NCBI RefSeq assembly: GCF_006265095.1
Contig: NZ_VCNK01000035.1
Coordinates: 1-61,338, forward strand
DNA from: Phaeobacter sp. B1627
GTDB taxonomy: Bacteria; Pseudomonadota; Alphaproteobacteria; Rhodobacterales; Rhodobacteraceae
Length of the DNA: 61,338 nt
Direction of reading: 5' to 3'
The notes beneath the pieces are model-generated. The model was not told where the DNA came from and did no database searches. It saw only the letters and a list, made by a program, of their open reading frames with translations. A program made the position numbers and the translations under genes. This document shows, piece by piece, positions 1 to 61,338 of this stretch (the stretch's first letter is position 1; each line of letters starts with the position of its first letter).

Positions 1-408
1 TGAGGAACAGCAACTTTGCAAAGCCCGCTTCCTGCGCATTGCTGACCTTAATGCAGTGCGTAGCATCGCTCCGGGGGGCAAGTGGATTGGAATGGCCGCA
101 ATTCCCTTTGGGACATGTAGCTTTCGCAGGTGCAGAGAACGCGGGGAATCCGCCCATTGTATTGATCTAAACAGACTGCCCTCACAGCTTCTCAATGAGC
201 TCCGGCCCATCATCCGCTGGCCGAAACCGCTTGCCCGGGTGGTCGCGCAATACAGCGCCCGCACCGAGCCGCGTGTCCGAACTGCCACCCACAGGCGTCC
301 CAATTCAACGGGTCAAGAATGACCGGGATGCTTGGTGTCGGGGCGCTGGTAATACTTGTTTCACCGAACCAGCCGGGTAGTCTTTGCTCGCAATATGGAG
401 CATCGCAA
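1..408. other. Left-edge stretch without a recognised gene
   Basis: No product is recognised here. One plus-strand frame is open from base 2 to the stop at 320-322 (about 106 codons) and could be the 3' end of a gene beginning outside the window, but its translation is rich in Arg and Pro and resembles no family I know. Minus-strand frames here are antisense to it. The last 30 bases carry the ribosome binding site of the next gene (GGAG at 397-400). It may equally be non-coding. Confidence 0.25.
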
Positions 409-1038
409 ATGTTGAGAATCGTTCTGGCCTGGATCTTCCTTTGCTCTGCGGTTGCAGCCGGAAACGTTCCGGACTGCGGGCTGTATGCATATCGGGTTGA
501 AATCACCCGCGTGATTGATTGCGACACTATTGTCGCAGACATCGACCTCGGCTTTGATATTTGGCTTCACAAAGAGCATTTGAGGCTCTTTGCGATCCAG
601 GCAGAAGAGCGAAACGAGAAAGGATTTATGCCTGCAAAGATCGCCCTTGAGCAGCGTCTCGCGGGCCAGGATGTCTATATCTGCACGGTCAAGAGCGCGC
701 GTTCCGAGGCTGAGAGAACGGGTTCATTTGGTCGATATCTGGCGACCGTATATGTCAACGGCGAAAACGTGAATGAATGGCTTGTGCGCGAAGGTCACGC
801 GACCCGGTACGAGGACTGCGGGAAACCATCGGTTGGTGACGCGATGACGGCAGGTAGCCGAATCGCGACGTTCATACAAGGCGCAGTGAAGGCTCTCCAC
901 TGCACAGATACCTTCGGGAATTACTTCGGGACTCAGACTCCCGAAGCTACCATTTTGTTCCCTATTTTTCCCATTTCAGGGCCACGAAGCGTGCCGCACT
1001 TCAATGAAAGTTGGGGCGTAAGTATCTCATGTTGCTGA
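409..1038 (+). CDS. Secreted thermonuclease-like (SNase fold) protein
   Basis: Predicted 209-aa exported protein of the staphylococcal-nuclease-like family, which cleaves DNA or RNA with a calcium ion. The ATG at 409 is chosen because GGAG lies 8 nt upstream and the protein then opens with a signal peptide (hydrophobic residues 4-17, AAG near the cleavage point). The fold markers are VIDCDT (35-40), R59, E67 and R109, matching Arg35, Glu43 and Arg87 of the staphylococcal enzyme. The position of the calcium ligand Asp40 appears to be Gln64, so metal binding may differ. The roughly 60-residue tail after the nuclease core is not recognised. A longer frame opens at 319 but lacks a signal peptide. 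The gene stands alone, 18 nt before a tRNA on the other strand. Confidence 0.75.
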   Translation: MLRIVLAWIFLCSAVAAGNVPDCGLYAYRVEITRVIDCDTIVADIDLGFDIWLHKEHLRLFAIQAEERNEKGFMPAKIALEQRLAGQDVYICTVKSARSEAERTGSFGRYLATVYVNGENVNEWLVREGHATRYEDCGKPSVGDAMTAGSRIATFIQGAVKALHCTDTFGNYFGTQTPEATILFPIFPISGPRSVPHFNESWGVSISCC

Positions 1039-1056
1039 ATTTTGTTTGGAGTCCTT

Positions 1057-1130
1057 TGGAGCGGGTAGCGAGAATCGAACTCGCGCGTTCAGCTTGGGAA
1101 GCTGACAGGCTACCATTACATCATACCCGC
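1057..1130 (-). tRNA. tRNA-Gly (CCC anticodon)
   Basis: Read on the minus strand, this folds as a cloverleaf: acceptor GCGGGTA pairs with TACCCGC, the anticodon stem TCAGC/GCTGA holds the loop TTCCCAA (anticodon CCC), and the T arm contains GTTCGATTC. Discriminator T is followed by an encoded CCA (bases 1057-1059 on the plus strand read TGG). It is convergent with the nuclease-like gene. Confidence 0.93.
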
Positions 1131-1198
1131 GCCCGTACCGCAGAGCTTTATGCGGCGCTGCGGAGGGCGTCAATAGCGCCGCTCCAGTTTTCTCGCGT

Positions 1199-3244
1199 CT
1201 AGCCGCGCCGCCGTCGCCGCCGTCCGCCACTGGTGTCCGCATCGCCACCGCCCGCATTAAAGGACACATCCGGAAGCCTGACGACAGTCTTGAGGATCGG
1301 GTAGGGTTCCGTGGCATTGGGAATCGCCGAAGCATTGACGAAATGCTCCTGAAACCGGGGCTCTACCGCAGTTTCGATCTTTTCGATCTGGCGAACGGTT
1401 GCCTCGATTTCCCGCCGTGCATCAATATTCAACAGGGCGATGCGGGCCCCGGTTCCGGCCGCATTCCCGGCGCTTGTCACCTTGTCAAGCGGGCAATCCG
1501 GGATCATGCCCAGCACCATGGCGTGTTTGGCCGAGATATGGGCGCCAAACGCCCCGGCCAGCACCACACGATCAACCGTTTCAACGCCGATCTTGTCCAT
1601 CAACAGGCGCGCTCCGGAATAAAGCGCGGCCTTGGCCATCTGAATCGCGCGAATATCCGGGTTGGTGACAGTGATCCTCGGGCCGCCCTCGGCCGTCCCA
1701 TCCCACAGGAGATAGGCATGTGTGCGCCCTTCCGGCACGCAGCGGGCGCTGCCGGTCTGGGCCGCCGACCCGATCAGGCCCGAGGCATCGAGCAGGCCCG
1801 CAAGGCGCATTTCAGCAATCACCTCGATGATGCCAGAGCCGCAGATCCCCGAAATTCCGGTCGTTGCGATGCTTTCTCCGAACCCCGGCTGGTCAGACCA
1901 AATCTCGGAGCCAATCACCCTGAACCGGGGCTCCTTGGTTTCGGGATTGATCTCCACCCGTTCAATCGCCCCGGGGGCTGCGCGCTGTCCTGAGGAGATC
2001 TGAGCCCCCTCAAAGGCCGGGCCGGTGGGAGAGGAACAGGCGAGAACCCTGTCCTTGTTGCCCAACAGGATCTCCGCATTGGTGCCGACGTCCACCACCA
2101 GAACGAGATCGTCAGATTTGTCGGGCGCCTCAGAGAGCGCAACCGCGGCGGCATCGGCACCCACATGACCCGCGATACAGGGCAGCAGATACACCCGGGC
2201 CGCCGGATGCAGGTCAAGATTGAGATCATGCGCCTTGAGGGTCAGCGCATTGGAGGTCGCCAATGCAAAGGGAGCCTGCCCCAGCTCGAAAGGGTCAATG
2301 CCGATAAAGAGGTGGTGCATGACCGGATTGCAGACAAACACAGCATCCATGATCAGCGACGGATCGATTTCGGCCTCGGCGGAGATCTGCGCGAAGAGGG
2401 CATTCATCCCCTCCTGCACCGCCCGGGTCATTTCCTTGTCGCCGCCCTTGTTCATCATCGAATAGGAAACGCGGCTCATCAGATCTTCGCCAAATCTGAT
2501 CTGCGGGTTCATGATCCCGGAGGAGGCCACAACCTCGCCGCTCTTTAGGTCACACAGGTGGGCCGCAATGGTGGTGGAGCCGAGATCGACCGCCAGCCCA
2601 TAGATCGTGCCGTCATAGTAGCCCGGCCAGATATGCATAATGCGCGGTGGCTGATTGGCGTCGCCCTGATGGAGGGCAACAGTGACGTTCCAGCCGCCTT
2701 TGCGCAGCACGGGCTGAAGCGTTTGGATGACATGAAGGTCGCAATTTACATCTTTGATTTGCCACTGTTTGTCCAGTGCTTCACACAGCCGTTCGAGGTC
2801 TCCGGTCGGCTTGTGCATGTCAGGTTCTTCCACCTCGACATAGACCAGACGGACGGATGGATTGAGGGTGATATCGCGCGCCTCGGCCCGTTTGCGGACA
2901 ACTTGTTTGTGGACCTGACTTTCGGGCGGAACGTCAATGACCACGTCCTTTTCTATCTTGGCCTGACAGCCAAGGCGACGCCCGTCGATCAGGCCGCGCT
3001 TGTCCTTGTAGCGCTGTTCAACCTTGTTCCACTCCGACAGCGCATCATCGGCAACGCTCACCCCGTGTTTGGCGAAATCCCCATAGGACGGCGTAATCTG
3101 GCATTTCGAACAAATGCCGCGCCCGCCACAGACAGAATCCAGATCCACGCCCAGTTGACGTGCGGCGGTCAGAACCGGGGTGCCTGTCGGGAAACGTCCG
3201 CGCTTGCCGGATGGGGTAAACACAACGAGGGGATCGTTTGACAT
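1199..3244 (-). CDS. ASKHA-domain corrinoid activation protein (RACo/RamA-like, DUF4445)
   Basis: A 681-aa protein with an N-terminal plant-type [2Fe-2S] ferredoxin domain (cysteines at about 39, 45, 48 and 93) followed by an ASKHA ATPase region (GLAVDLGSTT near 230, VVDVGTNAEI in the second half). This architecture is that of reductive activators of corrinoid proteins, which use ATP to return inactive Co(II) corrinoid to Co(I) for methyl transfer. The start at 3244 (MSNDPLVV) fits the ferredoxin fold; an in-frame extension to 3310 is probably untranslated. The C-terminus ends in a run of six arginines. No corrinoid protein or methyltransferase lies beside it in this window, so the partner is unknown. 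Family assignment is firm, role is inferred. Confidence 0.85.
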   Translation of the reverse strand: MSNDPLVVFTPSGKRGRFPTGTPVLTAARQLGVDLDSVCGGRGICSKCQITPSYGDFAKHGVSVADDALSEWNKVEQRYKDKRGLIDGRRLGCQAKIEKDVVIDVPPESQVHKQVVRKRAEARDITLNPSVRLVYVEVEEPDMHKPTGDLERLCEALDKQWQIKDVNCDLHVIQTLQPVLRKGGWNVTVALHQGDANQPPRIMHIWPGYYDGTIYGLAVDLGSTTIAAHLCDLKSGEVVASSGIMNPQIRFGEDLMSRVSYSMMNKGGDKEMTRAVQEGMNALFAQISAEAEIDPSLIMDAVFVCNPVMHHLFIGIDPFELGQAPFALATSNALTLKAHDLNLDLHPAARVYLLPCIAGHVGADAAAVALSEAPDKSDDLVLVVDVGTNAEILLGNKDRVLACSSPTGPAFEGAQISSGQRAAPGAIERVEINPETKEPRFRVIGSEIWSDQPGFGESIATTGISGICGSGIIEVIAEMRLAGLLDASGLIGSAAQTGSARCVPEGRTHAYLLWDGTAEGGPRITVTNPDIRAIQMAKAALYSGARLLMDKIGVETVDRVVLAGAFGAHISAKHAMVLGMIPDCPLDKVTSAGNAAGTGARIALLNIDARREIEATVRQIEKIETAVEPRFQEHFVNASAIPNATEPYPILKTVVRLPDVSFNAGGGDADTSGGRRRRRRG

Positions 3245-3398
3245 GCCTCTAGCCTTTATGTTCCGAAACTCATGCGGAGCATATGTCACTTTTTGCAGCG
3301 TGAAAGGCAAGCACCGTCACTTCCTGTTCCAGGGGCGGCATCGAGGTTGCAAATCTGCATTGAATTCCGCGCTCAAAGGAGCGGTCACGCCCGAGACA

Positions 3399-3434
3399 GG
3401 CGCATCTACGGGCGCATCGATGGGCGCGTCTTTG
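3399..3434. repeat. Three imperfect 12-bp tandem repeats
   Basis: Units start at 3399, 3411 and 3423 and share GGCGCATC or GGCGCGTC. They lie in the roughly 300-bp divergent spacer between the ASKHA gene and guaB, which otherwise shows no gene. A role is not evident. Confidence 0.5.
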
Positions 3435-3443
3435 AGGCGCTAA

Positions 3444-4991
<1,548 letters not shown>

Positions 4992-5030
4992 GCTGCTGCT
5001 GGCCACCTGTGACCATCCCGGAGCCCGCGC

Positions 5031-6200
5031 ATGACCCCGGCTGCTCGCATTCAGGCCGCGATCGAGTGTCTCGACGACATATTCGCCGGAACCCCGGCGG
5101 AAAAGTCGCTTACCAATTGGGCGCGGCGGAGCCGCTATGCCGGATCCAAGGACCGCGCGGCGGTGCGGGACCACGTGTTTCAGTCGCTGCGCTGTCTGCG
5201 ATCTCACGCCGCCCTTGGGGGCAGCAAGACCGGGCGCGGGCTTCTGGTCGGCGCGTTGCGGGAGGACGGGATTGACCCGGCCGGTGTCTTTACCGGAGAG
5301 GGCCACGCGCCATCCCCGTTGAGTGACGCCGAACGCGCGGCGTCCCAGAGCTTTGACACGACGGCAGAGGAATACGATATTCCCGAATGGCTCTGGCCTC
5401 TGTTCCAACGCAGCCTTGGCCAGGGTGCCTTGGATGCTGCCGGGGCTCTGCGCTCACGGGCGCCAGTGTTCCTGCGTGTCAATCTGAACAAGACCACCGT
5501 GCCGGAGGCCATTGCGCGTCTGTCAGGCGAGGAGGTCCTGGCCGAAGCCCACGGGGCAGCGACTTCGGCGCTCCGAGTGACGCAGGGCGCGCGCCGGATC
5601 AAGAATACCCAAAGTTACCTCCAGGGCTTTGTGGAATTGCAGGACGCAGCCAGTCAGGCCGTTGTCGATGCCCTTCCACTGCAAGACGACATGCGGGTTC
5701 TGGACTATTGCGCGGGCGGCGGGGGCAAGGCTCTGGCAATGGCGGCACGGGCGCGGCTTGCGCTCTTTGCCCATGACATCGACCCGCGCCGGATGAAGGA
5801 CCTGCCGCAGCGGGCTGAACGGGCAGGGGTCCGTGTGACCACTCTGACGACCGAAGACCTGACGAATGTGGCGCCGTTTGATCTGGTGCTGTGTGATGCC
5901 CCCTGCAGCGGCTCCGGCTCGTGGCGGCGTGATCCCGAGGGGAAATGGCGTCTCAGCCAGGATCGGCTGGAGGAGCTGGTCGCGCTTCAGGCGTCCATAT
6001 TGGATGAGGCCGCCGGGCTTGTCAGCGCGCAGGGCCGACTTGCCTTTGCCACATGCTCGATGCTGGATGTGGAAAATGGTATGCAGGCGGAGCAATTTCT
6101 GAACCGCAACCCCGAGTGGCAGCAGCTGTCCGAGGTCTTTTGGCAGGTGCAAAATGGGACAGACGGGTTCTATGTTGCAGTGTTCCAGCGTAGAAAGTGA
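5031..6200 (+). CDS. RsmB/NOP2-family RNA (cytosine-5) methyltransferase
   Basis: A 389-aa S-adenosylmethionine-dependent RNA m5C methyltransferase. The Rossmann domain shows motif I (VLDYCAGGGGK, about 223-233), the catalytic pair of the family, Cys292 in DAPCSGSGSWRR and Cys342 in FATCSM, and the conserved RDPEGKWRL after motif IV. The N-terminal 200 residues resemble the NusB-like/RNA-binding region of RsmB proteins but are shorter than in E. coli RsmB (429 aa). In alphaproteobacteria several such paralogues exist, so the exact rRNA site cannot be assigned. It lies between guaB and cckA on the same strand. Confidence 0.9.
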   Translation: MTPAARIQAAIECLDDIFAGTPAEKSLTNWARRSRYAGSKDRAAVRDHVFQSLRCLRSHAALGGSKTGRGLLVGALREDGIDPAGVFTGEGHAPSPLSDAERAASQSFDTTAEEYDIPEWLWPLFQRSLGQGALDAAGALRSRAPVFLRVNLNKTTVPEAIARLSGEEVLAEAHGAATSALRVTQGARRIKNTQSYLQGFVELQDAASQAVVDALPLQDDMRVLDYCAGGGGKALAMAARARLALFAHDIDPRRMKDLPQRAERAGVRVTTLTTEDLTNVAPFDLVLCDAPCSGSGSWRRDPEGKWRLSQDRLEELVALQASILDEAAGLVSAQGRLAFATCSMLDVENGMQAEQFLNRNPEWQQLSEVFWQVQNGTDGFYVAVFQRRK

Positions 6201-6238
6201 ATTAATCCCTTGGAAAGTTTTGTCATCCGGGCCGTTAG

Positions 6239-6254
6239 TTAACTTCGCTTTAAC
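6239..6254 (+). promoter_or_regulatory. CtrA-type binding site upstream of cckA
   Basis: TTAA at 6239-6242, a 7-nt gap and TTAAC at 6250-6254 exactly match the alphaproteobacterial CtrA consensus TTAA-N7-TTAAC. It lies 48 nt before the chosen cckA start. CckA is the kinase that feeds phosphate to CtrA, so a feedback loop is inferred. Confidence 0.7.
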
Positions 6255-6301
6255 CAACAATGCCGTGATAGTGCGGCATGAAAAATGCTGACGGAGCCGA
6301 A

Positions 6302-8608
6302 ATGATCGGTCGCCCCACCTCGATTGTACCGGACCTGAAGGGGCAGAGCCCTGAGCAGATCCGGCTGATCGTGACCCTGTGTCTCGCGGGAGGTCTTGTG
6401 ATCGTCCCTTGGATATTGCCGGTTCCCGACTGGGCCGCCCGCGCGGTGATCGCGGTTGGTCTGACATTGGCGGGGGTCGCGACAATCATCCTGTACCAGA
6501 CGCGGATTCAGGGGCGCGCCCGGGCCATGGCCAGTGAGCTGCTGAGCGGTTTTATCGACAAGGACGCCTCGCCCAGTTTCGTGACCGATGAAGACGGGCT
6601 GATTCACGCCTGTAACACCTCGGCCCTGAAACGGTTTGAAAGCAGCGAAAGCGAAACCTTGTCAGGAACTATGAGGTCGGTTCTGGCAAATCCGTCGGCG
6701 GTTTTGTTTCGCTTGCAAAGCCGGGCGAAACTCGAAGGATCAGCGCGCGAAGATATCGTGACAAGGCGGGGTCATGTCCGCCTGTCGGTGCATGAGATGG
6801 CCAATGGAAGTTTCCTGTGGCGCGTTGAGGACATGGGCGACCGCCCGGCCGGACGCACTGCGGATGCCAACCCGGTTCCGATGATCTCGGTCGGGCGCAC
6901 CGGAGCGGTCTTGTTCATGAACGAGGCCGCCCGCAGCCTGATCGGCGAACGGGTGAAATCCACCGACCGTCTCTTTACATCGCTTCCGGTGGCGCCGGAC
7001 CGGATCAACACCATCATGACAAAAACCGGACCCGTTGAGGTTCTGGTGAGTGAACAGGGGCGCGGGCAGGGGCGCAGCGAACTGTATTTCATGAAGGCCG
7101 AGGTCGAGGACAGTGGCACGCATACCGGGGTGGAAACATTGCCGGTGCCGCTCCTGAAAATCCGGCCGGAGGGCGAAGTGGTTCTGGTCAATCGCATGGC
7201 GATGCGTCTGCTTGGGATCGAACAGGCGGAGGGCGTGCATCTCGGCCAGCTCATGGAGGGGCTGGGGCGTCCGATGAACGATTGGCTGCATGAGACAGCG
7301 CATGGGCTGGCGCCGCATAAATCCGAATTCCTGCGCGTCAGCCGCAAGGACAAGGAGGTCTTTGTGCAGGTGACCCTGACCCGCGTGATCGAAGACGGCG
7401 AGACGCTGTTGATGGCGGTTCTGAACGATGCCACCGAGCTTAAAACGCTCGAGGCGCAGTTCGCACAAAGCCAGAAGATGCAGGCGATCGGGCAGCTGGC
7501 TGGTGGTGTCGCGCATGATTTCAACAACTTGCTGACTGCGATTTCAGGTCACTGCGACTTGTTGTTGTTGCGTCATGATCAGGGTGATCAGGATTTCGGG
7601 GATCTGATCCAGATTCATGAAAATGCCAACCGTGCCGCCGCATTGGTGAGCCAACTTCTGGCCTTCTCGCGGAAACAAACCCTCCAGCCCGAAGTTCTGG
7701 ATATTCGCGAAACCCTGTCGGATCTGACACATCTCCTCAATCGGCTGGTGGGCGAGAAGGTCTCGCTGACGCTGAGCCATGATCCGGTCATGCGGTCGAT
7801 CCGGGCGGACAAGCGTCAGCTGGAACAGGTCTTGATGAACCTCGTGGTGAATGCGCGCGATGCCATGCCGCATGGCGGCGAAATCCGTGTCGAGACCGAA
7901 GTCGTATCGCTGGACGCAACGCTGGAGCGGGATCGCGCTGTCGTGCCGCCCGGCGAGTGGGTCACCATCCAGGTCCATGACGAAGGCACCGGCATCGCGC
8001 CGGACAAGCTGCAGAAGGTCTTTGAACCTTTCTATACAACCAAGCGGACCGGCGAGGGCACGGGCCTTGGTCTGTCCACGGCCTACGGTATCATCAAGCA
8101 GACCGGCGGGTTTATCTTTGTCGACTCGGTGGTGAACCAAGGCACCAGATTCACGCTGTATTTCCCGGTCTATCGCAGCGATGGCGAAGAGCTGGACCCG
8201 ACCCCGGAGCCGGTCCAGAAGGCGAAGGTCACGGCGCAGCACGGCGAGGGCGTGGTGCTGCTGGTCGAAGACGAAGCCCCGGTCCGGGCCTTTGCGTCGC
8301 GCGCCTTGCGCATGCGGGGCTACACGGTTCTGGAGGCCGAGTCCGCCGAGGACGCGCTGCACACGCTGGAAGACCCGAACCTGAGCGTCGATGTCTTTGT
8401 GACGGATGTGATCATGCCGGGGATGAATGGCCCCAGCTGGGTGCGCGAGGCGCTGAAGGAACGTCCGGGCACCAAGGTCGTCTTTGTATCCGGTTATTCC
8501 GAGGGCGCCTTTGGCGAAGCGGAGCCGGACATTCCCAACTCGGTCTTCCTGGCCAAGCCATTTTCGCTCAGCCAGCTGACGGAAACCGTTCATTCACAAT
8601 TGCAGTGA
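6302..8608 (+). CDS. cckA: Hybrid sensor histidine kinase CckA
   Basis: A 768-aa membrane hybrid kinase/phosphatase at the top of the CckA-ChpT-CtrA phosphorelay. Two hydrophobic segments (about 20-60) anchor it, followed by PAS-like regions, a dimerisation/phosphoacceptor domain with GGVAHDFNNLL (His405), an HATPase domain with N, G1 (DEGTGIAPD) and G2 (GTGLGLST) boxes, and a C-terminal receiver domain with Asp702 in VTDVIMPGMNG. The ATG at 6302 is preferred because GGAG sits 5 nt upstream; an ATG at 6278 has no ribosome binding site. In Roseobacters this relay controls motility, gene-transfer agent and quorum-linked traits rather than viability. A CtrA box precedes the gene. Confidence 0.95.
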   Translation: MIGRPTSIVPDLKGQSPEQIRLIVTLCLAGGLVIVPWILPVPDWAARAVIAVGLTLAGVATIILYQTRIQGRARAMASELLSGFIDKDASPSFVTDEDGLIHACNTSALKRFESSESETLSGTMRSVLANPSAVLFRLQSRAKLEGSAREDIVTRRGHVRLSVHEMANGSFLWRVEDMGDRPAGRTADANPVPMISVGRTGAVLFMNEAARSLIGERVKSTDRLFTSLPVAPDRINTIMTKTGPVEVLVSEQGRGQGRSELYFMKAEVEDSGTHTGVETLPVPLLKIRPEGEVVLVNRMAMRLLGIEQAEGVHLGQLMEGLGRPMNDWLHETAHGLAPHKSEFLRVSRKDKEVFVQVTLTRVIEDGETLLMAVLNDATELKTLEAQFAQSQKMQAIGQLAGGVAHDFNNLLTAISGHCDLLLLRHDQGDQDFGDLIQIHENANRAAALVSQLLAFSRKQTLQPEVLDIRETLSDLTHLLNRLVGEKVSLTLSHDPVMRSIRADKRQLEQVLMNLVVNARDAMPHGGEIRVETEVVSLDATLERDRAVVPPGEWVTIQVHDEGTGIAPDKLQKVFEPFYTTKRTGEGTGLGLSTAYGIIKQTGGFIFVDSVVNQGTRFTLYFPVYRSDGEELDPTPEPVQKAKVTAQHGEGVVLLVEDEAPVRAFASRALRMRGYTVLEAESAEDALHTLEDPNLSVDVFVTDVIMPGMNGPSWVREALKERPGTKVVFVSGYSEGAFGEAEPDIPNSVFLAKPFSLSQLTETVHSQLQ

Positions 8609-8623
8609 GTGGGCGGGTGGCGG

Positions 8624-9220
8624 CTAGGCCCTGATCCTGGCGTAAAGCGCAAACTCCTCCGGGTGTTTGCGCTTTAGCTTTTCCAGCATGTCTTCGTGCA
8701 GCGTCACATCCGCCTGGGGGCTCACATTTTCAGGTTTTGTCTGGTAGGAAACGCCGATGCGATCCTGCAGGAAGGCGTGCAGGGCCTTTTGGTTTTCATA
8801 GGCAAACAAATGAGAGACGTGACAGCCATTGGGCTGTGCTTCCAGGAATTTGGCCTGGCTACCCACATTGGCATGCGGCGGCCGTTTTCCCCGGCAATAA
8901 TCGTCAACGAAGGCATCAAAGCTCATCCCCTGCGTCGAAGTGGGTTGCCCGTCAAGATGCGGGCGTCTGCGAAACCGATACCAACTGCCGAGCCAGTCCA
9001 CGGGCTCGCGCATTGTGGCCACCACCTCAAGCTCGGTGCCGCAGACCTTGTCAAACATCGGGCGGACCCATCGATTGTAGCGGTATACGGGCGAGTGTTT
9101 GAGCTCTGGCGGGTCCGAAATCACCATATCGGCATAGGGCCGCAGCGCCGTCATCAATGCGGTGGTTCCGGTTTTCGGGACCGACAACAGCACAAGCCTT
9201 GCGTGGAAAAAGACCATCAT
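8624..9220 (-). CDS. Sulfotransferase-like protein (PAPS-type P-loop)
   Basis: A 198-aa protein beginning MMVFFH at 9220. Residues 15-20 (PKTGTT) match the 5'-phosphosulfate-binding loop PKTGTT/S of PAPS-dependent sulfotransferases, and the later segment with MREPVDWLGSWYRFRRR resembles the 3'-phosphate-binding region (R-x-P ... S) of the same fold. It is short for the family, and the acceptor is unknown; roseobacter relatives are usually annotated only as sulfotransferase-family or hypothetical proteins. An in-frame extension to 9319 has no convincing start. The gene is convergent with cckA (15 nt between stops) and divergent from recA. Confidence 0.72.
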   Translation of the reverse strand: MMVFFHARLVLLSVPKTGTTALMTALRPYADMVISDPPELKHSPVYRYNRWVRPMFDKVCGTELEVVATMREPVDWLGSWYRFRRRPHLDGQPTSTQGMSFDAFVDDYCRGKRPPHANVGSQAKFLEAQPNGCHVSHLFAYENQKALHAFLQDRIGVSYQTKPENVSPQADVTLHEDMLEKLKRKHPEEFALYARIRA

Positions 9221-9342
9221 GACGTTAAAGCCCCGGTAATACTTCAAAGTGTTCCTGCTTTGTAAACTATTCTTTAACTCCGTTGCCAGTCCCTGAATGC
9301 AGGTGGATTTGGCTTGCAATGTTCTTGTTTTGACCCCATAAG

Positions 9343-9357
9343 GAACAAGAGGAGAAC
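9343..9357 (+). promoter_or_regulatory. SOS (LexA) box before recA
   Basis: GAAC at 9343-9346 and GAAC at 9354-9357 separated by 7 nt form the direct-repeat LexA site of alphaproteobacteria (the complement of GTTC-N7-GTTC). It lies 58 nt before the recA start, where LexA repression would be expected. Confidence 0.85.
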
Positions 9358-9414
9358 AAAGCAGTGATTGTCGTCCGCCTCCGGGTGTGACACATAGAGA
9401 AGGATACGGGTATT

Positions 9415-10488
9415 ATGGCGGATCTATTGACCATGAAGGACGACAAGAAGAGCGGCGACAAGAAAAAGGCTCTGGACAGCGCGCTGGCCCAGATCGAACG
9501 GCAGTTCGGCAAGGGCTCGATCATGAAGCTTGGGGACGGTACGGCTCTGCAAGAGATCGAAGCCAGCTCCACGGGCTCGCTGGGGCTGGACATCGCGCTT
9601 GGCATCGGCGGTCTGCCGATGGGCCGGATCGTGGAAATCTACGGGCCCGAAAGCTCGGGCAAGACCACGCTGACACTGCACTGCATTGCCGAACAGCAAA
9701 AAAAGGGCGGTGTGTGCGCGTTTGTCGATGCAGAGCACGCGCTGGATCCGCAATACGCCAGGAAGCTTGGCGTGGATCTGGACGAATTGCTGATTTCCCA
9801 ACCCGACACGGGTGAACAGGCGCTGGAGATCACGGACACGCTGGTGCGTTCCGGTGCGGTCAATATGGTGATCGTCGACTCCGTGGCGGCTCTCACTCCG
9901 AAGTCGGAACTCGAGGGCGACATGGGCGACAGCAGCGTGGGTGTGCACGCGCGTCTGATGAGCCAGGCAATGCGCAAACTCACCGGTTCGATCAGCCGGT
10001 CCAAATGCATGGTTATCTTTATCAACCAGATCCGCATGAAGATTGGCGTCATGTTTGGCTCGCCCGAGACAACGACAGGCGGCAATGCGCTGAAATTCTA
10101 CTCTTCGGTGCGGCTGGACATTCGCCGTATCGGCGCCGTCAAAGACCGCGACGAAGTGGTCGGAAACAGCACGCGGGTCAAAGTGGTGAAGAACAAGGTG
10201 GCCCCGCCGTTCAAGCAGGTGGAGTTCGACATCATGTACGGCGAAGGGATCTCCAAGATGGGCGAGCTGCTTGATCTTGGCGTGATTGCCGGTGTCGTGA
10301 ACAAATCCGGGGCCTGGTTCTCCTATGGGGACGAACGGATCGGTCAGGGACGGGAAAACGCCAAGACCTATCTGCGCGAGAACAGTCGCATTGCACTGGA
10401 AATCGAGGATAAAATCCGGGCTGCACATGGTCTGGAGTTCGATATGCCGCCAGAAGAAAAAGATGACGACGTATTATTTGAAGGCTGA
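9415..10488 (+). CDS. recA: Recombinase RecA
   Basis: A 357-aa RecA, the ATP-dependent strand-exchange protein of homologous recombination and the co-protease that triggers LexA cleavage. Walker A is GPESSGKTT (77-85), Walker B is in [10 protein letters not shown], and the L2/DNA-binding region carries the conserved [16 protein letters not shown] segment. The start is the first ATG after an AAGGA-like ribosome site (gagaaggat at about 9399-9407). An SOS box precedes it. Length and C-terminal acidic tail (EEKDDD) are normal. A MOSC gene starts 2 nt after the stop and is probably cotranscribed. Confidence 0.99.
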
Positions 10489-10490
10489 CA

Positions 10491-11036
10491 ATGCCCGTCA
10501 CTCGTGAAGAACTGGACGCGGCCCTGCCGCATGTGATGGCTGCCCCAAAGGACGGGGCGGCCATTTCCATGTTGTGCTTGCGGCCGGGGTATAACCAACG
10601 CAATTTCGTCGATGAAATTTCGGTCACACCTGAGGCGGGCATTGCGGGCGAGCGTTGGTCCACCCGCCCCTGGATGCGGCTGGAAGACGGCAGCCCGCAT
10701 CCCGGCATCCAGATCTCCATTCTCCCGCAGCGGGTGTTGGATCTGGTCTGGCTGGAGCGTGAGACGACCACGCATCCGGGAGACACATTCATTGTCGATA
10801 TGGATCTCTCAGAAGACAACCTCCCTGCGGGGCAATTGCTGCAGGTCGGATCTGCCAGGCTGCGGGTGTCTGATATCTTCAATGACGGCTGTGTGAAATG
10901 GAAAGTCCGCTACGGCGCTGAGGCGAAAGACTGGGTCGCGACACCGGAAAACCGTCCCCTGCGCCTGCGCGGTATCCTGTGTTCCGTGGAAAAATCAGGC
11001 ACATTTCGGACCGGCGATCACCTGACAAAGGCATGA
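10491..11036 (+). CDS. MOSC-domain protein
   Basis: A 181-aa protein with features of a MOSC (MOCO sulfurase C-terminal) domain: a beta-rich core, GIAGERW near residue 50, NLPAGQLLQVGSARLRVSDIF in the middle third, and a Cys within NDGCVKW that occupies the position of the conserved domain cysteine. MOSC domains bind sulfur or act in molybdenum-cofactor-dependent reduction (YiiM/YcbX relatives). It starts 2 nt after recA, so it may share the SOS-controlled transcript; whether this links it to DNA damage is unknown. Confidence 0.75.
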   Translation: MPVTREELDAALPHVMAAPKDGAAISMLCLRPGYNQRNFVDEISVTPEAGIAGERWSTRPWMRLEDGSPHPGIQISILPQRVLDLVWLERETTTHPGDTFIVDMDLSEDNLPAGQLLQVGSARLRVSDIFNDGCVKWKVRYGAEAKDWVATPENRPLRLRGILCSVEKSGTFRTGDHLTKA

Positions 11037-11167
11037 CTCTGTCTTCGCGGGAGCATTCCCGTGAAAAACAGGGGAATAGGGTGCCTGTGCTTTGGGCGGT
11101 AGACAGGCCTGCGCGGGCGCGATAAACCGCCTAGGACTGTCACATTCACTTCAGAGAGCCGCGTTAT

Positions 11168-13822
11168 ATGCCCAGCTTGAACGACATCCGGTCGACCTTC
11201 CTCAATTACTTTGCCAAGCAGGGCCACGAGGTTGTGGACTCCAGTCCGCTGGTGCCACGAAATGACCCGACTTTGATGTTCACCAACTCCGGCATGGTTC
11301 AGTTCAAGAACTGTTTCACCGGGCTGGAAAAGCGGGACTATGTGCGCGCGACAACGGCGCAGAAATGCGTCCGGGCCGGCGGTAAGCACAACGATCTGGA
11401 CAACGTCGGATATACGGCGCGCCACCACACGTTCTTTGAAATGCTGGGGAACTTTTCCTTCGGTGATTATTTCAAGGAGGAGGCAATTCCCTTCGCCTGG
11501 GAGTTGATCACGCGCGAGTTCGGAATTCCGCAGGACAAACTCTATACCACGGTTTATCACAACGACGACAAAGCCTTCGAAATTTGGAAGAAAGTCGGCG
11601 TACCAGAGAGCCGGATCATCCGTATCGCGACCTCTGACAATTTCTGGCAAATGGGCCCGACCGGTCCCTGCGGACCCTGTACCGAGATCTTTTTTGACCA
11701 CGGCGACCATATCTGGGGCGGGCCTCCGGGCTCTGCGGAGGAAGATGGCGACCGGTTCATCGAGATCTGGAATGTGGTCTTCATGCAAAACGAGCAGTTC
11801 GAAGACGGCTCGATGAAGGCGCTGGACATGCAGTCGATTGACACTGGCATGGGGCTGGAACGGATCGGTGCCTTGTTGCAGGGCAGCCACGATAACTATG
11901 ATACCGACCTGTTCAGATCGCTGATCGAGGCCTCGGCGGATGTCACCAATGTTGATCCCTATGGGGAGCAGAATGTCCACCACCGGGTCATCGCTGACCA
12001 CCTGCGGTCGACCTCCTTCCTGATGGCAGATGGCGTCACGCCGTCAAATGACGGGCGTGGCTATGTGCTCCGCCGCATTATGCGCCGCGCCATGCGTCAT
12101 GCGCATTTGCTGGGGGCAAAAGATCCGGTCATGCATAGGCTGGTGCCCGCTCTGGTCCAGCAGATGGGCGCGGCCTACCCTGAGCTGGGGCGGGCTCAGT
12201 CGATGATCGAAGAGACCCTCAAACTGGAGGAAACCCGGTTCAAGCAAACCCTTGATCGGGGTCTGAAACTTCTGGACGACGAACTGTCCGATCTTGAGGA
12301 GGGCGCGCCTTTGCCGGGTGCTGCGGCCTTCAAGCTATATGATACCTTCGGCTTCCCGCTGGACCTGACGCAGGACGCCCTGCGCGAAAAAGGGCGCGAT
12401 GTGGACATCGAGGGATTTGACAGCGCCATGGCCGAGCAAAAGGCCAAGGCCCGTGCAGCCTGGGCGGGATCGGGCGAGGCGGTCGACAGCACAATCTGGT
12501 TTGATATCGCGGACAGCAAGGGAACCACGGATTTCCTTGGCTACGAGACCGAGCGGGCCGAGGGTCAGATCCTGGCCTTGGTCAAGGATGGCGCCATCGT
12601 GAACGAGGCGGGCGAGGGCGATAGTGTCCAGGTCGTGCTCAACCAAACGCCATTCTATGCGGAATCCGGTGGCCAGGTTGGGGATCAGGGCCAGATCCGC
12701 CTCGATGGTGGCAGCCTGCGGGTGACGGACACGAAAAAGGTCGCCGGCGTATTCATTCACATCGCGGAGGTTACCAATGGGTTGGTGACCACAGGTGCTG
12801 CCGCACAGCTGGAGGTCGATCACGCACGTCGTTCGGCCATTCGTGCAAATCATTCTGCCACACATCTGTTGCACGAGGCGCTGCGCGAGACGCTTGGCGA
12901 TCATGTGGCGCAGCGCGGCTCGCTCAATGCGGATGATCGCCTGCGGTTCGATTTCAGCCACACCAAGGCGCTCAGCCAGGAGGAGCTGCTGAAGGTTGCA
13001 GGCGACGTCAATGCCTTCGTGCGCCAGAATACGGTTGTCGAGACCCGGATCATGACACCCGATGATGCCCGTGCGCTGGGTGCGCAGGCGCTGTTCGGTG
13101 AAAAATACGGCGATGAGGTGCGTGTGGTCTCCATGGGCACTGCTCAGACCGGCAAAGGTCTGGCGGGCGATACCTATTCGATCGAATTATGTGGGGGAAC
13201 CCATGTAAAGCAGACCGGCGATATCGGCACTTTTGTCATTCTGGGGGACAGTGCCTCCTCCGCGGGTGTCCGGCGGATCGAAGCGCTGACAGGGGCTGCG
13301 GCTTTTGCGCATCTGGAACGCGAAGCCGCGCGAATGGCCGAGGTCGCGACCTCGCTCAAGGCGCAGCCGGCAGAGGTCATGGACCGCCTGAAGGCCCTGA
13401 TGGATGAACGCAAGGCGTTGCAGAACGAGATTTCCAATCTCAAGCAACAGATTGCCATGGGTGGCGGGGCCGATGGCGGTGTTGAGGCGAAAAACATCGG
13501 CGGCAAGACCTTTGTCGGTCAGGCCTTGCAAGGCGTGTCCGGCAAGGATCTGCGTGGATTGGTCGATGCGCACAAACAGAAAATAGGCTCCGGTGTGATC
13601 CTCCTGATTGCCGAAGATGACGGAAAGGTCGCGGTTGCTGCCGGGGTGACGGATGATCTGAAGGCTGAAATTTCCGCTGTGGATGTGCTCAAGGCCGCAG
13701 TTCCCGCCGTCGGAGGAAAGGGCGGCGGTGGCCGTCCCGACATGGCGCAGGGCGGCGGCAAGGATTTCTCCGGCGCCCAGGAGGGGATCGCGGCGGCAGA
13801 GGCATTTCTCGCGGGCCAGTGA
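11168..13822 (+). CDS. alaS: Alanyl-tRNA synthetase
   Basis: An 884-aa class II synthetase that charges tRNA-Ala and edits mischarged Ser and Gly. The N-terminal catalytic core includes TNSGMVQFK and [31 protein letters not shown] family sequence (split here over residues 36-96). The editing domain has the zinc pair H562-xxx-H566 (NHSATH) and C675-GGT-H679. A glycine-rich C-terminal domain (GGKGGGG...GGGKD, about 845-865) ends the protein. Length is normal. It has its own upstream spacer of 131 nt and no neighbour in an obvious operon. Confidence 0.98.
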
Positions 13823-13896
13823 CTGATTGAAACGATCAGTGCGGGCCATAGGGATCTGCATTGACCGGGAATGACCAAAGAAAATAGGAGGCCAGG

Positions 13897-14184
13897 ATGC
13901 CTGCACTGTGGATTGCACATGTGACCGTGACCGATGCGGACGCCTACGGAAAATACGCCGAGCTGGCGGGACCGGCGATTGCCAAGCATGGCGGGGAGTT
14001 CATCGCCCGAGGCGGACGGTTTGTTCAGCTTGAGGGCAAGGAACGTCCCCGGAATGTGGTGGCAAAGTTCCCAAGCGTGGAGGCTGCGGTCGATTGTTAT
14101 CACAGCCCTGAATATCAGGAGGCGCTTGCCCACGCGCGAAATGCGTCAGAACGCGAGTTGATGGTGGTTGAGACCAGCGACTGA
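13897..14184 (+). CDS. DUF1330-family small protein
   Basis: A 95-aa cytosolic protein matching the DUF1330 dimeric alpha/beta-barrel (ferredoxin-like) family: it opens PALWIAHVTVTD, has the central GGEFIARGGRF and ends with YQEALAHARNASERELMVVE. Function of the family is not established. AGGAGG at 13886-13891 is a strong ribosome site and fixes the start. It follows alaS by 74 nt and is closed by a terminator. Confidence 0.85.
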   Translation: MPALWIAHVTVTDADAYGKYAELAGPAIAKHGGEFIARGGRFVQLEGKERPRNVVAKFPSVEAAVDCYHSPEYQEALAHARNASERELMVVETSD

Positions 14185-14211
14185 CAGATTTGACCGGCAT
14201 TTTTGCAAGGC

Positions 14212-14240
14212 AGGGCACCTTTGGGTGCCCTTTCCTTTGC
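14212..14240 (+). terminator. Rho-independent terminator after the DUF1330 gene
   Basis: Stem AGGGCACC/GGTGCCCT (14212-14219, 14224-14231) with a 4-nt loop, followed by a T-rich run TTCCTTT. It lies 28 nt after the DUF1330 stop. Confidence 0.8.
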
Positions 14241-14294
14241 CTGAAACACCGTTTACCCATGTAAGCGGGACATTTGTTCTGCGCAGTGATCGAG

Positions 14295-14332
14295 CAACAA
14301 AAAAGGCCGCCAATACAGGCGGCCTTTTGTGG
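14295..14332. terminator. Bidirectional terminator between DUF1330 gene and typA
   Basis: Stem AAAAGGCCGCC/GGCGGCCTTTT (14301-14311, 14318-14328) with loop AATACA. Runs of A on one side and T on the other allow use by typA on the minus strand, whose stop is at 14344, and by plus-strand transcripts. Confidence 0.85.
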
Positions 14333-14343
14333 TCTTGCAGAGT

Positions 14344-16164
14344 TTATTGGTTGGCTTTGGCCATCCTCTTGCGCTCATGCGGGTCCAGATAGCGTTTGCG
14401 CAGACGCACGGAGCTTGGCGTGACCTCAACAAGCTCATCGTCGTTGATATAGGCAATCGCTTCTTCCAGAGAGAGCGTGATTGGCGTGGTCAGACGGACC
14501 GCATCGTCAGTACCCGAAGCCCGGACGTTGGTCAGCTTCTTGCCCTTCAGCGGGTTCACTTCGAGATCGTTTTCCCGGCTGTGCTCGCCGATGATCATAC
14601 CCTGATAGATATCTGCCTGTGCGCCGATGAACATCTTGCCACGCTCTTCGAGGTTCCACAGAGCATATGCCACGGATTGGCCGTTCTCCATCGAGATCAG
14701 AACACCGGCGCGGCGGCCGGGGATCGCACCTTTATGCGCAGTCCAGCCGTGGAAAACGCGGTTCAGGACGCCGGTCCCGCGGGTATCCGTCAGGAATTCA
14801 CCGTGGTAGCCGATCAGCCCGCGCGACGGCACATGGGCGATGATCCGGGTTTTGCCGGCGCCTGCCGGTTTCATCTCGACCAGTTCACCCTTGCGGTTGC
14901 CGGTGAGCTTTTCGATCACCACGCCGGAGTATTCGTCATCCACGTCGATGGTGGCTTCTTCGACGGGCTCCATCCGCTGACCGTTTTCTTCCTTGAACAG
15001 AACCTGCGGCCGGGAGATCGAGAGCTCAAACCCTTCGCGGCGCATGTTTTCGATCAAAACGCCCATCTGAAGCTCGCCGCGACCGGCCACCTCAAAGGCT
15101 TCACCGCCGGGCGTGTCTGTGACCTGGATCGCCACGTTCAGCTCTGCCTCTTTCATCAGGCGATCGCGAATGACCCGGGACTGGACCTTTTTGCCATCGC
15201 GGCCCGCCAGCGGACTGTCATTGATGCCAAAGGTTACGGTGATGGTCGGCGGATCGATTGGCTGCGCGGGCAGGGCTTCGGTGACCGAGGTATCGACCAG
15301 AGAGTCCGCAACCGTCGCCTTGGTCATACCGGCCAGAGTGACGATATCGCCGGCTTCGGCCCGATCGATAGGCTGCTGGGACAGACCGCGGAAGGCGAGG
15401 ATCTTGGTGCAGCGGAAGTTCTCGATCAGCTCGCCCTCACGGGTCAGCGCTTTGAGGCTCTCGCCGACCTTGAGGGTGCCGCTTTCAACACGGCCCGTCA
15501 GAATACGACCCATGAACGGGTCGGAGCTGAGCGTGGTGGCCAGCATGCGGAAGGGATCGTTCATCTGCGCGATCTGTCGCGGAGCCGGTACGTGGTCTAC
15601 GACCAGATCAAACAGCGCCGAGAGATCCTTGCGCGGGCCGTCGAGTTCCATATCCGCCCAGCCGGAGCGGCCGGAGGCGTACATGGACGGGAAATCGAGC
15701 TGATCATCATCGGCACCGAGGTTCGCAAACAGATCAAAGCACTCGTCCAATGCGCGATCGGGTTCCGCGTCGGGCTTGTCGACCTTGTTCAAGACGACGA
15801 TCGGACGCAGGCCAAGCGCCAGCGCCTTGGAGGTCACGAATTTGGTCTGCGGCATCGGGCCTTCGGCGGCATCGACCAACAGGACAACACCGTCGACCAT
15901 CGACAGAATGCGTTCGACTTCGCCACCAAAGTCGGCGTGGCCGGGGGTGTCGACGATATTGATGCGGGTGCCTTTCCACTCAACCGAGGTGGCTTTGGCG
16001 AGGATGGTAATGCCGCGTTCGCGTTCCAGATCGTTGGAATCCATGGCACGTTCTGCCACGGCCTGGTTTTCGCGGAACGCGCCGGATTGTTTCAGTAGCT
16101 CGTCAACCAGGGTCGTTTTACCGTGGTCAACGTGCGCGATGATCGCAATATTGCGCAGGTCCAT
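14344..16164 (-). CDS. typA: Ribosome-associated GTPase TypA/BipA
   Basis: A 606-aa translational GTPase. It opens MDLRNIAIIAHVDHGKTT (G1 at about 10-18), followed by the switch motif RGITI, DTPGHADF (G3) and NKVDKPDA (G4), then EF-G-like domains and the TypA-specific C-terminus. It binds the 70S ribosome and supports growth in cold or stress and 50S assembly. The true start is at 16164; the frame is open far upstream to 16623, but that part is antisense-like and overlaps the transporter gene. Length matches the family (about 605). Confidence 0.97.
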   Translation of the reverse strand: MDLRNIAIIAHVDHGKTTLVDELLKQSGAFRENQAVAERAMDSNDLERERGITILAKATSVEWKGTRINIVDTPGHADFGGEVERILSMVDGVVLLVDAAEGPMPQTKFVTSKALALGLRPIVVLNKVDKPDAEPDRALDECFDLFANLGADDDQLDFPSMYASGRSGWADMELDGPRKDLSALFDLVVDHVPAPRQIAQMNDPFRMLATTLSSDPFMGRILTGRVESGTLKVGESLKALTREGELIENFRCTKILAFRGLSQQPIDRAEAGDIVTLAGMTKATVADSLVDTSVTEALPAQPIDPPTITVTFGINDSPLAGRDGKKVQSRVIRDRLMKEAELNVAIQVTDTPGGEAFEVAGRGELQMGVLIENMRREGFELSISRPQVLFKEENGQRMEPVEEATIDVDDEYSGVVIEKLTGNRKGELVEMKPAGAGKTRIIAHVPSRGLIGYHGEFLTDTRGTGVLNRVFHGWTAHKGAIPGRRAGVLISMENGQSVAYALWNLEERGKMFIGAQADIYQGMIIGEHSRENDLEVNPLKGKKLTNVRASGTDDAVRLTTPITLSLEEAIAYINDDELVEVTPSSVRLRKRYLDPHERKRMAKANQ

Positions 16165-16277
16165 GACTATGCCTTTAATTGGAGGTTGCCGCGCGCATAC
16201 CGCGATACCCCGCCAAAGGCCAGAGGAAATGCGATCTGGAGGTGTTTCAAAGGCCGCTCTGTCGCGATGGCACTGGG

Positions 16278-16610
16278 TTATGGATGACCGGTGCTCGCGG
16301 AAAACAGGTGGATGACCAGAATGCCCAGGATGATGAGCCCCATTCCCAGGACGGCCGGCAGGTCGATCCTTTGGCCAAACACCACGAAACCGATCGCGGC
16401 GATCAGCACAATGCCGAGACCGGACCAGATGGCGTAGACAATCCCGACCGGCATCACCTTCAATGTGAGACTCATCAGGAAGAAGGACGCGCCGTAAGCG
16501 ACGATGACAATCAGGACGGGCACCAGCCGGGTAAACTGCTGGCTGGCCTGCAGCGCTGTCGTTCCGATGGTTTCGGCCAAAACTGCGGCGAGCAGGTAGA
16601 GGTAGTGCAT
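16278..16610 (-). CDS. Small multidrug resistance (SMR) family transporter
   Basis: A 110-aa membrane protein with four predicted helices, the size and pattern of EmrE/QacE-type proton-coupled exporters. The essential membrane glutamate is Glu13 in LAAVLAETIGTTAL, and helix 3 carries AIWSGLGIVLI (consensus A-x-W-x-G-x-G). The sequence around 55-65 (MPVGIVYAIWSG) favours the EmrE-like drug-export branch over the SugE/Gdx guanidinium branch, but this call is tentative. It starts 446 nt after (upstream of) typA's start on the same strand, and its stop is about 113 nt before typA's ATG. Confidence 0.88.
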   Translation of the reverse strand: MHYLYLLAAVLAETIGTTALQASQQFTRLVPVLIVIVAYGASFFLMSLTLKVMPVGIVYAIWSGLGIVLIAAIGFVVFGQRIDLPAVLGMGLIILGILVIHLFSASTGHP

Positions 16611-16722
16611 CTCTTGTCCTCATGCGTCGGTGTTTCAGGGTGCATACCCTTGAAATCCTGACATTCGCCCGGATGCAAGCAGAGAGTGCGGGGGGCGGTG
16701 GGATGGATCAAGGAGAGAGGCG

Positions 16723-17889
16723 CTATAGGCGATTATGGGCGGTAAACCAGGGCAACAACAACTCTCTGAGATGGGCCCAGACATCTGGAACGCCTCGGGC
16801 AACCTTGCTGCCGACCCGAGTGTCCAGTTGCGGCAAGCTCACATCATAATCGACCCAGCTGCCGCCGCCATTGGCGAGGTTCAACAGCACCGGCTGTATG
16901 CGGTCTATGGATTTGGCAAAAACCGCATCGCCGCTTTCGGCGGCTTCGAAGTCCTGCCAGAGTTCCATGCAGTTTTCCGCCTGCGGGAGCGGCAGCAATC
17001 CAAATATCCGCTGCGCAGCCCTGTGTTCTGCGGCCTCGATCCGCGCCGCTTCAGCCGCATCGGGCGCGGAATGTATCGGTACGTCACCGGCGTCGATTTC
17101 CACCAGATCATGCAGCAGCAACATGGTCAGCACGCGATCAAGATCAATCCCTGCGACACTATGCGGGGACAGAATCCACGCATACATCATGATATGCCAG
17201 CTGTGTTCGGCTGAATTCTCCTGTCGCGTTCCGGCGGCAATCTTCGAGGCGCGCAATACCGTCTTGAGCCGGTCTGCTTCGGCCAGGAACGCCAGCCGCG
17301 CGGCAAAGGCATCCTGGGGCAGGGAGGCCCCTGCAATCAATGCCGTCGCTGCATCATAGGCCTCGGGGAATCTGTCTTTGAGACATGTAGCCCGCCCGGT
17401 GGCCAGGTTTTCCCGCACGACCCGCATGTGATCACGGAGCGGCTGATCTGCATATAGGGTTTGAAAAATGGGCTGACAGTAATCCAGCGCCTTGGCAAAG
17501 CGGGCATCGGCGCTTTCGGCCAATTCAAATTCCACCCATAGCGCGGTCAGTTCACGCCCCTGCTCCGTCGGCAGCAGGCCAAAGATGCGGCGTTGAGCCT
17601 GTTGTTCGGCCAAGGCCACGGCGTCCCAGTCGGTCGGTTCATCAATCGGATGGTCACCGACGTCGATCTCTACGATGTCATGCAGCAGCAGCATCCGGAT
17701 GACCCGCGGAATGGACACCTCCGGGGCGGCGTAGGGCGCGAGTGCGAGCGCGTAGAGCGCCAGATGCCAGCTGTGCTCTGCCGAGTTTTCCTGTCGGCTA
17801 CCGTCCAGCAGCAGGTTTTGACGATCCACCTCGCGCAGGCGTTCGATTTCGGCCAGGAATTCGAATTGCCGCTGCAAGGATGTTGTCAT
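16723..17889 (-). CDS. Tandem HD-domain phosphohydrolase
   Basis: A 388-aa protein made of two copies of an HDDC2/YfbR-like HD domain, about 190 residues apart. Copy 1 has ENSAEHSWH (34-42), the HD pair H70-D71 in LLLHDIVEID and a later Asp136 (FAKALD). Copy 2 repeats them as ENSAEHSWH (224-232), H260-D261 and FAKSIDR. Both sets of metal ligands are intact, so both sites may be active. Single-domain relatives hydrolyse 5'-deoxynucleoside monophosphates; that substrate is inferred here. The ATG overlaps the stop of the 87-aa gene by 4 nt, so it is translationally coupled as the last gene of a three-gene unit. Confidence 0.85.
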   Translation of the reverse strand: MTTSLQRQFEFLAEIERLREVDRQNLLLDGSRQENSAEHSWHLALYALALAPYAAPEVSIPRVIRMLLLHDIVEIDVGDHPIDEPTDWDAVALAEQQAQRRIFGLLPTEQGRELTALWVEFELAESADARFAKALDYCQPIFQTLYADQPLRDHMRVVRENLATGRATCLKDRFPEAYDAATALIAGASLPQDAFAARLAFLAEADRLKTVLRASKIAAGTRQENSAEHSWHIMMYAWILSPHSVAGIDLDRVLTMLLLHDLVEIDAGDVPIHSAPDAAEAARIEAAEHRAAQRIFGLLPLPQAENCMELWQDFEAAESGDAVFAKSIDRIQPVLLNLANGGGSWVDYDVSLPQLDTRVGSKVARGVPDVWAHLRELLLPWFTAHNRL

Positions 17890-18149
17890 TTCGGGAGTTT
17901 GGCCTGTTTGGAGTGTGCTTCAGCCTCAAGAGCGGCCTTGGCAGCTTCGAGGCGCGTGTTCAGGAACGCCCGCGCCTTGCGCTCGGCAAGGCGAACGCGG
18001 ATTTCGGTCAGGAAGGCTTCTTCGAGGGATTGCGAGGCCGCCCCCAGAACCTGGGCGACCTCCATGAACATGCGGTCTTCGCCAAGCGCATCCTGGACCT
18101 TGAGCGTATCTTCGGCCAATTGGGCCGCCAGCTCGTCCAGCGTGGCCAT
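17886..18149 (-). CDS. Conserved-looking 87-aa helical protein, function unknown
   Basis: An 87-aa protein not recognised as a named family. It is predicted to be almost wholly alpha-helical, rich in Ala, Glu, Leu and Arg, with a likely coiled-coil second half (residues about 40-80) and no cysteine or signal peptide. It overlaps the upstream hydrolase stop by 1 nt (TGATG) and the downstream HD gene start by 4 nt (ATGA), a tight coupling that argues it is translated and linked to them in function. Confidence 0.75.
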   Translation of the reverse strand: MATLDELAAQLAEDTLKVQDALGEDRMFMEVAQVLGAASQSLEEAFLTEIRVRLAERKARAFLNTRLEAAKAALEAEAHSKQAKLPK

Positions 18150-18802
18150 CAGCGGGAGCTTTCCGTCAGCCGCCGCTTCACATAATCGTTCACACTGCCG
18201 ATCATCGTGTCCATGTGGCTGTCCTGGAAGAAGTGATCCGCTCCCTCGACCTCCGTATGGGTGATGGTGATTCCCTTCTGCTCGTGCAGTTTGTTCACGA
18301 GGTTCACGGTATCCGCAGGTGGAGCCACGCGATCTGCCGTGCCATTAATGATCAATCCGGACGACGGGCAGGGCGCCAGGAACGAGAAATCATACATGTT
18401 GGCAGGCGGCGCAACCGAGATGAATCCCGTGATCTCCGGACGGCGCATCAGCAGCTGCATGCCAATCCACGCGCCGAATGAAAAACCGGCAACCCAGCAA
18501 TGCTTGGAATTGTTGTTCATGGATTGCAGATAATCCAATGCGGAGGCCGCATCGGACAATTCGCCGACACCCTGGTCGTATTCGCCCTGCGACCGGCCGA
18601 CACCGCGGAAATTGAACCGCAGGACCGTGAAGCCCATATTATAGAATGCGTAGTGGAGGTTATAGACCACTTTGTTGTTCATCGTGCCGCCGAATTGCGG
18701 ATGAGGATGCAACACGATTGCGATCGGCGCGTCCTTTTCCTTTTGCGGGTGATAACGGCCTTCCAGGCGTCCTTCGGGTCCGGGGAAAATGACCTCAGGC
18801 AT
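18149..18802 (-). CDS. Alpha/beta hydrolase (CocE/NonD-like, YheT/serine esterase type)
   Basis: A 217-aa cytosolic alpha/beta hydrolase. It shows LHPHPQFGGTMNN near 31-43 (oxyanion region), the nucleophile elbow GFSFG with Ser108, the acid in NGTADRV (about 165) and the catalytic His in EGADHFF (about 196). This subfamily is common in alphaproteobacteria and is often annotated as alpha/beta hydrolase or dienelactone-hydrolase-like; substrate unknown. The ATG at 18802 is chosen over an in-frame TTG at 18847. First gene of the three-gene overlapping unit, divergent from iscR. Confidence 0.85.
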   Translation of the reverse strand: MPEVIFPGPEGRLEGRYHPQKEKDAPIAIVLHPHPQFGGTMNNKVVYNLHYAFYNMGFTVLRFNFRGVGRSQGEYDQGVGELSDAASALDYLQSMNNNSKHCWVAGFSFGAWIGMQLLMRRPEITGFISVAPPANMYDFSFLAPCPSSGLIINGTADRVAPPADTVNLVNKLHEQKGITITHTEVEGADHFFQDSHMDTMIGSVNDYVKRRLTESSR

Positions 18803-18851
18803 GGGTGGGTGGATCCTACTCTCTTTTGGCGGGGATGCCGGAGACAAATAC

Positions 18852-18888
18852 TTGACGACTTTTCTCTGGCACCTTAGAACTATTCTAA
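18852..18888 (+). promoter_or_regulatory. iscR/suf promoter region with Irr/ICE-like palindrome
   Basis: TTAGAA (18874-18879), a 3-nt gap and TTCTAA (18883-18888) form a perfect palindrome matching the core of the iron control element bound by Irr in alphaproteobacteria. A -35-like TTGACG (18852-18857) lies 17 nt before TAGAAC (18875-18880), so the palindrome would cover the -10 element. Iron-responsive control of the suf operon is inferred. Confidence 0.65.
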
Positions 18889-18912
18889 AGAGGCGCGGGT
18901 TGGCACCGGCAC

Positions 18913-18941
18913 CTTGTCAAGGTGAGATACGCATTGACAAG
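18913..18941 (+). promoter_or_regulatory. Second palindrome in the iscR leader
   Basis: CTTGTCAA (18913-18920) and TTGACAAG (18934-18941) are perfect 8-nt inverted arms with a 13-nt spacer, 46 nt before the iscR start and downstream of the ICE-like site. It could be an operator (for example for IscR itself) or an RNA hairpin. Confidence 0.5.
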
Positions 18942-18986
18942 GGTATCGTCAATCGTTTGCTGCCTTTTCGGTGAAAGGGTGAAGAA

Positions 18987-19445
18987 ATGAAGCTTTCGAC
19001 AAAGGGACGATACGCGATGGTGGCCTTGGCCGATATCGCGATGCACCCGGCCAAGGGACTGGTCGTTTTGGCAGATATTTCCAAGCGCCAGGATATTTCC
19101 CTGCCATATCTGGAACAGTTGTTTGTGAAACTGCGCCGGGCTGGGCTGGTGGCGTCTGTGCGCGGGCCGGGCGGTGGCTATCGTCTTGCAAAGCCCGCGA
19201 CCGAGATCCGTGTTGTTGAGATTCTGGCGGCCGTGGATGAAACCGTCGACGCCATGCACAAAGGCGCCGGGGTGTCCGGTGGCGCATGTGGCAGTCGCGA
19301 ACAATCCCTCACCAACCGGCTCTGGGAAGGGTTGAGCGCGCATGTCTATGTGTTCCTGCACCAGACCCGGTTGTCCGATGTGATCGAAAACGATCTGGCG
19401 CCGTGTCCTGCGGTTCCGAACCTCTTTGCGGTTGTCGACGAGTAA
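18987..19445 (+). CDS. iscR: Rrf2-family iron-sulfur regulator IscR
   Basis: A 152-aa winged-helix regulator starting MKLSTKGRYAMVAL with the recognition region LPYLEQLFVKLRRAGLV and GPGGGYRLA wing typical of IscR. Enterobacterial IscR binds [2Fe-2S] through three cysteines and one histidine; here the corresponding loop (about 92-106) holds a single cysteine, Cys101, and the only other cysteine is Cys140. IscR of Rhodobacter sphaeroides is known to work with one conserved cysteine, which fits. It heads the suf operon and probably represses it. The gap to the next gene is 63 nt. Confidence 0.93.
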   Translation: MKLSTKGRYAMVALADIAMHPAKGLVVLADISKRQDISLPYLEQLFVKLRRAGLVASVRGPGGGYRLAKPATEIRVVEILAAVDETVDAMHKGAGVSGGACGSREQSLTNRLWEGLSAHVYVFLHQTRLSDVIENDLAPCPAVPNLFAVVDE

Positions 19446-19508
19446 CCATATCTAACTCACTCCCGGCCGTCAGAACGTCAAAATCCAAACGTCAAAAAAG
19501 ATGTCTCC

Positions 19509-20552
19509 ATGACCCGTGTCTATCTCGATCACAATGCCACGTCGCCGCTCCGCCCCGAAGCGCGCGATGCGATGATTGCGGCGATGGAGTATTGCGGCAA
19601 TCCGTCGTCGGTTCATGCAGAAGGCCGTGCGGCTAAGGCCGTGGTGGAGCGCGCCCGGGCACAGATTGCATCGGCTTTTGGTGCGGATGGTTCAGATGTT
19701 GTTTTCACCTCCGGTTCCACAGAGGGGGCTGCGCTGGCCTTGGCGGGGCGGAAATTACACGGGGCACCAGTTGAACATGACGCCGTAAGGGCCTGGATTG
19801 ATGAGGATCTGAAGGTTCTCACGGATGGGCGCGTCATTGTGGATGACCCGTCGCAGAGTTGCCTGCAATTGGCCAATTCCGAAACCGGTATCCTTCAGGA
19901 CTTGCCCGATGGTCTGGCCGTGACGGATGCGACGCAGGTCTTTGGAAAGCTGCCGGTGGCCTTCAACTGGATGGGGGCCACAATGGCCCTGATTTCGGCG
20001 CATAAACTCGGTGGACCAAAGGGCGTGGGTGCTGTTGTGATCAGGCGCGGGACCGAGCTCAGCGCGCAGATCAAGGGCGGCGGCCAGGAAATGGGACGTC
20101 GCTCCGGAACGGAAAATGTCATTGGAATTGCAGGCTTCGGCGCCGCAGCTGAAGCTTCTGCACGGGATTTGGACGCGGGGGTATGGGATCGGGTTGCACA
20201 ACTTAGAAATATTCTAGAAAACGTGCTTGCGACGAACTGCCCTGAAACTATTTTTATAGGTCAGGAGGCGCGCCGCCTGCCGAACACCTCGTGTTTCGCG
20301 ACCCCCGGCTGGAAGGGCGAAACACAGGTCATGCAAATGGATCTGGCGGGTTTTGCGATCAGTGCAGGCAGCGCTTGCTCCAGTGGCAAGGTGCGCGCCA
20401 GTGCGGTTCTGACCGCGATGGGATTTGACGAAACCACGGCCCAGGGTGCGATCCGCGTGTCGCTCGGGCCGGAGACGACGGAAACAGAAGTGCTGTGCTT
20501 TGCGGAAGCGTGGTGCGCCAAACAGAAAAAACATCGCGCCCGTTCGGCGTGA
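19509..20552 (+). CDS. NifS/IscS-type cysteine desulfurase (short)
   Basis: A 347-aa PLP enzyme that takes sulfur from cysteine. The PLP lysine is Lys166 (SAHKLGGPKG), the family QLANSETG motif is at 120-127, and the persulfide cysteine is Cys290 in GSACSSGK, the group I pattern of NifS/IscS. It is 40-50 residues shorter than usual because the segment after VEHDAV (about 88-115) is condensed. It sits second in the suf operon, before sufB. A second, SufS-type desulfurase ends the operon, so roles may be divided. An ICE-like palindrome occurs inside the gene at 20203-20217. Confidence 0.9.
   Translation: MTRVYLDHNATSPLRPEARDAMIAAMEYCGNPSSVHAEGRAAKAVVERARAQIASAFGADGSDVVFTSGSTEGAALALAGRKLHGAPVEHDAVRAWIDEDLKVLTDGRVIVDDPSQSCLQLANSETGILQDLPDGLAVTDATQVFGKLPVAFNWMGATMALISAHKLGGPKGVGAVVIRRGTELSAQIKGGGQEMGRRSGTENVIGIAGFGAAAEASARDLDAGVWDRVAQLRNILENVLATNCPETIFIGQEARRLPNTSCFATPGWKGETQVMQMDLAGFAISAGSACSSGKVRASAVLTAMGFDETTAQGAIRVSLGPETTETEVLCFAEAWCAKQKKHRARSA
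20203..20217. promoter_or_regulatory. ICE-like palindrome inside the desulfurase gene
   Basis: TTAGAA, a 3-nt gap and TTCTAG resemble the element upstream of iscR with one mismatch in the right arm. It lies in coding sequence of lower GC than its surroundings. It may be chance, or an internal Irr site. Confidence 0.3.
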
Positions 20553-20567
20553 GTTCAGGAGAACACG

Positions 20568-22088
20568 ATGGCCGCTCTGGACCAATTCGAAGCAAAAGAA
20601 GGTGTTGATCAGGAAACGGTGGATGCCGTTCGTGACGTCAGTACCTACAAATATGGTTGGGACACCGATATTGAGATGGAATACGCCCCCAAAGGCGTGA
20701 ACCCGGATATCGTGCGACTGATCTCTGGCAAGAACGAAGAGCCGGAATGGATGACCGAATGGCGTCTGCAGGCCTTTGAACGCTGGACGGGGATGAAAGA
20801 GCCGAACTGGGCTATGGTCAGCTACCCCGAGATCGACTTTCAGGACCAGTATTACTATGCCCGTCCCAAGAGCATGGAAACCCGGCCGAAGTCTCTGGAC
20901 GAGGTCGATCCCAAGCTTTTGGCAACCTACGAAAAGCTTGGCATCCCATTGAAAGAACAGATGCTTTTGGCTGGTGTCGAAGGCGCGGAAGATGCGCCGG
21001 ACGAAGGTCGCAAGGTGGCGGTCGATGCTGTGTTCGACTCGGTTTCCGTCGGCACCACCTTTCAGGCGGAGCTGAAAAAGGCGGGGGTGATCTTCTGCTC
21101 CATATCAGAGGCCATCCGCGAGCACCCAGAACTGGTCAAAAAGTATCTCGGCACGGTCGTCCCGGCGTCGGACAACTTTTATGCGACGCTGAATTCCGCT
21201 GTCTTTTCAGACGGATCCTTCGTCTACGTGCCGCCGGGCGTGCGCTGCCCGATGGAGCTGTCGACCTATTTCCGCATCAATGCGGAGAACACCGGCCAGT
21301 TTGAACGCACATTGATCATTGCCGACAAGGGCAGCTACGTGAGCTACCTTGAGGGCTGCACGGCGCCCCAGCGCGACACGGCCCAGCTGCATGCGGCGGT
21401 GGTCGAGATCATCATCGAAGAAGATGCCGAAGTGAAATATTCCACCGTTCAGAACTGGTATCCGGGCGATGAGAACGGCAAAGGCGGCATCTACAACTTT
21501 GTGACCAAGCGGGCCGATTGCCGGGGCGACCGGGCCAAGGTGATGTGGACACAGGTCGAAACCGGTTCTGCGGTCACCTGGAAATATCCCTCCTGCATCC
21601 TGCGCGGCGAAGAGAGCCAGGGCGAGTTCTATTCAATCGCCATTGCGAACAATATGCAGCAGGCCGACACCGGCACAAAGATGATCCACCTCGGTAAAAA
21701 CACCAAGAGCCGGATCGTGTCCAAAGGGATCTCGGCGGGCAAGGCGCAGAACACCTACCGCGGGCTCGTCTCGATGCATCCGAAGGCGAAGAACAGCCGC
21801 AACTACACGCAATGCGACTCTCTTTTGATCGGGGACAAATGTGGCGCCCATACCGTGCCCTATATCGAGGTGAAGAATAACTCCTCGCGCGTGGAGCACG
21901 AGGCCACGACCTCGAAGGTGGATGACGATCAGCTGTTCTATTGCCGCCAGCGCGGCATGGACGAGGAAGAGGCCGTCGCTCTGGTGGTGAACGGGTTCTG
22001 CAAGGATGTTCTTCAGGCTCTGCCGATGGAGTTCGCCATGGAAGCGCAGCAGCTGGTTGCCATTTCCCTCGAAGGGTCCGTCGGTTAA
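20568..22088 (+). CDS. sufB: Fe-S cluster scaffold subunit SufB
   Basis: A 506-aa SufB, the scaffold component of the SufBCD complex on which iron-sulfur clusters are built. Family sequence includes [24 protein letters not shown] (split around 185-210), SYLEGCTAP, the beta-helix core, [12 protein letters not shown], and the C-terminal [18 protein letters not shown] segment (here [15 protein letters not shown]) with its conserved cysteine. Length matches alphaproteobacterial SufB. A ribosome site AGGAG (20555-20559) precedes the ATG at 20568. It is separated from sufC by an FkbM methyltransferase gene. Confidence 0.97.
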
Positions 22089-22142
22089 CGGTCGCCATAG
22101 TCAAGGACGCAGCGGTCGCCCGGCGACGGCAGGAGATTTCGC

Positions 22143-22913
22143 ATGGATTTTGATCCGGCAAAACTGGCAGAGTTTACCGGCCGTATGGTCGCCGGAGAGC
22201 CTGTGGGCTTTCCGGGGCTTGACCTCCATGCCTGCGACATCTCCGGCCGTCGTTTCGTCTTTGCGGTGGATATGAAACGCGACCCAATTCAGCGTGCCCT
22301 CCGCGAGGGAAAATTCTACGAAGAGGAAGAGCTCTCGCTGGTGAAGTCGATCTTCCCGTTCGGGGGCACTTTCGTGGATATCGGTGCAAATGTCGGCAAC
22401 CATAGCCTCTATGTCGCGAGTTTTCTGACCGCTGCAAAGGTCATCCCGTTCGAGCCAAACCCCAAAGCGTTGAAACTTCTGCTGGCCAATATCGCGATGA
22501 ACGGTCTGACGGATCGTTTCGATCTCAGCCATCTGGGGCAGGGCGTGGCGAGGAGTCCGGGCACCGGCTTTGGGATCGAGGACAGAAACAGGAACCTTGG
22601 CGCCGCCCGGATGCGTGCTGGCGAAGGGGAGATCCGGGTCACGACGGGCGACATCGCGCTTGTCAACGATGCCCCGGATTTCATCAAGATCGATGTTGAA
22701 GGCATGGAAATAGACGTGCTCTGCGGTCTTCGGGAGACAATCGCCCGGTGTCAGCCTGCTTTGCTTGTCGAAGTGGACCGTGACAATGACACAGCCTTTC
22801 ATGCGCTGCTTGACGAGATCGGTTACTGCGTCGTCCAGACGTTGCAGCACTACCGACAAAACAAGAATTACGTTGTCAAACCGCGTCCGGATGACGCGGC
22901 TGGGCAAGGATAG
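22143..22913 (+). CDS. FkbM-family methyltransferase inside the suf operon
   Basis: A 256-aa SAM-dependent methyltransferase of the FkbM type. Motif I is FVDIGANVGNHS (77-88), followed by PFEPNP (motif II acidic residue) and the family's IKIDVEGMEIDVLCG. FkbM enzymes O-methylate sugars, peptides or polyketides; the substrate here is unknown. It begins 54 nt after sufB with GGAG (22131-22134) before the ATG, and sufC starts 55 nt after it, all on one strand. It has no known part in cluster assembly, so it is either cargo of the operon or a passenger. Confidence 0.88.
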   Translation: MDFDPAKLAEFTGRMVAGEPVGFPGLDLHACDISGRRFVFAVDMKRDPIQRALREGKFYEEEELSLVKSIFPFGGTFVDIGANVGNHSLYVASFLTAAKVIPFEPNPKALKLLLANIAMNGLTDRFDLSHLGQGVARSPGTGFGIEDRNRNLGAARMRAGEGEIRVTTGDIALVNDAPDFIKIDVEGMEIDVLCGLRETIARCQPALLVEVDRDNDTAFHALLDEIGYCVVQTLQHYRQNKNYVVKPRPDDAAGQG

Positions 22914-22968
22914 AAGATAAATATCCGCACCTTGTGACGGATTGTCAGAGACAAAAGGACGAATAGAA

Positions 22969-23724
22969 ATGCTTGAGATCAAGAACCTGCACGTAAAACT
23001 TGAAGAAGAGGACAAGCAGATCCTCAAGGGTGTGAACCTGACCGTGGAAGCGGGCAAGGTGCATGCGATCATGGGGCCGAACGGCTCTGGAAAATCCACC
23101 CTGTCCTATGTGTTGGCGGGCAAGGACGGCTATGAGGTCACCGAGGGTTCGGCAACTTTGGCGGGCGAGGAATTGCTGGAGCTGGAGCCGGAAGAACGCG
23201 CCGCGCTTGGTGTGTTTCTTGCGTTCCAATACCCCGTCGAAATCCCCGGCGTCGGCAATATGACGTTCCTGCGGACCGCGGTGAATGCACAGCGCAAAGC
23301 GCGGGGCGAAGAGGAACTCTCGGCCTCTGATTTTCTGAAGGTCGTGCGTGAAAAGGCGAAAACGCTGAAGATCGACGCCGATATGCTCAAGCGTCCGGTC
23401 AATGTCGGCTTCTCCGGTGGTGAGAAGAAGCGGAACGAAATCCTGCAGATGGCGATGCTGGAACCCAAGATGTGCATTCTGGACGAGACCGACTCTGGTC
23501 TGGACGTCGACGCCATGAAACTGGTTGCGGACGGGGTGAATGCGCTGCGGGATGAGGGACGGGGATTTCTCGTGATCACGCACTACCAGCGTCTTCTGGA
23601 CCACATCAAACCGGACGTTGTTCATATTATGGCCGATGGCCGGATCATCAAGACCGGCGGTCCTGAGCTGGCGCTTGAGGTGGAGAACAACGGCTACGCA
23701 GACATCCTCGCCGAGGTGGCATAA
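22969..23724 (+). CDS. sufC: SufC ATPase of the SufBCD complex
   Basis: A 251-aa ABC-type ATPase that drives conformational change in SufBCD. Walker A is GPNGSGKST (36-44), the signature is FSGGEKKRNE, and Walker B is CILDETDSGLD, all typical of SufC. The ATG at 22969 is chosen because AAAGGA lies about 8 nt upstream; an in-frame TTG at 22942 would add nine residues. Its stop overlaps the sufD start by one base (TAATG). Confidence 0.97.
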   Translation: MLEIKNLHVKLEEEDKQILKGVNLTVEAGKVHAIMGPNGSGKSTLSYVLAGKDGYEVTEGSATLAGEELLELEPEERAALGVFLAFQYPVEIPGVGNMTFLRTAVNAQRKARGEEELSASDFLKVVREKAKTLKIDADMLKRPVNVGFSGGEKKRNEILQMAMLEPKMCILDETDSGLDVDAMKLVADGVNALRDEGRGFLVITHYQRLLDHIKPDVVHIMADGRIIKTGGPELALEVENNGYADILAEVA

Positions 23725-25004
23725 TGGCGCTTCCTGAGTTGAAACAATCCACGACAGAGGCGCGCCTGGCGTCATTGTCGATGCCCGCTGGTGGCTGTCT
23801 CGAGGCTGCGCGACGTGCGGCGATCTCACGTGTGCAGGCCACCGGGCTTCCTGATCGTCGGGACGAGTATTGGAAATACACCCGACCCGATACACTCACT
23901 GTCGCCGAGGCCCCGAAGGCGGCCGTCTTTGACAGCGGCGAAGAACCGATGTTCGATGCATTCGACCGCATCAAGATCGTATTCGTCGATGGAGTGTTTG
24001 ACGCGGCGGCGTCCGATGATCTGGCCCTGGAGGGTGTGAGCATCGAGCGTCTCGCGGATCTTGCTGGCAAAGATATCCATTGGAGCAAGGACATATACGG
24101 CGTTCTTGAAGCGCGTGGACAATCCCCGGTGGAGCGTCCTCTTGCCGCACTGAACACAGGCTATGCCACGGATGGTGTTGTCATCCATGTGACGGGACGC
24201 CCCTCCAAGCCGATCAATCTGGTCTATCGCCACCAGAGTGACAGCTCGGATGCGATGCTTCATCACGTGGTCAAAGTGGACAGCGGTGCCGAGGCGACCA
24301 TTCTGGAAAACGGCCCGGCCGCATCGCGGTTCAGTCACGTGATGGAGATCGACATTGCCGATACCGGAACGCTTCATCTGGTGCGGGCGCAAGGCCGTGA
24401 CCACGAGCTGCGGAACGCAACGCATCTGTTCGCCCGCCTCGGCCGCGAGTCCGTCTTCAAGAGCTTCACGTTGACGGTGAACGGTGTTCTTACGCGCAAT
24501 GAGGCCGTGATTGAATTCCTGGGTGATGATGCGGTTGCCCATGTGGCGGGAGCCTGCGTCGGAGACGGCGACTTCCACCATGATGACACGGTGTTCGTGA
24601 CCCACGATGCGGTAAATTGCGAAAGCCGTCAGGTTTTCAAAAAGGTTCTCCGCAATGGCGCCACAGGCGTGTTCCAAGGCAAGATCCTGGTGAAGGAAGG
24701 CGCTCAAAAGACTGACGGCTATCAGATTTCGCAATCTTTGTTGCTGGATGACGATAGCCAGTTTCTTGCCAAGCCGGAGCTGGAAATCTACGCCGACGAT
24801 GTGGCCTGCTCGCACGGGTCAACCTCTGGTGCGATCGACGAGGACGGTCTCTTCTACCTCCGTTCGCGCGGCGTGCCCGAAGCCGAGGCAACCGACCTGA
24901 TGACACTCGCTTTCCTGGCCGAGGCCGTGGAAGAAATCGATAGCGATGACATTGCAGCCTCGATCAATGACCGCCTCTACGGCTGGTTGGCGCGGCGGCG
25001 CTGA
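23724..25004 (+). CDS. sufD: Fe-S cluster assembly subunit SufD
   Basis: A 426-aa SufD, partner of SufB and SufC. The N-terminal helical part contains RRDEYWKYTRPD, and the C-terminal beta-helix carries the family segment KPELEIYADDVACSHGSTSGAIDEDGLFYLRSRG (spread over about 350-384) with the conserved Cys and His. The start overlaps the sufC stop by 1 nt. It is followed 6 nt later by a pair of membrane-protein genes. Confidence 0.96.
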   Translation: MALPELKQSTTEARLASLSMPAGGCLEAARRAAISRVQATGLPDRRDEYWKYTRPDTLTVAEAPKAAVFDSGEEPMFDAFDRIKIVFVDGVFDAAASDDLALEGVSIERLADLAGKDIHWSKDIYGVLEARGQSPVERPLAALNTGYATDGVVIHVTGRPSKPINLVYRHQSDSSDAMLHHVVKVDSGAEATILENGPAASRFSHVMEIDIADTGTLHLVRAQGRDHELRNATHLFARLGRESVFKSFTLTVNGVLTRNEAVIEFLGDDAVAHVAGACVGDGDFHHDDTVFVTHDAVNCESRQVFKKVLRNGATGVFQGKILVKEGAQKTDGYQISQSLLLDDDSQFLAKPELEIYADDVACSHGSTSGAIDEDGLFYLRSRGVPEAEATDLMTLAFLAEAVEEIDSDDIAASINDRLYGWLARRR

Positions 25005-25010
25005 GTTCGG

Positions 25011-25496
25011 ATGGCGGTGACCTCTGATATTCTTGCAACCTATCGGGGGCCGCGAAAAGTAATCGCGCGGCTCCTGAATATGGGGCCACGCGAGGATCGG
25101 CTTTTGGCTTTCCTGATGGGGGCTTGCGTTTTGATGTTCATCGCGCAGATGCCGCGGCTTGCGCGCGAGGCCTATCTGACCGGGCAAGAGCTGAACATGC
25201 TGCTGGGCGGTGCGCTGCTTGGGATCGTGTTTATCGCCCCGTTGGCCCTCTATACTTTGGCCTGGCTCTCGCATCTGGCTCTGCGGTCTTTGGGCGGGCA
25301 GGGCGACGGATACCAAAGCCGCCTGGCCTTGTTCTGGGCGTTTCTGGCGGCCACTCCGCTTTTGCTCCTGAACGGTCTCGTTGCCGGTTTTATTGGCTCC
25401 GGCAGCGCATTGGTTGCCGTTGGCGTTCTTTGGAGTTTTGTGTTCCTTTGGTTCTGGATTTCAGGTCTGTTTCAGGCCTATTGGGGAAAAACCTGA
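25011..25496 (+). CDS. YIP1-like membrane protein (first of pair)
   Basis: A 161-aa integral membrane protein with about four hydrophobic segments (roughly 30-48, 64-88, 105-127, 130-152) and a basic N-terminus. Composition and layout resemble the YIP1/DUF1282 family; the match is weak by eye. It begins 6 nt after sufD and its stop overlaps the next start by 1 nt (TGATG), so it belongs to the suf transcript. Function unknown. Confidence 0.75.
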   Translation: MAVTSDILATYRGPRKVIARLLNMGPREDRLLAFLMGACVLMFIAQMPRLAREAYLTGQELNMLLGGALLGIVFIAPLALYTLAWLSHLALRSLGGQGDGYQSRLALFWAFLAATPLLLLNGLVAGFIGSGSALVAVGVLWSFVFLWFWISGLFQAYWGKT

Positions 25497-26074
25497 TGGA
25501 TTTCAAAGCTCTCGCTCTTGAAACGGTTCTGGCACCGGCCAGTGCCGCACGCAGATTGCTTGACCGGAAATTTGACGCCGAAGTGATCTGGACCGGATTT
25601 GCGCTGAGCGTCGTGCTGAGCGTGCTTCTGTATGCCGTGCAGGGCTTTCTGCTGGGCGCGCCGTCCAATGCGGTGTTTCCCTCCCTCAGCCCGGCGATGT
25701 TCGGTGTTTTTCTCGCCTCTCTGCAATTGGCCTATACGATTTCCGCGATCGTTGTCGGCAGCTGGCTTGGGGGGCATGCGGGTTTTGTCCCGTTCTTTGG
25801 GCTTCTGGTCTGGCTTCGCTTTGTTAATATCGCGGTTCAAACCGCTGCGATTGTTATGGTTTTCATCATGCCACCAATCGCAATCGTGCTCAATCTTGCG
25901 GCTGCAGTCTATGGGTTCTACGTCTTGTTGCACTTTACCAACGTGGGCTTCGGTCTCAACTCCATGGCGAAGTCGCTCGGCGTGATACTGCTTGCGGGGC
26001 TTGGCGCAATGACCGTCATTCTACTTCTGATGGGGCTTTTTGTTCCCGCAATTCTGGAGACCTCCAATGTATGA
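25496..26074 (+). CDS. YIP1-family membrane protein (second of pair)
   Basis: A 192-aa membrane protein with an N-terminal cytosolic segment (MDFKALALETVLAPASAARR) and about five hydrophobic helices from residue 40 on, in the pattern of YIP1-domain proteins. The start overlaps the preceding stop by one base, and its 3' end overlaps the sufS start by 8 nt, so translation of the three genes is probably coupled. The frame is open further upstream to 25124 but that part runs antiphase through the previous gene. Role in cluster assembly, iron or membrane is unknown. Confidence 0.8.
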   Translation: MDFKALALETVLAPASAARRLLDRKFDAEVIWTGFALSVVLSVLLYAVQGFLLGAPSNAVFPSLSPAMFGVFLASLQLAYTISAIVVGSWLGGHAGFVPFFGLLVWLRFVNIAVQTAAIVMVFIMPPIAIVLNLAAAVYGFYVLLHFTNVGFGLNSMAKSLGVILLAGLGAMTVILLLMGLFVPAILETSNV

Positions 26075-27287
26075 TGTCGAACAAATCCGTTCCGATTTCC
26101 CCATCTTGTCGCGTGAGGTCAACGGCAAGCCACTGACCTATCTCGACAATGGTGCATCCGCTCAGAAGCCGCAGATTGTCATCGATGCGATCACCAAAGC
26201 ATACGCACAGGAATATTCCAACGTACACAGAGGGTTGCACTACCTATCCAACCTGGCGACTGAGAAATACGAAGCCGTACGCGGGACCATCGCCCGATTT
26301 CTGAATGTCGAGAACGAGGACCATATCGTTCTAAATTCAGGCACAACGGAAGGGATCAATCTGGTCGCCTATGCCTGGGCCATGCCACGGTTCGAGGCGG
26401 GAGACGAGATCATCTTGTCCGTCATGGAACACCACGCCAATATCGTGCCCTGGCATTTCCTGCGCGAAAGACAGGGCGTGAAATTGAAATGGATCGAGAC
26501 AGAGGTGGACGGAAGCCTGGATCCACAGAAGGTTCTGGATGCCATTGGCCCCAGAACCAAACTGATCGCGATTACTCATTGTTCCAATGTGTTGGGGACT
26601 GTTGTTGACGTAAAAGCCATTTCTGCAGGCGCGCGTGAAAAAGATGTGCCCGTGTTGGTCGACGGATCGCAAAGCGCCGTGCATATGCCTGTGGATGTAC
26701 AGGATCTCGGCTGTGATTTCTACGCGATCACGGGGCACAAACTTTATGGTCCAACCGGTTCTGGCGCGATTTATATCCGACCCGAGCGAATGGCTGAGAT
26801 GCGGCCCTTTATGGGGGGCGGCGATATGATCAAAGAGGTGACGCGGGATCGGGTGATTTACAATCATCCGCCAATGAAATTTGAGGCCGGAACTCCAGGG
26901 ATCGTTCAAACGATCGGATTGGGCGTTGCACTGGACTATATGATGAATGTCGGCATGGCGAACATCGCGGCGCATGAAGCCAGCCTCCGAGATTATGCAT
27001 CAGACCGGTTCAAGGGCCTCAACTGGCTCAACATCCAGGGGCAGGCTCCCGGGAAAGCCGCCATATTCAGTTTGACATTGGACGGCGCTGCCCATGCGCA
27101 TGACATTTCAACCATTCTGGACAAGAAAGGCGTTGCCGTTCGTGCGGGCCATCACTGCGCCGGTCCTTTGATGGAGCATCTTGGTGTGACCGCGACCTGT
27201 CGGGCGTCTTTCGGCATGTATAACACGATGCAGGACGTCGATCGTTTGGTCGACGCACTTGAACTGGCGCATGAGTTGTTTTCGTAA
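26067..27287 (+). CDS. sufS: SufS-type cysteine desulfurase
   Basis: A 406-aa group II cysteine desulfurase that supplies sulfur to SufBCD. It opens YDVEQIRSDFPIL and YLDNGASAQKP, has the PLP lysine Lys225 (ITGHKLYGPTG) and the persulfide cysteine Cys364 in RAGHHCAGP, the short-loop pattern of SufS. GGAGACC (26057-26063) precedes the chosen ATG at 26067. It overlaps the upstream membrane-protein gene by 8 nt and is the last recognisable gene of the operon; SufE, SufT and SufA genes are not found after it. Confidence 0.96.
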   Translation: MYDVEQIRSDFPILSREVNGKPLTYLDNGASAQKPQIVIDAITKAYAQEYSNVHRGLHYLSNLATEKYEAVRGTIARFLNVENEDHIVLNSGTTEGINLVAYAWAMPRFEAGDEIILSVMEHHANIVPWHFLRERQGVKLKWIETEVDGSLDPQKVLDAIGPRTKLIAITHCSNVLGTVVDVKAISAGAREKDVPVLVDGSQSAVHMPVDVQDLGCDFYAITGHKLYGPTGSGAIYIRPERMAEMRPFMGGGDMIKEVTRDRVIYNHPPMKFEAGTPGIVQTIGLGVALDYMMNVGMANIAAHEASLRDYASDRFKGLNWLNIQGQAPGKAAIFSLTLDGAAHAHDISTILDKKGVAVRAGHHCAGPLMEHLGVTATCRASFGMYNTMQDVDRLVDALELAHELFS

Positions 27288-27976
27288 TCAACAACATCGC
27301 GATACTCCACGCAGAATAGGCGCACGTCACACATCATAGTATAATATGGCGTGACTTGTGCCTCATAATTTTACATAATAATGATTATGAGATGTACATT
27401 GTGACCATAATGAGCTTTTGCACCCATCGGAAAAGCACAGCACCCTCTCTCTCCTTGCTAAACGCAGCGTCGATGAGCACATGACCTGGATGACGCGCAG
27501 GCATGAACGGAGCTGGAGCTTTCGGCGCATGTCGCGACCGAATTCCAACCCAAGCTCGACAGCAAGCTCGACTGTTCGGTCGGAGCGTTTACAGCAAGAT
27601 GCCTTTGCGCTTTTGGGGCGCTCAGCCGCTGCGCCTTTCGCGCTACTTGCAGAAAGTCCCGCGTGTTTTAACTGTTTTTGACGGACCCTCGGCTGCTCCG
27701 TTCTTCCTTACTTTGCATTCTTGTCTGTTTGCTGCAGAGAATATGCTGAGCTTCGCGGACCTGCAAAAAAATAGGTGCGATTGGTGTTTTTTGCGCTTCG
27801 TGCGTTCGCAACTGCAAGGCGCCGTGCTGGGTATTCATAATATTTAATGCGAATTTCCTGGAAACTTGTTGTTATTTGGAGGGCAATTAACCTTAAAATT
27901 AAGACGCTGATCTCTTTTTCATTGGCCATGATCCCTGTGACCACGGCCCTCGGTTGGCCAATCCCCGCAAAATGAA
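27288..27976. other. AT-richer intergenic region after sufS
   Basis: About 690 nt with no gene I can support. Short frames on both strands lack ribosome sites and family resemblance. Composition is more AT-rich than the flanks, especially 27330-27420 and 27830-27910. It holds the palindrome at 27362-27391. It may be the scar of lost suf-operon genes or a regulatory spacer. Confidence 0.55.
27362..27391. promoter_or_regulatory. Fur-like nested palindrome
   Basis: CTCATAAT (27362-27369) and ATTATGAG (27384-27391) are perfect inverted arms; inside, CATAAT (27374-27379) pairs with ATTATG (27384-27389) across AATG. The inner part resembles Fur/Mur-type operators (ATAATnATTAT). A TATAAT at about 27340 lies just upstream. 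No clear downstream gene. Confidence 0.4.
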
Positions 27977-28000
27977 GGGGCTTGCAGTTATGCAAACCCC
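27977..28000 (-). terminator. Terminator of gcdH
   Basis: Stem GGGG-TTGCA/TGCAA-CCCC with one mismatch and loop GTTA; read on the minus strand it is followed by TTCATTTT and lies 29 nt beyond the gcdH stop. Confidence 0.65.
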
Positions 28001-28028
28001 GTTTTGCATCAATGGGATGCGTTTAGAA

Positions 28029-29252
28029 TTAGAAGAATGCCTGCAGACCGGTCTGAGCACGCCCAAGAATGAGCGCATGAACGTCATGGGTGCCCTCATA
28101 GGTGTTGACGGTCTCAAGGTTCACCATATGCCGGATGACCTGAAACTCGAGACTGATTCCGTTGCCGCCATGCATATCCCGGGCAACCCGCGCGATCTCC
28201 AACGCCTTGCCGCAGTTGTTGCGTTTGACGATTGAAATCATCTCCGGCGCCGCATTGGCCTCATCCATGAGCCGCCCTACCCGCAGCGAGGCCTGCAGGC
28301 CCAAGGCAATTTCCGTCTGCATATTGGCCAGCTTCAGCTGAAATAGCTGCGTATTTGCCAGCGGGCGACCGAACTGGTGCCGGTCCAGACCATATTGACG
28401 GGCCGCATGCCAACATGCTTCGGCGGCGCCCATGACGCCCCAACTGATGCCATAGCGCGCGCGGTTCAGGCAGCCAAACGGACCTTTCAATCCTTCGACG
28501 TTGGGCAGCAGAGCGTCCTCCGAGACCTCGACGGACTCCATGACGATCTCGCCGGTGATCGACGCGCGCAGAGACATTTTCTTGTCAATCTTCGGCGCAG
28601 ACAGGCCCTTCATTCCCTTTTCAAGAACAAACCCCCGGATCTTGCCGCCATGGGCTTCTGATTTGGCCCAGACCACAAAGACGTCCGCGATCGGTGCGTT
28701 TGAAATCCACATTTTGGACCCGGTCAGGCGATATCCGTCCGCGGTTTTGACGGCCCGCGTCTTCATGCCCGCAGGATCTGAGCCCGCATCGGGTTCCGTC
28801 AGGCCAAAACACCCGATCCACTCCCCGGACGCGAGCTTTGGCAGGTACTTCTGGCGTTGCTGCTCGCTGCCATAGGCGTAGATCGGATACATGACCAGTG
28901 AACTCTGCACCGACATCATCGAGCGATAGCCACTGTCGACCCGCTCGACTTCGCGCGCGACCAGCCCGTAAGAGACATAGCCTCCGCCAAGCCCGCCGTA
29001 TTCCTCGGGGATTGTCGTGCCCAACAGACCCATTTCCCCCATTTCTCGGAAGATATCCGGATCGGTATGTTCTGTCTGGAAGGCTTCGGTCACGCGGCTT
29101 TGCAGTTTTTCCTGCGCATAGGCCCGGGCAGAGCTCTCAATCATGCGTTCGTCTTCGGACAACTGGTCAGAAAGCCGGAACGGATCTTCCCAATTGAACT
29201 TGCCCAGATCGGGCGCGTCTTTTGCACGAAGGGTTGGCTTTTGATCCGACAT
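28029..29252 (-). CDS. gcdH: Glutaryl-CoA dehydrogenase
   Basis: A 407-aa acyl-CoA dehydrogenase with FAD that oxidises and decarboxylates glutaryl-CoA to crotonyl-CoA in lysine, tryptophan and glutarate breakdown. The N-terminal [15 protein letters not shown], the FAD motif [21 protein letters not shown] and the C-terminal [20 protein letters not shown] with catalytic Glu386 are those of glutaryl-CoA dehydrogenases rather than general acyl-CoA dehydrogenases. Length matches the family. A LysR gene is divergent, with a perfect palindrome near its start, so local regulation by that protein is likely. Confidence 0.95.
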
Positions 29253-29327
29253 CAGTGGAGCTCCTCAAGAAAACTTGACACAACATTAATACCGACTTGT
29301 CCTGAAAAACAGCGAGACTTTCGCAAG

Positions 29328-29352
29328 CATGTATGACAATAAAGCATACATG
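29328..29352. promoter_or_regulatory. Palindromic operator between gcdH and lysR
   Basis: CATGTATG (29328-29335) and CATACATG (29345-29352) are perfect inverted arms around a 9-nt spacer. The form suits a LysR-type dimer site, and it overlaps the probable start of the regulator gene, consistent with self-repression. Confidence 0.6.
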
Positions 29353-30261
29353 ACAGTCCCGCGCCGATTTATACCATCGATTGCATCATTGCGCGCGCTG
29401 GAGGCGCTGGATCGCCTTGGCAGTGCCTCTGCGGCCGCGACCGAACTGGCCCTCACCCAGGGCGCGGTCAGCCGCCAACTGCAGGCCCTGGAACGCCAAT
29501 TGGGGTTGGATCTGGTCGTGCGGGACGGCAAGAAGCTCGCTCTGTCTGCAGAAGCCTCCGCCTATGCAGAGGAGGTTCGCCAGTCACTGGACCGGATCGT
29601 GCAGGCAACGGTGCAGCTGCAGGCTCAACCTTTGGCCGGCAGTCTGAACCTTGCGATCCTGCCGGCCTTCGGGATGCGCTGGCTGATGCCACGTTTGCCG
29701 GAGTTCGCGCGGCGCAATCCAGATGTCACGATCAATATGTCCACCCGGTTGGCGCCATTTAACTTCTCCAGAGACCCCTTTGATGCGGCAATACATTTCG
29801 GCCTCGGAGACTGGCCCGGAACCGATGCTTTGCTGTTGAAGCATGAATATGTAGTCCCCGTCTGCACGGCGGAGATGCGGGACCGCTATTCTATCGAAAC
29901 GCCGACGGATCTGTTGCAGATGCCCCTCTTGCACATCCAGACCAGGCCCGAGGCATGGAACCACTGGTTTGCCCGCAACTCTGTTCCGGTAGAGGGCGAG
30001 ATGACCGGAACGACCTATGATCAATTCTCAACAATCAACCAGGCCGCTCTGCACGGTTTGGGCGTCGCGTTGATGCCTGACTACCTTGTGGAACAGGACC
30101 TGGCAACCGGGCGTCTGGTCGCGCTCTATCCATCAGTCGAAGCAATGGATGGCGCGTACTACCTTGTTTGGCCTCAAGCCAAAGCCCGCAATTCCAGCCT
30201 GATGCGGTTCCGGGAGTGGTTGCAAGGGCAAGCGCAGCCAGAAGATCCCCTGCCCCGGTGA
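29350..30261 (+). CDS. LysR-family regulator, probable regulator of gcdH
   Basis: A 303-aa LysR regulator. The winged helix-turn-helix covers about residues 5-65 (SIASLRALEALDRLGSASAAATELALTQGAVSRQLQALE region), and the rest is the effector-binding domain. The opening PRRFIPSIASLRALEAL is of the GcvA-like subgroup. The ATG at 29350 is preferred; an upstream ATG at 29329 would add seven residues and lies inside the palindrome. Divergence from gcdH and the operator between them suggest it controls glutarate/lysine catabolism (GcdR-like); the inducer is unknown. Confidence 0.85.
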   Translation: MTVPRRFIPSIASLRALEALDRLGSASAAATELALTQGAVSRQLQALERQLGLDLVVRDGKKLALSAEASAYAEEVRQSLDRIVQATVQLQAQPLAGSLNLAILPAFGMRWLMPRLPEFARRNPDVTINMSTRLAPFNFSRDPFDAAIHFGLGDWPGTDALLLKHEYVVPVCTAEMRDRYSIETPTDLLQMPLLHIQTRPEAWNHWFARNSVPVEGEMTGTTYDQFSTINQAALHGLGVALMPDYLVEQDLATGRLVALYPSVEAMDGAYYLVWPQAKARNSSLMRFREWLQGQAQPEDPLPR

Positions 30262-30330
30262 CTCTGCCGCGATCCCCCGGCCCCGCTACCCTACCCCTAT
30301 CCAGATACTCCGGCCCGGCAGACGGAAAAC

Positions 30331-30358
30331 GGCCCCGCCATCGCGGAGCCGAATTTTT
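30331..30358. terminator. Bidirectional terminator between lysR and phoB
   Basis: GGCCCCGC/GCGGAGCC stem (30331-30338, 30343-30350) with a CATC loop and one G-T pair. On the plus strand it is followed by GAATTTTT, on the minus strand by GTTTTCC, serving both convergent genes. Confidence 0.7.
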
Positions 30359-30381
30359 CGGCAATGAACCCCATACCCGCT

Positions 30382-31071
30382 CTAGCCAAGCGCGTAGCCC
30401 GCGCCGCGTACGGTTCGTACCGGATCTTCGCCACCATTCTGGGTCAGCGCCTTGCGAAGACGGCCGATGTGCACGTCAACGGTGCGAGTATCGACATAGA
30501 TATCGCGCCCCCAGACCCGATCCAGAAGCTGTTCCCGGCTCCAGACCCGCCCCGGCTTTTCCATGAAGGTGGACAAGAGACGGAATTCGGTGGGACCTAA
30601 TTTGAGCGGGTGCTCGGATCGGCTGACCTTGTGGGTTTCGGCGTCCAGAACGATATCGTCAAACTCCAGCCGCATGCCCACCGTTGCCGGGCGCACACGG
30701 CGCAGCTGGGTGCGGACCCGCGCCATCAGTTCAATCACCGAATAGGGTTTGACCACATAGTCATCGGCGCCGGTTTCGAGACCACGGACCTTGTCCACTT
30801 CCTCGGACCGGGCCGACAGCATGATGATCGGAATCGCGCGGGTCTCGGCGCGCGACTTCAGGCGGCGGCAGACTTCGATTCCGGTGAGGTTGGGCATCAT
30901 CCAGTCCAACACGATGATGTCGGGCATGTCCTCGTCAACAAGAAGCAGCGCCTCTTCGCCGTTTTCTGCCCTGATCACCCGGAACCCATCGGCTTCGAGA
31001 TTATAGGCCAGAACCTCACGCTGGGCCAACTCGTCCTCGACGACCAGTACTGTGGGCTGATCGACTGCCAT
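30382..31071 (-). CDS. phoB: Phosphate regulon response regulator PhoB
   Basis: A 229-aa OmpR-type regulator. The receiver domain has the acidic pair Glu12-Asp13, phosphoacceptor Asp56 (IIVLDWMMPN) and the conserved Lys in VKPYS (about 108); the winged-helix effector domain ends DVHIGRLRKALTQ...TVRGAGYALG. It activates genes with Pho boxes when phosphorylated by PhoR. It is the last gene of the pst-pho cluster, 2 nt after phoU. Confidence 0.97.
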   Translation of the reverse strand: MAVDQPTVLVVEDELAQREVLAYNLEADGFRVIRAENGEEALLLVDEDMPDIIVLDWMMPNLTGIEVCRRLKSRAETRAIPIIMLSARSEEVDKVRGLETGADDYVVKPYSVIELMARVRTQLRRVRPATVGMRLEFDDIVLDAETHKVSRSEHPLKLGPTEFRLLSTFMEKPGRVWSREQLLDRVWGRDIYVDTRTVDVHIGRLRKALTQNGGEDPVRTVRGAGYALG

Positions 31072-31073
31072 CT

Positions 31074-31784
31074 CTACACCTCCTGGGGCGAAACCGATGT
31101 GGTATCTGCCTTTGTGCGTTCCTCATCAGGCTTGTTGCCTGTCACGAGATAGATCACCTGCTCTGCCATCGAGGTGACGTGGTCCCCCATGCGCTCGACG
31201 TTCTTTGCGATGAAATGCAGGTGCATGCAGGAGGTGATGTTGCGCGGATCCTCCATCATATGTGTGAGGAATTCGCGGAACAGGGCGTTGTACATCTGAT
31301 CGACGTTGCGGTCTCTGTCGATCACGTCGCGGGCCAGCTCTGCGTCACGCTGGATGTAGCTGTCCAATGCGTCCTTCAGCATCAATTCAACTTCCCGAGC
31401 CATACGACGCAGCGCGGCGGCGCTGTCGGCAACCGCCGGTCCCTGAACCAGCACGCCGGTGCGCTTTGCCATGTTCTTGGCATAGTCACCGATACGCTCG
31501 AGGTTGGCAGAGATCTTCATGACGCTGAGGACCACCCGCAGGTCAACGGCTGCGGGCGCGCGGATCGCAATCACCCGCGCGGCGTCTTCGTTGATCAGCT
31601 CCTCTAGACCGTCGATTGCGGCGTCGTCCTTCACCACCTTTGCGGCCAGCTCCTCGTCCCGGGTTTCCAGGGCGCGGGCGGCTTCCATGATGGCGGCCTC
31701 GACAAGCCCGCCCATTTTCATGATCCGGGCCTGAATGGCTTCCAGATCCCGGTCGAATGCGGATGCGATATGTTGCTCTTCCAT
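31074..31784 (-). CDS. phoU: Phosphate signalling regulator PhoU
   Basis: A 236-aa two-repeat helical-bundle protein. Each half carries the PhoU metal-binding signature (E-x3-D-x3-R): around RIGDYAKNMAKR in the first half and RMGDHVTSMAEQ in the second. PhoU links the Pst transporter to PhoR and shuts the regulon down when phosphate is plentiful. It lies between pstB (17 nt) and phoB (2 nt). Confidence 0.96.
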   Translation of the reverse strand: MEEQHIASAFDRDLEAIQARIMKMGGLVEAAIMEAARALETRDEELAAKVVKDDAAIDGLEELINEDAARVIAIRAPAAVDLRVVLSVMKISANLERIGDYAKNMAKRTGVLVQGPAVADSAAALRRMAREVELMLKDALDSYIQRDAELARDVIDRDRNVDQMYNALFREFLTHMMEDPRNITSCMHLHFIAKNVERMGDHVTSMAEQVIYLVTGNKPDEERTKADTTSVSPQEV

Positions 31785-31801
31785 GAGACTGTCTCTCTGC
31801 C

Positions 31802-32599
31802 TTAGCCGATACGGCCGGTGATGTAGCTTTCGGTGCGCGGATCTTCGGGGTTGGTGAAGATCTGACCGGTGGGGCCAAATTCGACCAGATTGCCCAGGTG
31901 GAAGAAGGCGGTTTTCTGGCTGACGCGCGCGGCCTGTTGCATCGAATGGGTGACGATCACCACCGAGTAGTTCTCGCGCAGCTCGTCGATCAGTTCTTCG
32001 ACCTGGGCGGTCGCGATCGGGTCGAGCGCGGAACAGGGTTCATCCATCAACAGGACCTCGGGCTCTGTTGCGACCGCACGAGCAATACACAGGCGCTGCT
32101 GCTGGCCACCGGACAGGCCGGTTCCCGGCGACTGCAGGCGATCCTTGACCTCGTCCCAGATGGCCCCGCGGCGCAGGGATTTCTCGACGATTTCATCGAG
32201 CTCGGCCTTGTTGCGGGCCAGACCGTGAATGCGCGGTCCATAGGCCACGTTGTCGTAGATCGATTTCGGAAAGGGGTTCGGTTTCTGAAACACCATGCCA
32301 ACCTGCGCGCGCAGTTGCACCGGATCGACGCGTTTGTCGTAGATGTCCTCGCCGTCCAGAAGGATATCCCCGGTCACCCGGCAGATGTCGATGGTGTCAT
32401 TCATGCGGTTCAGACAACGCAGAAATGTTGATTTGCCGCAGCCCGACGGGCCGATAAAGGCCGTTACCGTCTTGTCTTCGATTTCAACGTTGACGTCCTT
32501 GATCGCGTGGCTTTCGCCATAATAGACGTTGACGTTCTGCGCGGCGATCTTGGTACTTTGGGTTTCCACGGTGTTATCCACTACTGTCATATCGTTCAT
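31802..32599 (-). CDS. pstB: Phosphate ABC transporter ATP-binding protein PstB
   Basis: A 265-aa ABC ATPase of the high-affinity phosphate importer. Walker A is GPSGCGKST (50-58), the signature is LSGGQQQRL, Walker B is [13 protein letters not shown], and [14 protein letters not shown] is characteristic of PstB. The first 18 residues are a variable tail. It follows pstA by 14 nt. Confidence 0.97.
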
Positions 32600-32613
32600 T
32601 GTAAATATCCCCT

Positions 32614-33981
32614 TTACCAGCGGCGTTCAAAGCGGCGGCGCAAGATCACGGCCAAGGTGTTCATGGTGATCAAGAAGACCAGCAGGATGATGATACCGCC
32701 CCAGGCCCGTTCGTAGAAGGCAGGGTCTGCGCGTTTCGCCCATTCGTAGATCTGGGCAGGCATGGCAGAGTTGGGCGACAACAGCCCCGAGGCGATGCTG
32801 TCCGGCGCATTGGAGGCAATGAACCCCACCATCCCGATCAGCAGCAGCGGTGCGGTTTCACCCAGCGCCTGCGCCAGGCCGATGATGGTGCCGGTCAGGA
32901 TCCCCGGCGCGGCGAGCGGAAGCACATGGTGGAACACCGACTGCATTCGGGACGCGCCTACACCAAGGGCGGCATCGCGGATCGATGGCGGCACGGCCTT
33001 CAGCGACGCACGGGTGGAGATGATGATCGTCGGCAGGGTCATCAGGGTCAGCACCAGACCACCAACCAGCGGCGCCGAGGATGGCAGGTGCATGTAGTTG
33101 ATGAAAACCGCGAGCCCCAGAATACCGAAGACGATCGAGGGCACCGCCGCGAGGTTGGAGATATTGACCTCGATGATGTCGGTCAGCCAGTTCTGCGGTG
33201 CGAATTCCTCAAGATAGATCGAGGCCGCGACGCCGATGGGCAGCGCCAGGGCCAGAACCACCAGCATCATGAAGAGCGATCCGAGCATGGAGACCCCCAT
33301 GCCGGCGGCCTCGGGACGGGCGTCCGATGCATCCGACCCCAGGATGAAGGCCATGTTGAAGGTCTTCTCCACCACATCGGCCTCGATCAGCGCATCCACC
33401 AGGTCGAGCTGCGCGGCAGAGATGTTCTTGTCATTGGCAATGCTGTCGCGGCTCACCCGCCCCTTCAGATAGCCATCGACGCGGCTTTGCGCCAGGAAGC
33501 GGAACTCGACCGTTTCACCGATCTGATCGGGGTGGCTCACCACATATTCACGCAGGGTCGCGGCCGCGTCCTTGGACAGGATACCGGCCATGTCCTTGGC
33601 CTTGAGCGGCGTGTCGATCCCCAATGCGTTGACTTTTGTCTCGACCGCGCCGCGGATGATCGGGGCATAGCCGAAGGTTGTCACCTTCTTGATATCGTCG
33701 ATATCGCGATTGCCGGTCTTGTCGAGCTTGCTTTCAAGCAGTTCGACCTGAAGCGTCACAAAGGTTTGCTGGAAGGCGCCGATCCCCTTGCTGAAGATGG
33801 TCGTGACCAGCACCAGCAGCATCAACAGACCGATGGCGATGGCGCCGATCCCATAGGCTTTGAACCGGGTTTCAGCAGCATTGCGCCGCTTGGTGCGATC
33901 GCTCAGTTCCAGCAGAGACTGGCCTTGTTTCTTTGGCATCGGCGTATCACCGGATGCGGGCGTTTGGCTGAGGTCAGTCAT
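32614..33981 (-). CDS. pstA: Phosphate ABC transporter permease PstA
   Basis: A 455-aa inner-membrane permease. A cytosolic N-terminal tail (about 40 residues) and first helix are followed by a long predicted periplasmic insert (about 75-235) and the standard permease core with the EAA-like loop [23 protein letters not shown]. It is about 160 residues longer than E. coli PstA because of the insert, as is common in alphaproteobacteria. Its start overlaps the pstC stop by one base (TAATG). Confidence 0.95.
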
Positions 33982-35459
33982 TAGTCGTACTGCTCCCGGT
34001 ATTTGCGCACGATGTAAAGCGCGAGAACGTTGAGGCCCAGAGTGAGCACAAAGAGGGTCAGCCCGAGGGCAAAGGCCACCAGCGTCTCAGGGCTGGCGAA
34101 ATCCGTGTCGCCGGTCAGCTGGCTGACAATACGGGTGGTTATGGTGGTCATGGCCTCCAGCGGGTTGGCCGAGAATTTCGCAATCGCACCGGCGCCCATC
34201 ACGACGATCATGGTTTCCCCGATCGCGCGCGAGGCGGCCAGCAGAACGGCGCCGACAATGCCGGGAAGCGCTGCCGGGATCACCACCTGACGCACGGTTT
34301 CGGATTTGGTGGCCCCCAGCCCGAGCGAGCCGTCCCGCATCGCCTGAGGGACCGCATTGATGATGTCGTCAGACAGCGAAGACACGAAGGGAATGAGCAT
34401 GATCCCCATCACCAGCCCCGCCGTCAGCACCGAGGTCGCCCCGGTCATCCACTCCACCCCAAGGATACCGTCTTCGCCCTGACCGAAGAACCGGACCAGC
34501 GCAGGCCCGACTGTCAGCAGCGCGAAGAGACCGTAAACGATGGTCGGAATACCGGCGAGGATCTCCAAGAGCGGCTTGGCAAAGGACCGGGTGGCGGCGC
34601 TGGCATATTCACTGAGGTAGATCGCCGCAAACAGGCCCAGCGGGACGGCCACCAGCAGGGCGATGAGCGAGACGTAGAACGTCCCCCAAAGCAGCGGCAG
34701 GATCGAGAGTTCAGAGTCGCCGCGGAAATTCGGCGCCCAGGTTCCGCCAAAGAAGAAATCCGTCCACGAGTGCAGGGTGAAGAAATTCCGGGTCTCGAAC
34801 AACATCGACAGCACAATGCCGACGGTGGTCAGGATGGCCAGGGATGCCGCGATGATCAACAGCGCCATGATGCCCTGCTCCACCACGTTGCGGGCGCGAA
34901 AATCCTTGTGCGTGCGCCCGTAGGACCAGGCAAAACCGCCGACCGCCACCAGCGCCACGACGATGGTCATGATGGTGGTCCCGGTATTGGACATGGTGCG
35001 GTAGGCTTGGGCCGCGCGCATGACCTCGGGGCGAACATCCGCCCCCAGCGCGACGCCCACTTCGCCCAGGAGGCCGCGGACATCGGAAAACTCCGTGCGC
35101 AGGTTGCGCGCCTGTTCCGCGGTCATCGCACCCTGGGCGACGGCAATATCGAGCCCTTCGGCGACGCGGCGCACATCGCTCATGACCAGCCCCAGCGTGG
35201 TGCCTTCGGGAACGGCTTCCTGCGGGATCATGTTCGACACGCGTGTGTCAACGAGCATCGGCTGCAGCAGCAACCATGCGGCAAGGATGGCAAGCGCGGG
35301 CACCAAAGCCGACAGCGCTACATTATGCCCATAGTAGGAGGGCAGCGAATGGAGGTTCTTCGGGTTTCCGTTTGCGGAAGCCAGCGCGCGGCTGCGTCCG
35401 AGAAAGAACCCGGCGACCGACAGTGCGATCAGGACGAGAACAAGCCATATAGTGGGCAT
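33981..35459 (-). CDS. pstC: Phosphate ABC transporter permease PstC
   Basis: A 492-aa permease. Extra helices and a periplasmic segment at the N-terminal third (about 1-200) precede the usual core with GATKSETVRQVVIPAALPGIVGA (EAA loop) and FASPETLVAFALGLTLFVLTLGLN. The ATG at 35459 is chosen because GGAG is 6 nt upstream; an in-frame start at 35483 adds eight residues without a ribosome site. Longer than E. coli PstC (319 aa), as in other alphaproteobacteria. Overlaps pstA by 1 nt. Confidence 0.95.
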   Translation of the reverse strand: MPTIWLVLVLIALSVAGFFLGRSRALASANGNPKNLHSLPSYYGHNVALSALVPALAILAAWLLLQPMLVDTRVSNMIPQEAVPEGTTLGLVMSDVRRVAEGLDIAVAQGAMTAEQARNLRTEFSDVRGLLGEVGVALGADVRPEVMRAAQAYRTMSNTGTTIMTIVVALVAVGGFAWSYGRTHKDFRARNVVEQGIMALLIIAASLAILTTVGIVLSMLFETRNFFTLHSWTDFFFGGTWAPNFRGDSELSILPLLWGTFYVSLIALLVAVPLGLFAAIYLSEYASAATRSFAKPLLEILAGIPTIVYGLFALLTVGPALVRFFGQGEDGILGVEWMTGATSVLTAGLVMGIMLIPFVSSLSDDIINAVPQAMRDGSLGLGATKSETVRQVVIPAALPGIVGAVLLAASRAIGETMIVVMGAGAIAKFSANPLEAMTTITTRIVSQLTGDTDFASPETLVAFALGLTLFVLTLGLNVLALYIVRKYREQYD

Positions 35460-35539
35460 CAAGAGCTCCGTTCGACGGTGCAAGAGTGGTGGGCAAAGGT
35501 GGGTGTGGGCGAGAGTAGGCTACGGCGTTGGATGTGTTT

Positions 35540-35575
35540 GGAAACGAAAGGCCGGGGCAGCGCACTGCCCCGGCC
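35540..35575 (-). terminator. Hairpin between pstS and pstC
   Basis: A perfect 11-bp stem GGCCGGGGCAG/CTGCCCCGGCC (35550-35560, 35565-35575) with a 4-nt loop. On the minus strand TTTCGTTTCC follows. It probably acts as a partial terminator or mRNA stabiliser giving more PstS than membrane subunits. Confidence 0.7.
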
Positions 35576-35596
35576 AGAAATCCTGCGCGGGGCCGC

Positions 35597-36637
35597 TTAG
35601 GAGTTGCCGCCCATGGTCGCTTCAGCAGCGACAGCTTCCTGGGTCTTCGCCAGTTCCGGGTCCGCAACGAGGCCGTATTCGGCCAGCGGGCCGTCCGGAC
35701 CTGCAACTTCATCGGAGACGAAGAACTCGGCGAATTCCTTCACGCCTGGGATCACGCCGATGTGCGCTTTCTTCACGTAGAAGAACAGCGGGCGGGACAC
35801 AGGGTATTCACCGGTCGAGATCGACTCGGTGGAGGGTGTGATGCCGGACATTGTCGCAACCTGCAGCTTGTCGGTGTTGTTCTCGTAGAACGCCAGACCG
35901 AAGACGCCGATGCCGTCCTTGTTGGATTCGATGCGCGCCAGTGTCTCCGTGTAGTCGCCGTCGATGTCCACCGAACGACCGTCGGTCCGCAGAGCGATAC
36001 AGGCTTTTTCGGCGGCTTTCTTGTCGTCACCGTTGGCCGCTTTGTAGACGTCGAAATCGCCGGTCTCTTCACAGCCTGCGAGGATTACCTTGTCTTCGAA
36101 AACTTCGCGTGTGCCGTGTTTGGTGCCGGGCACATAGGCCTGGATTTCCTGCGCTGGCAGAGCGGGGTCAACTTCGTTCCACATTGTGTAGGGGTTGTCG
36201 ACCAGCGCGCCATCGACGACGACCTGCTTGGATACGGCTTTGTACCACTGAACCGGCGTGAACTCAAAGGAGTTGCCGTTGATGTCGGAGGCAAACACGA
36301 TGCCATCATAGCCGATGCGGACTTCGATGATATCCGTCACGCCGGCGTCGGCGCAGGCTTTGATTTCCTTGTCACGGATGGCGCGGGAGGCGTTTGCGAT
36401 GTCGATGGTGTTTTCGCCAACACCTTCACAGAAACGCTTCAGGCCGGCGGAGGAGCCACCGGATTCAACAACAGGAGTCGGGAAGTCGAAGTTCTCGCCA
36501 AAGGCCTCGGCAACGATAGAAGCATAGGGCAGAACGGTGGATGAACCGGCGACCTGCACTTGGTCACGCGCAACCGCTGCAGTGGCGGATACGGCTGCGA
36601 TGGCCAGGGTGGATGCGGTCATTTTCACAAAGGACAT
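35597..36637 (-). CDS. pstS: Periplasmic phosphate-binding protein PstS
   Basis: A 346-aa exported protein with a signal peptide (cleavage near residue 23, after AVA) and the phosphate-binding segments VAGSSTVLPY (about 28-37) and SGGSSAGLKRFCEG. It captures phosphate for PstCAB. The ATG at 36637 has GGAGA 5-6 nt upstream; an ATG at 36649 and a long open extension are unlikely. A three-repeat Pho box lies 84 nt upstream. Confidence 0.96.
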   Translation of the reverse strand: MSFVKMTASTLAIAAVSATAAVARDQVQVAGSSTVLPYASIVAEAFGENFDFPTPVVESGGSSAGLKRFCEGVGENTIDIANASRAIRDKEIKACADAGVTDIIEVRIGYDGIVFASDINGNSFEFTPVQWYKAVSKQVVVDGALVDNPYTMWNEVDPALPAQEIQAYVPGTKHGTREVFEDKVILAGCEETGDFDVYKAANGDDKKAAEKACIALRTDGRSVDIDGDYTETLARIESNKDGIGVFGLAFYENNTDKLQVATMSGITPSTESISTGEYPVSRPLFFYVKKAHIGVIPGVKEFAEFFVSDEVAGPDGPLAEYGLVADPELAKTQEAVAAEATMGGNS

Positions 36638-36720
36638 ATACGTCTCCATGAGTTTAAGAGGTTTACGATCACCCCCAAGATGATCTTGCGCCTGTCGTAG
36701 AAGGCTCAGGTGTGGCTTTT

Positions 36721-36749
36721 GTGACAGTTGTGTAACAGTAATATGACGA
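36721..36749 (-). promoter_or_regulatory. Pho box (three repeats) before pstS
   Basis: On the minus strand the 7-nt units TCGTCAT, CTGTTAC and CTGTCAC repeat every 11 nt (36749-36743, 36738-36732, 36727-36721), the PhoB-binding layout CTGTCAT-N4. It lies in the 330-nt spacer between phoR and pstS, which holds no gene, and would direct pstSCAB-phoU-phoB expression under phosphate limitation. Confidence 0.85.
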
Positions 36750-36967
36750 CCGCCTGCCTTGAGTGAAAAAAAACCGAAATAGTCACGCTGATTTATTGCT
36801 CGGAGGGGGGAGCAGGCCGAAATCGGCGCGCCCGGTCTGCATTTCACGGCAAAATCCTTAACCTCGTGTAACAGGGTGAGTCTCTGCTTGGCGGGCAGCA
36901 GTCCACTGGGCCGGGTGGCCAGACCTCCACAGACGAGATTGAAAGCCAACGGTGCGGCGGGGCGGAT

Positions 36968-38008
36968 CTACTGTGGCAGGATCACGGTAAAAGTGGCGCC
37001 CTGCCCGAGATCACTTTCGACCCGCAGGCGCCCACGGTGGCGGTTGATGATGTGTTTGACGATCGCCAGCCCAAGCCCCGTCCCGCCCAGCTCGCGCGAG
37101 CGGTGGTTGTCCGCGCGGTAGAAACGCTCGGTCAGGCGCGGCAGATGCACCGGATCGATACCGGGCCCATCGTCGGTCACCTGAATGCGCACGGCCGGGC
37201 AGCGCAGGGCCGGATCGCGATCCAGCACGGTCAGGACCACAGCGACCTCCTTGCCACCGTATTTCAATGCGTTTTCGATCAGATTGGTGAAGACCTGCTG
37301 GATCTGGTCCGGGTCCGCCGGGATTTCCACCGGGATCGACGGCGCCTGAAGCCGCAATTTGGTGCCCCCCGCGGCTGCCAGAGGGTCCAGCGACTTGATC
37401 GTGGACTGCAGCTGGTCAACGAGATTGATCCGGTCCTTCGGGCGCACCCGCTCTTCGCTCTCCACCCGGTTCAAAGAGAGCAGATCGCCCACCAACCGGT
37501 TCATCCGGCTGGCCTCGCCCTCCATGATGGTGAGGAACCGGTCGCGGGCGTCGGCATCATTTCGGGCCGCACCGCGCAGGGTTTCGATGAAGCCCATCAG
37601 CGCGGTCAGCGGCGTGCGCAGCTCGTGGCTGACGTTGGCGACGAAATCGCGCCGCATCTGGCTGGCCTGTTCGCGGTCGGTGATATCAGAGAAACAGACC
37701 AGCACCGCGCCGCCCCGGACCGCCCCCACACCGGGCACATAGCGCAGGGTCACCTCAAAGGTGGTGTCCTGCGCGCCGTCATTGGAAAGATGCCGGGCGG
37801 TACGGGGCTGGCGATCGAGCAAACAGGTCTCGATCGCGGTGGTGACGCTGGGCTGACGCAGGATGGTGGCAAAATGGCGCCCGATGATCTGCGGCCCCAG
37901 AAGCGTCGCCCCCTCGGTATTGGCCGCAATGAACCGCTCCGTCTGATCCACCAGAACGGAGGGCAGCGGAATCGCCGCCAATATGCCTTCGATCAACTCC
38001 TGCGTCAT
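36968..38008 (-). CDS. phoR: Phosphate regulon sensor kinase PhoR (soluble form)
   Basis: A 346-aa histidine kinase: PAS-like domain (about 8-115), phosphoacceptor His128 in NVSHELRTPL, and an HATPase domain with NLIENALKYGG (N box), DDGPGIDP (G1) and GGTGLGLAIV (G2). It phosphorylates PhoB. E. coli PhoR has N-terminal membrane helices; none are visible here, the protein starting directly at the PAS domain, so it should be cytosolic or bound to PhoU/Pst. The gene precedes pstS by 330 nt and lies 81 nt after the Cys/Met PLP-enzyme gene. Confidence 0.92.
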   Translation of the reverse strand: MTQELIEGILAAIPLPSVLVDQTERFIAANTEGATLLGPQIIGRHFATILRQPSVTTAIETCLLDRQPRTARHLSNDGAQDTTFEVTLRYVPGVGAVRGGAVLVCFSDITDREQASQMRRDFVANVSHELRTPLTALMGFIETLRGAARNDADARDRFLTIMEGEASRMNRLVGDLLSLNRVESEERVRPKDRINLVDQLQSTIKSLDPLAAAGGTKLRLQAPSIPVEIPADPDQIQQVFTNLIENALKYGGKEVAVVLTVLDRDPALRCPAVRIQVTDDGPGIDPVHLPRLTERFYRADNHRSRELGGTGLGLAIVKHIINRHRGRLRVESDLGQGATFTVILPQ

Positions 38009-38089
38009 GCCTGTTGCCCCCTTCCCTCTTGCCCGTCACTCTTGACCCGTCTTTTTCATCGTGGCGACCTGTGTAGCCCGCCAATGTAA

Positions 38090-39271
38090 CTATGACGTGG
38101 CAGAGCGAACCGCCTGTTCAAAGATCCCGCACAGCGTGTCCGGGTCCTCCAGACCGACGGAGACACGGAAGAAGCCTTCGTTCAGCCCCAGACCGGCCCG
38201 CTCCGTTTCGCTCAGGGCGCGGTGCGAGGAGGATGCCGGGTGCGACAGCGTGGTTCCGACGTCGCCAAGGGTCGGCGCAAAGGACAGGCCTTCGGCCCCG
38301 CGGGTAAAGGCATTGGCCACCTCGCGCCCGCCGTCCAGTTCGAAGGACACCATATTGCAGCCCCTGCCCTGCAGCAGCGCTTTGGCGCGGGCGTGATCTG
38401 GGTGATCCTCACGGGTGGGATAGATCACCCGCTTTACACCGGGCAGCGTTGCCAGGTGGTCCGCCAGACGCGCGGCAGTCGCCTCGGCCCGGTCAAACCG
38501 CAGATCAAAGGACAACATGCCCCGCTCGGCCAGCCAGCAGTCAAAGGGGCTGGGCGTCATGCCGGTGGTCACCGAGAAGATGCGCATCCGGTCGTTCAGG
38601 GCCGCCTCTTTGGCAACCACATAGCCCAGCATGACATCGGAATGCCCCGCCAGCAGCTTGGTCACCGAATGGATGACGATATCGGCGCCATGGTCAAAGG
38701 GGCGAAACGCACGCGGCGTGGTGAAGGTATTGTCCACCGCCAGCAGAATGCCCTGCTCCTTGCAGAGCGCGGCAAGCCCGGCCACATCGGCCACAGCCAA
38801 AGTCGGGTTGGAGACGGTCTCCACCAGGATCAGCTTTGTCTCCGGACGGATCGCGGCCCGCACGGCCGCCACATCCGCCGGATTTGCCAGCGTGGTGGCA
38901 ATGCCCAGCCGCGGCAGGTCTTCTTTCATCAGGCGCAGCGAGCGGCCGTAAAGCTGATCCCCCCCAATGACATGATCGCCGGCCGAGAGTAGCCCCAGCA
39001 GAACAGAGGACACGGCCGCCATGCCGGAGCCCGTGACCACACCACCGGTGGCCCCTTCCATGTCATCCAGTCGCCGGGCCACCACATCGGCGTTCGGGTG
39101 CCCTTCGCGGGAATAGGTGTAGCCATGCACGCGGCCTTCGTATTGATCATCCAGCGCGTCCGGCGTTTCAGAGGCATAGACCACCGAGGGGCTCAGCGGC
39201 GTCACAACGGGATGGCTAGCGCTCTCGGGTAGTCCATGAGGGCGCATGACGGATGGGCGGGAATTCTTCAC
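38090..39271 (-). CDS. Cys/Met-metabolism PLP-dependent enzyme
   Basis: A 393-aa enzyme of the gamma-lyase/synthase family (cystathionine gamma-synthase, O-succinylhomoserine sulfhydrylase, methionine gamma-lyase). PLP lysine is Lys205 in HSVTKLLAGHSD; VETVSNPTL and the C-terminal RVSVGLED are family markers. The exact reaction cannot be read from the sequence. It starts 2 nt after the gamma carbonic anhydrase gene, so it is cotranscribed with yicC-gmk-carbonic anhydrase. Confidence 0.9.
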   Translation of the reverse strand: MKNSRPSVMRPHGLPESASHPVVTPLSPSVVYASETPDALDDQYEGRVHGYTYSREGHPNADVVARRLDDMEGATGGVVTGSGMAAVSSVLLGLLSAGDHVIGGDQLYGRSLRLMKEDLPRLGIATTLANPADVAAVRAAIRPETKLILVETVSNPTLAVADVAGLAALCKEQGILLAVDNTFTTPRAFRPFDHGADIVIHSVTKLLAGHSDVMLGYVVAKEAALNDRMRIFSVTTGMTPSPFDCWLAERGMLSFDLRFDRAEATAARLADHLATLPGVKRVIYPTREDHPDHARAKALLQGRGCNMVSFELDGGREVANAFTRGAEGLSFAPTLGDVGTTLSHPASSSHRALSETERAGLGLNEGFFRVSVGLEDPDTLCGIFEQAVRSATS

Positions 39272-39273
39272 GT

Positions 39274-39795
39274 TCAGATCTCCTTCAACTCCGCTTTGAA
39301 GCGGCGCATGTTGTCCTGATAATGCAATGCACTGGCTGTCAGCTTTGCGACCAATTCCGCGTCCACGGTACGGACCACTTTGCCAGGGGCCCCCATGACG
39401 AGAGAATTGTCAGGAATTTCTTTGTTTTCGGTGATCAGGGCACCGGCCCCGATCAGACAGTTTCGACCGATTTTGGCCCCGTTCAGGACGGTGGCGCCCA
39501 TGCCGATCAGAGAGTTCGCGCCGATGGTGCAGCCATGCAGCATGGCTTTGTGTCCGATGGTGCAATTCTCTGCGATGGTCAGCGGGTAGCCTGCATCGAT
39601 ATGCATGACGACGTTTTCCTGCACGTTTGAGCCGCGACCCACACGAATTTCCTCGTGATCCGCCCGGATCGTGACGCCAAACCAGACCGAGGCGCCCTCC
39701 TCCAGGACCACCTGACCAATCAGGTTGGCATCGGGTGCGACCCATGTGTCGGGGTGGATGTCGGGGCGATGATTGCCGAGCGCATAGAGGGTCAT
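39274..39795 (-). CDS. Gamma-carbonic-anhydrase family (hexapeptide-repeat) protein
   Basis: A 173-aa left-handed beta-helix protein of the YrdA/CaiE/gamma-carbonic-anhydrase group. Hexapeptide turns run from about 12 to 130, and the zinc histidines of the family are present as VVMHIDAG and GHKAMLHG. Carbonic anhydrase activity is possible but not assured in this subfamily. The start overlaps the gmk stop by 4 nt (ATGA). Confidence 0.9.
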
Positions 39796-40445
39796 GTCAG
39801 CTCATCAAACTCCTGTTGCAGACGTCGTGCGTGCTCTATCAGCGTGGGTTGCTGAATGCGTCTGAGACGCGTGGCCTTGATGATCGTGCGGAGGTTTTCT
39901 TCGGTCTCGTCGAGGTTCTCGTTGATCAACACATGATCGTATGATCCCCAATGCGAGATTTCATCCCAGCTTTTTTGCATGCGGCGCTTGATGGTCTCTG
40001 CATCGTCCTGTCCGCGGCTTTCCAGCCTGCGGCGCAATTCGGTGATGGAGGGCGGCAACAGAAAGATCGACAGTGTATGCTTGCCAAGGTCGGAATTGGT
40101 GATCTGCTGGGCCCCTTGCCAGTCGATGTCGAACAAGACATCGCGACCTGCATTGATTGCCTCCTGCACCGGAGCCTTTGGCGAGCCGTAGAAGTTTCCG
40201 AAGACATGCGCATGTTCCAGCATCTCGCCATGGGCCACGTCATTCTTGAACGAGTCGACGGTGACAAAATGGTAGTCCTGCCCGTCGACCTCGCCGGTGC
40301 GCGGTTGGCGGGTTGTGGCGGAGACGGAAAAACTGATGTCCTCATCCCAGGCGCGCAGCCGTTTGGCCAGCGTGGACTTGCCTGCCCCCGAAGGCGAGGA
40401 CAGGATAATGAGAAGGCCACGCCGATGTGCTGGTGAGTTCGCCAT
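39792..40445 (-). CDS. gmk: Guanylate kinase
   Basis: A 217-aa enzyme that phosphorylates GMP to GDP. The P-loop is [10 protein letters not shown] (16-25), followed by [20 protein letters not shown] (GMP-binding region) and [10 protein letters not shown]. Length normal. It lies 15 nt after yicC, a pairing seen in many bacteria, and overlaps the carbonic-anhydrase gene. Confidence 0.97.
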
Positions 40446-40460
40446 GAGGGGTACGGCTCC

Positions 40461-41357
40461 TTATTCTATGTTCTGGACCTGCTCGCGCATCTGGTCGATC
40501 ACGGTTTTGAGTTCCAAACCGACTTCGGTCAAGGCCGCGTTCTGCGCTTTTGAGCACAGAGTATTGGCTTCGCGGTTGAATTCCTGCATCAGAAAGTCAA
40601 GCTTGCGCCCGATGGCGCCCCCCTGATCAATCAAAACACGCGCCGCCTCCACATGGGCGTTCAGCCGGTCCAATTCCTCGGTGATATCCGTTTTAACGGA
40701 AATCAGCGCCAATTCCTGCGCGACCCGATCTGAATCAGCGCCATCGCTGTTTTGCAGAACACGCGCGAGGTTCGTCTTCAGGCTCTGTTCCGTCAGCGGC
40801 CGACGCGCCTCGGCGCGCTGGGCGGCAGTGGCACAAAGGGCGGCAATCTGGTCAAGCTGGGCGCGCATCACAGACTCAAGAGCCGCCCCCTCTGCCCGTC
40901 GCATGTTAACAAAATCGGTCAGAAGTGAGTCGAATTCGGATAGTAGTGTTTTCAAAAGGGGGGCGTTGTCCTGATTGGGCGTGTTCATATCCAGCACGCC
41001 CCGCATCGACAAAATGTCGGTTGCACGCACCGGCGACAGCGCTACACCGATGCGCTCCGCTTCCGCCTGTGTCTCTGCGATCAAGGTCAGCGCCAGCTTC
41101 AGCGCGGCCGGGTTCAGCTGCATCTGCGCCTTGCCGTCTTCTGCGCGGACCAACCGGAGCGTGACCGAAACATTGCCCCGCACAAGCTGCTTTGAGGATC
41201 TGGATTTTATCTCTTTTTCAAGGCCTTCCAGCCACTCCGGTACTCTGGTCCGAAGGTCGAGCCCCTTTGCATTGACCGATCGGATGTCCCAGGTCCAGGT
41301 CGCGCCGTCCTGTGCGCCCTGCCCCGATGCAAAGCCTGTCATTGAGTTCAATGTCAT
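40461..41357 (-). CDS. yicC: YicC-family endoribonuclease
   Basis: A 298-aa YicC protein, opening MTLNSMTGFASG and ending with the C-terminal DUF1732 segment GRKLDFLMQEFNREANTLCSKA(Q) and TEVGLELKTVIDQMREQVQN. E. coli YicC is a metal-dependent endoribonuclease acting on small RNA. The ATG at 41357 has GGAGGGT 6-7 nt upstream; extension to 41444 is not supported. It heads the yicC-gmk operon. Confidence 0.95.
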   Translation of the reverse strand: MTLNSMTGFASGQGAQDGATWTWDIRSVNAKGLDLRTRVPEWLEGLEKEIKSRSSKQLVRGNVSVTLRLVRAEDGKAQMQLNPAALKLALTLIAETQAEAERIGVALSPVRATDILSMRGVLDMNTPNQDNAPLLKTLLSEFDSLLTDFVNMRRAEGAALESVMRAQLDQIAALCATAAQRAEARRPLTEQSLKTNLARVLQNSDGADSDRVAQELALISVKTDITEELDRLNAHVEAARVLIDQGGAIGRKLDFLMQEFNREANTLCSKAQNAALTEVGLELKTVIDQMREQVQNIE

Positions 41358-41456
41358 CTGTGACCCTCCTGTCTCCTGCATACAGTCCGGCCCGCCCGGG
41401 TCAATGGCCAGCGGGTCGGTCAACAGCGCGAAAGCGAAGGCCACTATACGATAGTG

Positions 41457-41471
41457 TTAACCATCGCTTAA
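41457..41471 (+). promoter_or_regulatory. CtrA-like box 1 before the PAS_5 gene
   Basis: TTAA (41457-41460), 7 nt, then TTAA (41468-41471) followed by AC: a near-perfect TTAA-N7-TTAAC site, about 131 nt before the chosen start and in the divergent spacer with yicC. Confidence 0.6.
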
Positions 41472-41506
41472 ACTATTGGTCCAAACTTGAGTAAGATTGT
41501 GTCATG

Positions 41507-41522
41507 TTAACTCCACGGTAAC
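41507..41522 (+). promoter_or_regulatory. CtrA-like box 2 before the PAS_5 gene
   Basis: TTAA (41507-41510), 7 nt, then GTAAC (41518-41522), one mismatch from TTAA-N7-TTAAC. Together with box 1 it suggests CtrA control of this promoter. Confidence 0.5.
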
Positions 41523-41601
41523 TTCATCGGCGTTAACACTTGGACATGAATATCTTGCCAAGTTTCGATGCTGAAACCGGATGCAGCAGAGGACGAGAGA
41601 A

Positions 41602-42573
41602 ATGATGTTTCGCGGTCAAGACGGCACCGACACAAAGACTGAACAGGACAAGGTGGTAGCAATGGATCGCTTTCGCAGCCGTTCAAATCTGTCACCGTTG
41701 CGTCAGGCTGAGGCCTATTGGTCAGCGCTGCGTCAGGGGGACGAGATCCCGAGTCGGTCCCAGGTTGATCCGCGCGGGCTTGAGAACATCCTCAGCCAGA
41801 CCTTTATTCTGGAGCGTGTCGCACCGGGGATTGCCCGCTTCCGCCTCGCCGGTCAAAAGGTTAACGAACTCGCCGGTATGGAAGTGCGTGGGATGCCGTT
41901 GACGGCTTTCTTCACCGCGGATGCACGCAAGGACGTCAGCGCCTCTCTGGAACATATGTTCGCGGATCCCTCTATCCTGGAATTCGACCTGAAAACAGAA
42001 GCGACCCGCCTGCGCGGCAGCCGTTCGGCCCGGATGATCCTGCTGCCCCTGCGCAGCGATCTCGGCGATGTCAGCCGCGCGCTGGGCGTGCTTGTTTACG
42101 AGGGCGGAGCGAGCCGGGTGTCCCAACGCTTTACCGTTGAAAAATGCGATATGCGTCAGGTTGGCAAAGCGGTTCCTGCAGCGCGCAAAACCGAAGGCAA
42201 GACACCCCGGCGGAATCCGGAGCCGAGCCTGCAAAACCTGCCGCGCCGGGATCTGTCTGCAAAGACGCCTGCGCCAACCCAGGGGTTTGCGGAATCCCGC
42301 CCGGCCTTTGAACGCAAATCGACGAGCCTGATGGATGAGGCACGGTCTCTTCTGGATCGGGCGCGCCGCGAGAATAACGAAGCGCTGACGTCTGCGCGCC
42401 CGCCTGCCTCGGTTCGGACAGAATCTGCCCGGAGGGAGGCCGACAAGAAATCGCCGGTCTCGCTTGAAGCTGTTTCAACAACCGATGTTGAGAAACTGGT
42501 TTCCCGCCCCCCGCGCGGCGGCAAATCAGGCAAAGCGGCGTCGCACCTGCGTTTGGTCGTTTCTCGGGACTAA
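41602..42573 (+). CDS. PAS_5-domain protein with disordered C-terminal half
   Basis: A 323-aa cytosolic protein. Residues about 20-165 match the PAS_5 family: LRQAEAYWSALRQGDEIPSRSQVDP, then ILERVAPGIARFRLAGQKVNELAGMEVRGMPL. The C-terminal half (about 185-323) is low complexity, rich in Arg, Pro, Ser and Lys, and ends LRLVVSRD. ATG at 41602 has GAGGA 8 nt upstream; an ATG at 41581 is less likely. PAS_5 proteins in alphaproteobacteria include small cell-cycle-linked sensors; the two CtrA-like boxes upstream support such a link. No ligand can be named. Confidence 0.85.
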   Translation: MMFRGQDGTDTKTEQDKVVAMDRFRSRSNLSPLRQAEAYWSALRQGDEIPSRSQVDPRGLENILSQTFILERVAPGIARFRLAGQKVNELAGMEVRGMPLTAFFTADARKDVSASLEHMFADPSILEFDLKTEATRLRGSRSARMILLPLRSDLGDVSRALGVLVYEGGASRVSQRFTVEKCDMRQVGKAVPAARKTEGKTPRRNPEPSLQNLPRRDLSAKTPAPTQGFAESRPAFERKSTSLMDEARSLLDRARRENNEALTSARPPASVRTESARREADKKSPVSLEAVSTTDVEKLVSRPPRGGKSGKAASHLRLVVSRD

Positions 42574-42648
42574 TCGTTAAAATTATATTCGAAGTCTCGA
42601 AGAATACAATTAAGTTTCAACCTACTGGACATAGACGTTGAAGCATTG

Positions 42649-42684
42649 ACGCCCGGGCGCAGAACGCCCCGGGCGTTCTTTTTT
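42649..42684 (+). terminator. Terminator of the PAS_5 gene
   Basis: GC-rich hairpin CGCCCGGGC/GCCCCGGGCG around CAGAAC, followed by TTCTTTTTT. Confidence 0.85.
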
Positions 42685-42754
42685 CAGGGTGCACAGTCTT
42701 GGCATACAGTCTGCACACAAGGCCTTCAGTATGCACGAACTCGCCGGGACTCCC

Positions 42755-42782
42755 AAAAAAACGGCCCGTAAAAAACGGGCCG
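42755..42782 (-). terminator. Terminator of the DAHP synthase gene
   Basis: CGGCCCGT/ACGGGCCG stem (42762-42769, 42775-42782); on the minus strand seven T follow. Lies 36 nt beyond the stop. Confidence 0.85.
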
Positions 42783-42818
42783 CCTTTCGGGTCAGTTCAC
42801 TTGCGCGTTCAGCGGGGT

Positions 42819-44189
42819 TCAGATCGCGGCGCGGCTTTCGTTGCGCGTGCGCAGTTTGGACACTTCTTCTGCGACAAGGAACGCCAGTTCCAGCGATTGG
42901 CTGGCGTTCAGGCGCGGATCGCAAGCGGTATGGTAACGATCGCTCAGGTCCTCTTCGGTCACGTCCCGCACCCCACCGGTGCATTCGGTTACATCCTGGC
43001 CGGTCATCTCGAAATGCACGCCGCCGGGAATTGTACCTTCGGCCTGATGGACCCCGAAGAAGTCGCGCACCTCACGCAGAACGGACTCAAAGGGCCGGGT
43101 CTTGTATCCGGTCGCCGACTTGATGGTGTTCCCGTGCATAGGGTCGCAGACCCAGGTCACATTTGCCCCTTCTTCTTTCACCGCCTTCACAAGCCGCGGC
43201 AGGTGTTCGCCTGCTTTTCCGGCGCCAAAACGGGCGATCAGCGTCAATTTGCCTTCTTCGTTGGCAGGGTTGAGCTTTTGCATCAGAATTTTCAAATCTT
43301 CGGCGGTGGTGGTCGGGCCGCATTTGAGGCCGATCGGATTCAGCACGCCGCTGCAGAATTCGACATGTGCCCCATCGGGCTGGCGGGTCCGATCGCCGAT
43401 CCAGATCATGTGGCCCGAGCCAGCCAGCCACTTGCCGGACGTCGAATCAAGCCGTGTGAGCGCTTCTTCATATTCCAGCAACAGCCCTTCGTGGCTGGTA
43501 TAAAATTCCACCGATTGCAGCGTGTGCGCCGTTTCAGTGGTGACGCCCGCGGCCTTCATGAAGTCGAGCGTATCGGTGATACGGTTGGCCATCTCACGAT
43601 AGGATTCGGCCTTTTCACCTTCGGTGAACCCCAAGGTCCAGGCATGAACCTGGTGCACATCGGCATAGCCCCCGGTGGAAAAGGCCCGGATCAGGTTCAG
43701 CGTCGCGGCGGCCTGCGTATAGGCCTGCAGCATCTTTTTCGGGTCGGGAATGCGGGAGCCCGGCGTGAAGGCCAGCTCGTTGATGATGTCACCGCGATAG
43801 CTCGGAAGCTCGACACCGTTGACGGTTTCGGTCGGAGCGGACCGGGGTTTGGCAAACTGACCGGCCATGCGGCCCACTTTGACCACCGGCACTTTGGCGC
43901 CATAGGTCAGAACCATCGCCATCTGCAGCATCACCTTGAACGTGTCCCGAATGGCATCGGCACTGAATTGTTCAAAGCTCTCGGCGCAGTCGCCGCCCTG
44001 CAGTAAGAAGGCCTCACCACGACCCGCTGCTCCCAGTTGGGATTTCAGACGTCGCGCCTCGCCTGCAAAAACCAGCGGCGGGTATTTGGACAATTGCGCT
44101 TCGACAGACTGCAGCGCGTCCTGATCCGTATACTCCGGCATCTGGACCCGCGGCTTGCTCCGCCAGTTCGTTTTTTGCCAATTGCTCAT
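42819..44189 (-). CDS. Class II 3-deoxy-7-phosphoheptulonate (DAHP) synthase
   Basis: A 456-aa class II DAHP synthase that joins phosphoenolpyruvate and erythrose 4-phosphate in the first step of aromatic biosynthesis. It opens [17 protein letters not shown] and contains [24 protein letters not shown], the [10 protein letters not shown] segment, and VCDPMHGNT, all typical of class II (plant/mycobacterial type) enzymes. Start at 44189. Monocistronic, with its own terminator. Confidence 0.96.
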
Positions 44190-44389
44190 GGCTTTCACTC
44201 CGAAAATGACTTTGAAACCCGGTTTTACGAAAGTAAGCGTATATAGAAGAGCGCTAACAGTGGCCAGTTTAGAATTTCGATGTCTTGACCCGGATGCAAA
44301 GCTGTGAGCAGGGTTTTCGAATTCGCGACCCTGCGTTGCCCTAAACTTCCGGCACTGTCTATCCAGACCCGTTTTGTAAGGACCCGGCC

Positions 44390-45394
44390 ATGCAAACCAA
44401 ACCAGAGGCTCGTCCTGAACTGACATCAGGTGGCAAGCACCGCCGGTTTACGTTTGTCCTGTTGGACCAGTTTACCCTGCTGTGCTTTTCGGCGGCAATG
44501 GAATCTTTGCGGATCGCCAACCGTATGGCAGGCAAGGAGTTGTATTCCTGGAAGCTGCTGGGCGAAGGCGGAGATACCGTAACCTGTTCTGCCGGAACGA
44601 TTTTCCATGTTGATGCGGATCTGGAAGAACTGCCCCGGGATGACACCGTCATGCTGTGCGGCGGGATCGAAGTGCAGAAGGCCACCACCAAGAGGGTCCT
44701 ATCCTGGCTGCGCCGGGAAGCACGCAAGGGGCTGACGATTGCCGGATTATGCACCGCTTCCTATTCCTTGGCCAAAGCGGGCCTGCTGGACGGCAAGCGG
44801 GCGACGATCCATTGGGAAAATTCCGACAGCTTTTCCGAAGAGTTTGAAGATGTGGATCTGACCAAGTCCGTTTTCGTGATCGACGGCAACCGGATGTCGA
44901 CAGCTGGCGGCACCTCCTCGATCGACCTGATGCTGAAGATTATCGCGGAGGACCACGGGGAGGAGCTGGCAAACATGGTCGCGGATCAGCTGATTTACTC
45001 TTCGATCCGCACCGATCAGGACACCCAGCGCCTGTCTATACCGACCCGCATCGGAGTGCGCCATCCGAAGCTGTCGATGGTGATTCAAATGATGGAAAAT
45101 AACATCGAAGAACCCATCAGCCCCTCGATTCTGGCCGAAGATGTCGGCATGTCCACACGCCAGCTTGAGCGGTTGTTCCGCCGGTATCTCAATCGAAGCC
45201 CCAAGCGCTACTACATGGAACTGCGCCTTCAGAAGGCGCGCAATCTGCTGATGCAGACCGATATGAGCGTGATCAATGTGGCGCTGGCCTGCGGATTCGC
45301 ATCGCCCTCGCATTTTTCCAAATGTTACCGCGCGCATTACGACACCACCCCCTACCGCGAGCGCGGCAGCAAAGGCGTGCGGCACGTCCCCTAA
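44390..45394 (+). CDS. GlxA-family AraC-type regulator
   Basis: A 334-aa regulator: an N-terminal DJ-1/PfpI-like domain (about 18-200) with the nucleophile-elbow cysteine Cys121 in [11 protein letters not shown], and a C-terminal AraC helix-turn-helix pair (about 225-325, [16 protein letters not shown] ... [18 protein letters not shown]). The architecture is that of GlxA/GbdR/CdhR regulators of amine and betaine catabolism. The spacer to DAHP synthase (200 nt) carries its promoter. A branched-chain-type ABC transporter follows on the same strand after 298 nt and is a plausible target. Confidence 0.92.
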
Positions 45395-45596
45395 GGCCTC
45401 GGTTCCTGCGCGCGCCCCGTGTTCTTTCCAAATCAGGCTGATCTGACCGTCAGGCTCGGCGCCGCGTGTGGTACCTGATGCGGCTCTGGGCGTGGTACGG
45501 GGCGTGGCACATGAGGCCTGCCTGCGGGGGACTGTTTCCGGATGTCAAACCGGGATTTTTCTTCTTTCATCATGAGGGTCTTGGCCGGGTGCTGCA

Positions 45597-45621
45597 GGTT
45601 CCGTAGCGGTGGCACGGAACC
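45597..45621. promoter_or_regulatory. Palindrome upstream of the ABC transporter
   Basis: GGTTCCGT (45597-45604) and ACGGAACC (45614-45621) are perfect inverted arms with a 9-nt spacer, 72 nt before the binding-protein gene. It could be an operator or a hairpin followed by a pyrimidine-rich tract. The remaining spacer (45395-45692) holds no gene. Confidence 0.45.
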
Positions 45622-45692
45622 CTCTTCCCTTTCCTGCGGGGCTTGCATAGGCTCCGGTTTGAACAGCAATGTTCCAACATGGGAGTCTAGAA

Positions 45693-46886
45693 ATGAAAAA
45701 ACTGCTGACCGCGACGGCTGCCGTTGCACTGACCGCTGGTTCCGCATTTGCCGGTGGCCACGCGAAGGAAGTCAAACTGGGCGTTCTGATCGGCTTTACC
45801 GGTCCGATTGAATCTCTGGCGCCTGCGATGGCCGATGGTGCGGAGATGGCCATGGCCGAGGTAACCGACTCCGGCAAGCTTCTGGACGCTGCCAAGGTAA
45901 CGCCGCTGCGTGCCGATACGGGATGTATCGACAATGGCCTGTCCACCGCCAACGGTGAAAAACTGTTGGCTGATGGTGCCAACGGCATTATCGGCGGGGA
46001 TTGCTCAGGCGTGACCGGGGCGATTCTTCAGAACGTGGCGATTCCGAACGGTATGGTGATGATTTCACCCTCCGCAACGTCGCCGGGCTTGTCGACCATG
46101 GAAGACAACGGCTTGTTCTTCCGCACTGCGCCCTCTGATGCGCGTGAAGGTCAGGTGATGGCAGAAATCCTGCAGAACCGCGACATCGATTCCATCGCCT
46201 TGACCTACACCAACAACGATTACGGCAAGGGCCTTGCTGATGCGATCCAGTCGTCCTTCGAGGCGGTCGGCGGCGAAGTCACCATCGTGACCGCCCATGA
46301 AGACGGCAAAGGCGACTATTCCGCCGAGGTTGCGGCTCTCGCTTCCGCTGGGGGTGATATTCTGGTCGTTGCCGGCTATCTGGATCAGGGTGGTCTCGGC
46401 ATCATCCAAGGCGCGCTGGACACTGGTGCATTTGATACCTTCGGTCTGCCCGGCGGCATGATCGGGGACTCCCTGCCCGCCAATGTCGGATCCGACCTTG
46501 ACGGTTCGTTCGGCCAGATTGCCGGTTCTGACAGCGAAGGGGCTGAGATCTACGCAAAAATGGCTGCTGACGCAGGTTTTGACGGAACATCCGCCTACTC
46601 GCCCGAATCCTACGACGCGGCGGCGCTTTTCCTGCTGGCCATGCAGGCTGCGGGCTCCATGGATCCGGCCGAGTACGGTGCGAAGATCCTTGATGTTGCC
46701 AATGCACCGGGCGAAAAAATCAACCCGGGTGAGCTGGGCAAGGCGCTTGAGATCCTCGCCAATGGCGGCGATATCGACTACGAAGGCGCAACGGGTGTCG
46801 AATTGATCGGCCCGGGTGAGAGCGCAGGCTCCTACCGTGAAATCGAGGTCAAGGACGGTAAGAACGCCACCGTCGCGTTCCACTAA
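45693..46886 (+). CDS. Branched-chain-amino-acid-type ABC transporter substrate-binding protein
   Basis: A 397-aa periplasmic binding protein of the LivJ/Leu-Ile-Val class I fold. It has a signal peptide ending near AFA (about residue 20) and the family segments KLGVLIGFTGPIESLAP, GDCSGVTGAILQNVAIPNGMVMISPSAT (around 115-140) and TNNDYGKGLAD. ATG at 45693 has GGGAG 7 nt upstream. Ligand unknown; family members also bind amides, urea or other amino acids. It heads the cluster with LivG, LivF, LivH and LivM homologues. Confidence 0.92.
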   Translation: MKKLLTATAAVALTAGSAFAGGHAKEVKLGVLIGFTGPIESLAPAMADGAEMAMAEVTDSGKLLDAAKVTPLRADTGCIDNGLSTANGEKLLADGANGIIGGDCSGVTGAILQNVAIPNGMVMISPSATSPGLSTMEDNGLFFRTAPSDAREGQVMAEILQNRDIDSIALTYTNNDYGKGLADAIQSSFEAVGGEVTIVTAHEDGKGDYSAEVAALASAGGDILVVAGYLDQGGLGIIQGALDTGAFDTFGLPGGMIGDSLPANVGSDLDGSFGQIAGSDSEGAEIYAKMAADAGFDGTSAYSPESYDAAALFLLAMQAAGSMDPAEYGAKILDVANAPGEKINPGELGKALEILANGGDIDYEGATGVELIGPGESAGSYREIEVKDGKNATVAFH

Positions 46887-46928
46887 CGCGGTCCGCGTTC
46901 CAACTTGGTTCTGACCGTCAAAACTGAT

Positions 46929-46957
46929 CAGCCCGGGAGCCCCAGTGCCTCGGGCTG
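46929..46957 (+). terminator. Hairpin between the binding-protein gene and livG
   Basis: CAGCCCG (46929-46935) pairs with CGGGCTG (46951-46957). No long T run follows. Probably a partial terminator or 3'-end stabiliser of the binding-protein mRNA. Confidence 0.45.
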
Positions 46958-47008
46958 TTCCAAATTAAAAACGGTCGCACGTAAACACGCGACAGGGGAA
47001 AACATGAT

Positions 47009-47800
47009 ATGATCGTCGTCGAGGACTTGCACAAGCACTTCGGCGGGTTCCATGCGGTTGATGGCGCTTCGCTGGAAATCGCAAAGGGGTCCATTACCGG
47101 TTTGATCGGGCCAAATGGCGCGGGAAAAACCACGCTTTTCAATGTTGTAGCCGGAGTTCTTCCACCAACGTCAGGGCGTGTCCTGATGGACGGAGAGGAT
47201 ATTACCGGTCTGCCGCCGCACGAGCTGTTTCACAAGGGGCTGTTGCGCACCTTCCAGATTGCGCATGAGTTTTCGTCGATGACCTGCCGGGAGAACCTCA
47301 TGATGGTTCCGGCGGAGCAGTCGGGCGAGACGCTGTGGAATACCTGGTTCGGGCGCAAGCGGATTGCTGAGGAAGAGCGCGCCCTGCGTGCCAAAGCGGA
47401 CGAAGTGCTGGAGTTTCTCACCATCAGCCATATCGCGGACCTGAAAGCCGGTGAAATCTCCGGCGGGCAGAAAAAGCTGCTGGAATTGGGCCGCACCATG
47501 ATGGTGGATGCAAAAATCGTCTTTCTCGATGAGGTCGGCGCCGGTGTGAACCGCACGCTGCTCTATACCATTGCCGATGCGATCAAACGCCTGAATGAAG
47601 AGCGCGGCTATACGTTTGTGGTGATCGAGCATGACATGGAATTCATCGGCCGCCTCTGCGATCCGGTGATTGTCATGGCCGAGGGCAAAAAGCTCGCCCA
47701 GGGGACGCTCGACGAGATCAAGGCAAACGAGCACGTCGTCGAAGCATATCTTGGCACAGGCCTGAAAAACAAAGACAAATTGCAAGGGGCGGACGCATGA
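47009..47800 (+). CDS. Branched-chain-amino-acid-type ABC transporter ATP-binding protein LivG
   Basis: A 263-aa ABC ATPase. Walker A GPNGAGKTT (34-42), signature SGGQKKLLELGR, Walker B IVFLDEVGAGVN and the switch His in VIEHDMEFI mark a LivG-type subunit. Its stop overlaps the LivF-like start by 4 nt (ATGA). Confidence 0.94.
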   Translation: MIVVEDLHKHFGGFHAVDGASLEIAKGSITGLIGPNGAGKTTLFNVVAGVLPPTSGRVLMDGEDITGLPPHELFHKGLLRTFQIAHEFSSMTCRENLMMVPAEQSGETLWNTWFGRKRIAEEERALRAKADEVLEFLTISHIADLKAGEISGGQKKLLELGRTMMVDAKIVFLDEVGAGVNRTLLYTIADAIKRLNEERGYTFVVIEHDMEFIGRLCDPVIVMAEGKKLAQGTLDEIKANEHVVEAYLGTGLKNKDKLQGADA

Positions 47801-48510
47801 GCGAACCCTTTCTGATCGGTGAAAACATGACAGGGGGCTACGGCAAAGGGCCCGATATCCTGCATGATTGCACGATCGCCGTGAACCCGGGCGAGATCGC
47901 CGTGATCGTCGGTCCGAACGGGGCCGGCAAATCAACCGCGATGAAAGCAGTGTTTGGCATGCTGACCGTGCGATCGGGATCGGTCCGGCTGGCGGGCGAA
48001 GATATCACGCAGCTCAGCCCGCAGGACCGGGTGGTCAAGGGCATGGGCTTCGTGCCGCAGACCAGCAATATTTTTGCCTCCATGACAGTAGAGGAAAACC
48101 TCGAAATGGGGGCTTTCATACGGACGGATGACTTCTCGGAGACATTGGAGCAAGTTTACCATCTGTTCCCCATTCTGAAAGACAAGCGCAATCAGGCCGC
48201 GGGAGAGCTGTCGGGCGGGCAACGGCAACAGGTCGCCGTCGGCCGCGCCCTGATGACAAAGCCCAAGGTTTTGATGCTCGACGAGCCGACCGCCGGTGTG
48301 TCCCCGATTGTGATGGATGAGCTGTTTGACCGTATCATCGAAGTCGCCCGGACGGGTCTGCCGATCCTGATGGTCGAGCAGAATGCCAAGCAAGCGCTTG
48401 AAATAGCTGACAAAGGTTATGTCTTGGTGCAGGGGCGAAATGCCTATACCGGCACCGGGCAAGATCTTCTGGCTGATCCCGGAGTTCGCAAATCCTTTTT
48501 GGGGGGCTGA
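47797..48510 (+). CDS. Branched-chain-amino-acid-type ABC transporter ATP-binding protein LivF
   Basis: A 237-aa ABC ATPase. Walker A GPNGAGKST (39-47), signature LSGGQRQQVAVGRALM, Walker B LMLDEPTAGVSP and the LivF-specific LMVEQNAKQALEIADKGYVLVQGR are seen. Overlaps the livG-like gene by 4 nt and precedes livH by 3 nt. Confidence 0.94.
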   Translation: MSEPFLIGENMTGGYGKGPDILHDCTIAVNPGEIAVIVGPNGAGKSTAMKAVFGMLTVRSGSVRLAGEDITQLSPQDRVVKGMGFVPQTSNIFASMTVEENLEMGAFIRTDDFSETLEQVYHLFPILKDKRNQAAGELSGGQRQQVAVGRALMTKPKVLMLDEPTAGVSPIVMDELFDRIIEVARTGLPILMVEQNAKQALEIADKGYVLVQGRNAYTGTGQDLLADPGVRKSFLGG

Positions 48511-48513
48511 GCT

Positions 48514-49524
48514 ATGGACTTTCTCAATGCGCTTGTTGCGCTTTCGAACTTTGTGCTGATCCCGGGAATTGCCTATGGTAGCCAGCTGGCGCTCGGGGCG
48601 CTCGGGGTGACCCTGATCTACGGGATTTTGAGGTTTTCGAACTTTGCCCATGGCGACACCATGGCCTTCGGCACCATGGTCACGATCCTCTTTACCTGGT
48701 GGTTTCAGTCCCTTGGCATCAACGCCGGGCCTCTGCCGACCGCGCTCCTGGCCCTGCCTTTCGGAATTCTGGCGACGATGGCGCTTGTGGTTGCGACTGA
48801 CCGCGCGGTTTTCAAATTCTACCGACAGCAAAAAGCCAAACCGGTCGTCTTCGTGATGGTCTCGCTGGGCGTGATGTTCATGATGAACGGTCTGGTGCGG
48901 TTTATCATTGGTCCCGGCGACCAGCGATTTTCAGACGGTGAGCGCTTCATCATCAAGGCCCGCACGTTCAAGCAGATGACAGGCCTGGATGAGGGACTCG
49001 CGATCAAGACCTCGCAAGGGATCACAGTGGTGACAGCCATCATCGTCGTAGCGGTGCTGTTCTGGTTTCTGAACAAGACGCGCACCGGGAAGTCGATGCG
49101 CGCCTATTCCGACAATGAAGATCTGGCCCTGTTGTCCGGGATCAACCCGGAGCGCGTGGTGATCTATACCTGGTTGATCGTGGCCCTGCTGGCGACCGTG
49201 GCGGGGACATTATATGGCCTCGACAAGTCCTTCAAACCCTTCACATATTTCCAGCTGCTCCTGCCCATTTTCGCCGCTGCTATCGTCGGCGGGCTGGGCA
49301 GCCCGCTGGGGGCGATCGCCGGTGGTTTCGTCATCGCCATGAGCGAGGTGATCATCACCTATGCCTGGAAGAAAGTTGCGCAATACCTTCTGCCGGAAAG
49401 CATGGAGCCGGACGGTCTGGTACAGCTTCTGAGCACCGACTACAAATTCGCGGTCTCCTTCGCGATCCTCATCGTTGTGCTGTTGTTCAAACCCACCGGC
49501 ATCTTCAAAGGAAAAGCGGTATGA
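48514..49524 (+). CDS. Branched-chain-amino-acid-type ABC transporter permease LivH
   Basis: A 336-aa inner-membrane permease with about eight hydrophobic helices. The segments IYGILRFSNFAHGD (near 32-45) and ERVVIYTWLIVALLATVAGTLYGL, then IVGGLGSPLGAIAGG, are typical of LivH. Its last 4 nt overlap the livM start. Confidence 0.93.
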   Translation: MDFLNALVALSNFVLIPGIAYGSQLALGALGVTLIYGILRFSNFAHGDTMAFGTMVTILFTWWFQSLGINAGPLPTALLALPFGILATMALVVATDRAVFKFYRQQKAKPVVFVMVSLGVMFMMNGLVRFIIGPGDQRFSDGERFIIKARTFKQMTGLDEGLAIKTSQGITVVTAIIVVAVLFWFLNKTRTGKSMRAYSDNEDLALLSGINPERVVIYTWLIVALLATVAGTLYGLDKSFKPFTYFQLLLPIFAAAIVGGLGSPLGAIAGGFVIAMSEVIITYAWKKVAQYLLPESMEPDGLVQLLSTDYKFAVSFAILIVVLLFKPTGIFKGKAV

Positions 49525-50846
49525 CCGAGACTGTGAAACACACGCTTCTGTTCGTCGCCGTCGGTCTGTTGCTCCTGTTGGAAGGCACGACCACAGCGTT
49601 CGGGGTCTTCTCTGGATCCTGGAATTCGTCCCTCACGATCCTCAATATGGGGCTGATCTCGGCGATCATGGCCTTGGGAGTGAACCTGCAATGGGGGTTT
49701 GCGGGATTGTTCAATGTGGGCATCATGGGGTTCACGGCGCTTGGTGGGCTTGCGGTTGTGCTGATCGCAACGCCCGCTACGCCGGGTGCCTGGGACGCAG
49801 GCGGCCAACGCATTCTTCTGGCGCTCATTCTCGGGGCGACCACGATTTTCGGCGCAATTCTCGTCTATCACAAGATGTCTGGAAAACGCACGCGACCGCT
49901 TGCAATGATTGCGGTTCTGATCGTTGGTTTCTTCATCTATCGCGGCGTGTTGGATCCCGGAGTTGAAGCGGTCGAGAGCATCAACCCAGCCCTGGCTGGC
50001 AATATCGGCGGGCTTGGTTTGCCGGTTCTTCTGGCCTGGCCCGTTGGCGGTATTCTAGCAGCCGGTGTGGCCTGGGTTATCGGCAAAACCGCCCTTGGCC
50101 TGCGGTCCGATTACCTTGCGATTGCCACCTTGGGTATTGCTGAGATCATTCTGTCCGTCCTGAAGAATGAGGATTGGCTGTCCCGTGGGGTGAAAAACGT
50201 CGTCGGCCTGCCGCGCCCCGTGCCCTATGAGGTGGACCTGCAGAACAATCCGGATTTTGTGGAGCAGGCAGCGGCCTGGGGATTTGACGCCACCACGGCC
50301 TCCACGCTCTATGTCAAACTCGGCTATTCGCTGCTGTTCACCGCCGTTCTGCTGGTGCTGCTGTGGATGGCGCAGATGGCGCTGAAAAGCCCCTGGGGGC
50401 GGATGATGCGGGCGATCCGGGACAATGAGGTCGCCGCCAATGCCATGGGGAAAGACGTTACCAGCCGCCATCTGCAGATCTTCATCCTGGGCTCTGCGAT
50501 TTGCGGGATCGCCGGCGCGATGATGACCACGCTCGACAGTCAGCTCACGCCGGGCACATATAATCCGCTGCGCTTCACCTTTTTGATCTGGGTGATGGTG
50601 ATTGTTGGCGGGTCTGGCAATAACTTCGGCGCAGTGCTCGGCGGTCTTCTGGTCTGGTTCCTCTGGATCAAGGTGGAACCGCTGGGGCTCATGCTGATGG
50701 ATATCCTCACCGCTGGCATGGCCGAAGACAACGGATTGCGTGTTCATCTACTGGAAAGCGCGGCCCATATGCGTCTGTTCACGATGGGCCTCATTTTGCT
50801 GCTGGTTCTCAGGTTCAGTCCGCGCGGACTTATTCCTGAAAAATAA
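49521..50846 (+). CDS. Branched-chain-amino-acid-type ABC transporter permease LivM
   Basis: A 441-aa permease with about ten helices. It has the LivM core YLAIATLGIAEI, GRMMRAIRDNEVAANAMGKD and FSPRGLIPEK at the C-terminus. It is about 90-100 residues longer than many LivM proteins because of added N-terminal membrane segments (about 1-150), as in other Rhodobacterales. Last gene of the transport operon, convergent with the DUF853 gene. Confidence 0.93.
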   Translation: MTETVKHTLLFVAVGLLLLLEGTTTAFGVFSGSWNSSLTILNMGLISAIMALGVNLQWGFAGLFNVGIMGFTALGGLAVVLIATPATPGAWDAGGQRILLALILGATTIFGAILVYHKMSGKRTRPLAMIAVLIVGFFIYRGVLDPGVEAVESINPALAGNIGGLGLPVLLAWPVGGILAAGVAWVIGKTALGLRSDYLAIATLGIAEIILSVLKNEDWLSRGVKNVVGLPRPVPYEVDLQNNPDFVEQAAAWGFDATTASTLYVKLGYSLLFTAVLLVLLWMAQMALKSPWGRMMRAIRDNEVAANAMGKDVTSRHLQIFILGSAICGIAGAMMTTLDSQLTPGTYNPLRFTFLIWVMVIVGGSGNNFGAVLGGLLVWFLWIKVEPLGLMLMDILTAGMAEDNGLRVHLLESAAHMRLFTMGLILLLVLRFSPRGLIPEK

Positions 50847-50872
50847 TGACCAGGCCTGAAAAATATGAACCA

Positions 50873-50905
50873 GGCCAGGCGCCGTCCGAGAGCAGGGCGG
50901 CGCCT
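50873..50905. terminator. Hairpin between livM and the DUF853 gene
   Basis: A 10-bp perfect stem CCAGGCGCCG/CGGCGCCTGG (50873-50882, 50896-50905), extendable by three more pairs. No U-tract on either strand, so it is perhaps a weak or factor-aided terminator for the convergent genes. Confidence 0.45.
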
Positions 50906-50928
50906 GGCAGCGCGGGAACAGACGTCTG

Positions 50929-52476
50929 TCAGCGACCTTTGAACAGGCCGCCCAGAATTCCGCGGACAATGCGTCGCCCGGTCGTGCCCTTCAACTCCTT
51001 GATGACGGCCTCGGACATGGCTGAGGCAAAGGTATCCGCGCGACCGCCGAGCTTGCGCGATGTCGACCGCCCGACCCGTCCGCCGTTGTAGCGGCGCGCA
51101 GCGCTGAACTCACGGACCATCGGATCTGGTGCGGTTTCGGCGATCTCTTCGGCTTCTGCGGCCTCTTTCGCGGCCTGATCCGCACGCGCCCTGAGCATTT
51201 CAAAAGCCGATTTGCGATCCACCGGAGTGTCGTATTTTCCGGACATATCCGAGGCTTGCAGGACGGCCTTGCGTTCGGCAGCCGTTATCGGGCCCAATTG
51301 GCTGGAGGGTGGCCGGATCAAGGTGCGCTCCACAATGCCGGGAACGGCCTTTTTCTGCAGCATTGACGTGACCGCTTCACCAACCCCGACTTCGCGGATG
51401 GCGTCTTCGGTCGGAAATCGAGGGTTTTCGCGATAGGTTTCTGCGGCGAGTTTCAGTTTTTTCCGGTCCCGCGCCGTAAACGCACGCAGGGCGTGCTGGA
51501 TCCGGTTGCCCAGCTGTCCAAGGATGTCCTCGGGAATATCGTCGGGCGATTGGGTCACGAAATAGACGCCAACCCCCTTGGACCGGATCAGGCGCGCGAC
51601 CTGTTCAACCTTGTCAACAAGGGCTTTGGGCGCATCCTCAAACAGCAGATGTGCCTCGTCGAAGAAAAACACCAGCTTTGGTTTCTCCGGATCCCCCACC
51701 TCGGGAAGTGTTTCGAACAATTCGCTCAGCAACCAGAGGAGAAAGGTCGCATAGAGTTTCGGAGCCGCCATCAGTTTGTCCGCAGCGAGAATGTTGACCA
51801 TTCCCCGCCCGGCCGCGTCCTGTCGCATCAAATCGGACAATTCCAGTGCCGGTTCGCCGAACATCTTGGCGCCACCCTGGTTTTCAAGAACCAAAAGCCG
51901 GCGCTGTATGGCGCCGATGGAGGCGGTGGAGACATTTCCATAGCGCAAGGACAGGCTATCGCGGTTTTCACCGACCCAAACCAACAGGGCCTGCAGGTCC
52001 TTCAGGTCCAGCAGCGGCAGCCCCTGTTCATCCGCCAGACGGAATGCGATGTTGAGGATCCCTTCCTGCGCTTCGCTCAGCTCCAGCAGCTGAGACAGCA
52101 ACAGCGGACCCATCTCTGCCACGGTCGTCCGCACCGGATGGCCCTGATCGCCGAACAGATCCCAGAAGGTGACGGGTACGTTGTGATAGGAAAAAGCGGT
52201 AAACTGAATTTTTTGCGCTCTTTTAATGAACGCATCATGAAGAGCCGTTTCTGCGCTCCCGGCCTTGACGAGTCCCGAAAGATCGCCCTTCACATCCGCA
52301 AGGAATACGGGCACGCCTTCGTTGGAGAAACTCTCTGCAAGGATCTGAAGAGTAACGGTTTTGCCAGTTCCGGTTGCCCCAGCGACAAGGCCGTGGCGGT
52401 TGGCGTATTTCAGCGTCAGATGCTGTGGCGCCGCATAGTCCTCACCTCCGCCACCGATAAAGATTTCTTTTGGCAT
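50929..52476 (-). CDS. HerA-like ATPase, DUF853 (YjgR) family
   Basis: A 515-aa P-loop ATPase of the HerA/FtsK-like DUF853 family. It opens MPKEIFIGGGGEDY; Walker A is GATGTGKT (33-40), Walker B is LVFFFDEAHLLF, with QSPDDIPEDILGQLGNRIQHALRAFT (sensor region) downstream. The C-terminal tail ends GTTGRRIVRGILGGLFKGR, as in relatives. Function is unproven; a role in DNA translocation or processing is suggested for the superfamily. ATG at 52476 is used; an extension to 52518 is unlikely. Confidence 0.9.
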   Translation of the reverse strand: MPKEIFIGGGGEDYAAPQHLTLKYANRHGLVAGATGTGKTVTLQILAESFSNEGVPVFLADVKGDLSGLVKAGSAETALHDAFIKRAQKIQFTAFSYHNVPVTFWDLFGDQGHPVRTTVAEMGPLLLSQLLELSEAQEGILNIAFRLADEQGLPLLDLKDLQALLVWVGENRDSLSLRYGNVSTASIGAIQRRLLVLENQGGAKMFGEPALELSDLMRQDAAGRGMVNILAADKLMAAPKLYATFLLWLLSELFETLPEVGDPEKPKLVFFFDEAHLLFEDAPKALVDKVEQVARLIRSKGVGVYFVTQSPDDIPEDILGQLGNRIQHALRAFTARDRKKLKLAAETYRENPRFPTEDAIREVGVGEAVTSMLQKKAVPGIVERTLIRPPSSQLGPITAAERKAVLQASDMSGKYDTPVDRKSAFEMLRARADQAAKEAAEAEEIAETAPDPMVREFSAARRYNGGRVGRSTSRKLGGRADTFASAMSEAVIKELKGTTGRRIVRGILGGLFKGR

Positions 52477-52525
52477 TCCTTCATTACTCCTAATCCCGGT
52501 TATGGAACGAAAATACAATGTTAAC

Positions 52526-52628
52526 CTATAAGTGCCAGTCTGAACCTGCTCGCTGGTTCCTTTGCGGTGAACCGGCGGACATTTCCTCCCTGTCAGACTG
52601 GCCGTGCCTTGTGCACGGCCATTTTTTT
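52526..52628 (+). ncRNA. Candidate small RNA with intrinsic terminator
   Basis: No gene lies upstream on this strand for 1.6 kb, yet a strong terminator stands here: TGGCCGTGC/GCACGGCCA (52599-52607, 52613-52621) followed by seven T. Upstream are a 9-bp hairpin CGCTGGTTC/GAACCGGCG (about 52551-52577) and a small hairpin GACA/TGTC exposing TTTCCTCCC. A further 10-bp pairing GCCAGTCTGA/TCAGACTGGC (52534-52543, 52593-52602) would compete with the terminator stem. A TACAAT at 52514-52519 could be a -10 element. The CCUCCC loop suggests base-pairing with ribosome binding sites, as in the CcsR RNAs of Rhodobacter. The 5' end is a guess. Confidence 0.5.
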
Positions 52629-52805
52629 CGCCGAACGCAAGATTGTGGCGTCTGATGTCATATTTCTTCAGTAAAAGACGCGCAAAAGGAAGCTTTAGAG
52701 CAGATCCTGATTTTTTTTGTTATTCCATGTTGACCGGGCGCGAATTCGCTCGTAACGTTCTGAATAATAACTAAGTCGGCCAGTCCGACGGGGAGAAGAA
52801 TTTGC

Positions 52806-52832
52806 AAAAAGGGGGCTTCTGGCCCCCTTTTT
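52806..52832. terminator. Orphan strong hairpin terminator
   Basis: An 11-bp stem AAAAAGGGGGC/GCCCCCTTTTT with loop TTCTG. It could end a transcript on either strand. The spacer 52629-52805 before it has no gene but shows TTGACC (about 52733), a palindrome GCGAATTCGC and a small hairpin GTCGG/CCGAC, so a second short RNA is possible. Confidence 0.6.
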
Positions 52833-52840
52833 CGCGTCCT

Positions 52841-52863
52841 GCCAGTTGACCGGCCAGTTGACC
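52841..52863. repeat. 11-bp direct repeat
   Basis: GCCAGTTGACC occurs at 52841-52851 and 52853-52863, separated by one base. Unknown meaning; possibly a binding site pair in the upstream region of the IalB gene. Confidence 0.5.
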
Positions 52864-53033
52864 CGCCCGCCATCGGGCACGCAGCCCTGCCAGCCACACC
52901 AAGGCCAGCCCCATACACCGACCAATCCGATCGGCGGAAACCCGGGAATTGCAGGGGATTCGCCGTTATTTTCCTGACACGTCCGGGCGGTCATGGTACA
53001 CGCGGACGATAGAACCAAACAGAAGAGGCATTC

Positions 53034-53684
53034 ATGTTGAAATCCCTCAGCTCGCTCTCTTTTGCGCTTATTCTGGCGGCTGTTACGCCGCTCCATGCGC
53101 AAGAGGCGACCGATCAGGATGCTGCGGAACCATCTGCAGAAACCACAGAAAACAGCACTGCTGCGCAACCGCAAAATGCAGATCAACTGCTGGATTTGGG
53201 CACTCCGAACGACGCTGCAATGCGCGTCGGTCAGCGCTATTCCAAAGAGAAGTTCGGAGATTGGGATCTGGCCTGCGTTCATACCAGTTCCGGCGATGAT
53301 CCTTGCTCCCTGCTGCAGGTGCTGCTCGACGACGAGGGCGGCCCGGTGGCAGAAGTGTCCTTGTTCCGGATCGACCAATCCGGTGGTGGTCTCGCGGTCG
53401 CCGGCGCAACAGTGATCGCCCCTCTGGAGACTTTGCTGCCTGCCGGCCTGTCAATCTCAGTCGATGGTGCACCAGGAAAGCGCTACAATTTTTCCTTCTG
53501 CAATACCGCAGGCTGTGTCGCGCAAATTGGCCTCACCGAAGCGGACATCAATGCGTTCAAACAAGGCAGCGCGGCCGTCTTCAGCCTGCGCCCGGCGCCG
53601 TCGCCTGACACATTGGTTTCAGTGAAAATGTCGCTGAATGGGTTTACGGCCGGCTACAACGCTGTGGACGTCGTCAAGCAATAG
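53034..53684 (+). CDS. Invasion-associated locus B (IalB) family protein
   Basis: A 216-aa exported protein. Residues 1-22 form a signal peptide (cleavage after LHA), followed by an acidic, Thr/Asn/Gln-rich linker (about 23-60) and the IalB domain: KFGDWDLACV, CSLLQVL, and a C-terminal NFSFCNTAGCVAQIGL with two cysteines. IalB was named in Bartonella, but homologues are widespread in free-living alphaproteobacteria with no proven role. A ribosome site GAGG (53022-53026 area) precedes the ATG. Single gene with a terminator. Confidence 0.9.
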   Translation: MLKSLSSLSFALILAAVTPLHAQEATDQDAAEPSAETTENSTAAQPQNADQLLDLGTPNDAAMRVGQRYSKEKFGDWDLACVHTSSGDDPCSLLQVLLDDEGGPVAEVSLFRIDQSGGGLAVAGATVIAPLETLLPAGLSISVDGAPGKRYNFSFCNTAGCVAQIGLTEADINAFKQGSAAVFSLRPAPSPDTLVSVKMSLNGFTAGYNAVDVVKQ

Positions 53685-53703
53685 ACCCGACTTGCCGTGA
53701 CAG

Positions 53704-53744
53704 AAAACGCCCGCCTCTGGACCCCGGTCCGGCGGGCGTTTTTT
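53704..53744 (+). terminator. Terminator of the IalB-family gene
   Basis: AAAACGCCCGCC (53704-53715) pairs with GGCGGGCGTTTT (53731-53742) with a 15-nt loop, ending in T6. Confidence 0.85.
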
Positions 53745-53806
53745 ATGGGGATGTGCTGGATTTTTGCGTCCCCCAGGACACTGCCCCCAGACACGAGGAT
53801 TTTGAA

Positions 53807-55015
53807 TCAGATCCGCCTGAGCGCCAGAACCGCATTCAATCCGCCAAAGGCGAAGGCGTTCGTCAGCGCGACGTCGACCTCGGCCTCGCGGGCTTCGTTT
53901 GGAACCACGTCGAGGGCACATTCGGGATCCGGTTCTTCATAGCCGATCGTCGGCGCGATTATCCCGTCTTGCAATGCCATGATGCAGGCGAGTAATTCCA
54001 CGGCTCCGGTGCCGCCGATCAAATGCCCGTGCATGGATTTCGTGGATGAAATCAGCAGGTTATCTGCGTGAGGTCCGAACACATCGGCGACGGCTGCACA
54101 TTCTGTTTTGTCATTTGCAGCGGTGCCCGTACCATGCGCGTTGATATAGCCGACCTCATCCGCGTTGATCCTGGCGTCCTTCAGCGCCCCCGAAATAGCG
54201 CGAGCGGCCCCTTGTTTGCTAGGCATCACAATGTCGGCCGCATCGGAACTCATGGCATAGCCAATGACTTCACACTGGATTTCGGCGCCACGGGCGCGCG
54301 CGTGTTCGTATTCTTCGAACACAAATATGCCCGCGCCCTCGCCCTGAACCATCCCGTTTCGGTTGGCACTGAAGGGGCGACAGGCGTCCTTGGACATCAC
54401 CCGCAGCCCCTCCCAGGCCTTGACCCCGCCAAAGCACAGCATCGATTCAGATCCGCCAGTGACCATGACCGGGCTCATGCCGCTGCGCACCATCTGAAAG
54501 GCCTGCGCCATGGCATGGTTTGACGATGCGCAGGCGGTGGAGACCGTGAAACTGGGCCCCTTCAGGTTGTATTCCATCGACACGTGGCTGGCGGCCGAAT
54601 TGTTCATGAGTTTGGGAACCACAAAGGGGTGCACCCGGTTCTTTCCATCCTCGTAGACCGAGCGATAGTTATCGTCCCATGTCGAAACGCCGCCGCCGGC
54701 AGTGCCCAGGACAACACCAGATTTCGCGGCAAGTTCGCCGGTAAACTCAAGCCCGGACTGGCGAATGGCTTCGTCTGCAGCAAATAAAGTAAACTGGGTG
54801 AAGCGATCATAGAGCGCCATTTGCTGACGGTTGAAACGGCCTTCTGCTTCGAAATCATGCACTTGCCCGCCGATCTGAATGGCGAGACGCGCGACATCGC
54901 GAAATTCCAGCTGGCCTATTCCGCAGCGGCCCTCTCGCATGGCTTCACGCGTGGCAGCGGCGGAATGTCCGAGCGCATTGATGGTCCCGGCGCCGGTGAT
55001 CACAACCCGTTTCAT
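53807..55015 (-). CDS. Beta-ketoacyl-ACP synthase (FabF-like)
   Basis: A 402-aa condensing enzyme. The active-site cysteine is Cys162 (TVSTACASS), with His294 (NAHGTGTAANDKTE), Lys326 and His331 (STKSMHGHLIGGTG), the full KAS II set. It extends an acyl chain on ACP by two carbons. It follows, 35 nt away on the same strand, a dedicated acyl carrier protein and an lpxD-like gene, which points to a specialised acyl group, perhaps for lipid A, rather than bulk fatty-acid synthesis. Confidence 0.93.
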   Translation of the reverse strand: MKRVVITGAGTINALGHSAAATREAMREGRCGIGQLEFRDVARLAIQIGGQVHDFEAEGRFNRQQMALYDRFTQFTLFAADEAIRQSGLEFTGELAAKSGVVLGTAGGGVSTWDDNYRSVYEDGKNRVHPFVVPKLMNNSAASHVSMEYNLKGPSFTVSTACASSNHAMAQAFQMVRSGMSPVMVTGGSESMLCFGGVKAWEGLRVMSKDACRPFSANRNGMVQGEGAGIFVFEEYEHARARGAEIQCEVIGYAMSSDAADIVMPSKQGAARAISGALKDARINADEVGYINAHGTGTAANDKTECAAVADVFGPHADNLLISSTKSMHGHLIGGTGAVELLACIMALQDGIIAPTIGYEEPDPECALDVVPNEAREAEVDVALTNAFAFGGLNAVLALRRI

Positions 55016-55050
55016 CTTCTGTCCTCTTGCCTGGGAACATGCCCGGGTGC

Positions 55051-55308
55051 TCAGCCTTTTGCGGCAATCAGCCTGTCTATACCGGCAACAATTGCCGCGA
55101 CATTCGAGATGTCGAAATCGCTCTCGCTTGGTTCATTCGCGTTAAAGGGGATCGAGATGTCAAATTCTTCTTCGATGGAGAAGATGCTTTCGACCAATCC
55201 GAGGCTGTCGATTCCGAGGTCTTCCAGTGTGCTGTCGAGGGTGACTTCTGACGGATCCAGCACCGCTTGTTCAGCGATGATTGCGATGACCTTGTCCTGC
55301 GTGCTCAT
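55051..55308 (-). CDS. Specialised acyl carrier protein
   Basis: An 85-aa acidic ACP. The phosphopantetheine serine is Ser35 in DLGIDSLGLVE, a variant of the usual DSLxxVE. Housekeeping AcpP in this group reads LGADSLDTVE, so this is a second ACP. The C-terminal half is longer in the loop (NANEPSESDFD). Position between an lpxD-like and a KAS gene resembles the idea of AcpXL clusters in rhizobia, but sequence identity to AcpXL cannot be judged here. Confidence 0.92.
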   Translation of the reverse strand: MSTQDKVIAIIAEQAVLDPSEVTLDSTLEDLGIDSLGLVESIFSIEEEFDISIPFNANEPSESDFDISNVAAIVAGIDRLIAAKG

Positions 55309-55360
55309 AAAAGCGGCTCCTGCGGGATAAAAGACTGCCTGAGGTGTACTAAGTGCTGCT

Positions 55361-56434
55361 CTATTTGAAAACAGCCTTTTTCAGAGCATCCAAATCCCGG
55401 AGCATGCGCGGCAGTCGGCGCTGTGCCTTATACATTTCCGTATGAGTGTCCATTTTGACGGCGGGATAGCCCATCATCACCCGACCGGCAGGGACATTGG
55501 AGAGGATCTTGGTTCCCCCCCCGGCGATCACCCGATCTCCGATCGCAATATTGTCGCCAACCCCGCATTGCCCGCCCAATACAACGTTGTCGCCAACCGT
55601 GACCGATCCGGACAGGCCAGTCTGGCCACAGAGCAGGCAGTCGTTGCCGATGCGACAGTTGTGGCCAATGTGCACAAGGTTGTCGATCTTGGTGCCATCG
55701 CCGATTTCCGTGTCACGGATCGTGCCGTTGTCAACGGTCGCGTTTGCGCCAATTTCAACGTCATTTCCGATCCTTACGGAGCCAAGTGAATGTATCCGTA
55801 CCCAGGATTGCGCCTTGGCTTCGCCCTGATCGCCCAAGGTCTTGCGTACGTTCTCCGCCCCCGACGTCTCGGGCGTCACATAGGAAAAGCCATCGGGTGC
55901 GATCCGGGCACCCGGCTGGGCCCGGAACCGGTCGCCGATGGTGGCGCGGGCCCCGATGGAGACCATCTCCCGCAGGATGGCGCCGTTCCCAAGGGTCACG
56001 TCCGCTCCAATAAAACAATGTGCCCCGATGACAGACCCCGCCCCGATCCTGGCGCCGGGGCCGACCACCACCAACGGCCCGATCGTCACATCCGCACCGA
56101 TTTCTGCTTCTGGGTCGATGACGGCGGAGGGGTGAATGCCTGCATGTTCGCGCTGTCCCGGATCGAGCAGACGGGTGACTCCGCCCATTGCCAGACGGGG
56201 GCGAGAGACAAATATCGCGGCCTCCAGGCCCATCGCCTTCCAATCGGCACCGTCCCAAAGAAGAGCGGCCTTCGACTGCCCGGCAGCGAGCGCTTCGGCA
56301 TATTTCGGCGACATCGCCATGGCGAGCGCATCAGGCCCTGCGTCCTGCGGTTCGGCCGCGTGGGTAATAACCAGATCAACGGCTCCTGCGGCCTCTGCAC
56401 CTATTGCATCGGCAATCTCACGTATGGTGAACAT
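55361..56434 (-). CDS. LpxD-like acyltransferase (UDP-3-O-acylglucosamine N-acyltransferase family)
   Basis: A 357-aa left-handed beta-helix acyltransferase. The N-terminal uridine-binding-like domain (1-95) is followed by hexapeptide repeats (98-330), including DGFSYV (180s) and VHIGHNCRIGN with His258 at the place of the E. coli catalytic His239. Family LpxD adds a 3-hydroxyacyl chain to the lipid A precursor. The usual lpxD sits beside lpxA and fabZ; none is here, so this is probably a second copy that uses the neighbouring ACP. 36 nt separate it from the L,D-transpeptidase gene upstream. Confidence 0.9.
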   Translation of the reverse strand: MFTIREIADAIGAEAAGAVDLVITHAAEPQDAGPDALAMAMSPKYAEALAAGQSKAALLWDGADWKAMGLEAAIFVSRPRLAMGGVTRLLDPGQREHAGIHPSAVIDPEAEIGADVTIGPLVVVGPGARIGAGSVIGAHCFIGADVTLGNGAILREMVSIGARATIGDRFRAQPGARIAPDGFSYVTPETSGAENVRKTLGDQGEAKAQSWVRIHSLGSVRIGNDVEIGANATVDNGTIRDTEIGDGTKIDNLVHIGHNCRIGNDCLLCGQTGLSGSVTVGDNVVLGGQCGVGDNIAIGDRVIAGGGTKILSNVPAGRVMMGYPAVKMDTHTEMYKAQRRLPRMLRDLDALKKAVFK

Positions 56435-56470
56435 CGGGCCATTCCTCCTGAACCGGATCTGGCGCGAGAC

Positions 56471-58093
56471 TTACCCCTGAACGCCGGGGAGTGCCACCCC
56501 TGCCCGCTCCAGAGCCTCCCAGATTTTGGCATCCCGTCCGTAGACATCGCGGCGGAACTCAGCGCGCCCATCCTCAGAGACGAAGGCGGTCCGGTAGATG
56601 ATGTGCACCGGCACTTTGGTCTGCAATTCGACCTTGGTTTCCTTGCCGCTGTTCAGGATACGGTGGAAATATCCCTTCGGGTCGTCGGTCTGCAGCGCCA
56701 AAAGCGCATAGGCAAAATCGAATGGATCCTGCAGCCGGATGCACCCATGCGAGAAGGCCCTGACCTCCCGTCCAAACAAGCTCTTTTGAGGCGTGTCATG
56801 CAAATAGATGTTGTATTTGTTCGGAAACATGAACTTGACCAGCCCCAGCGCGTTGCTGCGGCTTGGCGGCTGACGCATGGCGAATGGAAAACTGCGTGCG
56901 GTAAACTGTGTGAAATCAACGCTGTCACGGCTCACCACACGGCCGCGATTGTCGGTGATTTCGATGTAGCTATGGGCGTTGGGGTTGTTTTTCAGTTTCG
57001 GCAGGTATTCCTTGGTCACGATGGAACGGGGCACATACCAGCTTGGGTTGATGACCATATGCTCCATTTCATCGGAAAACTCCGGCGAGCGGCGGTCATG
57101 GGTATTGCGGCCAATGACCGAGCGAGTCTCGAAGGTGACTTCTCCCTTGTCGACAATCTTGGCGGTGAAATCGGTCTGATTGACGAGGACATGACGCGCG
57201 CCGCGCTCAGGTGTGAGCCAGCGTTCGCGCTCCATGGCGACGACGACAGATTTTATCCTGTCGGTCACCGGGCGGTTCAACTCTTTCAGCGTGCCTTCGC
57301 CGGCGACGCCATCAACTTCCAACCCGTGCTCGGCCTGAAACCGCCGCACAGCGTCTTCCAGCGTCAAATCGTAGGTTCTGGCAGCGGTCGGCGCCAGATA
57401 TTGCATTTCCACCAGACGGTTGCGCAACGAGACAACGGCGCTGCCACTGTCGCCGGGTTCCATCTTGGTGACGGGCACCCGTGTGCCCCAGCCCCCGGCC
57501 GCAAGCAGGGTTTCCAGACGCAGTTTTTCCCGCAACAATGCGCGATACTGCGGTGAGGACGGCACCAGGCCCTGCAGGAACGCGTAGGGCCGGGCGGTTT
57601 CAATGCCACGCAGGAATTCGGTTGCATCCACTTTGCGCTTCACGCGCACGATGCCTTCGTCCACGCTTGCGGGAGTATCCACAAGACCGGTCTGGAGATC
57701 CGTCGCATATTCGACGAGCGCGCGGCTCAGCGCCACCTCGACCGCGCCGAGATCGCGGGTGGATCTGGCAGCGCGCATCTGCTCGATCAGGTTGGCGGCC
57801 CGAACGGACATGTCGGGCAATCCGTGTATGGATGCCTCGTCAAGCGCCTGCATCAGGGCGCGCCGCCGCGACCGGGCTTCAGCAGTGTCGGCGGTCCACA
57901 GTGGCTCGTAGCCATTTTCACGGTAGTAGGCCGCAACACTGTCATCCTCCCACGCCATTTCTGCGACGGCCTGGCGAAATCCGGTGGTCGATGCGGTCGC
58001 GTCTCCAGCCAGCAGCATTGAAACTCCGAAAACGGCGGCCATCAGGCTGCCGGTAACGTATGACCGGATGTGGGGCGCACGGGCGGGCGACAT
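56471..58093 (-). CDS. L,D-transpeptidase (YcbB/LdtD-like)
   Basis: A 540-aa periplasmic enzyme that forms 3-3 peptidoglycan crosslinks. It has a signal segment (about 12-36), a scaffold domain, a peptidoglycan-binding domain (about 235-300, VVSLRNRLVEMQYLAP...LEDAVRRFQAEHGLEVDGVAG) and a YkuD catalytic domain ending in SHGCIRL with Cys451. ATG at 58093 has GGAG 9 nt upstream; an in-frame start at 58174 is less likely. The gene is divergent from an M15-type peptidase, which suggests joint work on the cell wall. Confidence 0.93.
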   Translation of the reverse strand: MSPARAPHIRSYVTGSLMAAVFGVSMLLAGDATASTTGFRQAVAEMAWEDDSVAAYYRENGYEPLWTADTAEARSRRRALMQALDEASIHGLPDMSVRAANLIEQMRAARSTRDLGAVEVALSRALVEYATDLQTGLVDTPASVDEGIVRVKRKVDATEFLRGIETARPYAFLQGLVPSSPQYRALLREKLRLETLLAAGGWGTRVPVTKMEPGDSGSAVVSLRNRLVEMQYLAPTAARTYDLTLEDAVRRFQAEHGLEVDGVAGEGTLKELNRPVTDRIKSVVVAMERERWLTPERGARHVLVNQTDFTAKIVDKGEVTFETRSVIGRNTHDRRSPEFSDEMEHMVINPSWYVPRSIVTKEYLPKLKNNPNAHSYIEITDNRGRVVSRDSVDFTQFTARSFPFAMRQPPSRSNALGLVKFMFPNKYNIYLHDTPQKSLFGREVRAFSHGCIRLQDPFDFAYALLALQTDDPKGYFHRILNSGKETKVELQTKVPVHIIYRTAFVSEDGRAEFRRDVYGRDAKIWEALERAGVALPGVQG

Positions 58094-58448
58094 GTTCAGA
58101 AACTCCAAAGGCAAAACGAATAGTCCGGGTAAACCGTAAAACACAGTTGGTAAACGCTCCCCTTGCAAGTCCATTCACATTTGCATCAGGCGTGGGGATC
58201 TGGTCACCGTGATGCCGTTAAACGCCAGTATCGGGCTTTTGTTCCCTGACCCGAGGGGGAAAATTGGGCTCGCAGTCCCCTTTTGCGCGAAAATTTGCCG
58301 AAATTTAGTCACTTTCCGGTCTGTTGCCATTCAAGAGTTGGCAGCTGATTCTGCGTGTGGCATACATCAAATGCGCAACAAAGCGTGAAAAACCCGGTTC
58401 AATCCGGGGATTGTGAAACAAAAAAGCGTACGGGACAACGCTCCTCAC
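58094..58448. other. Divergent promoter region of L,D-transpeptidase and M15 peptidase genes
   Basis: About 355 nt without a gene. It contains a small hairpin CCCGG/CCGGG (around 58401-58416) and AT-rich tracts (58288-58310). No confident operator was found. Confidence 0.6.
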
Positions 58449-59015
58449 ATGGCAAAAAACACTAGCGGGTATTCCCGTCGAGCACTCTTGAAGGCCTTTG
58501 CGGCAACGACCGTCGCAGCAGCGCCCACGTATTCACAAGCTGCCGGCTTCTTGCGGGGCGGCGGTGACATCCGCAGAATTCGAATGTACTCCGGCCGGAC
58601 TGGCGAACGTCTGGACATGGTGTACTGGATTGATGGCACTTATATCAAAGATGCGGTCAAGGAAGTGAACCATTTCATGCGCGATTGGCGCACGGATCAG
58701 GTGAAATCCATGGATCTGCGCACCATCGACATTATGGCGGCTTCTCACAACCTTCTGGATGTGACTGAACCGTTTTTGCTTCTGTCCGGCTACCGGAGCC
58801 CTCAGACCAATGCAATGTTGCGCAGCCGGTCCCGCGGTGTCGCCAAGAACTCGCTCCATATGCAGGGACAGGCCGCGGACCTACGCCTCGCGTCCCGCTC
58901 CGTAAGCCAGATGGCTCAGGCGGCTCTTGCCTGCAAGGCGGGCGGCGTCGGTCGGTATTACGGGTCCAACTTCGTGCATATGGATTGTGGTGTCGTGCGG
59001 TCCTGGCGCGGCTGA
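58449..59015 (+). CDS. DUF882 / M15-type zinc peptidase with Tat-like signal
   Basis: A 188-aa exported protein. The N-terminus YSRRALLKAF followed by Ala-rich residues and SQA is a twin-arginine signal. The domain is DUF882 (YcbK-like, M15 peptidase clan): RSPQTNAMLR, the zinc motif SLHMQGQAADLRL (His and Asp), and FVHMDCG. YcbK-type (MepK) enzymes cleave 3-3 crosslinks made by L,D-transpeptidases, so the divergent transpeptidase gene is a natural partner. The ATG at 58449 is preferred over an in-frame GTG at 58413. Confidence 0.88.
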   Translation: MAKNTSGYSRRALLKAFAATTVAAAPTYSQAAGFLRGGGDIRRIRMYSGRTGERLDMVYWIDGTYIKDAVKEVNHFMRDWRTDQVKSMDLRTIDIMAASHNLLDVTEPFLLLSGYRSPQTNAMLRSRSRGVAKNSLHMQGQAADLRLASRSVSQMAQAALACKAGGVGRYYGSNFVHMDCGVVRSWRG

Positions 59016-59241
59016 CATCAGGTCAGAGGCGACAAGTCTCATCCTGAATACTCATCCTGAAGAATGCCGCGTGGTGTATCTTACTGCGCGGTTTCGTATT
59101 TGGGGTTTCGTTTTCTGGCGCGCCTGCAGAAATCCCGTGTTGGGAGGCTGGATTTTGATCCTCTTGCGCAATGAAATAGAGACGCATGCGTTTTTCCCAT
59201 TGCAGTGCTTTTTCTCGACGCGTATATCCGCCCTCACAGAC

Positions 59242-59318
<77 letters not shown>

Positions 59319-59492
59319 TAACATTCAAACACTTAGCTCAACCGCAAACTGTTTGGTTTTTGTTACGTGTAACAGAAACGGATTTATTGGCGATGCTGTG
59401 CCTTCAGATCAAACGCAGCTGAGGCGGGCGTGGGACAAATCGGTCACGAACCGTTGCGATGCCAACCAAAATGGTGAGCCTGAGGACATCCT

Positions 59493-60242
59493 ATGACAAT
59501 CACCCACGAAGATGAGCTCAATGGCCTTAAAGAAATTGGCCGGATCGTCGCAAACACCATGCACGGCATGGCCAGAGCGATGGAACCGGGCATGAAGACG
59601 CGAGAGCTTGACGACATCGGCCGCGCGCTCTTGGATCTTGAGGGGGCGGTGTCCGCGCCTGAACAGGTTTATGATTTTCCGGGTGCGACCTGCATCAGTG
59701 TGAATGAGGAGATTGCACACGGCATCCCAAGCGAGCGCGTTATCCATGCCGGGGATTTGGTAAACATCGATGTCTCGGCGTCAAAGAATGGCTTCTTTGC
59801 CGACACCGGCGCGACCTTCCGTGTCGGCACGGTCAAGCCATCGCTGGATCGCCTTTGCAAGGACGGGAAACGCGCGATGGAGATTGGAATCGCGCAAGTT
59901 GGCAGCAACAGGCCGCTTGCAGGCATTGGTAAAGCAGTAGGCAAATTTGCGTCGGACCGCGGTTATACACTTATCCGGAATCTGGCCAGTCATGGTGTCG
60001 GACGATCATTACACGAATACCCGTCTGAAATCGCAACTTGGCCCACGCGGCGCGAAAGACGGCGCATGAACAAAGGGCTGGTGCTCACGGTCGAACCGTT
60101 CCTGTCCACAGGCGGCCTTTGGGCAGCGCAAGGCGATGATGAATGGACACTCTATAGCGAACCTGCCGCGCCTGTCGTTCAATTTGAGCACACGGTCGTT
60201 GCGACTGATCGCGGGCCGATTGTCGTGACGTTGCCTGATTGA
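59493..60242 (+). CDS. map: Type I methionine aminopeptidase
   Basis: A 249-aa metalloprotease that removes N-terminal methionine. The five metal ligands are visible: Asp in NIDVSASK, Asp in FADTGAT, His in ASHGVGRSLHE, Glu in LTVEPF and Glu in VQFEHTVV. It is of normal length. The RIVANTMHGMARAMEPGMKTRELDDIG opening and RRERRRMNKG segment suggest an accessory paralogue rather than the housekeeping copy, but this is a guess. It follows tRNA-Arg and its stop is 152 nt from a convergent subtilase gene. Confidence 0.93.
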   Translation: MTITHEDELNGLKEIGRIVANTMHGMARAMEPGMKTRELDDIGRALLDLEGAVSAPEQVYDFPGATCISVNEEIAHGIPSERVIHAGDLVNIDVSASKNGFFADTGATFRVGTVKPSLDRLCKDGKRAMEIGIAQVGSNRPLAGIGKAVGKFASDRGYTLIRNLASHGVGRSLHEYPSEIATWPTRRERRRMNKGLVLTVEPFLSTGGLWAAQGDDEWTLYSEPAAPVVQFEHTVVATDRGPIVVTLPD

Positions 60243-60394
60243 ACTGAATGCTCATTCAATAGACCAACCAATTCGGCCCATTCAGGCCATTCGACGAGCG
60301 CGAATTGCGCTGCAGCGTAGCTATCACGAAGCTGACGTTCGTCAGTCTGCAGGCTACGATTGACGCGCAGCAATCCGTAGGAATATTGGGGGTT

Positions 60395-61338
60395 TCAGGT
60401 CCGCAATCTTGGCCTTAGCCTCGCATAGAGCTGCACCTGAGCTTGGTGCTCCAGCTCGACAACCAGCGCGAAGTCCTGCCGGATCTCCTGGTCCATAGCC
60501 CAGCCACCCACGCAACGCACTACCAGATGATACTCTTCGCCGTATTGGGTTGTGTCGGCGGTAAACGAGATCGAGGCACTCTGGATCGTATTTTTGTCGC
60601 GAGCGTTCTTCTTGGGCACCAGATCACAATCGTATTTTCCCGCCATCTCCGGTGGAACGCTCCCCTCCCCCACTCGCGAGCGAAAGTGTTCGAAGACATG
60701 ATCAACCGGGCATCCCCGAATGAGGCGGAAATTCATGCGCGTACCGGTATACTCGGCGCGGGTTCTTTTCACCGGTGGATCATATGCCAGAGAAACTCGA
60801 ATAGTTCGTTTCCCACCCGTCTGGAACTCAGCCGGTATCGGTACCCGATAGACTGCGAAGTGGTCCATCTCCAGATTATCTTCTGCAAAGTAGACAACCC
60901 GGTGATCGTCTGAGAAGGCTGCACGTAAGGTATCGACAAGACCATTTCCATGGACTCTGGACTGGTCACGCGCATCAAAACCCGATAGCCGCTGAGTGGA
61001 AGCCTCTGGAACAGTCGCCGAGTTCGCCAAAAGTGCCTTGATCAGATTGGCTGAGGCATCAGGGAAGCGCCTGACTAACTGCGCAGCTCTGTTCGCTAAC
61101 ATCGGCGCGGCGAAGGAGGTGCCGCTTTTGCTGGTAAGCAACTGTCGTAAGAAATCATGATTTGTTGTAATAAGACCTGCTGTCGGCAGACGCGGGGCTG
61201 TCTGCAATCGCCGCGCCACGGCGTCGAAAACCATTGTCCCGCCATAGTCGACGAAATCCGGTTTGGTCAGACCTCCGGCACCTGGTCCGGTGCGTGTGAA
61301 AGGAGCAGGTTCGTCTTGAAGTGGTCCCAGCTTTTCGG
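60395..61338 (-). CDS. S8-family (subtilisin-like) serine peptidase, C-terminal part
   Basis: Partial: the 5' end lies beyond the window, and the frame is open through base 61338. About 314 residues are visible. Catalytic Ser is in KSGTSFAAPMLANRAAQLV, preceded by TKPDFVDYGGT, both typical of subtilases. A C-terminal beta-rich region of about 180 residues (RVSLAYDPP, MNFRLIRG, HLVVRCVGGW) follows the protease domain. Subtilases of this layout occur in accessory loci, often next to an AAA+ ATPase; whether one is here cannot be seen. Its Asp and His active-site residues lie outside the window. Confidence 0.88.
   Translation of the reverse strand, partial: EKLGPLQDEPAPFTRTGPGAGGLTKPDFVDYGGTMVFDAVARRLQTAPRLPTAGLITTNHDFLRQLLTSKSGTSFAAPMLANRAAQLVRRFPDASANLIKALLANSATVPEASTQRLSGFDARDQSRVHGNGLVDTLRAAFSDDHRVVYFAEDNLEMDHFAVYRVPIPAEFQTGGKRTIRVSLAYDPPVKRTRAEYTGTRMNFRLIRGCPVDHVFEHFRSRVGEGSVPPEMAGKYDCDLVPKKNARDKNTIQSASISFTADTTQYGEEYHLVVRCVGGWAMDQEIRQDFALVVELEHQAQVQLYARLRPRLRT

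Follow-up and report, generated by a model that had tools for sequence, protein, structure and literature searches.

In this study, two genes for YIP1-like membrane proteins, YIP1a and YIP1b, were found to be a fixed part of the isc-suf operon within the Rhodobacteraceae group, in which some relatives were placed in Roseobacteraceae or Paracoccaceae by the tree program. A third additional gene, encoding an FkbM-family methyltransferase, occupies a slot of changing content between sufB and sufC. Considered jointly, these data suggest, with a probability of about 0.5, that the YIP1 pair is a coupled membrane accessory of Suf and that the FkbM gene is non-essential cargo of the slot. The Suf system is generally regarded as a soluble machine. 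A membrane pair that arose a single time at the root of a large group, is nearly universal in it and is translationally coupled to sufS would offer a place to ask how clusters get to membrane enzymes, and it is a promising candidate helper of the Suf assembly machine.

The operon was identified in the window, which is the whole stretch of 61,338 nucleotides analyzed from contig NZ_VCNK01000035.1 of Phaeobacter sp. B1627. All nine genes were open, lay on the + strand, had Pfam matches and followed the order iscR-iscS-sufB-FkbM-sufC-sufD-YIP1a-YIP1b-sufS. The six isc/suf genes were in the expected order as follows: iscR, an Rrf2 family regulator (18987..19445; PF02082, 4.4e-35), whose top NCBIfam match was IscR, under its cut-off; iscS, an IscS/NifS-type cysteine desulfurase (19509..20552; PF00266, 1.1e-35), with NCBIfam NifS/IscS matches under their cut-offs; sufB (20568..22088; PF01458, 2.1e-83; TIGR01980 over cut-off); sufC, the ABC ATPase (22969..23724; PF00005, 1.9e-20; TIGR01978 over cut-off); sufD (23724..25004; PF01458, 5.3e-66; NCBIfam score 215.9 against a cut-off of 222); and sufS, a class V aminotransferase (26067..27287; PF00266, 5.3e-132; TIGR01979 over cut-off). 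Because iscR and iscS stand at its 5' start, this is an isc-suf operon and not a plain suf operon. By Pfam, iscS and sufS are two class V aminotransferases, and sufB and sufD encode two SufB/SufD core proteins. The first-pass annotation had described a one-strand run with tiny gaps or overlaps, and its three values agreed when re-derived from the sequence: sufC and sufD overlap by 1 nt at 23724, YIP1a and YIP1b by 1 nt at 25496, and sufS starts inside the 3' end of YIP1b with an 8-nt overlap (26067-26074). Gaps of 6, 54 and 55 nt separate sufD/YIP1a, sufB/FkbM and FkbM/sufC, respectively. Gene order and Pfam also agreed with its description of sufB and sufC as split by the FkbM gene and of sufD and sufS as split by the membrane pair.

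The YIP1a profile matched 287 of 295 genomes of the Rhodobacteraceae group (257 of 260 among the good genomes) and none of 237 alphaproteobacterial genomes outside it. Moreover, YIP1a was found in all 80 loci located via SufD, independently of YIP1. Both YIP1 genes, with a positive YIP1b profile, were held in 117 of 118 loci, a count that includes 40 loci picked by their YIP1a match, which inform on place and slot content and not on presence. Outside the group, SufD was matched in 86 genomes; 28 loci from these were examined, and sufD and sufS were adjacent in all 27 that had sufS in reach. The sufD-sufS interval measured 1061-1158 nt in 75 of the 76 SufD-located loci used for layout (L040 and L106, with sufB cut, and L076 and L104, with no sufS, were dropped from the 80) and 1067-1224 nt in the 40 YIP1a-picked loci. 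The single exception, L078, had YIP1a alone, with sufS 93 nt 3' of it and an interval of 599 nt. Three group genomes, G150, G054 and G248, carried suf without YIP1a and with one YIP1b-like gene each (a weak match in G248), and their intervals were 589, 643 and 673 nt. A 4-nt YIP1a/YIP1b overlap occurred in 62 of 77 loci and the 8-nt YIP1b/sufS overlap in 48 of 77, with a choice of start codons that favours starts close to the upstream stop. No further YIP1 protein was found elsewhere in the Phaeobacter sp. B1627 genome. The pair is no chance neighbour: it is conserved and overlaps the adjoining genes group-wide, and it was not found outside.

The two-Yip1 layout, the co-transcription and the promoter inside iscS have already been published for Rhodobacter sphaeroides (PMC6956336, PMC4618611). 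According to the parts of these papers available to us, the operon there reads iscR-iscS-sufB-RSP_0439-sufC-sufD-RSP_0433-RSP_0432-sufS, so that both operons share the order, with two Yip1-family genes before sufS and a single additional gene separating sufB from sufC; the gene in this slot is an FkbM methyltransferase in the window, whereas RSP_0439 is given as hypothetical. The isc-suf operon of Caulobacter crescentus likewise unites iscR, iscS, sufB, sufC, sufD and sufS, and there, too, sufB and sufC are separated by an additional gene, but the operon continues with further assembly genes after sufS, and a YIP1 gene is not mentioned in the portion of that report available (PMC11475020). The statement of the first-pass annotation that none of the three genes is a known Suf component was thus borne out in one respect, since our literature search found no function for the YIP1 pair, and has to be amended in another, since the pair had already been described in the R. 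sphaeroides operon.

YIP1a (25011..25496, + strand) matched PF04893 at 1.1e-5 with 25.9 bits, under the Pfam cut-off of 28.6, and YIP1b (25496..26074, + strand) matched it at 1e-7 with 32.4 bits, over this cut-off. Both proteins resemble the YIP1 family in these matches and in their helical membrane models, and they differ from it in the sub-threshold score of YIP1a, in their four and five spans, respectively, and in being bound as a pair to an operon. The models of YIP1a (pLDDT 95.1) and YIP1b (pLDDT 92.5) both showed a pair of short N-terminal helices, accompanied by four membrane-length helical spans in YIP1a and by five membrane-length helices in YIP1b. Their profiles aligned over 90 columns (E 1.5e-4, probability 51%). 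Judged by charge, the N-terminal side of both proteins may be cytosolic. Purifying selection acts on both genes (dN/dS about 0.05-0.25). YIP1b diverged very fast: its median distance was 1.64, and the six isc/suf genes gave values of 0.10-0.38. In the distance-matrix co-evolution analysis neither any YIP1-Suf pair nor YIP1a-YIP1b (partial r 0.17) stood out.

The operon is best read as the common isc-suf operon of the Rhodobacteraceae group bearing additional genes of two sorts. We propose that the YIP1 pair was inserted into the sufD-sufS junction when the group arose or close to that time, and would then have been retained as a fixed, translationally coupled Suf membrane accessory. Both would be inner-membrane proteins whose paired N-terminal helices face the cytoplasm, and on this side the two proteins may dock SufBCD and/or SufS near respiratory Fe-S enzymes, which are large consumers of clusters. 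The pair is probably a docking element of Suf; among the functions that had been put forward for it, namely tethering, iron sensing and movement of clusters, tethering of the machinery is possible. A stronger version, in which the pair is the first membrane-embedded Suf part, a group-specific inner-membrane platform for SufBCD-SufS that is indispensable under iron stress, is offered tentatively. Several observations count against the accessory reading as follows: YIP1b evolves faster than would be expected of a tight-fitting subunit; the co-evolution analysis singled out no pairing of a YIP1 protein with Suf or of YIP1a with YIP1b; either YIP1 gene can be lost singly (YIP1a in G150, G054 and G248, YIP1b in L078); and the constant position could stem from translational coupling to sufS alone.

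The fast divergence of YIP1b, the absence of a co-evolution signal with Suf proteins and the genomes that lack one YIP1 gene would also be expected if the pair helped another target, such as membrane shape or another protein, and were retained in the operon because it has to be produced along with the Fe-S assembly proteins. We consider this unlikely, though it is the strongest of the alternatives, as the YIP1 genes occupied the same suf place at every locus read that holds them. Less probable still is a small transporter of a Suf substrate (cysteine, sulfide or iron). The two are membrane proteins adjoining sufS, and RSP_0433/RSP_0432 are labelled 'putative sulfate transporter' in the available part of PMC4618611; however, Pfam assigned both proteins to YIP1 and to no transporter family, and structure comparison returned only low-scoring helical matches, some of which were transporters. 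Furthermore, when 36 YIP1a proteins were compared, the residues shared by 80% or more of them included polar ones such as E28, C39, R52, Y81 and R104; there was no His among them, and D6 and E28 were the only acids. Metal sensing or transport, which had also been suggested for the pair, is not favoured, because these residues make no metal-binding set. One His was common in YIP1b (30 of 36 proteins), and the YIP1b of the window did not have it. Equally improbable is a hitch-hiker useless to Suf and trapped since its loss would break translation of sufS, which starts inside YIP1b, as it does with the 8-nt overlap in 48 of 77 loci. The dN/dS values of both genes are well below 1, matches were obtained in 286 of 294 genera drawn, and L078, with sufS 93 nt behind YIP1a, shows that escape from the coupling is possible.

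The sufB-sufC slot (22089..22968, + strand) changes its gene content between loci. Its length ranged from 63 to 3,904 nt across 119 loci, the window included; these contain repeats, at least 6 of the 40 YIP1a-picked loci repeating SufD-located ones. The slot was empty in some relatives (63-75 nt), and polysaccharide pyruvyl transferase was one of the other changing slot genes; no YbjQ gene was present in the slot of the window. The FkbM gene found there (22143..22913, + strand) passed both curated cut-offs, Pfam (PF05050, Methyltransf_21, 1.3e-17) and NCBIfam (TIGR01444), and its protein contained a SAM-site-like motif. By family, the product presumably methylates a sugar or another hydroxyl. 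The gene is under purifying selection (dN/dS 0.12-0.14 against G540). Among 51 FkbM matches in 47 genomes, 30 loci were taken for neighbourhood reading, and 28 of these 30 best-matching loci of the Rhodobacteraceae group (window included) were suf-flanked, mostly in the sufB-sufC slot; the gene is consequently no random passenger and belongs to a suf-linked group. The long-FkbM branch of the tree was seeded almost wholly from slots, and therefore its suf-only make-up is no test of linkage.

Any FkbM gene was present in only 23 of the 119 slots. The view that all three extra genes belong with suf was supported for the YIP1 pair (YIP1a profile in 287 of 295 against 0 of 237 genomes) and was not supported for FkbM, which is missing from most related loci, one part of the measure of a passenger that the first-pass annotation had itself named. 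Within the genus of the window (17 of 18 genomes mapped), FkbM occurred in 7 of 17 suf loci and was absent from G535 and G536; it is gained and lost inside one genus. FkbM thus appears dispensable for Suf and would be cargo on the operon transcript, in a variable slot, with Suf working without it. That FkbM is itself a Suf component, for example methylating a Suf protein or cofactor, is very improbable: the suf-linked group, the purifying selection and the three methyltransferase-type motifs all retained in 29 of 44 short FkbM sequences speak for it, but most relatives, including G535 and G536, have no FkbM in a slot that also houses other changing genes. The slot indicates that an Fe-S assembly operon can also bear exchangeable cargo on a shared transcript.

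For R. sphaeroides, the available parts of the published work report one isc-suf transcript by RNA-seq and RT-PCR (PMC4618611, PMC6956336), a promoter P3 inside iscS that reads sufB and later genes, and dRNA-seq data that hinted at no promoter 3' of P3 (PMC6956336). RSP_0439 rose with sufB, sufC and sufD in the wild type under low iron in oxic conditions; no such increase was seen under anoxia or when OxyR was lacking. RSP_0433 and RSP_0432 were absent from the two R. sphaeroides expression tables consulted. In the window, an Irr-box-like palindrome 5' of iscR (18874..18888, + strand) matched TTAGAANNATTCTAA exactly, and another Irr-box-like site lay in the iscS coding sequence (20203..20217, + strand), matching the location of P3; P3 activity itself is known for R. 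sphaeroides. Sites of this kind were present upstream of iscR in 106 of 111 loci and within iscS in 92 of 111. With up to two mismatches, four matches were counted in the window (two sites on both strands) against 0.35 expected. Binding of Irr to the upstream iscR site of R. sphaeroides could not be confirmed in vitro, and the iscS-internal site was bound in a gel shift, according to the same available part (PMC6956336). Finally, of the 6-codon stretches in iscS of the window, the one at the internal site ranked first in codon bias.

The operon comprises nine genes, all on the + strand, that span 18987 (iscR start) to 27287 (sufS stop) in the order iscR-iscS-sufB-FkbM-sufC-sufD-YIP1a-YIP1b-sufS. 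All nine lay where the first-pass annotation had placed them, each with a Pfam match, and the reported overlaps of 1, 1 and 8 nt were present in the sequence. In the draft source genome (99.9% completeness), both SufB/D-core matches and both YIP1 matches (E ≤ 1) fell in this operon, as did one of the three FkbM matches.

The first-pass annotation had grouped the FkbM gene with the YIP1 pair, none of them a known Suf component, for a check by comparing suf loci among relatives. This comparison separated them. The YIP1 pair (YIP1a, 25011..25496; YIP1b, 25496..26074) was kept, with the YIP1a profile matching 287 of 295 genomes of the Rhodobacteraceae in the broad sense and 257 of the 260 good ones, counted as matches anywhere in the genome, some weak ones of which may be YIP1b; FkbM was found in only 7 of 17 loci of the window's genus. 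In 80 loci gathered via SufD, and thus independently of YIP1, tblastn detected YIP1a in 80 and YIP1b in 74, and by profile YIP1b was present in 117 of the 118 loci having the other genes, the sole miss being locus L078. The sufD-sufS interval measured 1061-1158 nt in 75 of 76 SufD-found loci (599 nt in L078) and 1067-1224 nt in a set of 40 loci selected by a YIP1a match. Of 77 loci, 62 showed a 4-nt overlap between YIP1a and YIP1b (1 nt in the window), and 48 showed an 8-nt overlap between YIP1b and sufS, as in the window.

Eight family genomes had no YIP1a match. SufD was not found in four of these, and in a fifth the contig ended in sufD. The remaining three had suf genes and lacked YIP1a, with sufD-sufS gaps of 589 nt (G150), 643 nt (G054) and 673 nt (G248), each holding one frame matched by the YIP1b profile (E 1e-34, 1.5e-22 and a weak 5.1e-6, respectively). 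Among 240 genomes drawn from the alphaproteobacteria, the YIP1a profile matched three, all family members; the YIP1b profile matched three family members and, weakly, genome G307, where no suf gene lay beside the match. Outside the family, sufS could be reached in 27 of 28 loci, and in all 27 it lay about 150 nt or less from sufD with no YIP1-like frame between them. Given this sharp boundary, the single YIP1b-type frame left in YIP1a-less genomes and the adjacency of sufD and sufS outside, the best reading is that the YIP1 pair entered close to the root of a single family and that at least one copy has persisted since. The two proteins, YIP1a and YIP1b, appear to be distantly related to each other.

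The FkbM gene is dispensable, as its patchy presence across the genus demonstrates. It occurred without the PF01906 protein YbjQ in the window, G540 and G543, whereas G535 and G536 had YbjQ without FkbM; YbjQ was found in 11 of the 17 genus loci. The gene is under selection (dN/dS 0.12-0.14 against G540), and sufB or sufC flanked it in 28 of the 30 best-matching loci from the 295 family genomes, window included, the other two being L125 and L137. The sufB-sufC interval (22089..22968 in the window) ranged from 63 to 3904 nt over 119 loci, some of them repeats. Its commonest recognised resident was YbjQ (79 loci; none in the window), followed in 33 by a 200-residue protein that had no Pfam match and, by eye, a methyltransferase-like glycine motif. 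FkbM occurred in a long form (12 loci) and a short form (11), polysaccharide pyruvyl transferase in 10, and small membrane proteins were also present. In the tree, the short and long forms made two far-apart groups, and FkbM stood before or after YbjQ in different members within a group; together these indicate that the slot was reshuffled. Five loci (L115, L116, L120, L127 and L142) held a short and a long FkbM gene, side by side or around YbjQ. Examples of YbjQ, annotated by PF01906 as 'putative heavy-metal-binding', and of the 200-residue protein are L072:6792-7133 and L102:6606-7205.

The YIP1 proteins were modelled with high confidence (pLDDT 95.1 for YIP1a and 92.5 for YIP1b). Each model began with two short N-terminal helices, followed by four membrane-length spans, one broken, in YIP1a and five in YIP1b. 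Both N-termini are rich in positive charges, which suggests a cytoplasmic location. Conserved polar residues of YIP1a included E28, C39, R52, Y81 and R104, along with tryptophans; a histidine common among YIP1b proteins was absent in the window. The pair of Rhodobacter sphaeroides is labelled a putative sulfate transporter in PMC4618611. However, no metal site was seen among the conserved residues of either protein, and this, with the position beside SufS and the N-terminal helices, makes docking, as a proposed role, our first choice over transport. Both genes are under purifying selection, and their co-evolution with Suf proteins was not special. Despite its near-fixed place and overlaps, YIP1b was the fastest of eight core operon genes: its median distance was 1.64, compared with 0.66 in YIP1a and 0.10-0.38 in the isc/suf genes.

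Neither the arrangement, which is already published, nor any of the gene families is new. In Rhodobacter sphaeroides, the operon is described as iscR, iscS, sufB, hypothetical RSP_0439, sufC, sufD, two Yip1-family genes and sufS, with co-transcription backed by RNA-seq and RT-PCR (PMC6956336, PMC4618611), and the arrangement is called highly conserved in the Rhodobacteraceae, with non-annotated frames varying somewhat (PMC6956336). When iron was limiting under oxic conditions, RSP_0439 of the wild type rose alongside sufB, sufC and sufD (log2 1.49), and it did not rise in anoxic conditions or without OxyR (PMC4176601); a second table gives a ratio of 1.81 for this rise (PMC3413700). Neither Yip1 gene is listed in these two expression tables. 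A full-text search, with most subscription papers beyond its reach, found no paper joining 'FkbM' with 'suf operon', and two that mention Yip1 together with suf and cluster assembly, among them PMC6956336. What is new here is how sharply the YIP1 pair stops at the family boundary, how nearly universally it is retained, and the cargo nature of the suf-linked FkbM.

Sequence matching placed Irr-box-like palindromes upstream of iscR (18874) and inside iscS (20203-20217). Since every gene from sufB through sufS is downstream of both, the cargo and YIP1 genes are probably under their shared control. In R. sphaeroides, promoter P3 inside iscS is bound by Irr and IscR, Irr binding to the upstream site is reported as unconfirmed, and the wild-type iron response was significant for P2 and not for P3 (PMC6956336). 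The inner site was present within iscS in 92 of the 111 family loci, usually at the same distance from the end of the gene, against a background of 2 matches in 773 kb of later operon parts. Furthermore, no other stretch of six codons in iscS was as biased as the one spanning it (codons 232-237, CTT AGA AAT ATT CTA GAA; 9.9 bits vs a median of 0.9); this site, known from R. sphaeroides, is retained with rare codons. The 19 loci without it included five of Shimia and two of Roseobacter.
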